This document shows positions 1 to 36,662 of a stretch of DNA of 36,662 bases, piece by piece. A program made the position numbers and the translations under genes. This DNA comes from Actinomycetaceae bacterium (GTDB taxonomy: Bacteria > Actinomycetota > Actinomycetes > Actinomycetales > Actinomycetaceae). The notes under the pieces are model-generated. The model saw nothing but the letters and a program-made list of their open reading frames with translations, did not search any database and was not told the DNA's origin. Each line of letters begins with the position of its first letter. The first letter of the stretch is position 1. The stretch is from NCBI GenBank assembly GCA_030537735.1, contig JAUNVG010000019.1:1-36662 (forward strand), in the 5' to 3' direction.

Positions 1-346
1 TGACCTGCTCGGTGTAAACCCACACCGCCTCGCATTTGGACAGCAGGACGCGGTTGAAGAACATCGCCAGTTCGCGTGCGTCTGGGTCGGTGTCATCCAT
101 GAACTGCGGAAACAACAGGTGTGGGGCGAGTGGGATCTTGCGGCGGGCTACCACATGGGCGCAAAACCGCTGAGCTAGCTGCACGTTCGCCTCAACATCC
201 CCCGAATAGGGCGAGCAGATGTAGACCAGGGGCCTGTACCCGTATTCGGAACGCTGGAGGTGCGTGAGGGCTTGGTACATGGTCGGGTCCGCGTACCCCT
301 CACGGTTCTTACGCGAGATACCCACATCCATAACGGCGCAGTTCAT
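1..346 (-). CDS. Phage DUF4406/DUF7768-like protein (partial, runs off left edge)
   Basis: The minus strand is open from an ATG at 346 to the window edge (115 codons). After about 45 residues it reads VYICSPYSGDVEANVQLAQ, then FCAHVVARRKIPLAPHLLFPQ and later MFFNRVLLSKCEAVWVY. A VYICSPYSG strand, a stretch on moving items to later dates or places, and a CDxxWVY strand are the pattern of small phage proteins related to nucleoside 2-deoxyribosyltransferases (DUF4406/DUF7768). Its substrate in phages is not settled. The ATG overlaps the antirepressor stop as ATGA, so the two genes are probably translationally coupled at the end of the phage operon. The C-terminus is outside the window, so catalytic residues cannot be fully checked. 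Confidence 0.7.
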   Translation of the reverse strand, partial: MNCAVMDVGISRKNREGYADPTMYQALTHLQRSEYGYRPLVYICSPYSGDVEANVQLAQRFCAHVVARRKIPLAPHLLFPQFMDDTDPDARELAMFFNRVLLSKCEAVWVYTEQV

Positions 347-1110
347 GAGTTTTCCTGCCCTTCACGTTCGATCACCGGCAGCAGGCCACAGGCGTTTTTC
401 AGCAAGTCGTAGATAAACAGGCGGCCCTTTTGGGTCCAGTACATGTGGGTGCGGGTCTGGCCTTCGCCGTACTCATGGGTTTTGGACTGGGTGTAGCCCT
501 GCTTGGCGAAACGCGCGTAGAGGAACCAGCGGCCTGACTGGTGGAATTGCACACCCTCATCACGCAGAATCCGATTCAGCCGCTTCGCGCTTAGCCCATA
601 GTCCTTCGCGATCTCCGTTGCAGTAAGCAAAGAATCGGACTGGAGCACGATGTCGTAATACGAGACTTTCGGAGCCGCCTCCAACAGGGCTTGCTCGGCA
701 GCGAGGCGTTTCATCCGCTCGGTGCGCAGATGCGCAATCGCCTGCTCCAAAAACTCGTCATTAGTCAGTAGTTCGTCGATCGCGTACAAGCCATGGCGGC
801 GGATTGAGGGTAGGACTTCGTCGAACACCCACGACTCAAACCGCTGAGCGGCAGGCAGCTTCGACGCTGCTATCAGCCGGTAGAGGTCACCTTCGGTAAT
901 GAACCTGGTTTGCTGGATGCCACCAGGGGTTTGAAGGGGGTAACGTTTTGGACCCCCCTTGCAATGGTCACGGATCGCTTTGCTTGGGTTCTCATACCCT
1001 AGTGCGGTAGCGACATCGCGGCCACAAAACAGGATTGTGCCGTCGTGTTCGATAGTTCGGATCTGCCCGAAATGCTCGTGGCTGAAGGATTGGAGTGTGT
1101 TGGTAGCCAT
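343..1110 (-). CDS. Phage antirepressor, BRO-N plus KilAC domains
   Basis: This 255-aa protein has two parts. Residues about 10-110 match a BRO-N domain (GTILFCGRDVATALGYENPSK, then FITEGDLYRLI and FESWVFDEVLPSIRRHG). The C-terminal half is a KilAC/ANT-type domain (YYDIVLQSDSLLTATEIAKDYG, LNRILRDEGVQF, YWTQKGRLFIYDLL). Such proteins are phage antirepressors or DNA-binding regulators that act on the lysogeny decision, often by binding the repressor. The start is ATG at 1110 with AAAGGAG about 7 nt upstream. It is the penultimate gene of the minus-strand phage operon, 151 nt after the polymerase, and its stop overlaps the next start. Fold assignment is firm; the target repressor is not in the window. 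Confidence 0.9.
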   Translation of the reverse strand: MATNTLQSFSHEHFGQIRTIEHDGTILFCGRDVATALGYENPSKAIRDHCKGGPKRYPLQTPGGIQQTRFITEGDLYRLIAASKLPAAQRFESWVFDEVLPSIRRHGLYAIDELLTNDEFLEQAIAHLRTERMKRLAAEQALLEAAPKVSYYDIVLQSDSLLTATEIAKDYGLSAKRLNRILRDEGVQFHQSGRWFLYARFAKQGYTQSKTHEYGEGQTRTHMYWTQKGRLFIYDLLKNACGLLPVIEREGQENS

Positions 1111-1123
1111 GACCGGCTCCTTT

Positions 1124-1169
1124 CTAGGAAGCCGCCAATCGACAGTATGGAGAAGTTATGGCTTCCTAG
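1124..1169. promoter_or_regulatory. Perfect 10-bp inverted repeat before the antirepressor gene
   Basis: CTAGGAAGCC at 1124-1133 and GGCTTCCTAG at 1160-1169 form a perfect 10-bp stem with a 26-nt loop. On the minus strand the right arm runs straight into the AAAGGAG ribosome binding site of the antirepressor gene. Upstream of it (1191-1203) lies TGGTTTATAACCC, a 13-mer that recurs at 6712-6724 beside another hairpin. It could be a translational control hairpin, an RNA processing site or an operator. It lacks a T-run, so it is not a clear terminator. Confidence 0.6.
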
Positions 1170-1261
1170 TAGGAGGGCTTTGAGCAGGCCTGGTTTATAA
1201 CCCTGCGCACGAAACTGCTTATTCCTGCTAGGTGTCGTTAAGTCCGTGCAGCCTACTCAGG

Positions 1262-4162
1262 TCAATCTTTGCGGTAGAACTCGCACTCATAACCATCCGC
1301 AGATAGGGGTAAGCCAACCGCCCAGGGCGGGGTTTGGGACATGAGTTGGCAGACTTCCTTGACGCTGCCTGCGTCGGTGGGGTGGTCGATGATGATTTCG
1401 TCGTGGACGTGCATCACGATCCGATACCCCGCTTGGGTGACTTGGTGCATGGCGTGAACGAGGAGGTCGCGGGCGATGGCTTGGACAATGTTTTCCACGA
1501 GTTTCCCGCCATAGGTTTCTAACTGTCCCCACTTCCTGCCAGTAGTGAGTCCCTGGTAAGTGATGGAGGTGCCTCCGAACCTGTTCTCACCCAGGCGGGG
1601 TTGTACGTATGCCAGGCGTCTGCCCGAGGGCAGGGTGATGAAGAGGATTCCTGACTCGTAGCTGAACTTCAGCTGCCCAAGTTCAATCCCTTGGCGGGTC
1701 GAAACCGTAGTGATAGCGGCTTCATCAACATCAGCCCACAACTGGACGATGTTGGGGTTGGCCGTGCGCCACGCCTCCACGATTGGTTTGAGCTCGGTTT
1801 CGGCCAGACCCATGCGTAGCGCGCCCATGGCTTTCAATGCTCCGACGGAGCCGCCGTAGCCGCAGTTATGGACGAGGTGTCCCGATACGGTGTAACGGTG
1901 ATGTGGTCCGGCATTGAGTAGGTCATAAACTCTAGTCGTGCCTGAATTAGCCGCCAGGCTTCGCGTTTGTCGACCACGGCTTTGCGGGCGTCGTTGATGA
2001 TGTCGGCTCAGCTCATGCCTGCCGAGAGTTTCCTGGTCACTACACTTTTGGCGTAGGGCCAGTAGCGTTGCTCGAAGCAGGAGAGCACCGTGTTGCGGCG
2101 GTTGGCTATGTTGGCTGCCCGTGAGACGAACCTGAGGTTGCCCCTCTCGTAGTGGCCGTTGGTGTCGATCCGATCCAATTCCAAGTCGCGACGCACGTTG
2201 TCGACGTTTTCGAGGATCCATAGCCCGGCCTCTAGCGGAGTAGAGAATCGGAACTCGATGCCACGCCCGCCGTAGGAAGGCCACTGCGGATCGGAAGGAT
2301 TCGTGCAGCGCTGTTTGGCTGCTGTCAGACGCCGGTCGAGCCAGCGCGGAATATGCGGATTGTCTTTCTCCGAGCAGTTCTGGCATCCGTTCGATTTCCC
2401 ACTGGCCAGTGCTGCAAGGTTGGTCCACTCGGTTTTGCCGCAGCCCACGCACTGAGTCTCGACGTAGCAGTGGTTCCAGTTCTTGCCCCAGCGTTTTTGT
2501 GGGTTGATGATCTTGACCCACCCGTATCGGGTGCCGACCATGCCCGGTTTGTAGGAGACGTGCGCCGCTGGCGGCAGCTTGCCCGAGTGGTATCGGCCCC
2601 GGTTTCCCTTGAACCCACACGAGGTGATCGGTGGTGGCTGTGAGCCCGTCGTAGGTGATGACATGTTTTTCTCCTTTGTAAATGACACCGTCATGGCTTA
2701 CCCAACTCAGGCCGTCCCACACCTTGTGATCAGTAGTGATGTGTTCGATGGGTACCTCACCGTGATCGGTGAGCACGAGCTGACCTTCAGCAATACAGGC
2801 GAGCACTGCGATCTTCCCTTTCTGTCGCAATTGCGCGTTCTCACCGTGTTTTTCTACTGGGACGCCGAACATGCGGCTCGCTGTCTCGCAGTACAGATCT
2901 TTACCGTCACGGAACGCCGCTAACGTGGTTTGCTCTCCTGCGAGCCAGGCGATCACGCGAGCTTCGATCGCGGAGTAGTCGGCGACAATGAACCGGCATC
3001 CGGCGCTGGGGATGAACGCGGTCCGGATTAACTGGGAAAGCGTGTCTGGGATGGAGTCGTAGAGTAGTTCGAGGGCTTCAAGGTTGCCTTGTTTCACCAG
3101 GGTGCGGGCCTGCTTAAGGTCGGGCAGGTAGTTACGCGGCAGATTTTGCACCTGCACCAAACGTCCCGCGAACCGTCCTGTGCGGCCCGCTCCGTAGAAC
3201 TGGAGTAGCCCGCGTGCCCGCCCGTCGCTGCCGGTGACGTTGTGCATGGCCTGGTACTTCTTCACGCTGGATTTTGCGAGGTCGCCGCGCAGCTCCAGCA
3301 CTTCACGCACCACGCCGGTGGCGATGTCGAGGGCGGCTTCGACATCAGCCTTCGCCAAGGACGACATCTCGCAGCCGTGGGTGGTGAGCCATTCCTTCAA
3401 CTGGATCGGTGAGTTCGGGTTGTCCAACCCGGTCAACTCTCGCGCCCGCGCCAACGTCGCGCTACGGTGCTGGTCGTCCAGGGCGACAGCGGCGTGCGCG
3501 AGGGTGCGGTCGAGCAGGATGCCAGTGTCGTTGATGCGTTGATCCAGGGCGTAGGCGTCCCACTCGGTCTCAGGCATCGGAAACAAAGAGAGCCGGTCGT
3601 GGATCGCAAGCTCGACCTCGACGTCGCGCTGGTTGTAGTCGATGAACTGTGCCCAGCCGGTCGGGTCGCTGCCCGGCAAGTTCCGGGTACCACCACCATT
3701 GAGCACGCTCGGCGTGGCCGGGGTGCAGAACTGTTTGATCAGCCGCTTACCTGAGTTATCTTTTTGCACCTCAAGGTCGAGGGCACCAGCCGCAGCCTCC
3801 AGGCTCATGGGAAGCCCCAGGTAGGCACTCCAGATCATGGTGCACCGCCACTGCGCCGGATCCAAATATTCCCTCCCATCCATCAAATCGGGATGGTGTT
3901 TACGCAGCCACGCGGAGATACACACCCGCTCAAACGCGGCGTTATGCGCCCACTTCACCACTCCCGGATCCACCAGGGCGTCTAGCACTTCTTCGGGTAG
4001 CTTCTGTCCACTTGCGAGGTCTATGACGTGAACAGGCCCGTGGTTGAAGGAGTAACCGAACAAGACGATGTCAAAGTCTTCGTGTTCTGCATACCGGTAA
4101 ACCCCGGCTTTTGCGAGGTTTACGGGGCTGTAGGTTTCAAGATCACAGCTGAGCGTCTTCAA
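1262..4162 (-). CDS. Phage family A DNA polymerase containing an in-frame intein
   Basis: This is a replicative phage DNA polymerase with an N-terminal DnaQ-like 3'-5' exonuclease (Exo I DLETYS; YNQRDVEVELAI near the Exo III position) and a Pol I-type domain. Motif A is DYSAIEARVIAWLAG (from about residue 395), motif B is RQKGKIAVLA/CGYGG, and motif C is HVHDEIIID near the C-terminus. Motif B is split by a 311-residue intein (residues 456-766 from this start); without it the protein is about 655 aa, normal for the family. The start is taken as TTG at 4162 because AAGGAG lies 6 nt upstream and the exonuclease motif follows at once; a GTG at 4201 would add 13 unlikely residues. The polymerase should be active only after splicing. 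It follows the DUF2815 and DUF2800 genes, the usual order in this type of phage replication cassette. Confidence 0.92.
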   Translation of the reverse strand: MKTLSCDLETYSPVNLAKAGVYRYAEHEDFDIVLFGYSFNHGPVHVIDLASGQKLPEEVLDALVDPGVVKWAHNAAFERVCISAWLRKHHPDLMDGREYLDPAQWRCTMIWSAYLGLPMSLEAAAGALDLEVQKDNSGKRLIKQFCTPATPSVLNGGGTRNLPGSDPTGWAQFIDYNQRDVEVELAIHDRLSLFPMPETEWDAYALDQRINDTGILLDRTLAHAAVALDDQHRSATLARARELTGLDNPNSPIQLKEWLTTHGCEMSSLAKADVEAALDIATGVVREVLELRGDLAKSSVKKYQAMHNVTGSDGRARGLLQFYGAGRTGRFAGRLVQVQNLPRNYLPDLKQARTLVKQGNLEALELLYDSIPDTLSQLIRTAFIPSAGCRFIVADYSAIEARVIAWLAGEQTTLAAFRDGKDLYCETASRMFGVPVEKHGENAQLRQKGKIAVLACIAEGQLVLTDHGEVPIEHITTDHKVWDGLSWVSHDGVIYKGEKHVITYDGLTATTDHLVWVQGKPGPIPLGQAAASGARLLQTGHGRHPIRVGQDHQPTKTLGQELEPLLRRDSVRGLRQNRVDQPCSTGQWEIERMPELLGERQSAYSALARPASDSSQTALHESFRSAVAFLRRAWHRVPILYSARGRAMDPRKRRQRASRLGIGSDRHQRPLREGQPQVRLTGSQHSQPPQHGALLLRATLLALRQKCSDQETLGRHELSRHHQRRPQSRGRQTRSLAANSGTTRVYDLLNAGPHHRYTVSGHLVHNCGYGGSVGALKAMGALRMGLAETELKPIVEAWRTANPNIVQLWADVDEAAITTVSTRQGIELGQLKFSYESGILFITLPSGRRLAYVQPRLGENRFGGTSITYQGLTTGRKWGQLETYGGKLVENIVQAIARDLLVHAMHQVTQAGYRIVMHVHDEIIIDHPTDAGSVKEVCQLMSQTPPWAVGLPLSADGYECEFYRKD
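2008..2664 (-). CDS. HNH-type homing endonuclease encoded inside the intein in the +1 frame
   Basis: A 218-aa protein reads in the frame +1 to the polymerase. It has the layout of phage homing-type HNH proteins: RYGWVKIINP strand (res. 46-55), a zinc motif C72-x2-C75...C94-x2-C97, AAKQRCTNPSDPQWPSYGGRG (res. 115-135), and LDRIDTNGHYERGNLRFVS...NRRN (res. 163-191), the catalytic HNH-like core. The start is the ATG at 2664, because AAAGGAG lies exactly 6 nt upstream; an ATG ten codons earlier lacks this. It should cut intein-less polymerase genes and so spread the intein. After its TGA the same frame stays open for 57 more codons (2007-1837) with protein-like content (DIINDARKAVVDKREAWR, then MTYSMPDH), so the C-terminus may be cut off by one nonsense change. 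Confidence 0.8.
   Translation of the reverse strand: MSSPTTGSQPPPITSCGFKGNRGRYHSGKLPPAAHVSYKPGMVGTRYGWVKIINPQKRWGKNWNHCYVETQCVGCGKTEWTNLAALASGKSNGCQNCSEKDNPHIPRWLDRRLTAAKQRCTNPSDPQWPSYGGRGIEFRFSTPLEAGLWILENVDNVRRDLELDRIDTNGHYERGNLRFVSRAANIANRRNTVLSCFEQRYWPYAKSVVTRKLSAGMS
2671..2677 (-). promoter_or_regulatory. Internal Shine-Dalgarno for the in-intein HNH gene
   Basis: AAAGGAG on the minus strand, 6 nt before the HNH ATG at 2664, inside the coding sequence for the intein (between blocks A and B). A canonical site here supports independent translation of the endonuclease from the polymerase transcript. Confidence 0.65.
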
Positions 4163-4192
4163 GGGGGTCTCCTTTTGTTGTATGCGAGCGTG

Positions 4193-4227
4193 GGGCGGCA
4201 CCCCTTTTGTTGGTTGGGATGCCGCCC
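4193..4227. promoter_or_regulatory. Hairpin before the DNA polymerase gene
   Basis: GGGCGGCA (4193-4200) and TGCCGCCC (4220-4227) form a perfect 8-bp GC-rich stem with a 19-nt loop in the 93-nt gap between the DUF2815 stop and the polymerase start. On the minus strand the polymerase ribosome binding site AAGGAG follows about 18 nt after the right arm. It is the second of three gene-proximal hairpins in this operon. No T-run follows, so termination is doubtful; attenuation, processing or translation control are possible. Confidence 0.5.
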
Positions 4228-4255
4228 TCTCGTTTTGCGCCCGATGATTCTGGGG

Positions 4256-4819
4256 TTAGTTCAAGAAGTCATCCGCACCGGTGGCAGCAGGTCCGAAGTC
4301 AGACTCTGCACTGATGCGCCCGCCCCCTAACGGTTCTCCGTCGCGGGTCTTTTGGATGTTGCCTAGCCCGCAGGCGATACCCCTGTTTCCGTTCGTGTTG
4401 AACGCATAGAAGCTCAGGGACACGCGGGCGTAGCAGCCGGAGTAGACCTCTGCGCGGTCCAGGATCGGGGCGACGTTTGCATCCACGATCTGCGGGGCAG
4501 TAATGGAATTGGCGTTAACGAAGAAGGCACCTTTGTAGGCATCGTCGTCGCGCTCAATATCCCCATCACGCAGCGGCAACTTGAGTGCTGCCTTGTTGGG
4601 TTTCTTGCCACCAAACTTGCCGATGCCTGCTTCGATGGCTGCATCCACAGCCTTCTCGATGGCAGCGATGGTGGCGGTATCAGTCTTGGGGATGATCAGT
4701 GAAACGCTGTATTTGGGTTTTCCTCCTTGGATGGAGTTCGGCTCCCACACATGCGCATAAGACAGGCGCACTTCACCGGTAACAACACGGGTCGGGTTCT
4801 GCATATTGTTCGTAGTCAT
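4256..4819 (-). CDS. DUF2815 family phage protein (likely ssDNA-binding protein)
   Basis: This 187-aa protein has the DUF2815 pattern: GEVRLSYAHVWEPNSIQGG and KYSVSLIIPKTDTATIAAIEKAVDAAI, then PLRDGDIERDDDAYKGAFFVNANS, a central VDANVAPILDRAEVYSGCYARVSLSFYAF, and GIACGLGNIQKTRDGEPLGGG. DUF2815 proteins are encoded next to phage DUF2800 nucleases and family A polymerases and are thought to be single-stranded DNA-binding proteins with an OB-like fold; that role is by family and context, not shown here. The acidic C-terminus (ATGADDFLN) resembles SSB tails. The start is ATG at 4819, preceded by GAGGA. It lies 15 nt after the DUF2800 gene and 93 nt before the polymerase. Confidence 0.88.
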   Translation of the reverse strand: MTTNNMQNPTRVVTGEVRLSYAHVWEPNSIQGGKPKYSVSLIIPKTDTATIAAIEKAVDAAIEAGIGKFGGKKPNKAALKLPLRDGDIERDDDAYKGAFFVNANSITAPQIVDANVAPILDRAEVYSGCYARVSLSFYAFNTNGNRGIACGLGNIQKTRDGEPLGGGRISAESDFGPAATGADDFLN

Positions 4820-4834
4820 TTGTTTTCCTCTTTC

Positions 4835-5989
4835 TTACTTGTTCTTAGATGTGGGTGTAACTGGGCTGAACTCGGTGTCAGCCGCTGTAGTAGTCAGGGC
4901 CGGGCGTTTATCCGACACCGGCACGAGAGTTGGCTTACCTGCAGGTTTCACGACGTACTGGTCGAAGAGTTCGGTGAAGCGTTTCTTACCGAGTTGTTTT
5001 TCTAGCGCGGTGATGGTTTTGAGCTTTCGCTGCCACACATCACTAATCCCAGCGGCCTCAGCTGCCGCGGCGACCGCTTCTTCGTCCGCGTATTTGCGGA
5101 TGCTGCGGCCTTCGACCAGCTTGAACCCAGGCCAGGTTTTGCCCTGGTTCACCGCCAGCGACAGGGCGTGGGCTTCTACGTCAGACGCCCATGCTTTTAA
5201 CTCCGGCAGGCGGGTCAGTACATCAGCGATCTCAGCATCCGACAGTTCTGCCGGTGGGGCGAACTCCAATTTGGCGAGCTTCAGGTTTTCTTCGGTCCTT
5301 GCCCGGCAGGTGGGGGCTAGTTTGCAAAACCGGCAATGCTCACCGGCACAAAACTCGCCCTCACCCGCAGCAGCGAGTTCTGCTGCAGGTTTGACGACCT
5401 GCTTAGCCCACGTCTCCAACTCGGTGACAGTTATCTGCCAGGTGGAGACGTTGGAGCGGCGGGGCTGGTAGATCGTCACCGATACCTCGCGGATGTCATA
5501 CAGCGGCCCGAATGTCTGCAACGCACCCAAGGCGTAGAGCATCAGCTGCGGGTTGTTCTCAGCCTCCACGAGGACGCCAGCGCCGTATTTCAGATCGATG
5601 ATCTGTAGCGTGGGTTCTGCGATAAGCACGCAGTCCCCGGTCCCGAAACCGCCCGGCACAATGTGGCTAAAGTCAAGGCGTTGCTCAATGAGCGCCACCG
5701 GGTCGGCACAGTGCTTACGCACCTCACGCAACCGCTCCTGTATGAAGGCGACGTAATCGTCCGTCAATGTCTCCATCTCGGTATCAATCCGGTCCGACAC
5801 AGGTCGAGTGGTGGGTGATTGGTGGAGGGCGCGGCGTAGTTTCCACTCCGCCAACGCGTGCGCGGCGGTGCCTTGCTCCGCCGCTTGCGAGGTGGACTCT
5901 GGCAGATCGGCTTCCAGGCGCGCGGATGGTGGGCAAGAAAGCCACCGGTGCGCACCAGACGCCGACAACAAGGCGTGACTATCAGGCAT
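4835..5989 (-). CDS. DUF2800 family RecB-like phage nuclease
   Basis: A 384-aa protein from ATG 5989 (MPDSHALLSASGAHRWLSCPPSARLE). It shows the DUF2800 nuclease layout: SxRWLxCP start, EQGTAAHALAE helix, then the PD-(D/E)xK-type core GTGDCVLIAEPTLQIIDLKYGAGVLVEA with Asp, Glu and Lys spaced as in RecB-like nucleases. A cysteine cluster follows (EFCAGEHCRFCKLAPTCRARTE), as in AddB/Cas4-type iron-sulfur nucleases. It probably processes phage DNA ends for recombination or replication together with the DUF2815 protein. An upstream in-frame start at 6061 was rejected because it would overlap the previous gene by about 80 nt; the chosen start overlaps it by 8 nt and has AGGGG upstream. Confidence 0.88.
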   Translation of the reverse strand: MPDSHALLSASGAHRWLSCPPSARLEADLPESTSQAAEQGTAAHALAEWKLRRALHQSPTTRPVSDRIDTEMETLTDDYVAFIQERLREVRKHCADPVALIEQRLDFSHIVPGGFGTGDCVLIAEPTLQIIDLKYGAGVLVEAENNPQLMLYALGALQTFGPLYDIREVSVTIYQPRRSNVSTWQITVTELETWAKQVVKPAAELAAAGEGEFCAGEHCRFCKLAPTCRARTEENLKLAKLEFAPPAELSDAEIADVLTRLPELKAWASDVEAHALSLAVNQGKTWPGFKLVEGRSIRKYADEEAVAAAAEAAGISDVWQRKLKTITALEKQLGKKRFTELFDQYVVKPAGKPTLVPVSDKRPALTTTAADTEFSPVTPTSKNK

Positions 5990-6383
5990 CGGACAGCCCC
6001 TCAGCCTGCGAAAGCAACCACCCGTACTTGGCTGGGTCAACGTCGGAGAGTTTCTCCGCACCCGCTTGGGTGATAAGCGCTTTCACCTGAGCAGTCCTGC
6101 CTTTACCCGACAGGTCAGCCAGCGCGGCTCGGACCTGTTCTAGCGACACCTGCGGCACACTAGAAGCAGCGGCTGGTTTTGGAGAGTCATCCCACGGTGG
6201 TTCCGCATCCTCTAAAGCGGGTTGCGCGAGCTGGGCTGCCGCGATAGGCCGCACACCCGACATGCCAGCATGATCCTCAAACGAACCCCACGCGGTATCC
6301 TCAATTGCTGCGCCCAGGAGTGTCACGCCTTCAGCGATCAGGTTCAGGGCGTGGATGAACCTATTCGCACCCGCCGGGTTCAT
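5982..6383 (-). CDS. Phage hypothetical protein with a conserved C-terminal helical motif
   Basis: This 133-aa protein has an N-terminal hydrophobic helix (RFIHALNLIAEGVTLLGAAI), a Pro/Ala-rich linker with PPWDDSP, and a C-terminal part reading VRAALADLSGKGRTAQVKALITQAGAEKLSDVDPAKYGWLLSQAE. The C-terminal pattern is common in small proteins of phage replication cassettes in Gram-positive bacteria, sometimes annotated by chance similarity as an rRNA biogenesis protein. No enzymatic motif is visible. The ATG at 6383 overlaps the upstream stop by 3 nt and its own stop overlaps the nuclease start, so it is part of a coupled chain and may be an accessory factor of the DUF2800 protein. Function is unknown. 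Confidence 0.75.
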   Translation of the reverse strand: MNPAGANRFIHALNLIAEGVTLLGAAIEDTAWGSFEDHAGMSGVRPIAAAQLAQPALEDAEPPWDDSPKPAAASSVPQVSLEQVRAALADLSGKGRTAQVKALITQAGAEKLSDVDPAKYGWLLSQAEGLSDA

Positions 6384-6631
6384 GAATGGTCACCACCCTC
6401 ACGGGTAGTGGCGCCGACCGCGTCGGCCAAAGCCAACAGGTCATCGTCACTATCAGAGCCCTCGGTGATCGTGACTCGCTCAACACTGTCACCGGGGACG
6501 ATCATGGTGAAACGCGCGGGTTTACCTAGAACGAGTCGGGCGAGCCGTTCGCGCAGAGTGACCCGTCGCAAACCCACGAGGTTTTCACGAGCCGGTGGGC
6601 CTGTAAGGTCAAGATGTAGTTGGTGTCCCAA
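6380..6631 (-). CDS. Small phage hypothetical protein
   Basis: An 83-aa ORF starts at TTG 6631 with GGGAGG about 7 nt upstream. It reads MGHQLHLDLTGPPARENLVGLRRVTLRERLARLVLGKPARFTM, then a middle VPGDSVERVTITEGSDSDDDLLALADAV. It has no known catalytic motif. The tight ATGA overlap with the next gene and the good ribosome binding site support it being real. It is the second gene of the operon after the sigma-like regulator. Function is unknown. Confidence 0.65.
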   Translation of the reverse strand: MGHQLHLDLTGPPARENLVGLRRVTLRERLARLVLGKPARFTMIVPGDSVERVTITEGSDSDDDLLALADAVGATTREGGDHS

Positions 6632-6640
6632 AGTGGGCCT

Positions 6641-6698
6641 CCCTTCCTATACAAGACCGGGAGCCGGGATTGGCTGGGGTGGCCTTGTATAGGAAGGG
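6641..6698. promoter_or_regulatory. Perfect 15-bp inverted repeat at the start of the phage operon's second gene
   Basis: CCCTTCCTATACAAG (6641-6655) and CTTGTATAGGAAGGG (6684-6698) form a perfect 15-bp stem with a 28-nt loop. On the minus strand the right arm overlaps the purine-rich ribosome binding site of the 83-aa gene, so the folded RNA would hide part of it. The 13-mer TGGTTTATAACCC sits just beyond (6712-6724), as it does beside the 1124-1169 hairpin. The lack of a T-run argues against simple termination. Confidence 0.65.
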
Positions 6699-6715
6699 CC
6701 TCGAAACGAGGTGGT

Positions 6716-7282
6716 TTATAACCCCTCTGCCCACATTTGCCGGAACTTTGCCTCCGCGCGCCTAAGCCGCTTAGCCACCGCAGGTTGGGAAACCCCCAAC
6801 CTCTTCGCGACCTGGGATTGGGTGTAACCGTGCATGTGGATAGCGATCAGCACCTCACGGTCGGTTACCTCCATGCGGGCTAGCACATCACGCACCGCTT
6901 GGGCTCTCATCCACTTCGCGGCAGGATCCTCACCCTCACGGGAAGCGGCAACGTCGATAATCGAGACATCTTCCTCATCATCCCTACCCGAGGCAGACCG
7001 GTACGTTGTGTGCCGTAAATGCTTCTTCGCACAGTTGTAGTCCTGCTTGCCCAGCTCGTCAGCGATCTGCTCGATGCTGCGAGGCTCCACCTGTTCAGGG
7101 TTCTCAGCTGTAGCTCTGCGGATCGCTAGATCACGTTCAACCATCACTTCGGCTTCCCGTATCGTGATGTGATAGGTGACCTGGCGGGTGGGGTAGCGCT
7201 CGCTAACACCCTCGGTGCGCTCGAACTGCAAAATGATGCGACAGGAATCATTCCCATTGGTTGTCTTGTTGTCGTCTTTCAT
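6716..7282 (-). CDS. Phage sigma-70 region 4-like / HTH transcription regulator
   Basis: A 188-aa protein whose C-terminal 60 residues form a sigma-70 region 4-type helix-turn-helix: VRDVLARMEVTDREVLIAIHMHGYTQSQVAKRLGVSQPAVAKRLRRAEAKFRQMW. The N-terminal half is charged and shows no region 2. Proteins of this layout open phage early operons and are annotated as sigma factor-like regulators. The start is ATG at 7282 with AAAGGAG 6 nt upstream. It is the first gene of the minus-strand phage operon, so it likely controls phage promoters. Whether it works as a true sigma factor or as a DNA-binding activator cannot be decided from sequence. Confidence 0.8.
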   Translation of the reverse strand: MKDDNKTTNGNDSCRIILQFERTEGVSERYPTRQVTYHITIREAEVMVERDLAIRRATAENPEQVEPRSIEQIADELGKQDYNCAKKHLRHTTYRSASGRDDEEDVSIIDVAASREGEDPAAKWMRAQAVRDVLARMEVTDREVLIAIHMHGYTQSQVAKRLGVSQPAVAKRLRRAEAKFRQMWAEGL

Positions 7283-7315
7283 CTCGACTCCTTTCCGCTG
7301 CTAAGCGGTGTTGGA

Positions 7316-7435
7316 GCGAGACCGGTTGAGATAACTAGCGGTAACTGCGAGACCTAGAAGAGGCTGGGTATGAAAAACGGGTCACCCCACCACCGAAGTG
7401 GCGGAGTGACCCGTGGGTACCCAACCGGGTCTCGC
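7316..7435. repeat. GCGAGACC repeats (two direct, one inverted) flanking a terminator
   Basis: GCGAGACC occurs at 7316-7323 and 7347-7354, and inverted as GGTCTCGC at 7428-7435. The outer inverted pair encloses a second short pair TGGGTA (7365-7370) / TACCCA (7418-7423) and the terminator stem, giving a nested fold of about 89 nt. The sites lie in the leader of the sigma-like gene and may be operators for a phage regulator, or part of a structured leader RNA. Confidence 0.5.
7373..7414 (-). terminator. Rho-independent terminator with UUCG loop
   Basis: On the minus strand ACGGGTCAC and GTGACCCGT (7406-7414 and 7377-7385) pair around an inner CCAC-TTCG-GTGG hairpin and are followed by a T-run (7377-7373). 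The stem is strong and the UUCG tetraloop and T-run fit intrinsic termination. It would end transcripts from the 48-aa gene at 7535-7681 before they enter the sigma-like gene. Confidence 0.8.
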
Positions 7436-7534
7436 AATTGCCTATGTATTGTTACGACCACGACCAGCTGAAACCGTGGAAGATGTGAAAGGGCGTTGCG
7501 CTGCTGTGCACCGCGACGCGACACCCTAGTGAGG

Positions 7535-7681
7535 TCACTTCTTGTGTGACTTCGGCTTTGCCTGCGCGAGCGCAGAAGCAGCGATCGACTTCGTACGCGG
7601 GGACGTGCGCCCGTCGCGAAGTGCAGCCGATGCCTTCTTCGCGACAGCTGGTGACGTCTGCTTGCGATTCGTCTTCACCAT
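7535..7681 (-). CDS. Small conserved basic hypothetical protein (48 aa)
   Basis: From ATG 7681 (GGGAGGTGAG about 9 nt upstream) a 48-aa basic protein reads MVKTNRKQTSPAVAKKASAALRDGRTSPRTKSIAASALAQ and ends AKPKSHKK. This matches the style of a widespread family of very small Lys/Ala/Ser-rich proteins (KxxS..VxxKAS..LRDGRTSK..KSxAxSALxQ) found on bacterial chromosomes and mobile elements, with no established function. It stands alone, followed by the terminator at 7373-7414. A longer frame from 7735 lacks a ribosome binding site. Confidence 0.6.
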   Translation of the reverse strand: MVKTNRKQTSPAVAKKASAALRDGRTSPRTKSIAASALAQAKPKSHKK

Positions 7682-7773
7682 CTGGAATCTCACCTCCCAC
7701 CTTGCGCCTGTGACGGGCTGACGGTGCAGAGGCATGTGCTCCGCCAGCGGGTTCTCGGTAACTGCCCTGATTC

Positions 7774-7940
7774 GGCCTGTCAGGCCTCGTACAAGTCACC
7801 GACCCGCGTTAGACTGAGTGAAGGTATTCTTCACGTTCGCGCGACGGTACTGTCGTTGAGAACTTGATTTCAAGGTAGGAATCGACCCTGCTGGAACCGT
7901 GATGGAACGTGAGATATCCCGTGAGACTTTGTGAGACTTT
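7774..7940. promoter_or_regulatory. Intergenic region with palindromes and GTGAGA repeats before the defence operon
   Basis: The 278 nt between the 48-aa gene and the defence operon hold GGCCT-gtc-AGGCC (7774-7786), CTTGA-tt-TCAAG (7863-7874), and GTGAGA at 7909, 7921 and 7931, the last two as a tandem GTGAGACTTT. The repeats are just upstream of the GTG start at 7960. They could be operators for the XRE regulator encoded inside the operon. No convincing -35/-10 pair was identified, so the promoter itself is not placed. Confidence 0.35.
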
Positions 7941-7959
7941 TGCGCGGAGGGAAGGTGCA

Positions 7960-9102
7960 GTGAAGTTCTTCGAGTTCGCAGAGGCGATGAAACCCCTAGT
8001 GCCGGGCAAGCTCACCCGCGCCCCCTACCTGCGCGAACTCATCTCGATGTTCACGACAGTCACGGAAGACGAGTGGGGCACGGACAAGGATCCCGTCACT
8101 GTGGTGACAGATTCCACCTTGGATTCAATGACGTCACGCGACAGTGCGTTCACCAGGAAACTGGCACAGACAATGCATTCGCGGTTGAACATCAACAACT
8201 TCATAGATCTAATCCAGGACCTCGATGACCCTGCAAAGGTGCTGATAGCGCAGAATCTAGATCAATACGGACTAACGACCCAGATCGATCTTCTTGCCTT
8301 CGATGCCGCTAACGAACTGGTCGATATCTTGCGTGAGAAAGCCAAAATCACCACTGACGACGCTGCACTTCGACGGCAGATCCGCATCCACGCTGCACTG
8401 GCTACATTCCGGGAGGAACTGTTAGTCCGATCGCGAGGCTGTCAATCATGCGGTGCTTCGATGGTCACCCAGTCAAACGGAAAGTCAAAAGCTTCCCCAC
8501 GGATCGTTTTCCTCGACAGTGACACCCCCGAGCCATCACGAGATGACTTTGCCGTGCTCTGCCTTTCCTGCGCCAACAAGTACTCGCTCGCCCACTCTGA
8601 CAAGGAGATCGCAGCATTGCGCAGAAGCAATGCTTTCCTATTGGCGCAGCAGCAACTTGGTGATGATCTAGCGCCGTTGGGATTGGATAAGAAACTGGTC
8701 GACCTACTGAAACGTATCAAGGATCTTCCAAGAGCCAAGCGGTCGTTTGACCCCAACTATGTGGCCGTTCCACTTGAGCAGAAGCTTAGTGATGAGGATC
8801 TGCTTTCAAGGTGCAGCGACGCAATGGCTATCTACCAGCGCGTCATTCGAGTGGAGTCTCAAGCGCTTGAAAGCTCTGGAGAGTTTCGATTCACCCGCAT
8901 GCTGGCTCAGATCAAGACGGCATGGTGGGCCATGCTCGATGCCCCCCTTTCTGAAGCTGAGATCTTCTCACGCTTGTCCAATTGGATCGCCGATCAAACC
9001 GGAGGCGACCGCTACGCCAGCGAAGTTCTGGTTGCCTACATGATCCAGATCTGCGAGCTGTTCAATCCCAGGGACATGGCCGGGAAGGACTCAGCAGCAT
9101 GA
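7960..9102 (+). CDS. ABC-three-component (ABC-3C) system CTD-type protein with zinc motif
   Basis: A 380-aa protein from GTG 7960 (GGAGGGAAGG upstream; an in-frame ATG at 7909 has no ribosome binding site). Its first 125 residues are helical (KFFEFAEAMKPLV, NINNFIDLIQDLDDPAKVLIAQN). The middle has two CxxC pairs (C161/C164 and C201/C204; CQSCGASM and LCLSCANKY) that form a zinc-ribbon or HNH-like knuckle without an obvious catalytic His. The rest is helical. This organisation, and the MC6-like and DUF2326 genes directly downstream, match proteins annotated as ABC-three-component system components, which are thought to sense invasion and pass the signal to an effector. The exact CTD subtype was not assignable by eye. 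Confidence 0.6.
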   Translation: MKFFEFAEAMKPLVPGKLTRAPYLRELISMFTTVTEDEWGTDKDPVTVVTDSTLDSMTSRDSAFTRKLAQTMHSRLNINNFIDLIQDLDDPAKVLIAQNLDQYGLTTQIDLLAFDAANELVDILREKAKITTDDAALRRQIRIHAALATFREELLVRSRGCQSCGASMVTQSNGKSKASPRIVFLDSDTPEPSRDDFAVLCLSCANKYSLAHSDKEIAALRRSNAFLLAQQQLGDDLAPLGLDKKLVDLLKRIKDLPRAKRSFDPNYVAVPLEQKLSDEDLLSRCSDAMAIYQRVIRVESQALESSGEFRFTRMLAQIKTAWWAMLDAPLSEAEIFSRLSNWIADQTGGDRYASEVLVAYMIQICELFNPRDMAGKDSAA

Positions 9103-9329
9103 TCCGTCTTCCCAACAAGCTCTACACGTACAAGGAATCAACCCTGGCTCTATTCCCTCCGATCATGGAAGCACTCGAAACCGGCTCGATGCCGGTGCTG
9201 GATCTGCGTGAAGCCGTGCGGGAGCACGTCCCTTCTGCAACTGATTTCATCGAGGCCCTTTCCCTATTGCTCGCGCTCGGAAGCTTGAATCTTAACGACG
9301 ATGAAGGGACGGTGGAACATGCTCGTTAG
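9099..9329 (+). CDS. ABC-3C middle component 6-like small protein
   Basis: A 76-aa protein reading MIRLPNKLYTYKESTLALF, then a middle LDLREAVREHVPSATDFIEALSLLLALGSLNLN. The short start with an (I/L)-(R/L)-P-(N/D)-K segment followed by a small winged-helix-like domain is the pattern of the ABC-3C middle component 6 (MC6) family, which sits between a CTD protein and a DUF2326 ATPase. The ATG overlaps the previous stop as ATGA, and its end overlaps the start of the DUF2326 gene by 11 nt. Family assignment rests on length, motif and both neighbours. Confidence 0.7.
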   Translation: MIRLPNKLYTYKESTLALFPPIMEALETGSMPVLDLREAVREHVPSATDFIEALSLLLALGSLNLNDDEGTVEHAR

Positions 9330-11028
9330 GCTCTGGTCACCCGTGTTCAAGATTGATGGCCAAGCGCGTAAGCCCATCGAGTTTCGTCCTGGCCTAAACC
9401 TTGTAGAAGGTGGAGACGAAGCCGAAAACTCTATCGGCAAGTCAACCGTCCTCGAAATCATCGACTTCGTCTACGGCGGCAAACGCTTCCTCTCCTCCGA
9501 CGCAGTCCGGCTCTCACAAGCAGTAGGCCATCACGCGATCTACTTCACCATTCGCCTCAACGGAGTCGATTTCCACTATTCGAGGGACACTTCACGTCCC
9601 GACCTCGTCCAGCCATACATCGACAAGGGCTGGAAGACCCCCGCAGGGCAAGCGTTGGGAATTGATGAGTACATGGATCAGCTCTACTTCGCGTACGGCC
9701 TCAAGCCTCTTGATGCTTCTTTCCGTGATCTTGTTGGACGGTTCTGCCGAGTTGATGCCTCCGACCTGTCAGTGCTCGACCACCCACTGTCTGCTGCACC
9801 AAAAGAACCAGCACACAAGGGTGCAACAGCATTGTTGCGCTTGTTCAACCTCTACAAGGAGATCGAGGACACTCAGGAAGCACTGAAAACAGCTCAGAAT
9901 GAGAAGAAGCTGCTGGAGTCAATGGCCAAGTCCGGCTTTAGCCAATACATCAGCATCACCAAGAAGTCAGAACGTAAGGAAGCTGAGCAGCGGCTCCAAT
10001 CAGCGAAGACCGAACTTGCACAGCATAAGATCAAGGTCGATTTGGACCTGTTCGAAGAACGCGATCAAGCGGAGGCCGAACAGCAACGTCTACGAGCTCA
10101 GCTTCGCCCGATCGAAACCAGCATCAACACGTTCCGAGGCCGCCTTGCAGCAGTCAACGCAACCCTCAACGGTCAGACACGGCTCACTACAGAGGATCTC
10201 GAGCACTTCTACGAGTACTTCCCCAACGCCAACCGTGAACTCCTCGAAACGGTTGAGATGTACCACAACAAGCTCGTCGGAATCATGCAAGAGCAGCTAC
10301 TCGAACAACGGCAGCTATACGAAACGGCCATCGCCTCTCTCAAAGCTCAGATGTCCCGTCTCATGCGCAGCATTCACGCACTTGGTGAAAGCGTCGAGCT
10401 CGATGATGAGGTCTACCAAGAAAGCGGTGAACTCGTTGCCTCGATCCGCCAGTACGAGCAGCAGATCGAGATGTACGACAAAACCCAAGAAATCGAAGAA
10501 CGCCGCAAACAGCTCAAAGCCGAACTCGAGCAAGCCATCCCACTGAAGCTCAACAAGCTAGCTGCCGCGCTCAACGCTAAGATGCGCGAGTTCAACGATG
10601 CTTTGTACCCCAACGAGCGCCGACGCCCACCACTTCTCTCCTTCAAGCTCGGGCGAAATGCAGTCACCTACACCTTTGATCACAATGGAGATACAGGCGC
10701 GGGCGCAAAGTCGAAGAATCTACTGATCCTAGATCTCGCAGTTTTACACCTGACACCGCTGCCGCTTTTAATTCATGACTCCGCACTCATTAAGCAAATC
10801 GCTCACTTCCCAGTGCGCCATCTTCTCGACCTGTATGAACAGACCCGCAATCTGGGGAGTCAGGCAGGGGAACCCAAGCAGGTGTTCTTCTCCTTTGATG
10901 CCACTAAGAAGTACGGCGAAGAGGCTCTTGGCTCCGTCGCGGAGGCACGAGTGATCAGGCTCGGCGAAGGATCCCACGCGCTCTATGGCTTCACCTGGAA
11001 TGTCGAAGAGGAAGGCACGCACGAATGA
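9319..11028 (+). CDS. DUF2326 SMC-like ATPase of an ABC-3C system
   Basis: A 569-aa SMC/RecN-like ATPase. The N-terminus (MLVRLWSPVFK, then FRPGLNLVEGG) leads to a Walker A at about residues 36-44 (ENSIGKST). Residues about 170-440 are a long charged coiled coil. The C-terminal lobe has the conserved LPLLIHDSALIKQI strand (about 478-490), the DUF2326 form of Walker B, and ends in GYRFTW-like GFTWNVEEE. DUF2326 ATPases are the ABC component of ABC-three-component systems and probably form head-engaged dimers on DNA. The ATG at 9319 was chosen over 9301 because family proteins start with ML(K/V)RL. The stop overlaps the XRE gene as ATGA. Confidence 0.88.
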   Translation: MLVRLWSPVFKIDGQARKPIEFRPGLNLVEGGDEAENSIGKSTVLEIIDFVYGGKRFLSSDAVRLSQAVGHHAIYFTIRLNGVDFHYSRDTSRPDLVQPYIDKGWKTPAGQALGIDEYMDQLYFAYGLKPLDASFRDLVGRFCRVDASDLSVLDHPLSAAPKEPAHKGATALLRLFNLYKEIEDTQEALKTAQNEKKLLESMAKSGFSQYISITKKSERKEAEQRLQSAKTELAQHKIKVDLDLFEERDQAEAEQQRLRAQLRPIETSINTFRGRLAAVNATLNGQTRLTTEDLEHFYEYFPNANRELLETVEMYHNKLVGIMQEQLLEQRQLYETAIASLKAQMSRLMRSIHALGESVELDDEVYQESGELVASIRQYEQQIEMYDKTQEIEERRKQLKAELEQAIPLKLNKLAAALNAKMREFNDALYPNERRRPPLLSFKLGRNAVTYTFDHNGDTGAGAKSKNLLILDLAVLHLTPLPLLIHDSALIKQIAHFPVRHLLDLYEQTRNLGSQAGEPKQVFFSFDATKKYGEEALGSVAEARVIRLGEGSHALYGFTWNVEEEGTHE

Positions 11029-11246
11029 GCTACACGTTCAAACCCCTATGGAAACTGCTCATCGACAAGGACATGACCCGCGAGCAACTCCGCAAGAACA
11101 CCAGCCTGTCTTCAGCGACGATGGCTAAACTCGCAAAGGACGGCAACGTCACCATCGAGGTCCTTGCCCGGATCTGCCAGGCGCTCGGCGTTCAACTCTC
11201 CGATATCTGCCAGATCACCAAGAAGGAAGATGTCTACAATGGCTAA
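11025..11246 (+). CDS. Small XRE/Cro-type regulator inside the defence operon
   Basis: A 73-aa single-domain Cro/C1 helix-turn-helix protein: WKLLIDKDMTREQLRKNTSLSSATMAKLAKDGNVTIEVLARICQALGVQLSDI. The HTH is residues about 18-40. Its ATG overlaps the DUF2326 stop (ATGA), and its own end overlaps the hsdR start by 8 nt. Small XRE proteins with restriction systems commonly act as controller proteins that delay or set expression of nuclease genes. Position between the ABC-3C genes and hsdR suggests it regulates the whole operon, perhaps at the GTGAGA repeats upstream; that is inference. Confidence 0.85.
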   Translation: MSYTFKPLWKLLIDKDMTREQLRKNTSLSSATMAKLAKDGNVTIEVLARICQALGVQLSDICQITKKEDVYNG

Positions 11247-14200
11247 TTTCGCGTTCCTCAAGGATAACTTCCCCTCACTAGAAAACTTGGGCACCCTTGC
11301 CGAGACCTACCTCTACACGGACCCGAGTACGGCGATCATGAAGCTCGGCATCCTGTGTGAGAGCATGATCGAGCTGATTTACCAATACGACCGAGTTCCC
11401 CCGCCGTACGATAGATCGGCTGTCAAGCGCATCGATACGCTCGCGCGCGAGGGCCTGCTTCCACGGGAAGTCGTCGACATTCTTCATCTAGTCCGCAAAG
11501 CCAGGAATAAGGCCGCGCACGAGGGTTGGGGTTCGACTGCTGATGTCGAGAAGTTCTTGCCGATGGTGCATTCCTTGTCCTGGTGGTTTGAAGCCACCTA
11601 TGGGGATCCGAATGTTAAGGTCACCAAGTACGTCCTGCCAGCTAAGCAGGCCGCCCCGGTTCACCAGCCCGTTGTGCTTGAACGTGAGACCGAGACGCTG
11701 GTCAAGAGAGATGAGTCGAAGGCTCAAACGGCTAAGAAGGTCTCGAAGGTGGAGCGTTCTCGCCGTTGTGTTGCGGCGACGAATCAGCGTCCGAAGACGG
11801 AAGCTGAGACTCGCCTGTTAATTGACGAGCAGCTGCGCCAAGTTGGCTGGCATGCTGACACGGAGCGTCTACGCTTCGGTAATGGTGTTCGCCCTGTCGA
11901 GGGGCTGAATCAGGCGATCGCGGAGTGGCCGACTGATTCTAAGGTTGGCGATCGTGGCAGGGCTGATTACGCCTTGTTTGTTGGGTTGAAGTTGGTTGGC
12001 GTGATCGAAGCCAAACCTGAGCACACCGCGATCCCGTCAGTCTTGGACTATCAGGCTGCCGACTACGGAAAGCTCATCAAAGCCGAGCATGACGAGTACA
12101 CGCTGGGTCGCTGGGGCGATTTCACGGTTCCATTCCTGTTCGCCACCAACGGTCGTCCCTATATTGAGCAGTACAAGACGCAATCGGGCGTGTGGTTCCA
12201 TGATGTGCGTGACCCGCTGAATACCCCGCGAGCCCTTGTCGGCTGGCCGAGCCCACAAGGCCTTCTCGAAATGCTTGATGTTGACCACAAGGCAGCACAA
12301 CAAGCCCTCGATGAACTAAGCGATAACCTGCTTACCTCCAGCACCGGTTTGAATCTGCGTGACTATCAAGTTGAGGCCATCCACGCTGCTGAAGATGCGA
12401 TCGGTAACGGTGCGACGCATGCTCTGTTGGCAATGGCGACCGGCACCGGTAAAACCCGCACTGTGTTGGGAATGATCTACCGGTTCCTCAAGACCGACCG
12501 GTTCCGCAGAATCTTGTTCCTCGTTGACCGCACATCCCTTGGCACTCAAGCTCTCGATACTTTCAAGGACGTCCGTCTAGAAGAGCTGCTTACTCTCGAT
12601 GAGTTGTATTCGATCAACGGGCTCGAAGATGCAGGAGTAGACCTCGAAACCCGCGTGCATGTCTCAACGGTGCAGGGTATGGTCAAGCGTCTGTTCTATC
12701 CCGAGCCGGTCCAGGAAGGGGAGCAGGCGATCAAGCCCGCTGTCACGGACTACGACTTGATCATCGTCGACGAGGCCCACCGTGGTTATCTGCTCGATAA
12801 AGAGATGACCGATGATGAAGCACTCTACCGTGACCAGGCCGACTACCAGTCGGCTTACCGTTCGGTGATCGACTACTTCGATGCAACGAAGATTGCGCTG
12901 ACCGCTACCCCGGCGCTCCACACTACTGAGATCTTTGGCGAGCCCGTATTCACCTACACCTATCGCGAGGCCGTCATGGACGGCTACCTGGTCGATCACG
13001 ACGCCCCGCATCGCCTCACCACCAGGCTCTCGACTGAGGGCATTCACTTCGCCGAAGGGGACACACTGCCGATTTACGACACCTCCACGGGCGAGATCAC
13101 CAACAGTGCCGAGCTCGCGGATGACGTGACCTTCGAAGTTGAGGAGTTCAACCGCTCGGTCATCACCGAGAGCTTCAACCGCACAGTGCTAAACGAGATC
13201 GCCCGCGATCTGGACCCGAGCATGCCCGAAGCCTTCGGTAAGACCCTCATCTACGCTGTCGACGACGCGCACGCTGACCTGATCGTGGACATCCTCAAAG
13301 AAATCTACGCAGACCAGGGCGTCGAGCCCGAGGCGATCATGAAGATCACCGGCTCGGTGGCAGGCGGAAATAAGAAGAAAATCGAAGAAGCCATCAAGCG
13401 TTTCAAGAACGAGCGCTACCCATCCATCGTGGTCACCGTTGACCTGCTAACCACCGGCATCGATGTACCAACCATCATCACGCTGGTGTTCATGCGCCGA
13501 GTCAAGTCCCGCATCCTATTCGAGCAGATGCTCGGGCGCGCCACACGACTATGCCCAGAAATCGAGAAGGACCGCTTCGAAATCTACGATCCCGTTGGCG
13601 TCTATGAAGCCCTTGAGAAGGTCTCAACGATGAAGCCGCTTGCCGCGGATCCAAACACCAGCTTCAAAGATCTAATCGAAGGCATCGAAATGGCAGGCGA
13701 TGACGAGGACAAGCTCAACGCTGCCATCGAGCAAGTCGTGGCAAAACTCCAACGTCGACGCCGCAAGATCAGCGGCGACACAGCAGCACACAGCACGGAT
13801 CTCGCTGACGGGCGTTCGATCGCAGAAGTCATCGATGAACTACGCAACACTTCCCCAGCCGACGCTGCCGCGTGGATTCAAGATCACACTGCCCTGTTCG
13901 ACTACCTGGACAACACCAGCTTCGGTGAACCCCGCAAGCTCGTGATCTCCGATGCCCAAGACGAGCTGGTTTCTCACACCAGGGACTTCGGCGACGCGAA
14001 ACATCCCGAGGACTATTTGGACGAGTTCTCCGCGTTCGTCAAAAACCACACCAACGAAATCGCGGCCCTGCGCATCATCTGCACACGCCCCTCCGACCTC
14101 ACCAGAGACGAACTGAAATCGCTTAAGTTGAAGCTGGATCGTGAAGGCTTCACCGAGCAGAAACTCTCTTCGGCACTATCGCAGGTGTCGAACAAGGAGA

Positions 14201-14514
14201 TCACCGCAGACATCATCTCGATCATCCGCCGCTTCGCAATCGGCTCCCCACTAATGACTCACGAGGAACGCGTGCGACGCGCTATCGACAAGCTCAAGCA
14301 AAAGCACGATTTCACCAAAGTCCAACTGGGATGGATTTCGCGCATCGAGGCCTACCTCGAAAACGAACTCATCATCTCCACCGATACCTTCGATACCGAT
14401 CCACGTTTCCGTCAACAAGGCGGGCTACACCGAGTCGACCTCGTCTTTGGTGGCCGATTCGCCGACATCATCGTCGAACTCAATGACCACATGTACGAGG
14501 AGCAGACTGCATGA
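11239..14514 (+). CDS. hsdR: Type I restriction enzyme R subunit with N-terminal DUF4145-like domain
   Basis: A 1091-aa motor-nuclease subunit. Residues 1-125 are a DUF4145-like helical domain (AIMKLGILCESMIELIYQY, VRKARNKAAHEG), then a linker rich in Lys. The nuclease domain at about 185-330 has PD-(D/E)xK residues D243, E257 and K259 (ADYALFVG...GVIEAK). The helicase follows: Walker A MATGTGKT (about 399-406), DEAH box DLIIVDEAHRGY (about 511), ALTATPALHT, and a C-terminal helicase lobe with LTTGIDVPTI and QMLGRATR. This is the EcoEI-like layout of HsdR. It uses ATP to pull DNA and cut it away from unmethylated sites. Start ATG 11239 was preferred over 11230, whose Shine-Dalgarno would be too close. 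Confidence 0.95.
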   Translation: MANFAFLKDNFPSLENLGTLAETYLYTDPSTAIMKLGILCESMIELIYQYDRVPPPYDRSAVKRIDTLAREGLLPREVVDILHLVRKARNKAAHEGWGSTADVEKFLPMVHSLSWWFEATYGDPNVKVTKYVLPAKQAAPVHQPVVLERETETLVKRDESKAQTAKKVSKVERSRRCVAATNQRPKTEAETRLLIDEQLRQVGWHADTERLRFGNGVRPVEGLNQAIAEWPTDSKVGDRGRADYALFVGLKLVGVIEAKPEHTAIPSVLDYQAADYGKLIKAEHDEYTLGRWGDFTVPFLFATNGRPYIEQYKTQSGVWFHDVRDPLNTPRALVGWPSPQGLLEMLDVDHKAAQQALDELSDNLLTSSTGLNLRDYQVEAIHAAEDAIGNGATHALLAMATGTGKTRTVLGMIYRFLKTDRFRRILFLVDRTSLGTQALDTFKDVRLEELLTLDELYSINGLEDAGVDLETRVHVSTVQGMVKRLFYPEPVQEGEQAIKPAVTDYDLIIVDEAHRGYLLDKEMTDDEALYRDQADYQSAYRSVIDYFDATKIALTATPALHTTEIFGEPVFTYTYREAVMDGYLVDHDAPHRLTTRLSTEGIHFAEGDTLPIYDTSTGEITNSAELADDVTFEVEEFNRSVITESFNRTVLNEIARDLDPSMPEAFGKTLIYAVDDAHADLIVDILKEIYADQGVEPEAIMKITGSVAGGNKKKIEEAIKRFKNERYPSIVVTVDLLTTGIDVPTIITLVFMRRVKSRILFEQMLGRATRLCPEIEKDRFEIYDPVGVYEALEKVSTMKPLAADPNTSFKDLIEGIEMAGDDEDKLNAAIEQVVAKLQRRRRKISGDTAAHSTDLADGRSIAEVIDELRNTSPADAAAWIQDHTALFDYLDNTSFGEPRKLVISDAQDELVSHTRDFGDAKHPEDYLDEFSAFVKNHTNEIAALRIICTRPSDLTRDELKSLKLKLDREGFTEQKLSSALSQVSNKEITADIISIIRRFAIGSPLMTHEERVRRAIDKLKQKHDFTKVQLGWISRIEAYLENELIISTDTFDTDPRFRQQGGLHRVDLVFGGRFADIIVELNDHMYEEQTA

Positions 14515-15920
14515 ACAACCAAGAAATCGTCGCCAAGCTATGGAACCTGTCCAACGTACTGCGCGACGACGGTATCACCTACCACCAATACGTCACCGAG
14601 CTGACCTACATCCTCTTCCTGAAAATGGCGAAGGAAACCGGCTCAGAAGATGGCATCCCCGCCGAATACCGATGGGATGAACTACGGACCAAGTCGGGCA
14701 TCGATCTCAAACACTTCTATCGCGACCTCCTTCAGCATCTCGGTGAAGATGCCACCGGCCGAGTACAAGAAATTTACGCTGGCTCATCCACCAATATCGA
14801 CGAGCCAAAGAACCTTGAGAAAATCATCAAGTCCATCGACGGTCTCGACTGGTACTCCGCCCGCGAAGAAGGCCTCGGTAACCTCTACGAAGGTCTGCTA
14901 GAAAAGAACGCAAACGAGAAGAAATCCGGTGCTGGCCAGTACTTCACACCACGTGTCCTCATCGACGTCATGGTGCGCCTTATCGACCCACAATCCGGCG
15001 AACTGTGCAACGACCCAGCCTGCGGCACCTTCGGCTTCATGATCGCAGCCAGCGAACACGTAAGGAACAACACCAACAACCTCTTCGACCTCGACACTGA
15101 CCAGGCAGAATTCCAAATCAAGAAGGCATTTACCGGCGTCGAACTCGTCCACGACACCCACCGCCTCGCCTTGATGAACGCCATGCTCCACGGCATCGAA
15201 GCACCCATAATCCTCGGCGACACACTCTCGCCCGATGGCAAGAACGTAAAGGGATTTGACGTTGTACTAACTAACCCGCCATTCGGAACCAAGAAGGGTG
15301 GCGAACGAGCAACCCGTGACGACCTCACCTTCCCGACATCGAACAAGCAGCTGAACTTCCTGCAACACATCTACCGCAGCCTCAAACCCGGCGGGCGGGC
15401 AGCAGTAGTTCTACCAGATAACGTCCTCTTCGCAGACGGCGATGGACGCCGCATCCGCGAAGACCTCATGGACAAATGCAACCTGCACACCATCCTCCGC
15501 CTACCGACCGGAGTCTTCTACGCCCAAGGTGTTAAAACCAACGTGCTCTTCTTCGAACGCGGAACCACAGACAAAGGAAACACCAAGGGAGTTTGGTTCT
15601 ACGATCTGCGCACCGATATGCCCTCATTCGGCAAACGCACCCCACTCACCGTCGAACACTTTGCCGACTTTGAAACTATGTACACCACAGAAGATCGGGC
15701 GGCTATTGACGATGAGCGCCTCACGCACTTCACCCGCGAGGAAATACGTGCCAAAGACGACTCCCTTGATCTTGGCTTGATGAAGGTTGAAACCGAAGTC
15801 TTCGACTTTAAAAACTTCGACCCAGCGGCATCCGCGCTCGAAGCCGCCGACCTACTCGACGAAGCAGCGGATCTTCTGCGCTCCCTCGCACGCGACCTCA
15901 ACACAAGCAGCGAGGAATAG
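14511..15920 (+). CDS. hsdM: Type I restriction-modification methyltransferase M subunit
   Basis: A 469-aa N6-adenine methyltransferase subunit. The N-terminal helical domain (LWNLSNVLRDDGITYHQYVTELTYILFLKM) is typical of HsdM_N. Motif I is DPACGTFGFMIAA (about residue 167) and the catalytic motif IV is NPPFG (about 254). Other landmarks are GAGQYFTPRVLIDVMV, LRLPTGVFYAQGVKTNVLFF and the C-terminal helices that pack on HsdS. ATG overlaps the hsdR stop as ATGA. With HsdS it methylates the host recognition site; with HsdR as well it forms the restriction complex. Confidence 0.97.
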   Translation: MNNQEIVAKLWNLSNVLRDDGITYHQYVTELTYILFLKMAKETGSEDGIPAEYRWDELRTKSGIDLKHFYRDLLQHLGEDATGRVQEIYAGSSTNIDEPKNLEKIIKSIDGLDWYSAREEGLGNLYEGLLEKNANEKKSGAGQYFTPRVLIDVMVRLIDPQSGELCNDPACGTFGFMIAASEHVRNNTNNLFDLDTDQAEFQIKKAFTGVELVHDTHRLALMNAMLHGIEAPIILGDTLSPDGKNVKGFDVVLTNPPFGTKKGGERATRDDLTFPTSNKQLNFLQHIYRSLKPGGRAAVVLPDNVLFADGDGRRIREDLMDKCNLHTILRLPTGVFYAQGVKTNVLFFERGTTDKGNTKGVWFYDLRTDMPSFGKRTPLTVEHFADFETMYTTEDRAAIDDERLTHFTREEIRAKDDSLDLGLMKVETEVFDFKNFDPAASALEAADLLDEAADLLRSLARDLNTSSEE

Positions 15921-15922
15921 TA

Positions 15923-17221
15923 ATGGCTAAGAAACTCCCACGAATCACCGACTTCAACAACATCCCCACAGAGGCACTCGTGCCAGAAGACGAGCAACCG
16001 TATGAGATACCGAAGCACTGGAAATGGGTGCGGCTAGGATCGGTCGCTAGTTCTTCAAAGAGTAAAACTGAAGACTTCTCTACAAATCCTAGTTATATCG
16101 GATTGGAAAACCTCATAACGGGGGGAGGAATTTCATCTGTCTCTGAATCTTTTAAATTGAAAAGTACAAAGAATATATTTACGCCAGGCGACGTACTTTA
16201 TGGCAGATTACGCCCATATCTAGACAAACATGCTGTAGTGAATTTTGAAGGCGTCTGCTCTACAGACATAGTCGTATATCAGCCAACGACAGCGTTATTG
16301 CCAAAGTTCCTTGAAATGTGGATTTCTACGCAATATTTCGTAAACAAGGCTACACACGAGAGCAAGGGAATCAATCTTCCACGAATTTCAGATAAGAAAT
16401 TAGCGCTCTTCCCCATCCCTCTCCCACCACTAGAAGAACAACAGCGCATCGTCGAGTACATCGAGCAGACGAACAGCAAGATCGACGACGTTATTCAACG
16501 CCTCGAACAATACCTGGATGAAGCACCAAACCGCCGCACCAAACTGATTCAAGCCGGCGTCAACGGTTTGCTGACGAGCAGCTGGAGAGAAGGACAGGGG
16601 AGATCTATTGATGGTTGGTCTGTCGAGAGGTTAGGAGACCTCGGAAGGTGGGGAGGCGGAGGCACACCCAGGAAGACCAACAAAGCTTACTGGGATGGTG
16701 GAACTATCCGATGGGTCACACCCAAAGACATGAAGTCTGAACAGATCACTGACACGGTCGACTACATCACGGGGCTAGGCGTAGAAGAATCCAGTGCAAA
16801 TAAGTACGAGGGAAGGGCGCTGTGCGTAGTCACTAGATCTGGAATCCTTAGGAGGCTTCTTCCACTCGGTCTGATCGACGGCACATTTACCGTCAATCAG
16901 GATATGAAAGTACTCCACAATGTTTCAGAACATCACCTAGTTGATTTCATATTCTGGGCTGCAATGGCTCACGAAGCTAGCATTCGAGAAACCTGTTCAA
17001 AATCTGGAACCACCGTGGAAAGCATCGACTTTGGCAAATTAAAAGCATATGAAATATCCTTGCCTTCCCGATCCGAGCAAGAGGAAATCGTAGGGATCAT
17101 AACATCGGGGCTAAAAAGGATTGACTCTTCTGTTGAACTTGTTACCAAGGCTAGAGCCAAGGTTAAATTACTCAAGGAGCAGATGATCTCCGCAGCTTTG
17201 GCGGGTCGCCTTAGAAGCTGA
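15923..17221 (+). CDS. hsdS: Type I specificity subunit with two target recognition domains
   Basis: A 432-aa HsdS with two TRDs each followed by a conserved helix: TRD1 (PKHWKWVRLGSVASSSK... LPPLEEQQRIVEYIEQTNSKIDDVIQRLEQYL) and TRD2 (WSVERLGDLGRWGGGGTPRKT... LPSRSEQEEIVGIITSGLKRID). Length is normal, so a full two-part specificity is expected. The start at 15923 lies 2 nt after the hsdM stop with only weak ribosome binding signal, fitting coupled translation. The DNA of TRD1 (about 16040-16440) is visibly richer in A+T than its flanks, which suggests exchange of this half by recombination. The recognition sequence cannot be deduced. Confidence 0.95.
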   Translation: MAKKLPRITDFNNIPTEALVPEDEQPYEIPKHWKWVRLGSVASSSKSKTEDFSTNPSYIGLENLITGGGISSVSESFKLKSTKNIFTPGDVLYGRLRPYLDKHAVVNFEGVCSTDIVVYQPTTALLPKFLEMWISTQYFVNKATHESKGINLPRISDKKLALFPIPLPPLEEQQRIVEYIEQTNSKIDDVIQRLEQYLDEAPNRRTKLIQAGVNGLLTSSWREGQGRSIDGWSVERLGDLGRWGGGGTPRKTNKAYWDGGTIRWVTPKDMKSEQITDTVDYITGLGVEESSANKYEGRALCVVTRSGILRRLLPLGLIDGTFTVNQDMKVLHNVSEHHLVDFIFWAAMAHEASIRETCSKSGTTVESIDFGKLKAYEISLPSRSEQEEIVGIITSGLKRIDSSVELVTKARAKVKLLKEQMISAALAGRLRS

Positions 17222-17238
17222 GCAGAAAGAGAACAAGA

Positions 17239-17329
17239 CCTTTTGTCTCCATCCTCGTACTTTTTGACGGTGGGCCATACCTTTTGACACCCGCCCCATA
17301 CCTTTTGACGGGAGGCTGCACCTTTTGAC
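17239..17329. repeat. Five CCTTTTGAC-type repeats spaced 20-21 bp
   Basis: Copies of the core CCTTTTGAC lie at 17239-17247 (CCTTTTGTC), 17260-17268 (CTTTTTGAC), 17280-17288, 17301-17309 and 17321-17329. Their starts are 21, 20, 21 and 20 bp apart, two helical turns. The units between cores are GC-rich and not conserved. The array sits in the 298-nt gap between hsdS and tRNA-Gly. No gene is supported in this gap; the rest (17330-17519) shows no other feature. The phasing suggests protein binding sites on one DNA face or an A-tract bend. Confidence 0.75.
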
Positions 17330-17519
17330 GGCACCAGCCGTCCCGTTCCTCAAGCCGCATAGAAACTGGAAGAATCGTCTACTCGGGATCATTACAGAGA
17401 CCGAACCACGCCATCATTCAAGGAACATAGACCGCCAAAAACCCGCGATAACAAGCAAAACACCCATTCCGATCCGCTACCCGTCACTGTCAGGCTTTGT
17501 ATCCAAATGGGCGTCTAAG

Positions 17520-17593
17520 TGGAGCGGGTGACGGGAATCGAACCCGCGCTGTCAGCTTGGGAAGCTGAAGTTCTACCATTGAACTACACCCGC
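17520..17593 (-). tRNA. tRNA-Gly (anticodon CCC)
   Basis: On the minus strand GCGGGTG (from 17593) pairs with CACCCGC, the anticodon stem TCAGC/GCTGA encloses loop TTCCCAA (anticodon CCC), and the T-arm is GCGGG-TTCGATT-CCCGT. Discriminator U73 and an encoded CCA (17522-17520) are present. The 3' end faces the defence and phage region, the usual orientation for tRNA-targeted integration. Confidence 0.97.
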
Positions 17594-17807
17594 GTGCGTG
17601 GCTAACTACCTGTGAGCCAGCCCCAACAGTATATCGCTGGCGGTGCGTTGGACACAAACTCAGCGAGTAAGTGCGCCGCTGCCCAATGTAGCTCCCAATA
17701 CCTCCGTGTCGGCGGGCGGGGTCGGCGCAAGTGTTGCGTAAACGCAACCAAGTGCGCGCATGTGGGCAGTTTCAGTCCTACGCATAGGTGCCAGTAGAGT
17801 GGTGGTG

Positions 17808-18317
17808 ATGATTACGGAAAATACCTCCAGTGAGCCAACGTTGACGCAGTCGCAGGTGTTGACGCAAGCGGCGACGGGGGAGAGTGGTTTAGCTGATGTG
17901 GTGGCGGTCGCCCTCGTGGATCCGCAAAATCCGACCCGCATCCTCGCGGCGCGGCGCGCCTACCCAGCGCAACTAAGGGGGAAGTGGGAACTGCCCGGCG
18001 GGAAAGTGCGCGCTGGCGAAGACTGCCGTCACGCCCTCGAACGAGAAATCAAGGAGGAACTGAACTGCGACATAGAGTGCGGCGACGCGGTTGTTAATCC
18101 CCAGCGCGAGGACGGTGCGTGGCCGATACTGGGAGGGCGGCGCATGTTCGTGTGGCTGGGGCGTCCCCTTACTCCGGTGCAGTGCGGACCTGACCACATG
18201 GAGGTGGCGTGGCGGGAGGCCGCGAATTACCGAGAGTTGGAATGGTTAGCGCCGAACTTGCCGATAGTGGAGTACGTTTTCAAGCAGATATCGGGTGGAG
18301 TTCCAACAGGCGGATAA
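17808..18317 (+). CDS. Nudix hydrolase, MutT-type
   Basis: A 169-aa Nudix hydrolase. The Nudix box is complete: GGKVRAGEDCRHALEREIKEEL fits GX5EX7REUXEEXGU with a single deviation (Asn in place of the last Gly region). Upstream VVAVALVDP and ILAARRAYPAQLRGKWELP are typical of MutT-like (deoxy)nucleoside triphosphate diphosphatases. Such enzymes remove oxidised nucleotides such as 8-oxo-dGTP, but the substrate is not proven by sequence. ATG 17808 was chosen as the last start before the fold; the Shine-Dalgarno is weak, and a start at 17760 would add 16 poorly matching residues. It precedes the TetR gene by 39 nt. Confidence 0.85.
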   Translation: MITENTSSEPTLTQSQVLTQAATGESGLADVVAVALVDPQNPTRILAARRAYPAQLRGKWELPGGKVRAGEDCRHALEREIKEELNCDIECGDAVVNPQREDGAWPILGGRRMFVWLGRPLTPVQCGPDHMEVAWREAANYRELEWLAPNLPIVEYVFKQISGGVPTGG

Positions 18318-18343
18318 GTTGCAGACACATAAGGGGTAAGTGT

Positions 18344-18359
18344 CATAATAGGTATTATG
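18344..18359. promoter_or_regulatory. Palindromic operator candidate over the TetR start codon
   Basis: CATAATA-GG-TATTATG is a perfect 7-bp inverted repeat with a 2-bp spacer, and its last three bases are the ATG of the TetR gene. CATAAT could also be a -10 element, with TTGCAG (18319-18324) as -35 at 19-bp spacing. The position is ideal for autorepression by the TetR protein; this is inference. Confidence 0.55.
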
Positions 18360-19073
18360 CCGAAGATCAGTGGATCAACCCTGGAAGAACACCGCGAAAA
18401 TACGCGCGCCGCGCTCTTTAGAGCATTATCGTCGCTGCTGCGCGAACAATCATTCGAATCGATAACTATGACGCAGATAGCGCGCCGCGCCGGCGTTGGG
18501 CGGACCGCTGTTTACAACCACTTCGGGGATAAAGAATCATTGCTGTTCGCCCTCATGTCAACGATGACCGAACAGTTCACCCAGACCCTGGCAGAAGCTC
18601 TCTCCCACACCGATGACCCACTGGAGAGACTACGCATTTACATTCGTGCCCAGCTTGAACTGAAACAGCATTTTCACCTCTCTGAGGGGGTGAACCTGCG
18701 AAACTTGGTGCGTACTCAGCCCGCAGAAAAGGTGCGCGCACACGTGCAAGTGGTTGAGCACATTTTGCAGCATCTGCTTGCACAAGCGCACGCAGCGAAA
18801 ATCATAACTGAACCTCCCACGCCGCTGACGATGCTGATGATTCACTCAGCCCTCACCGGGCCGGCGCTGCCGCACGAACCCAAACAGCGTCAGCAGGTTT
18901 TAGACCACGTGGAGGCATTCATACTTCGCGGGTTGGGAGCCAGTGAAACAGCGTTGGAGCAGGCTCCAGACGGGATGGAAAAACTCGACTTCGGGTTCCC
19001 GGTGGAGGAGATAGATGCCGACAGTCTAAACACCGCCACCTACGCGCGCTGCCCCATTAACGTGGTGGTTTAG
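18357..19073 (+). CDS. TetR/AcrR family transcriptional regulator
   Basis: A 238-aa TetR-type regulator. The N-terminal DNA-binding domain is clear: RAALFRALSSLLREQSFESITMTQIARRAGVGRTAVYNHFGDKESLLFALM (residues about 18-70). The ligand-binding part is helical, with no recognised ligand. The C-terminal tail (LDFGFPVEEIDADSLNTATYARCPINVVV) is longer than usual. The palindrome across the start codon suggests autoregulation. Its neighbours on either side are a Nudix hydrolase (same strand) and thioredoxin (convergent), so the target operon is not evident. Confidence 0.9.
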   Translation: MPKISGSTLEEHRENTRAALFRALSSLLREQSFESITMTQIARRAGVGRTAVYNHFGDKESLLFALMSTMTEQFTQTLAEALSHTDDPLERLRIYIRAQLELKQHFHLSEGVNLRNLVRTQPAEKVRAHVQVVEHILQHLLAQAHAAKIITEPPTPLTMLMIHSALTGPALPHEPKQRQQVLDHVEAFILRGLGASETALEQAPDGMEKLDFGFPVEEIDADSLNTATYARCPINVVV

Positions 19074-19223
19074 CGCCAGGCAGGAACCGAACTCCCGCAC
19101 TTCAGGCAGCGAGCGCGCTCGGTGGCTGAGCCTGCGGCGTGCACACATCCGGCGTCGGAGCCCGCGTTGGGCACGCTGGGCGGCGGAGTCCGCGACGTGA
19201 GGGTCTGGAACGCACATACTAAA

Positions 19224-19254
19224 GGTGCCGCCAAAAATGTTTTTCGGCGGCACC
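19224..19254. terminator. Bidirectional hairpin between the TetR and thioredoxin genes
   Basis: GGTGCCGCC (19224-19232) and GGCGGCACC (19246-19254) form a perfect 9-bp stem continued inward by AAAAA/TTTTT. It lies between two convergent genes and likely ends both transcripts, although the outer T-run is short (TTT on the minus strand). The 150 nt between it and the TetR stop show no supported gene. Confidence 0.7.
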
Positions 19255-19280
19255 TGAAGGTAAGAATGTTGCAGGTGAAC

Positions 19281-19649
19281 TTACTCGTTCGCCTCGGCTT
19301 CCGCCACTTGGCGACGAACCTCATCCATGTCCAGTTCGCGGATCTGGGAGATCAAGTCCTCCAACGCCTCCGCCGGTAGCGCACCAGCTTGACGGAAAAC
19401 CGCAATGCCATCGCGGAATGCCATCAGGGTCGGAATCGAAGAAATCATGGCTGCGGCAGCCAGCTGTTGTTCCTTTTCGGTATTCACCTTCAAGAAAGTC
19501 ACATCCGGGTGCTTTTCCGAAGCGGCCTCGAAAATCGGGCCAAACATGCGGCACGGGCCGCACCATTCCGCCCAGAAGTCAACCAGGACGATGCCTTCCT
19601 TCTCTACCGTGGGGCCGAACTGGTCAAAAGTAGCTTCAATCGTCGCCAT
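19281..19649 (-). CDS. trxA: Thioredoxin
   Basis: A 122-aa thioredoxin with the redox site W29-C30-G-P-C33 in FWAEWCGPCRMFGPIFE, followed by VTFLKVNTEKEQQLAAAAMISSIPTLMAFRDG with the cis-proline (SIPT). It reduces disulfides in cytoplasmic proteins using thioredoxin reductase. Compared with a 105-110-aa thioredoxin it has a C-terminal acidic helix extension (DMDEVRRQVAEAEANE). ATG 19649 has AAAGGA about 7 nt upstream. It is monocistronic, with the hairpin at 19224-19254 downstream. Confidence 0.95.
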   Translation of the reverse strand: MATIEATFDQFGPTVEKEGIVLVDFWAEWCGPCRMFGPIFEAASEKHPDVTFLKVNTEKEQQLAAAAMISSIPTLMAFRDGIAVFRQAGALPAEALEDLISQIRELDMDEVRRQVAEAEANE

Positions 19650-19848
19650 GGGGTGATCCTTTCATTGGGCGAACAAATAACCTTAATCCCATCCTCACGC
19701 ATGTGACGCAAGCTCGCCACCGCACCGATGATAACTACTTACCGCATCACCGTTGACGGCAACCGAGCCAGCAGGCACGAGCACAGGAGCTAACTACTGC
19801 AACCTTCCACCAGGCGATACTATTCCCAGTGGCAGTGAGGCGTCAGTC

Positions 19849-22211
<2,363 letters not shown>

Positions 22212-22353
22212 TCGGACTCCTCACTGCTACGCCACGGTCTTGTGGCTTGGTTTCCCACTATAGAGATAATCGTGGTTGTGGTTAGTTTTCCTTCCATTTG
22301 GTGAAACGCGGGGTAACCTGCGTCACGCCTAAAATCGGGGTAAACCCTGATGT

Positions 22354-22369
22354 AGTGAGGGAGGTCACT
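22354..22369. promoter_or_regulatory. Short inverted repeat upstream of the ABC exporter operon
   Basis: AGTGA (22354-22358) and TCACT (22365-22369) with a 6-bp spacer lie 17 nt before the ABC ATPase start in the lysC/ABC divergent region. A five-base arm may be chance; it is a weak operator candidate. Confidence 0.25.
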
Positions 22370-22385
22370 TTGATAGCGTTGGGGT

Positions 22386-23393
22386 ATGGAACTCAGAGCT
22401 GAGAACATTAGCCGCTCCTTCGGGAAACATAGAGCTGTAGACGGCATTAGTTTTAGTGTTACGCCAGGGAAAATCACGGCTCTAGTAGGTCCAAACGGCT
22501 GTGGTAAAACCACCACCATGCTGATGTTGGCGGGTCTGCTGAACCCTGATACCGGGTGGGTGCGCGTGGATGAGGACGTGGTCGCCTCGGCAGATACGAA
22601 ACACCCGTTGCGGGTGGGGCAGGCGGCTCGGGCGCGCGGAAAAATCGGGTGGATGCCCGACGAGTTCGGTTCCTGGCCTTCGTTGCGGTGCGAGGACGTC
22701 CTCGCCGCTTTCGCGGGATTCTACGACGTTCCAAAACCGCGAGAACGCGCTCGTGAACTCATGAAACAGTTCGGGATGGAGTCCTTCGCGAAGGAAAAAC
22801 TCATTACTCTTTCGCGCGGGCAGAAGCAGCGACTCGGGTTGGCGCGAGCCTTGGTGAACCGGCCGAAATATCTGATTTTAGACGAGCCCAGTAACGGGAT
22901 GGACCCGCAATCGCGACGAGACCTGCGGTTCCTGCTGCGCGACCTCGCCAGTGACGGATGCGGGATTTTGATTTCCTCCCACGTCCTCGTGGAACTAAAC
23001 GACGTCGCCGACGATGCCATCTTCATGAAGTCGGGACAGATCGTCCCCAGTGACATGACTGCGCAGCTGCACTGGCAACTCGAAGTGTTAAACCCGCAGG
23101 CGTGGACACAGTTCGCTGAAAGCACCCCGCAGTTGCAGTGGCGTTGGGAAGCACGTTCCGGTAACAGTTTCCAAGTAGGTGTAGACAGCGAAGCGGTGGG
23201 GGAGGGTGAATCCCACGGGGTTGGTCGTCCACTGCGCCTGGTGGCTGCGGACGCCACGCAAGCGGCTGAATACCTGGCTGCTGCCTGTGCTCGTGGAGTG
23301 CGAGTGTGCGCTATGCACCCGCTCAAGCAAGACCTAGAATCCCGCTACCTGGATGCCACTGATACTGACGCAAGCTTGGAGGTAAAACCATGA
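22386..23393 (+). CDS. ABC transporter ATP-binding protein
   Basis: A 335-aa ABC ATPase with Walker A GPNGCGKTTTM, a signature LSRGQKQRLGLARAL, Walker B YLILDEPSNGMDPQSRRDLR, and a switch His in ISSHVLVELND. After the nucleotide-binding domain (to about residue 215) it has a C-terminal extension of about 110 residues, common in drug- or peptide-export NBDs of the ABC-2 type. It powers the permease encoded next, whose ATG overlaps this stop (ATGA). The transported substrate is unknown. Confidence 0.92.
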   Translation: MELRAENISRSFGKHRAVDGISFSVTPGKITALVGPNGCGKTTTMLMLAGLLNPDTGWVRVDEDVVASADTKHPLRVGQAARARGKIGWMPDEFGSWPSLRCEDVLAAFAGFYDVPKPRERARELMKQFGMESFAKEKLITLSRGQKQRLGLARALVNRPKYLILDEPSNGMDPQSRRDLRFLLRDLASDGCGILISSHVLVELNDVADDAIFMKSGQIVPSDMTAQLHWQLEVLNPQAWTQFAESTPQLQWRWEARSGNSFQVGVDSEAVGEGESHGVGRPLRLVAADATQAAEYLAAACARGVRVCAMHPLKQDLESRYLDATDTDASLEVKP

Positions 23394-24553
23394 TCCGCAA
23401 CACCATACAGGTGGCGCGCCTGGAAATGGACAAACGCCTACATTCCACTCGTTGGGTAGTGGCCCTAATCAGCTGGGTAGTGGCGCTATTACTAGTCACT
23501 ACCGCACTGTATTTGGAGGTTGCTCCCGTCTTTGGTGTGTACGCCGATACTTTCCACCCCGGCTTATCCGCTAGCGGCGCCAGCGTCTTGATGCTTTTTG
23601 TTTGCGCTATAACTATCACCATCGCGGCCTCCAGCGCGGCCGGAACTGTCAACGGTGACAGGGAAAACGGAATGCTCGCACTGATGCAGGTAACCCCGGT
23701 ATCTGGGTGGTCCATCATTTTCGGAAAAGTCCTAGCAGCGTGGCTTAACTCCTTAGCGTTCCTACTACTTTCCCTACCTTTCATCTTCGCTCTGATCCAC
23801 GCCCAACCTGACCTGTGGCCTGGTTTCGGCTTGGGAGCCCTGGTGGTCGCAGTAGAGCTTTTAGCTTTCGCAGGCATCGGCGTGGGATGGTCCGTGCTCA
23901 CCCCTCGTCCGGCTGGCTCCAGCGCCTTAGCGGTGTTCACGGTGTTAGCTGTGTTCCTTGGCAGCCCGGTGCTGCTGCTGACTTTGGAAAACTTCACCGC
24001 CGAGCGTTTCACCGTTGAGCACACCGAGCTTGTGTTCCTTGACTACGACAGGGAGACGGGGCAGATGCTAGAACCCGGCGATCCCGGTTATGGACAAAGC
24101 TGTGAAATAGAGTCTGTGTACGTGAATCTTTCTCACACCAACAGATACTGGTGGTTACTGCTCACTAACCCGGTGGTGGCGGTTGGAGATGCGCTGCCAG
24201 ACAGTGGGAGGTATGAGCGCCTTTTAGCTCAGCCCGCCGATATCCGCGGGCCTCGCGGAGAAGGACTAGTGGAGTATGAAAACGGCGTCGCCAGAGCGGT
24301 CACCAGTGGGTTGGCGTATCTGCGGCTCGCCCCGGCGCATGAGAAGATCGTCAATGAATGCGGGCCGGAAAAAGGCAAAGTAGTGATGGCGCAGGTTGGA
24401 GACCCGGAAGCCCCGGTGGATGATCGCAGCGGTATTTACTTCGGGTGGGTGTTGGTAATCCACGTGGTTGCGGGAGCTGCCATGGTGGCGCTGGCGGGGG
24501 CTAGCACCAAGGTACCTGTCGTTAAACTGGCGCGCGGCACTCGCATCGCTTGA
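23390..24553 (+). CDS. ABC-2 type transporter permease
   Basis: A 387-aa membrane protein with about six TM segments: 20-42, 58-80, 110-135, 140-160, 173-195 and 352-375. Between the fifth and sixth lies a large hydrophilic domain of about 150 residues, with scattered Cys (SCEIES, NECGPEK) that suggests an extracytoplasmic location. The GTVNGDRENGMLALMQVTPVSGWSIIFGKVLAAW motif is the typical coupling region of ABC-2 permeases (ENG). It forms an exporter with the ATPase upstream. Confidence 0.88.
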   Translation: MIRNTIQVARLEMDKRLHSTRWVVALISWVVALLLVTTALYLEVAPVFGVYADTFHPGLSASGASVLMLFVCAITITIAASSAAGTVNGDRENGMLALMQVTPVSGWSIIFGKVLAAWLNSLAFLLLSLPFIFALIHAQPDLWPGFGLGALVVAVELLAFAGIGVGWSVLTPRPAGSSALAVFTVLAVFLGSPVLLLTLENFTAERFTVEHTELVFLDYDRETGQMLEPGDPGYGQSCEIESVYVNLSHTNRYWWLLLTNPVVAVGDALPDSGRYERLLAQPADIRGPRGEGLVEYENGVARAVTSGLAYLRLAPAHEKIVNECGPEKGKVVMAQVGDPEAPVDDRSGIYFGWVLVIHVVAGAAMVALAGASTKVPVVKLARGTRIA

Positions 24554-24673
24554 CTTCACCCCGATTTAGCTGGGGTCGCTAAGTTCCGGGGCTGAGGCGT
24601 CCACTCTGCACCTAGGGTGGGCGGCCGCGAAGCTCCTGGAATGGTGCGTTCACCCGATACCTGGGGTGGCGCG

Positions 24674-25270
24674 TTAGGAGATGCGGCGGCGCCCTTCGAA
24701 GGCTCTACCCAAAGTGATTTCGTCGGCGTATTCCAAGTCCCCACCCACCGGCAGTCCCAGTGCTAGGCGCGATGCCGGAACCTGCATGGTTTCCAGCATT
24801 CGCGCCAGATAGGTGGCGGTGGCTTCCCCCTCAATATTGGGGTCGGTTGCGATAATCACTTCCTCCACCGCACTGGATCCCAGTCTGCTCAAGAGTTGTC
24901 GGATCCGCAGTTGGTCTGGTCCCACTCCCCGCATCGGGTCGATGGCGCCGCCGAGGACGTGGTACAAGCCTCGGTAACTGGCGGTACGTTCAATGACTTC
25001 CACGTCCTTAGCTTCTTCCACCACGCAGATCAGGGACTGGTCGCGGCGGGCGTCGCGGCAGATAAGGCAGCGTTCGTCCTCGCTAATATTGCCGCAAACT
25101 TCGCAAAACCGTACTTTGTCCTTAACTTCTTCCAAGGCTCGCGCCAGGCGCATAACCTCTTCTTTTTCGGTATTGAGGATATGGAAAGCAATACGCTGAG
25201 CCGATTTCGGACCCACCCCCGGCAGCGCCCCAAGTTCGTCGATAAGGTCCTGTAAAGCACCGTCGTACAC
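24674..25270 (-). CDS. recR: Recombination mediator RecR
   Basis: A 198-aa RecR. The N-terminal helix-hairpin-helix is [17 protein letters not shown]. The zinc finger has C56, C59, C68 and C71 ([17 protein letters not shown]). The Toprim domain has [14 protein letters not shown] and [19 protein letters not shown]. RecR acts with RecO/RecF in loading RecA at gaps. The start is GTG 25270, 3 nt after dnaX, in the usual dnaX-recR order; no separate YbaB/EbfC gene lies between them, which is a small departure from many genomes. Confidence 0.97.
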
Positions 25271-25273
25271 GCG

Positions 25274-27751
25274 TTAGTCCTTTTTATCTATCTGCTCGAA
25301 ATGATTGACGTTGAAAACCTTCCTAATCGCTTCCAACCCTACTTCCACATCGGGCTGTGCGTCCGCATCATCTAAACTCGCGCCTCCGGTGGGATCGTCA
25401 TCGAAACTGTCATAGCTAGGGGAGTCCTCGAAATCACCATCGGCGGGGGCGTCTTCCCTTGCGGGAGCACCACTTTGCCCGTCATGCCAGTTAGTTCCAA
25501 CTGCCTCGGACGGCGCTGCCGCTAGGTCCCCGGTGGCCTCCACCTGGGTGGGAACCCCGGGCTGTACGTACTCTACCTGCTCAGATGCAGGTGCCGCCGG
25601 GACGGAGAGGTTGATATCGGCCCGCGTTTGCGAGTTTTCCTGCGCGATATTCTTCGCCATCTCCGCTTGTGGTGACTGCACTTGTTCGAAGCGGGCACCC
25701 TCATCCGCAAGGTCCGGGGACTGCCTTCCACCTGGGGTCACTGCCTGTGTGCTTACATCGGTGGTTTCAGCGTTTGCCTGCCCGGATGAACTCATATCCT
25801 GGTCAATCCCGCCACCAGCTACCGCTACCGGGCCCCAACCGGGCGCAGCGGGAACGGGAGGCTGCGGGCGCTGTGCGGTGGAAGTCGCCTGCGAAGGTTC
25901 TACAGCGGGAGCGGGAGGCTGCGGGCGCTGTGCGGGGGAAGTCGCCTGCGGGCTGGGGCTATCTGCGCCAGCAGTGGGCGCAGCAGCGTCGGGTTTGGTC
26001 GCACTCGTTTCGGCGGTGTCGGGGCCAAGTGCAATGACTTCCTTTTCCCGCCCAGTTAAAGACTGTACCGCTTGGGCAAAAACACTTAGATTACCGCGGG
26101 CAATGAAGCTATCGCGCATCTGTTGGGCGGCGAAAACCACCGTCAGAGTGTTTTCGTCTTCACTGTGCCAACGCACATTTTGTGCGATCGGTTGGCGCCA
26201 GCCGCGCCGCAAATGCTCGACCGCGTCAAGGAACTCCTCCCAGCGATGCTGAATCAGAGGCTGCTCGACATCAGAATCCCCCGGTGAGTCCTGCCTCGAG
26301 GCAGATGGAGTGCTCGCGCGCTCATCAGTGTCGGCAGTTCCAACCGAAGAATCGGGACCTTGAACACGAGGGGCCTGAGACTGCGGCGTATAGTCTGTCT
26401 GACCGGCGGGGGCCTGAGCTGGGCCGGCAGGGGGTTGACCCGGACCGGCAGGGGATTGACCCGGCGCAGACTGCGTCGCCGCCACACTACTACCCCCAGA
26501 AACAGGACCACTTCCAGAACCCGTGCTGCCCCCAGCTTTAGCCGCACGCGCACGACGCAACTGTTCTTTCGCCATCTGCGCACCACTGAGGCCGGAGGTG
26601 TTAGACGCATCGGTCACCACGTCCTCGCGCGCCACAGTAGCATCCGCATCCAGGTCAGACACCAGAAGGCGCCCCATCAGAAGTTCCAACTGCAGGCGCG
26701 GCGAAGTAGCGCCCAGCATCTGCCGCATCGCTTCATCCGTAATATCCGCCGCCCGCGAAAGCCGCTTCCCACCCCAGGCCTGCGCCTGCGTAAACATGCG
26801 TTCGTGCTGCTCGTGGGGAACCCCCACCAGGAAATCGCGCGCACTGTCTCCCGTGACAGTGATGATTAGAAGATCACGTAAACGCTGCAGGAAATCCTCT
26901 ACGAAACGACGAGGATCGTGACCGGCATCCACCATGCGTTCAATCGTGTGGAAAACACTGGTGCCATCAGCGCACCCCAGCGCCTCAATCACTTCGTCGA
27001 TTAACGCTGAGTCCGTGTAACCCAGCAACGCCACCGCACGCGCATAGTCAATCTGGCTATCCACGCCCCCCGCCATTAGCTGATCCAGCACCGAAAGTGA
27101 ATCACGCACCGAACCACCGCCAGCGCGCACCACCAACGGCAACACGCCTTCACCTACCTGCACCGACTCACGATCGCACAGATCCTGCAAGAACGGCACC
27201 ATCACCTCGGCGGGCACCAGGCGGAACGGGTAGTGATGGGTGCGCGAACGGATGGTGCCAATCACCCGTTCCGGTTCCGTGGTGGCGAAAATGAACTTCA
27301 CGTGCTCGGGAGGTTCCTCCACCAGTTTCAACAGGGCGTTGAAACCCTGCGGGGTCACCATGTGGGCCTCATCTAAAATGAACACCTTGTAGCGGTCGCG
27401 AACCGGGGCGAAAGTGGCGCGTTCACGCAGTTCGCGCGCGTCGTCGACACCGTTGTGGGAAGCGGCGTCAATCTCCACCACGTCTAGAGACCCCGGGCCC
27501 CCGGTGGCGAGTTCGCGGCAGGATTCACACTGCCCGCAAGGAGAATCGGTGGGACCCTCCGCACAGTTCAGGCAGCGCGCCAAGATTCGCGCCGACGTGG
27601 TTTTCCCACACCCGCGCGGGCCGGAAAACAAGTAGGCGTGCGTCACGCGGTTAGCGCGCAAAGCCGCCATCAGCGGCTCGGTCACGTGGTTTTGCCCGAT
27701 GACTTCAGTGAAAGTCTCGGGCCGGTAGCGGCGATACAAAGCAGTGGTCAC
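25274..27751 (-). CDS. dnaX: DNA polymerase III subunit gamma/tau
   Basis: The 825-aa clamp-loader ATPase from GTG 27751 (VTTALYRRYRPETF is the standard start; upstream in-frame starts at 27781 and 27814 have no good ribosome binding site). Domains I-II hold Walker A SGPRGCGKTTSA, the zinc module CLNC...CGQCESC and the DEAH-like box ILDEAHM. Domain III follows to about residue 370. A long Pro/Ala/Gly/Gln-rich hinge separates it from a tau-like domain (RWEEFLDAVEHLRRGWRQPI...), then a very acidic tail. It binds the delta/delta' subunits and the polymerase core. The hinge contains a 46-bp DNA duplication. Confidence 0.95.
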   Translation of the reverse strand: MTTALYRRYRPETFTEVIGQNHVTEPLMAALRANRVTHAYLFSGPRGCGKTTSARILARCLNCAEGPTDSPCGQCESCRELATGGPGSLDVVEIDAASHNGVDDARELRERATFAPVRDRYKVFILDEAHMVTPQGFNALLKLVEEPPEHVKFIFATTEPERVIGTIRSRTHHYPFRLVPAEVMVPFLQDLCDRESVQVGEGVLPLVVRAGGGSVRDSLSVLDQLMAGGVDSQIDYARAVALLGYTDSALIDEVIEALGCADGTSVFHTIERMVDAGHDPRRFVEDFLQRLRDLLIITVTGDSARDFLVGVPHEQHERMFTQAQAWGGKRLSRAADITDEAMRQMLGATSPRLQLELLMGRLLVSDLDADATVAREDVVTDASNTSGLSGAQMAKEQLRRARAAKAGGSTGSGSGPVSGGSSVAATQSAPGQSPAGPGQPPAGPAQAPAGQTDYTPQSQAPRVQGPDSSVGTADTDERASTPSASRQDSPGDSDVEQPLIQHRWEEFLDAVEHLRRGWRQPIAQNVRWHSEDENTLTVVFAAQQMRDSFIARGNLSVFAQAVQSLTGREKEVIALGPDTAETSATKPDAAAPTAGADSPSPQATSPAQRPQPPAPAVEPSQATSTAQRPQPPVPAAPGWGPVAVAGGGIDQDMSSSGQANAETTDVSTQAVTPGGRQSPDLADEGARFEQVQSPQAEMAKNIAQENSQTRADINLSVPAAPASEQVEYVQPGVPTQVEATGDLAAAPSEAVGTNWHDGQSGAPAREDAPADGDFEDSPSYDSFDDDPTGGASLDDADAQPDVEVGLEAIRKVFNVNHFEQIDKKD
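25848..25950. repeat. 46-bp direct duplication in the dnaX hinge
   Basis: 25848-25893 and 25905-25950 are 44/46 identical with a 57-bp (19-codon) offset, encoding the repeated AQRPQPP(A/V)PA element of the Pro/Ala-rich hinge. The two differ at two bases. A slippage-prone low-complexity stretch in frame. Confidence 0.8.
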
Positions 27752-27963
27752 GAAGCTAACTCTATCGGGTAGGGCGGACATTTTGGATCGCGAGGACGTA
27801 ACATCCCCCGCCAAACCGGGCGGGCGTGCTTGAAAACACCCGCCTGTTATCCATCTGACACAGATTCGGCAGGTGCGAACTCGACTAGAGGGGGAAAGAT
27901 TCGCTACACTAGAATATCGTTGCGCATAGCGCAGCAGGTAACGTCTAATAACGTTACAACCCA

Positions 27964-28048
27964 GGAGGATTCGCCTAGTGGCCTATGGCGCTCGCTTGGA
28001 AAGCGGGTTGGGTGCAAGCCCTCGGGGGTTCGAATCCCCCATCCTCCG
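27964..28048 (+). tRNA. tRNA-Ser (anticodon GGA)
   Basis: GGAGGAT (27964-27970) pairs with ATCCTCC (28041-28047), discriminator G. The anticodon stem CTCGC/GCGGG encloses TTGGAAA with anticodon GGA. A long variable arm (TTGGGTGCAAGCCCTC) marks a serine tRNA. T-arm is GGGGG-TTCGAAT-CCCCC. No CCA is encoded. The 150 nt before it, between dnaX and this tRNA, has no clear promoter. Confidence 0.97.
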
Positions 28049-28050
28049 CG

Positions 28051-28135
28051 ATCCCCGTGTGACGGTATCTCCTGAACCTCCCCAGGGCCGGAAGGCAGCA
28101 AGGATAGGGTAGCTCTGCCGGGTACGCGGGGGTCC
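28051..28135 (+). ncRNA. ffs: Small signal recognition particle RNA (4.5S type)
   Basis: The conserved SRP domain IV is visible: CAGGGCCGGAAGGCAGCAAGGAT with the GGAA tetraloop region and the matching AGCTCTGCCGGGTACGCGGGGGT. The outer ends ATCCCCGTGT (28051) and ACGCGGGGGT (to 28133) pair. A short T-run (CCTTTTA) follows. About 85 nt, the small bacterial class. It works with Ffh in targeting membrane proteins. It lies 2 nt after the tRNA-Ser gene. Confidence 0.88.
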
Positions 28136-28178
28136 TTTTAATTCCGGCGCGGGACGCTACGAGAGCTGGTGCATTGGC

Positions 28179-28291
28179 GCGCCAGGCCCGCTAAGTGGCA
28201 GGGCAACGCGCCGAATCCGCTAGTTGCCGTCCAACCCGCCGGGCCTCCTAGATGCCAGCCAACCCGCCAGGCCCGCTAAGTCGCAGAGCGA
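28179..28291. repeat. Four degenerate 28-29-bp tandem repeats at the arcA 3' end
   Basis: Units at 28179-28207, 28208-28235, 28236-28263 and 28264-28291 share the pattern (G/C)CGCC(A/G)GG(C)CC(G/T)CTA..(G)T(G/C)GC...(C/G)(CAAC). Units 1 and 4 share CGCCAGGCCCGCTAAGT. Unit 4 covers the arcA stop codon and its last codons. They may be a tandem duplication of the gene end, or a structured 3' region. Confidence 0.65.
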
Positions 28292-29517
28292 TACACCGGG
28301 CACGACATGCAGCGCGGCCCGCCGTGACCGCGCGCCAACTCCCCGGAGGGGATTGCCACCACTTCCACGCCCTGGTCAGATAAGAAATCATTCATCCGCT
28401 CATTACGGTCATACGCCACCACTACCCGCGGAGCCAACGCCAACAGGTTGAAAGCCGCATTCCACAAACCCCACTCCGCAATATGCGCACTGGTGGGAGC
28501 AGCAATGAAATTCAACTGTGACTGGCCAACCGCAGACGCCAACACCTGACGCATCTGACCGGGAAGGTGACTTTCCGCCCGCAAGCTGAAACCGTCCTCG
28601 CCAGGTGTCGACGCACCTCGCGTAGCAGTGACCGTGGTGCGCTCACCCAAACCCGGATACAGCACGAACGTGTCGTTATCGACCATCGACATGACGGTAT
28701 CTAAATGCATCGACTCGCGGCTTTCATCCAACAGCACCGCCACCACTTGCCTGATTGACTCATCGCCCTGCAGAAGGGAAGTGGCGAGCTGTTCAAAACC
28801 CGCGGCCGTGGTGCGTTCGGAAATCCCCACGAACACCGCTCCCTCACCGGGCACAATAATGTCCCCACCTTCGAAAGTCGCTCTGCGGGAGGCCGGGACC
28901 GTGTTCCAACGTGGGAACTCGTGCGGAGCAAACGCCGGATGCCAGCGGTAAATCGCTTCCAACAGCACCGATTCGCGCCTGCGTGCGCGCATGTGCATCG
29001 GATTTATACTCACGCCCGCGTGAATCCAAGTGGAAGTATCACGCATGAAGTACAGATTCGGTAGGCAAGGCACCACGAAATCGTCCGGCTCTAAAGTGGT
29101 GGTCCAGGTGGTTGGCACCGCTCCCACGGTCGCCTCCAGCTCCCGGCGAGTGATCCCCGCAGTCAGTAAATGAGCTAACTGCTCAGGGGCGAGGCCGCGC
29201 GCGTATTCGGTCAGCATTGCCGCAGCAGTGGGGCCGAAAACCTCCTCCCGAAACGCCAGGGGGATCACGAACTCGCGGGCAGCGTCGACTGCTAGTACCT
29301 GCGATAAGAGTTCGTTGAAATACAACACTTCGATACCGCGGTCGGTGAGGGCTTTTGTGAACTGGTCGTGTTCGCGTCGAGCCTGTTTGGGCCATAGCAG
29401 GTCGTCAAACAGTAGACGATGTACGTTGGCGGGGGTGAGGCGATCCAGTTCCGGGCCGGGGCGGTGGACGATCACCCTTTCCAACTTATCGACGTCGTTA
29501 TAAACTCCCACGTTCAC
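28276..29517 (-). CDS. arcA: Arginine deiminase
   Basis: A 413-aa arginine deiminase (arginine to citrulline and ammonia). The catalytic Cys is C403 in HGGPRCMSCPVYR. Also present are LFDDLLWPKQAR, FMRDTSTWI, the ATFEGGDIIV strand with the Glu-Asp pair, and MHLDTVMSMV with the catalytic His. It works in the ADI pathway for ATP and acid tolerance. No arcB, arcC or arcD follows in the window, so the rest of the pathway is elsewhere or absent. The start is GTG 29517 with AAGGAG about 8 nt upstream. Confidence 0.97.
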   Translation of the reverse strand: MNVGVYNDVDKLERVIVHRPGPELDRLTPANVHRLLFDDLLWPKQARREHDQFTKALTDRGIEVLYFNELLSQVLAVDAAREFVIPLAFREEVFGPTAAAMLTEYARGLAPEQLAHLLTAGITRRELEATVGAVPTTWTTTLEPDDFVVPCLPNLYFMRDTSTWIHAGVSINPMHMRARRRESVLLEAIYRWHPAFAPHEFPRWNTVPASRRATFEGGDIIVPGEGAVFVGISERTTAAGFEQLATSLLQGDESIRQVVAVLLDESRESMHLDTVMSMVDNDTFVLYPGLGERTTVTATRGASTPGEDGFSLRAESHLPGQMRQVLASAVGQSQLNFIAAPTSAHIAEWGLWNAAFNLLALAPRVVVAYDRNERMNDFLSDQGVEVVAIPSGELARGHGGPRCMSCPVYRSAT

Positions 29518-29593
29518 GAAAATAGCTCCTTAAAAACTAACTAAAACACTTTAGGGGAAGGCAGGCGCACCAGTGTGCTCCCTGCGGCGAAGC

Positions 29594-30736
29594 TTACGGT
29601 AGGGGGCCTAGCAGTAGTGACGCCCACGCACCGTGGACCGATTCCGCGTCGGAGGGTTGGAATAGGCCCGCAAGCACGTCTCGGTACAGCCGCGATAGTT
29701 CTTTGGAGTTGTAGTAGCTGGAACCACCGCTGGCGCGCACCGCTTCTTCCACCGCGTACTTGGCGGCTTCGCAGGTGCGGTGTTTAAGGGCAGAAAGCTG
29801 GGGCATCCACTTAACTCCGCGATCGACGCCGTTTTCAATATCTTGGGCTGCCAGTTCAATGGGGGCGTCCACCGCGTCCATGGCGATAGCGGCGGAGGCA
29901 ATACGCCAACGAATATCAGGGTCGGTGGCGTAGGGCGCGTCGCGGCGCACCGAGTGGCGGGACTTCACGGTTTCTGCCGCCAGTTCCAAGGCGCGCTGGC
30001 CCAGTCCCCGGTAGGTGGCGGCTAGGAGGATCTCAAAATACGCGAAGATGCCGAAAACCACCGGGTGCGCACTGGGGCCGGGGGTGACTTTGGCGAGGAC
30101 GTGTTCGGCCTTCACCACGGCTCCGTTCAGTTCCGTGGAGTTCGACTGCGTCGCCCGCATCCCCATCGTGTCCCAGTCGTCAACAATATTTATTCCCCCA
30201 CTGTCACGTTGCAGTAGTCCGAAAACGTTGCGCACGTCCTCGGGATCGGAACTATCGCACCCGAAGGTAGCTAGCTTCGTCCACGCCGGCGCCAAGGAAG
30301 TGAAGATTTTTCGCCCATACAGCCGGTAGTCCCCATTAGTTTGCGGTTCGGCGCGGGTGATGGACCCAAACAGCACCAGGTCGTTTCCGGGTTCGGAAAT
30401 ACCGAAGCCGAATAGGTCACCGGCGGCGGCGGCGCGCAGGATTGTTTCGCCTCCGCTTTCACCGTGGCGGTGCAGGTGCCGGCCCAGTCCAACGATTATG
30501 TGGTGCATATTGATACCCAGCGCAGTGCCAGGAGCAGCCTTTGCCAGGTCGGTTTGTGCCTGGCAGATCTCAGCTAGGGTCAGGCCGGCGCCCCCGAACT
30601 CGGCAGGTACGAACGCCGTCAGATATCCGCATTCGCGCAGGTCCTGCAAATCGTCGAAGGGGAAGGAGTTTTCCTGGTCGTGTCTGGCTGCTCGTTGGTG
30701 GATGCGTTCCAACACGCCAGCAGGAATGAAACTCAT
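29594..30736 (-). CDS. Acyl-CoA dehydrogenase family protein
   Basis: A 380-aa flavoprotein of the acyl-CoA dehydrogenase fold: FVPAEFGGAGLTLAEICQAQ, the FAD/substrate region GFGISEPGNDL, LYGRKIFTSLAPAW, the beta-domain WDTMGMRATQSNSTELNG, and C-terminal helices with ASGGSSYYNSKELSRLYRDVLA. The usual catalytic Glu position could not be located with confidence, and close relatives include flavin-dependent monooxygenases (DszC/SfnB-like), so the reaction is not assigned. The start ATG 30736 has GAAGGAG upstream. It is transcribed alone, divergent from the LytR_C gene across 106 nt. Confidence 0.85.
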   Translation of the reverse strand: MSFIPAGVLERIHQRAARHDQENSFPFDDLQDLRECGYLTAFVPAEFGGAGLTLAEICQAQTDLAKAAPGTALGINMHHIIVGLGRHLHRHGESGGETILRAAAAGDLFGFGISEPGNDLVLFGSITRAEPQTNGDYRLYGRKIFTSLAPAWTKLATFGCDSSDPEDVRNVFGLLQRDSGGINIVDDWDTMGMRATQSNSTELNGAVVKAEHVLAKVTPGPSAHPVVFGIFAYFEILLAATYRGLGQRALELAAETVKSRHSVRRDAPYATDPDIRWRIASAAIAMDAVDAPIELAAQDIENGVDRGVKWMPQLSALKHRTCEAAKYAVEEAVRASGGSSYYNSKELSRLYRDVLAGLFQPSDAESVHGAWASLLLGPLP

Positions 30737-30842
30737 TGGGGGCTCCTTCGTTCTTAAACTCAGATAGTTTCCTTATTCAACTTATCGCAGAGCTAACCGT
30801 AGTGAGTGTCAAATATGGGTTCAATCAGATAGATTTATTACT

Positions 30843-31466
30843 GTGAACGACATTCCTCCCTCGCAGCTATCACGTAGCTACCGCAGTCCCCGCTTGCGGT
30901 TCCGGAAAGCTCGCCAGCGTCGGCAGAACATCGCTTTTTCCGTGATTGCCTTATTCCTGGCACTGAGTTCCCTGTTTTCGGTCCTGGTTCTAGTCGGGCT
31001 GATCCCGGTACCGTTTTTTGCCGAGTTCGAAGCCTCCGCCAACTACGTTGAGTCAGGGGAAGTGCCGTGTGTACCGGAGGGAGCGAAGGCCGCCCCACTT
31101 GACGGCATCGTAGTTAAGGTACTGAACGCCACCGGGGAGCCAGGTTTAGCGGGAACAGTGGGGGAGAAACTAGCTGCGCACGGGGTTACCTTGGAAGAGC
31201 CAGGCAACTATGCTGGACAGTTCTACGGCACTGTTCGCATAAGGGCAGGTGCTTCCCAGGTGGTTAATGCCTACACCTTAGAGCGGCTATTCCCTGACGC
31301 TAGCGTGCGTTATACGCAGTCTGATTCACAGGTGATCACCATTGTTTTAGGTGAACACTTCTCTTCCATGCTTTCCGATGAGGAAATAACTGCCCTCATC
31401 GAATCTGGAGATACCGAACTTCACTCCCCTAAGGAGTGTAAGACTGTTCCCCAGGCGGGGGAGTGA
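30843..31466 (+). CDS. LytR_C-domain membrane protein
   Basis: A 207-aa protein from GTG 30843. A basic cytoplasmic start (RFRKARQRRQN) is followed by one TM helix at about residues 30-55 (FSVIALFLALSSLFSVLVLVGL). The outside part contains the LytR_C (CpsA-associated) fold: GIVVKVLNATGEPGLAGTVGEKLAAHGVTL, GQFYGTVRIRAGASQVVNAYTLERLFP. Such proteins occur with cell-wall assembly in actinobacteria, with unclear role. It is monocistronic. In its last bases a GC-rich hairpin (near 31447) precedes a poly-A rather than a T-run, so a terminator is not claimed. Confidence 0.85.
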   Translation: MNDIPPSQLSRSYRSPRLRFRKARQRRQNIAFSVIALFLALSSLFSVLVLVGLIPVPFFAEFEASANYVESGEVPCVPEGAKAAPLDGIVVKVLNATGEPGLAGTVGEKLAAHGVTLEEPGNYAGQFYGTVRIRAGASQVVNAYTLERLFPDASVRYTQSDSQVITIVLGEHFSSMLSDEEITALIESGDTELHSPKECKTVPQAGE

Positions 31467-31520
31467 AAAACCCCTAGCGGGTGGGGAGCCGAAGCCGGCG
31501 GTTGCGCCTGTCCTTGGCTG

Positions 31521-32357
31521 CTACCGCCACTCACCTAGTAGCTGATCTGCGACTGCGGTCAATACCTCGCTGGCGCCGGTTTCGCTGCGCCACTGCGCCC
31601 ACTGGTCGGCTTGCGTTGGCCCGCGGTTAATGACTGCCAGGTCTGCTCCGGCGTTGAGTCCTTGCCCGACCACCCACATGCCGGTACCGACCACCAGGGA
31701 GGTTCCCACCACCAGGATTAACGAGGACGTGGCGGCCGCCGCGAACGCCCGTTCCAGTTGCTCCCCGGGCAGGGATTCACCGAAGAACACCACCGCCGGT
31801 TTGAGGATCCCTGCGCACTTGGGGCAGGGGGCGGGGTCGAAAGTGCATTTATCGGCGGCTTCTTCGTCCGCGGTGGCCAAGATAGCGGCGTTAGCTGGGT
31901 TGGGGTCTTGCGTGAAACCGGGGTTGCGTTGCGCCATCCACCGGTGTACTTCTTCGCGGGGGAACAGGCTGTCGCACTGTAGGCACTGGACTTCATCAAA
32001 CGTGCCGTGCAGTAGCGCCACGTTCTCTATCCCGGCGCGGGCATCCAACCCATCTACGTTCTGCGTCGCCACCATCTTCACGTATCCGGCCTTCTCTAGC
32101 GTCGCCACCGCCCGGTGTGCGGGGGTGGGGTCAAGGGCTGCTACGCTGCGCCAGGATTCGTGGTTGCGCTGCCACCCCCAGGCCCGCCACTTCGGGGCGG
32201 ACATGAACAGGTCAAAATCCACCGTGGGGGTCCCAGCGGACCCGGAGCCACGGTAGTCAGGCAGTCCCGCGTCGGTGGACATCCCCGCTCCAGCCACAAT
32301 GGTGGTGGGGCCGGCCCGCATGAGTTCAACTAGGGAATCAATGTCATCATTGAGCAA
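31521..32357 (-). CDS. Sir2-type NAD-dependent protein deacylase
   Basis: A sirtuin of 278 aa. Motifs: GAGMSTDAGLPDYRG (NAD binding), ATQNVDGLDARAG, catalytic His in LLHGTFD, a zinc site CLQC...CPKC, and VVFFGESLP and VVGTSLVV. It removes acyl groups from lysines using NAD. The start is taken as TTG 32357, because GGAG lies upstream at proper spacing; the first possible TTG at 32369 would add 4 residues. It overlaps the glycosyltransferase stop by 11 nt. Confidence 0.92.
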   Translation of the reverse strand: MLNDDIDSLVELMRAGPTTIVAGAGMSTDAGLPDYRGSGSAGTPTVDFDLFMSAPKWRAWGWQRNHESWRSVAALDPTPAHRAVATLEKAGYVKMVATQNVDGLDARAGIENVALLHGTFDEVQCLQCDSLFPREEVHRWMAQRNPGFTQDPNPANAAILATADEEAADKCTFDPAPCPKCAGILKPAVVFFGESLPGEQLERAFAAAATSSLILVVGTSLVVGTGMWVVGQGLNAGADLAVINRGPTQADQWAQWRSETGASEVLTAVADQLLGEWR

Positions 32358-33498
32358 GTTTTTCTCCAATGTACTTCGCTACCGCCCGCCCGGTGGCTTG
32401 CATGGAGCGATTATCAACCACCCACTGGTGCAGGCGCTTCCTATCGGGGGTCGCTGTTAGCATCTGGCGCATGGCTTGGCTAACTGCCCCCACCTCATAC
32501 GCTACCGCTTGCCCTAGGCCACTTGTGCGGATCTCATCTGCTGCCGGTCCAGGGCCGGCGTAGATCACTGGAGTGCCGCAAGCTAGGGAACTCAAAGCCT
32601 TGGTGGTATATGCGAACTCGTACCCGGACCCGGGTTTAAGCGAAGCTAAGCAAGCGATGGCTGCGCGTTGCCAACTAGCTGCCACGTCAATGTCTACCAG
32701 TGAGCTCACCACGATGGGATCGTAGTCAAGGTGAGGGTTTTCTTCTTTAATCTGCTGCGCAACCTGCGACACTTCCTCTAAGTTATCTCCCCGAGCTAAG
32801 TACAGTAGTTGCACTCCGGGAACTTCTTTAACTGCGTGTGCAAAGATCTGCGCCCCGTGCCAGTGGGAGGCGTTACCGGCATAGAGAAAGAATGGTTTCT
32901 TGATTCCGATTTTCGCCTGCTCACTGGGGGAAACTGGCTTAACGTCAAGGTTGAAGGAATCAGTGTCCGCACCATTAGAAACAACCCGCACATCCTGCGC
33001 CCCCAGACGGTAGGCTTTGGCCGCTACGTCCTCGGAAACTGCGATCACCCCGCGCGCTCCCGATATCGCGAAAGACTCCATGGCACGCACCGCGCGTTTG
33101 ACGATGGTGGGTACTTCCATGGACTCGGTGGCATCTGACCACACGTCGGCGGCGTACCAAAAGTAGGGCACACGCCTGACTTTAGCTGCCACTCTTGCCA
33201 CCACTCCGGTGGTGGGCGGGGGCTCCACCAACAGGAACTGGGGTTTTTTACCTGCCAGCAAGTGCGCGAAGGCTTGCAAGTCGAAGGACAGGTACGACAG
33301 ATAGCCTTTGACGTATCCGTCCCGGCGCAGCACAGGCAGGCGCTTAACCAGGGGGTCGGGGGTGAATGGTTTACCCGGCTTCGTAGTGAGCACCCTCATG
33401 GTGTAACCAGCGTCAGTTAGCGCTTTACGTACCACCGATAGGCGCAGTGCGGCGGCGGCTGATTCGGGAGCGAAAATGCGAGTGACCATTAAACCCAT
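32347..33498 (-). CDS. GT-B glycosyltransferase (family 4-like)
   Basis: A 383-aa GT-B glycosyltransferase. The N-terminal domain carries RIFAPESAAAALRLSVVRKALTDAGY and VLTTKP; the linker is WYAADVWSDATESM and VIAVSEDVAAKA; the C-terminal lobe has FLYAGNASHWHGAQIF, and GSGYEFAYTTKALSSLACGTPVIYAG holds the sugar-nucleotide Glu/Thr. Such enzymes build cell-surface glycans, but donor and acceptor are unknown. ATG 33498 has weak ribosome binding signal; the second ATG at 33489 is an alternative. It starts 21 nt after the CDF gene stop. Confidence 0.85.
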   Translation of the reverse strand: MGLMVTRIFAPESAAAALRLSVVRKALTDAGYTMRVLTTKPGKPFTPDPLVKRLPVLRRDGYVKGYLSYLSFDLQAFAHLLAGKKPQFLLVEPPPTTGVVARVAAKVRRVPYFWYAADVWSDATESMEVPTIVKRAVRAMESFAISGARGVIAVSEDVAAKAYRLGAQDVRVVSNGADTDSFNLDVKPVSPSEQAKIGIKKPFFLYAGNASHWHGAQIFAHAVKEVPGVQLLYLARGDNLEEVSQVAQQIKEENPHLDYDPIVVSSLVDIDVAASWQRAAIACLASLKPGSGYEFAYTTKALSSLACGTPVIYAGPGPAADEIRTSGLGQAVAYEVGAVSQAMRQMLTATPDRKRLHQWVVDNRSMQATGRAVAKYIGEKLAQ

Positions 33499-33519
33499 GG
33501 GGTTAGTCTATCGCTTCAC

Positions 33520-34458
33520 CTAGTGACGCAGATGTTCGTGGTCGCGGTGGCGCGCAGTGTCGATTTGAATAGTGGAGTGCTCGATACTGATGGGGAAGTG
33601 CTCGGCCACGCAGTCTTGGATTTGGTGTAGTACGTGGGCGACTTTGCCGTCGTCGAAACACTGCTGTGACACGGTTACGTGCGCGGTCATCTGCACCACA
33701 GAGGTAGCGATGGTGGACACGTGCAGGTCGTGTACGTCCTCCACGTAAGGCTGGGACAGAATGTGGGAACGCACCTGCTCCAGGTCCAACCCGGCGGGCA
33801 CGGTTTCCATTAGGATCGCCCCGGCGTCGCGCAGCAGCACCAGGGCGCGCGGGCCCATCATGGCGGCGATCAGCAGGGAGGCGATGACGTCCCACTGCTG
33901 CCACCCACTCATCCAGGTGAGGGCGGCGGCGACGATGACCGCCAGGGAGCCGAGGGCGTCGTTGGCTACTTCCAGGAAGGCTGCGCGCATGTTGAGGTTG
34001 GCGCGGCGCGAACTGGCGAGCACCATGAGGGAGATGGCGTTGCCAACTAGGCCGATGACGCCGAACCACAGCATGGTTTCGCCGGCGACTTCGGTGGGGG
34101 AGATGAAGCGTTTTACTGCTTCCACTACCACGATGGCGGTGATGAACAGTAGCATGCCTGCTTGCATGGCCGCTGCCAGGACTTCGGCGCGTGCGTACCC
34201 CCAGGTGTGGGTGTCGGTGCGAGGACGTCGCATGAGGTTGGCGGCCACCAGTGCGATTACTAGGCCGGAGGAGTCCACCAGCATGTGACCGGCGTCGGCT
34301 AGGAGCGCCAGGGAACCGGACCACCAGGCGCCGATGACTTCGGCGAGGAAGATGCTGGCGGTGATTCCCAGTGCCACGATCAGGCGGCGCCGCGGCGCCG
34401 GGCCTTGATTGGGGTCGGTTAGGTCTGGACCGTGGTGGTGATGGTGGTGGTGTGACAA
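33520..34458 (-). CDS. CDF-family metal cation exporter with His-rich N-terminus
   Basis: A 312-aa cation diffusion facilitator. It starts MSHHHHHHHGPDLTDP, a metal-binding His tail. Six TMs follow; TM2 has the metal motif ADAGHMLVDSSG (HxxxD), and TM5 has LEVANDALGSLAVI, where zinc CDFs have HxxxD; here the His is replaced by Glu (ExxxD). The C-terminal cytoplasmic domain contains VEDVHDLHVSTIATSVVQMTAHVTV. Start TTG 34458 with GGGAGC about 6 nt upstream. It exports divalent metal; the DtxR-like box at 34484-34502 suggests manganese or iron control. Confidence 0.92.
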   Translation of the reverse strand: MSHHHHHHHGPDLTDPNQGPAPRRRLIVALGITASIFLAEVIGAWWSGSLALLADAGHMLVDSSGLVIALVAANLMRRPRTDTHTWGYARAEVLAAAMQAGMLLFITAIVVVEAVKRFISPTEVAGETMLWFGVIGLVGNAISLMVLASSRRANLNMRAAFLEVANDALGSLAVIVAAALTWMSGWQQWDVIASLLIAAMMGPRALVLLRDAGAILMETVPAGLDLEQVRSHILSQPYVEDVHDLHVSTIATSVVQMTAHVTVSQQCFDDGKVAHVLHQIQDCVAEHFPISIEHSTIQIDTARHRDHEHLRH

Positions 34459-34483
34459 GGTAGCTCCCTAAAAAGTAGCGAAC

Positions 34484-34502
34484 TTAGGTTCAGCTTACTT
34501 CA
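34484..34502. promoter_or_regulatory. DtxR-like metal regulator box upstream of the CDF gene
   Basis: TTAGGTTCAGCTTACTTCA matches 14 of 19 bases of the DtxR/IdeR consensus (TTAGGTTAGGCTAACCTAA), by my count. A second ACTTAGGTTC (34502-34511) repeats the half-site exactly 20 bp after the first (34482-34491). The site is 26 nt before the CDF start. It suggests repression or activation by a DtxR/MntR-type protein with Mn or Fe. Confidence 0.5.
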
Positions 34503-34541
34503 CTTAGGTTCTGGAGCAAACCATGTTTCAGCAGGGGCCGG

Positions 34542-35201
34542 TTAGGTGACCAGGCGATACCCCATGCCGCGGATGGTTTCGATTGCTTCGGCTCCGAGCT
34601 TTTGCCGCAGGTAGCGGATGTAGACGTTGACTACGTTGGAGCCGGGGTCGAAGTCGAGTTCCCACACGTGTTCGAGTAGCTGCACCGGGGATAGGACCTT
34701 GCCGTGGTGTTCGCACAGTACGCGCAGTAGGGAAAACTCGCGGGCGGATAGGTCGTGGACTTTGCCGCGGTAGTGGGCTTGGCGCCGTTCCACATCCAGC
34801 ACGAGCTGTCCTGCTTGGAGTTTTGACGAGGGCGTTTCGCGCGCTCCGTCACTGACTCGCAGGCGGATTCGCGCCAGTAGTTCCCCAAAGGAAAACGGTT
34901 TCGACATGTAGTCGTTGGCGCCTATTTCTAACCCGCGGATGGTGTCTTGGGCGGAGTCTCGCGCAGTGAGAATAATGACGGGCAGGTCGGAACCGGATTC
35001 GCGTAGTTTCTTCAGAACCGAGAAGCCGTCTAGCAGCGGCAGCCCGACATCGAGGATCATCAGGTCCGCTTGTTCACTGAGGGCGGCCGCGAGGGCGCTC
35101 ACCCCGTCTTGCGCCAAGATCACCTGGATGCCTTCTGCTACCAGGCCCTTTTTAATGAACGCAGAGATTCGGGTTTCGTCTTCTGCCACAATGATCCGCA
35201 T
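34542..35201 (-). CDS. OmpR-family response regulator
   Basis: A 219-aa response regulator. The receiver domain has D51 (LMILDVGLPLLDGF) as phosphorylation site, the acidic pair EDE near the N-terminus, T in ILTARD and K in SKPFS. The C-terminal winged helix shows LDVERRQAHYRGKVHDLSAREFSLLRVLCEHHGKVLSPVQLLEHVW and YIRYLRQKL. It follows the kinase gene by 18 nt. The direct repeat near the CDF promoter is also a possible target, but OmpR sites are usually 10-11 bp apart. Confidence 0.96.
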   Translation of the reverse strand: MRIIVAEDETRISAFIKKGLVAEGIQVILAQDGVSALAAALSEQADLMILDVGLPLLDGFSVLKKLRESGSDLPVIILTARDSAQDTIRGLEIGANDYMSKPFSFGELLARIRLRVSDGARETPSSKLQAGQLVLDVERRQAHYRGKVHDLSAREFSLLRVLCEHHGKVLSPVQLLEHVWELDFDPGSNVVNVYIRYLRQKLGAEAIETIRGMGYRLVT

Positions 35202-35219
35202 CTAACCTCCCGAGGTGTC

Positions 35220-36656
35220 TCAGCGTGTTTCTGCTTCTATGGTAGCCATTGTGGCGGCGGGAATTTCGATCACCATCTGGCTGCCGCTAGCATCTGATTG
35301 CCCCACGTAGGCGCTACCTCCGTGGGCGCGCGCCACCGCGGAGACGATTGCCAGTCCCAGCCCGGTTCCTTCGTACAGGTCGGTGCCGCGCACGTGTCGG
35401 TCGAAAATCGCTTCGCGCAAGTGCGGAGGAACTCCCGGCCCACTGTCACGCACCCACATGAGGGCGCGTGGGCCTTCGCGTTTACATCCAAGTGAAATGG
35501 GCTCTCCCGCTGCGGATACTGCCAGCGCGTTCTCCACTAGCTGCATCATTGCTTGCACCAGCCGGTTGCGGTCGCCTTCGACCCACACTTCCCCCAGTTC
35601 TTGGGCGGTGAGTTTCGTGTCCTTCCCCAACACTTCCCCGCGATCCAGCACGTCGGTAACTACTTCCACCAGATTCACGGTGGTTAGGTGCAAGAAGTCG
35701 GGGCGGCGAGATTTAGCCAGGGTAATCATGTCCCCCACCAGCAGGTTCATGCGGTCTAGTTCATCCATGCTGATTTCACGCACGGAGTCGACATCCTCCG
35801 GGTCGGTGGCGTCCATTAACTCCAGGTGTCCGCGCACCACGGTGATGGGGGTGCGTAGTTCGTGTCCCACGTCATCTAGCATGTCGCGTTGGGCGCCAAG
35901 GGCTTCCTCTAGGCGATCCAGCATGGAGTTGAAGGTGCCTGTTAGCTGGGCTAGTTCGTCATCACCGTGCACTTCGATGCGTTGGGACACATCGGTCCCT
36001 GAGATCCGGTTCGCGGTTTCACGTAGTTGCCGCAGGGGTGCCAGCACCCGGGAAGAAACCAGCCAAGCTACACCCGCTACCCCCAGCAGTGCGGGGATGG
36101 AAGCGAGGGCGAAGATAATCGCAACTTCGCGCATTTCTGATACTTCCTGGTCCACGCGGTAGCCCGCCAGGAAGTAGGCCGTTACTTCGTTTCCGTCTTC
36201 GTCTAACCCGGAAGTGGGTACCGTGGCGCAACGCATTTCCCCTAGTTCTTTTGACCGGAACGTCAGGTATTGTGCGTGGGTGCCTGCCATCACGGCGTCG
36301 CGAAACTTAGGGTCGGATAGGGGTTTTCGGTCTACTCCTGCTTGTGTCCAGGTGGCGTCGGGGAAGTAGACAGCGAAAACTTCGTGTTCTTCGGGGACGT
36401 TTTGCTGTAGGGCTTTTTCCATTAACGCCGGTACCGTGGCGTGTTGGTGTCGCGAGGCTAGTTCTTTGAATTGGCTGACTTCGCGCGCCAGGGACTGATC
36501 GACGCGGTCGCGGATTTCCTCTACGCCGACGATCCCCGCTACTAACCCCACGTTGAGGATTCCCACGGCGGCGAGGAACGTCACCCAGATAGTGATGGAT
36601 CCGCGCAGGGATCGCAGGCGGAACCTAGTCATCGTCGTCATCGTCGTCGTCAGCAT
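35220..36656 (-). CDS. Sensor histidine kinase (two-component system)
   Basis: A 478-aa kinase. TM1 is about 20-44 and TM2 178-200, with a 130-residue extracytoplasmic sensor between them. HAMP is about 200-250 (SSRVLAPLRQLRETANRIS), the H-box is H265 (DDVGHELRTPITVV), and the ATPase has VENALAV, DSGPGVP and TGLGLAIV. It probably phosphorylates the response regulator encoded next. The start is uncertain: ATG at 36656, 36641 and 36632 are in frame. The last overlaps an upstream stop as ATGACTAG and is a likely real start. The signal is unknown. Confidence 0.93.
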   Translation of the reverse strand: MLTTTMTTMTRFRLRSLRGSITIWVTFLAAVGILNVGLVAGIVGVEEIRDRVDQSLAREVSQFKELASRHQHATVPALMEKALQQNVPEEHEVFAVYFPDATWTQAGVDRKPLSDPKFRDAVMAGTHAQYLTFRSKELGEMRCATVPTSGLDEDGNEVTAYFLAGYRVDQEVSEMREVAIIFALASIPALLGVAGVAWLVSSRVLAPLRQLRETANRISGTDVSQRIEVHGDDELAQLTGTFNSMLDRLEEALGAQRDMLDDVGHELRTPITVVRGHLELMDATDPEDVDSVREISMDELDRMNLLVGDMITLAKSRRPDFLHLTTVNLVEVVTDVLDRGEVLGKDTKLTAQELGEVWVEGDRNRLVQAMMQLVENALAVSAAGEPISLGCKREGPRALMWVRDSGPGVPPHLREAIFDRHVRGTDLYEGTGLGLAIVSAVARAHGGSAYVGQSDASGSQMVIEIPAATMATIEAETR

Positions 36657-36662
36657 CGTCCT
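36625..36662 (-). CDS. C-terminal end of an upstream gene with an acidic tail (partial)
   Basis: In a different frame from the kinase, the minus strand reads DDADDDDDDDD and then TAG (36627-36625). A run of Asp before a stop is a common acidic tail, and the stop overlaps the kinase ATG at 36632. Only about 11 residues are visible; the alternating GAC/GAT bases may also be just the 5' end of the kinase gene. The rest lies outside the window. Confidence 0.35.
   Translation of the reverse strand, partial: DDADDDDDDDD

Follow-up and report, generated by a model that had tools for sequence, protein, structure and literature searches.

A predicted phage polymerase intein that shares its DNA with a likely HNH homing endonuclease gene in the +1 frame

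A phage family-A DNA polymerase gene in the window (the whole stretch of 36,662 nucleotides of Actinomycetaceae bacterium DNA analysed here) very probably contains a contiguous, predicted cis-splicing intein, and in the +1 frame the same DNA also encodes a likely HNH homing endonuclease, whose gene has its own predicted internal ribosome-binding site. A preliminary description had placed a polymerase intein with complete splicing blocks at 1865-2797 and an HNH gene at 2008-2664, with AAAGGAG 6 nt before its ATG, and both placements held on re-examination, from Cys1 of the intein to its His-Asn and Cys+1. The features are as follows.

1262..4162, minus strand: family-A DNA polymerase precursor with intein, phage (DNA_pol_A, phrog_17 and phrog_10285 matches)
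2798..4162, minus strand: N-extein, holding the exonuclease part and the polymerase as far as motif B (domain matches; alignment with phage homologues)
1865..2797, minus strand: intein, 311 codons, Cys1 ... HN / Cys+1 (splicing residues; fold match to inteins)
2543..2797, minus strand: N-terminal splicing half, residues 1-85 (AlphaFold2 model; best Foldseek match NpuDnaE intein 4kl5)
2624..2635, minus strand: splicing block B (TxxH) at intein residues 55-58 (no variation at T55 or H58 in A2)
1961..2539, minus strand: in-frame middle of the intein (residues 87-279), a loop predicted to be disordered and read across HNH code (pLDDT; near-neutral sequence without stops)
1865..1960, minus strand: C-terminal splicing half, residues 280-311, blocks F/G (AlphaFold2 model; HN and Cys+1)
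1262..1864, minus strand: C-extein, first residues CGYGG, inside motif B (alignment with homologues)
2671..2677, minus strand: Shine-Dalgarno AAAGGAG of the HNH gene, in intein codons for Lys-Gly-Glu
2008..2664, minus strand: HNH endonuclease gene, 218 aa, +1 frame relative to the polymerase (phrog_374 match; purifying selection)
1843..2007, minus strand: continuation of the HNH frame past the window's TGA, outside the window's HNH gene, resembling the C-terminal tail of relatives (comparison with relatives)

Polymerase, intein and HNH gene

The polymerase precursor has 966 aa from a likely TTG start at 4162, which follows AAAGGAG, and the ORF can also be read from a GTG at 4201. Polymerases of Gardnerella and Streptococcus phages align to it along its entire length, and with many more loci they bear out the earlier belief that similar intein-bearing phage polymerases exist. 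The intein-less homologue of Corynebacterium phage Adelaide (L007; L numbers denote loci) reads IAVLACGYQGG across the insertion point. All four HINT splicing residues (a nucleophile at position 1, TxxH, C-terminal HN and a +1 nucleophile) were present in the window, and Cys1, TxxH, HN and +1 Cys were found in 116/116 polymerase loci with a complete intein and both exteins, which were chosen by their match to the window's intein blocks. Among the related inteins in helicases, 5/6 end in Ser-Asn instead of His-Asn. In the AlphaFold2 model of the intein, the ten-residue block means were 85-93 over residues 1-80, 60 over 81-90 and 81-92 over 281-311, and pLDDT was below 50 over residues 87-194 and 196-279, which agrees with the disordered loop suggested for the in-frame middle. 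Foldseek with this model gave inteins as the top matches (4kl5 at E 6.4e-4), as expected for a HINT fold. IntN and IntC lie in one uninterrupted ORF, not in the separate ORFs of a split intein, and the insertion is best read as a contiguous intein that is predicted to splice in cis.

The HNH product belongs to an HNH sequence family by its matches to phrog_374 (E 1.6e-19) and phrog_3377 (E 1.2e-14). It gave zero matches to Pfam and NCBIfam models; its relative L165 reached HNH_3 at E 0.035, below the model's cut-off. A fold search with the HNH model returned no significant PDB match (PacI was third, E 0.4), and PDB sequence searches with both alignments returned nothing useful. An ATG with a Shine-Dalgarno sequence (dG <= -6) was found in 21/25 cluster representatives against 1.5 expected, and the four without a good start in the scanned segment were L025, L046, L053 and L059; L025 has a good HNH start farther upstream than that segment. 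The HNH-less mini-intein L006 keeps a start-like sequence at the HNH start position, so part of the start signal may stem from the intein protein. The overlap reaches further than the preliminary description supposed: the HNH start precedes block B, and the HNH frame extends beyond the C-terminal end of the intein in 41 of the 116 complete loci. Most relatives have an HNH that runs about 50 codons further than the window's, and the window's may be impaired. The HNH frame of L005 is likewise closed early.

Reading in the polymerase frame would yield a precursor whose two intein halves would fold together, with a long disordered loop between them, and would splice, which would restore polymerase motif B. 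The internal start on the same mRNA would yield a separate nuclease, which would cut intein-free polymerase genes, and repair would then copy the intein in. The polymerase would likely be inactivated by any stop or frameshift within the intein. The host frame would therefore have to stay open, and the nuclease would evolve inside that limit.

Stop counts and selection in the two frames

The polymerase frame had been described as unbroken through the HNH code, and it is open throughout. For the window alone, synonymous shuffling of the HNH gene gave 3.5 expected host-frame stops against 0 seen (P = 0.0125), and by itself the window's open host frame is only moderately improbable. In the same test 52/52 loci had 0 host-frame stops across the nuclease. 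Among 84 clusters (191 loci, nearly all retrieved through the HNH frame), the host frame was open in 79, with 0 stops against 660 expected, and the third frame of these 79 open clusters had 851 stops observed against 798 expected. As a natural control, 26 distinct split-intein relatives showed no depletion, with 443 stops observed and 408 expected. Both readings are kept open in nearly all relatives examined, overwhelmingly beyond chance.

Two conditions that could have overturned the preliminary description were examined. A sequencing frameshift artefact is ruled out by recurrence of the arrangement in relatives, in the Gardnerella and Streptococcus phages, in 51 loci and in 79/84 clusters. 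An HNH in the intein frame of relatives is rejected too, being in frame with both intein blocks in 0/139 loci (a few of these without detectable intein blocks) and with IntN only in L095, where IntN is in the HNH frame, apparently by a shift inside IntN, and IntC and the C-extein keep the usual relation. L087 and L095 also show disrupted frames at other places in the polymerase, and L051/L165 is without the N half.

The comparison of dN/dS in both frames, which had been proposed as a check, gave 0.14 for the HNH frame; the host frame came to 1.33 in the naive estimate and to 0.77 when limited to HNH-synonymous changes. Among these HNH-synonymous changes 24-31 host stops were expected and 0 were seen. 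Variability at codon positions 1/2/3 was 0.38/0.25/0.66 in the extein, 0.62/0.35/0.28 in the overlap middle, 0.38/0.15/0.21 on the block-B side and 0.35/0.23/0.37 in the C-block, and this flip means that the nuclease frame dominates the middle and that both frames are constrained at the ends. By these sequence measures the nuclease frame is under purifying selection and evolves as a protein, and the host-frame loop drifts, near neutral, yet never acquires stops.

Distribution and alternative explanations

The inteins of L016 and L027/L030 are 96% identical, and their exteins are mostly 59-76% identical per 50-codon block, with the blocks adjoining the intein raised to 0.94 and 0.81. This pattern looks like a homing signature and suggests recent intein transfer between divergent polymerases. 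In two other profiled pairs, L012 with the window and L045 with L050, the intein was no more similar than the exteins. HNH-reduced, HNH-less and intein-free alleles occur (L004, L006, L007), and six HNH-less mini-intein loci were collected. Related inteins with HNH occur in helicases besides polA. The nuclease is likely a homing endonuclease that helps the intein spread. A polymerase intein at a neighbouring site (Dhillonvirus, Jerseyvirus) has its HNH in +2, and an unrelated DUF559 nuclease lies in +1 of helicase inteins in 8/8 loci read. Relatives of the window's HNH family also occur in split polymerases: separate ORFs for IntN and IntC were seen only in the related clade L206-L237, in 32/32. 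One branch of the HNH tree separates the split loci from the open ones (22 split rows, 100/100); the tree is unrooted, does not give the direction of change, and holds 75/150 extracted sequences, with near-identical open rows omitted and L235 dropped because its motif was not found. Among relatives of the window's host, 2/99 genomes matched, one of them being the window's own. Sodalis phage SO-1 has the only record, among 14 from named phages with such a nuclease, that annotates the nuclease as its own gene.

It is scarcely tenable that chance or base composition accounts for the open host frame and that the intein is effectively dead. The polymerase gene is 59% GC, where long alternative frames arise, and the GC-rich L056 and L058 taken singly gave P = 0.08 and 0.06, beside 0.0125 for the window; but the arrangement spans 51 loci of 35-64% GC, the split-intein relatives are not depleted of stops, the splicing residues are intact in every complete locus, and the family-wide stop counts refute this reading. 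HNH ORFs are frequent in group I introns, and the SO-1 record labels its HNH as part of a type I self-splicing intron, so that the insertion could be a self-splicing RNA intron whose frame is incidental. We regard this as extremely improbable, since the insertion has complete intein blocks and an intein fold, and an open frame would be unnecessary for an intron. Rfam over window positions 1200-4300, up to E 1, gave zero group I or II introns, and on this result the RNA intron was rejected. The sole Rfam match there was a snoRNA on the opposite strand, scoring 23.5 bits where the cut-off is 40.

Two further readings accept the overlap and differ from ours in how the nuclease is made or what it does. 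Ribosomal frameshifting out of the polymerase frame could give it as an IntN-HNH fusion, and in some loci the HNH frame stays open well ahead of the ATG (121 codons in L012, 96 in L013). Against this stand the ATG and Shine-Dalgarno sequence of most representatives and the fact that, in 14 of the 23 representatives whose segment contains an ATG, an in-frame stop lies no more than two sense codons ahead of it, which leaves almost no space for a frameshift; we consider frameshifting highly unlikely and prefer the internal start. It is also unlikely, if less remote, that the nuclease has ceased to act in homing and is retained for another role, e.g. polymerase regulation or phage exclusion. Purifying selection on the nuclease and the two pairs with inteins no more alike than their exteins would fit such a role, but the apparent recent transfer between L016 and L027/L030 and the HNH-bearing inteins in helicases as well as polA argue for homing.

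Relation to known systems

In canonical large inteins the homing endonuclease, of LAGLIDADG or HNH type, is encoded in frame and sits between blocks B and F of the HINT halves. The window's element shares with them the HINT splicing halves and a nuclease between them, but its nuclease is a separate +1 gene and its in-frame middle is a predicted disordered loop. The fractured genes reportedly described by Dassa et al. in 2009 are said to have split inteins with a free-standing nuclease gene between IntN and IntC. The position of the nuclease is thus the same, and relatives of the window's HNH family do occupy split polymerases; in contrast, in the window and in 79/84 clusters the intein stays contiguous and the host frame unbroken through the nuclease gene.

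We lean, by a modest degree, towards the wider reading that dual-coding inteins are a general, convergent class of phage mobile element, with the unrelated nucleases HNH and DUF559 each overprinted in replication-gene inteins. The nuclease would be decoupled from the spliced protein yet could not be lost without harm to the host gene, and a broken double reading would lead to split inteins. The dual-coding arrangement of the window and its relatives would let a parasite settle in an essential gene by another route, with the nuclease locked in by overprinting and not by fusion. It offers a clean natural test of selection on overlapping genes, because related split inteins with this nuclease family are free of the need for an open frame, and it suggests a testable route to split inteins and exposes nuclease genes overlooked by annotation.

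A literature search by title and abstract found no description of an intein with an out-of-frame endonuclease, and a 2025 preprint may overlap with our finding. This preprint (Gosselin et al., bioRxiv 2025, 10.1101/2025.01.02.630785), on actinobacteriophage inteins of non-canonical architecture, is cited for overlapping frames in PMC11855218 (Arsenault, Gosselin, Gogarten 2025), and it may already describe out-of-frame nucleases in inteins. The closest precedent found, in PMC11855218, is the out-of-frame HNH of the ShiLan domain, reported there with Pacc40 as HNH insertions in open phage genes; that paper finds neither intein nor intron splicing motifs at the insertions, detects no ribosome-binding site, and proposes that the insert is tolerated by the host methylase. 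ShiLan and Pacc40 share with the window an HNH in another frame, a host phage gene left open and a disjunct distribution, whereas the window differs from them in its full splicing domain, its conserved ribosome-binding site and its polymerase host gene.

Polymerase, intein and nuclease in the window

The preliminary description had placed a polymerase, an intein and an HNH ORF in the window, and re-reading showed that their coordinates and description were correct:

4162-1262, minus strand: family-A phage DNA polymerase, TTG start with AAAGGAG before it
2797-1865, minus strand: intein of 311 codons within the middle of the polymerase, beginning Cys-Ile-Ala-Glu and ending His-Asn, followed by a +1 Cys
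2664-2008, minus strand: HNH ORF of 218 aa inside the intein, +1 frame, AAAGGAG six nt upstream

No stop was found in the polymerase frame across the whole of 4162-1262, and the nuclease class (HNH) was assigned from PHROGs models. The insertion falls in what we take, by E. coli Pol I numbering, to be motif B (O-helix), so an unspliced polymerase would very likely be inactive. A TGA (2008-2010) closes the HNH about 50 codons before the end of most relatives' HNH, the homologous tail is still readable past it (1843-2007), and the window HNH is possibly a decaying copy; shorter natural forms also occur in two relatives, L053 and L056. An anti-repressor Ant gene lies immediately downstream of the polymerase (343-1110, minus strand), which would be consistent with a prophage.

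In the AlphaFold2 model (25 sequences), both intein halves were confident and the middle (residues 87-279) was predicted to be disordered, in agreement with the disordered in-frame loop proposed earlier, and a Foldseek search with the intein model returned inteins. Of 139 loci, 116 allowed placement of the two intein blocks and the two exteins (these are not deduplicated, and were chosen by match to the window's blocks). Cys1, a TxxH around block B, a terminal His-Asn and the +1 Cys were present in all 116, and the intein was exactly 309 residues long in 89. Dual-coding inteins related to the polymerase ones were also found in six superfamily-2 helicases (L116, L117, L183-L186). Five of these inteins have Ser-Asn as their last residues with Cys following, whereas that of L117 has His-Asn followed by Ser.

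Selection on the open host frame

The polymerase served to find only three named phages (L001-L003), besides the window itself; all other loci were fetched by patterns in the HNH frame, which did not require the polymerase frame to be open. Polymerase-frame stops across the HNH were absent from all 52 loci, window included, while gene-by-gene shuffling of synonymous codons in the HNH frame predicted 2 to 16 per locus (3.5 for the window alone, P 0.0125). The pooled set (191 loci, 113 distinct sequences, 84 clusters) had no host stop in 79 clusters against 660 expected, and the third frame of those 79 had 851 against 798 expected, but because the loci are phylogenetically related these counts are not independent events. 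The remaining five clusters were L118, L119, L196 (intein blocks not detected), L197 and L199 (split). In the 139-locus set, which has many contigs in common with an earlier HNH-pattern set, the host frame was open over the entire HNH match in 131; the other eight were these five, L198, L172 (contig end) and L165, which is the same locus as L051 and has sigma-70-like sequence in place of the N half. In L087 and L095 the polymerase frame was disrupted, but outside the HNH overlap.

Split-intein relatives served as a natural control. A second HNH search gave 32 loci (L206-L237) with the same nuclease family inside a polymerase intein at another site, and in 32 of 32 IntN was in +1 relation to the HNH and IntC in the third frame. 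The HNH gene overlaps IntN in these loci, and mostly also reaches into the beginning of IntC. IntC often has an ATG and Shine-Dalgarno of its own: in 18 of 26 distinct loci it was preceded by a start codon with Shine-Dalgarno pairing of dG <= -6. Across the middle of these 26, the IntN frame had 443 stops against 408 expected and the IntC frame 321 against 334. Because the split relatives are full of stops there, the sequences indicate that the contiguous intein, not the nuclease code by itself, keeps the host frame open. A change from dual-coding to split intein is a hypothesis; the HNH tree is unrooted. The helicase adjoining one split polymerase (L197, 6014-7459) has another insertion, which matches LAGLIDADG below cut-off and lies at what appears to be the Walker A motif.

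The preliminary description had also called for dN/dS in both frames. Pooled over 15 pairs without shared loci (identities 0.74 to 0.994), dN/dS was 0.14 for the HNH frame, 0.12 for the extein and, computed naively, 1.33 for the host frame; the values of L042/L002 and L040/L003 are identical, so that these two pairs amount to a single comparison. Among 25 clusters, from 47 loci with full-length polymerase, the third codon position was the most variable in exteins (0.66). Within the middle of the overlap, variability was highest (0.62) at the first polymerase position, equivalent to the third of the HNH, and lowest (0.28) at the third polymerase position, equivalent to the second of the HNH, while all three were low near block B (0.38/0.15/0.21) and in the C-block (0.35/0.23/0.37). 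HNH-synonymous changes altered the host residue in 205 cases and kept it in 17 (ratio 0.77), and produced no host stop against 24 to 31 expected, so the in-frame loop is nearly free in sequence but barred from stops.

Nuclease start and mobility

Of 25 cluster representatives, all but L025, L046, L053 and L059 have an HNH-frame ATG with Shine-Dalgarno (-6 kcal/mol or better) between intein codons 38 and 66; these 21 compare with 1.5 of 25 predicted by resampling polymerase synonymous codons. In 19 of the 23 representatives having an ATG there, it was at a single common position, formed in those displayed by the Tyr codon TAT and a next codon beginning with G; the HNH starts 12 nt earlier in the window, L012, L013 and L043. 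The conserved signal supports, but does not prove, translation of the HNH from this site, because L006, which lacks the HNH, also retains start-like sequence.

The intein of L016 was 96% identical to those of L027 and L030, while the exteins were mostly 59-76% identical per 50-codon block, rising in the adjoining blocks to 0.94 before and 0.81 after the intein, as homing with co-conversion would leave. No such excess was seen in other profiled pairs, e.g. L012 vs the window. One 214-kb viral contig (IMGVR_UViG_3300046030_000049) carries the intein twice, in separate polymerases (L038 and L039) at a distance of 67 kb, with intein halves 90% and 97% identical and exteins 69-92% per 50-codon block.

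Distribution and comparison with known systems

Similar intein-bearing phage polymerases do exist, as had been supposed: an uninterrupted polymerase ORF with HNH in +1 is also found in Gardnerella phage vB_Gva_AB1, whose polymerase gene is 43% GC, and in two Streptococcus phages, Javan101 and Javan255; in the similarity search, Javan104, 107 and 113 had coordinates identical to Javan101. Streptococcus phage PhiSdyV1524 (L005) has the polymerase frame open and the HNH frame closed early, Javan422 keeps the intein with the HNH mostly lost, a Ruminococcus phage polymerase has a mini-intein, and that of Corynebacterium phage Adelaide has no intein. When the polymerase-frame reading of the intein was the query, 1948 protein clusters were found among 7994 candidates scored, and 119 of the 120 matches listed span at least 98% of the intein region; the HNH frame gave 751 clusters. 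More distant polymerases (L182, L188-L195) have the intein and HNH-frame relatives (32-47% HNH identity) with +1 still open, and in the three whose intein was measured its length was about 250 or 317 residues.

Other frames are also used. In the Dhillonvirus phages SO-1 and Pubbukkers and in Jerseyvirus SE-W109, the polymerase intein is 299 residues long with HNH in +2, four residues upstream of the window's site by reading of the alignment, and no host stop against 4.9, 4.9 and 5.5 expected, respectively. The SO-1 sequence has intein blocks in an open frame, contrary to the type I self-splicing intron annotated in its record. Because the +2 HNH shares 36% identity with its relative in the window and is placed, on a long branch, on the open side of the unrooted HNH tree, the arrangement arose either by a second overprinting or by a later shift.

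In all eight loci read, phage helicases carry an intein within their DE-x-H motif and, in its +1 frame, an unrelated nuclease: L199 (5278-6738) and seven of 40 matching phage records (L286-L292), namely Vibrio 104E43.1, 159E43-1b, CP-T1, K391 and 1.088.O, Pseudomonas MR14 and Corynebacterium phi673. None of the eight had a host stop, with 4.6 to 11.7 expected per locus. The L199 nuclease matches DUF559 (E 1.2e-8), and the other seven are called DUF559-like by their similarity to it. The Pfam intein splicing model was above cut-off in four of five host proteins scanned (L199, L286, L290 and L292; L289 was below).

In the literature searched we found no description of a contiguous intein with an overprinted nuclease, and a preprint that the ShiLan authors posted in 2025 may overlap. 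In canonical inteins the nuclease is in the intein frame, whereas that of the window is overprinted out of frame; in fractured genes the intein is split, whereas that of the window is contiguous. The ShiLan element also has an out-of-frame HNH, but without a splicing domain or a detectable ribosome-binding site (PMC11855218). The window combines a contiguous intein, predicted to splice, with an overprinted nuclease.
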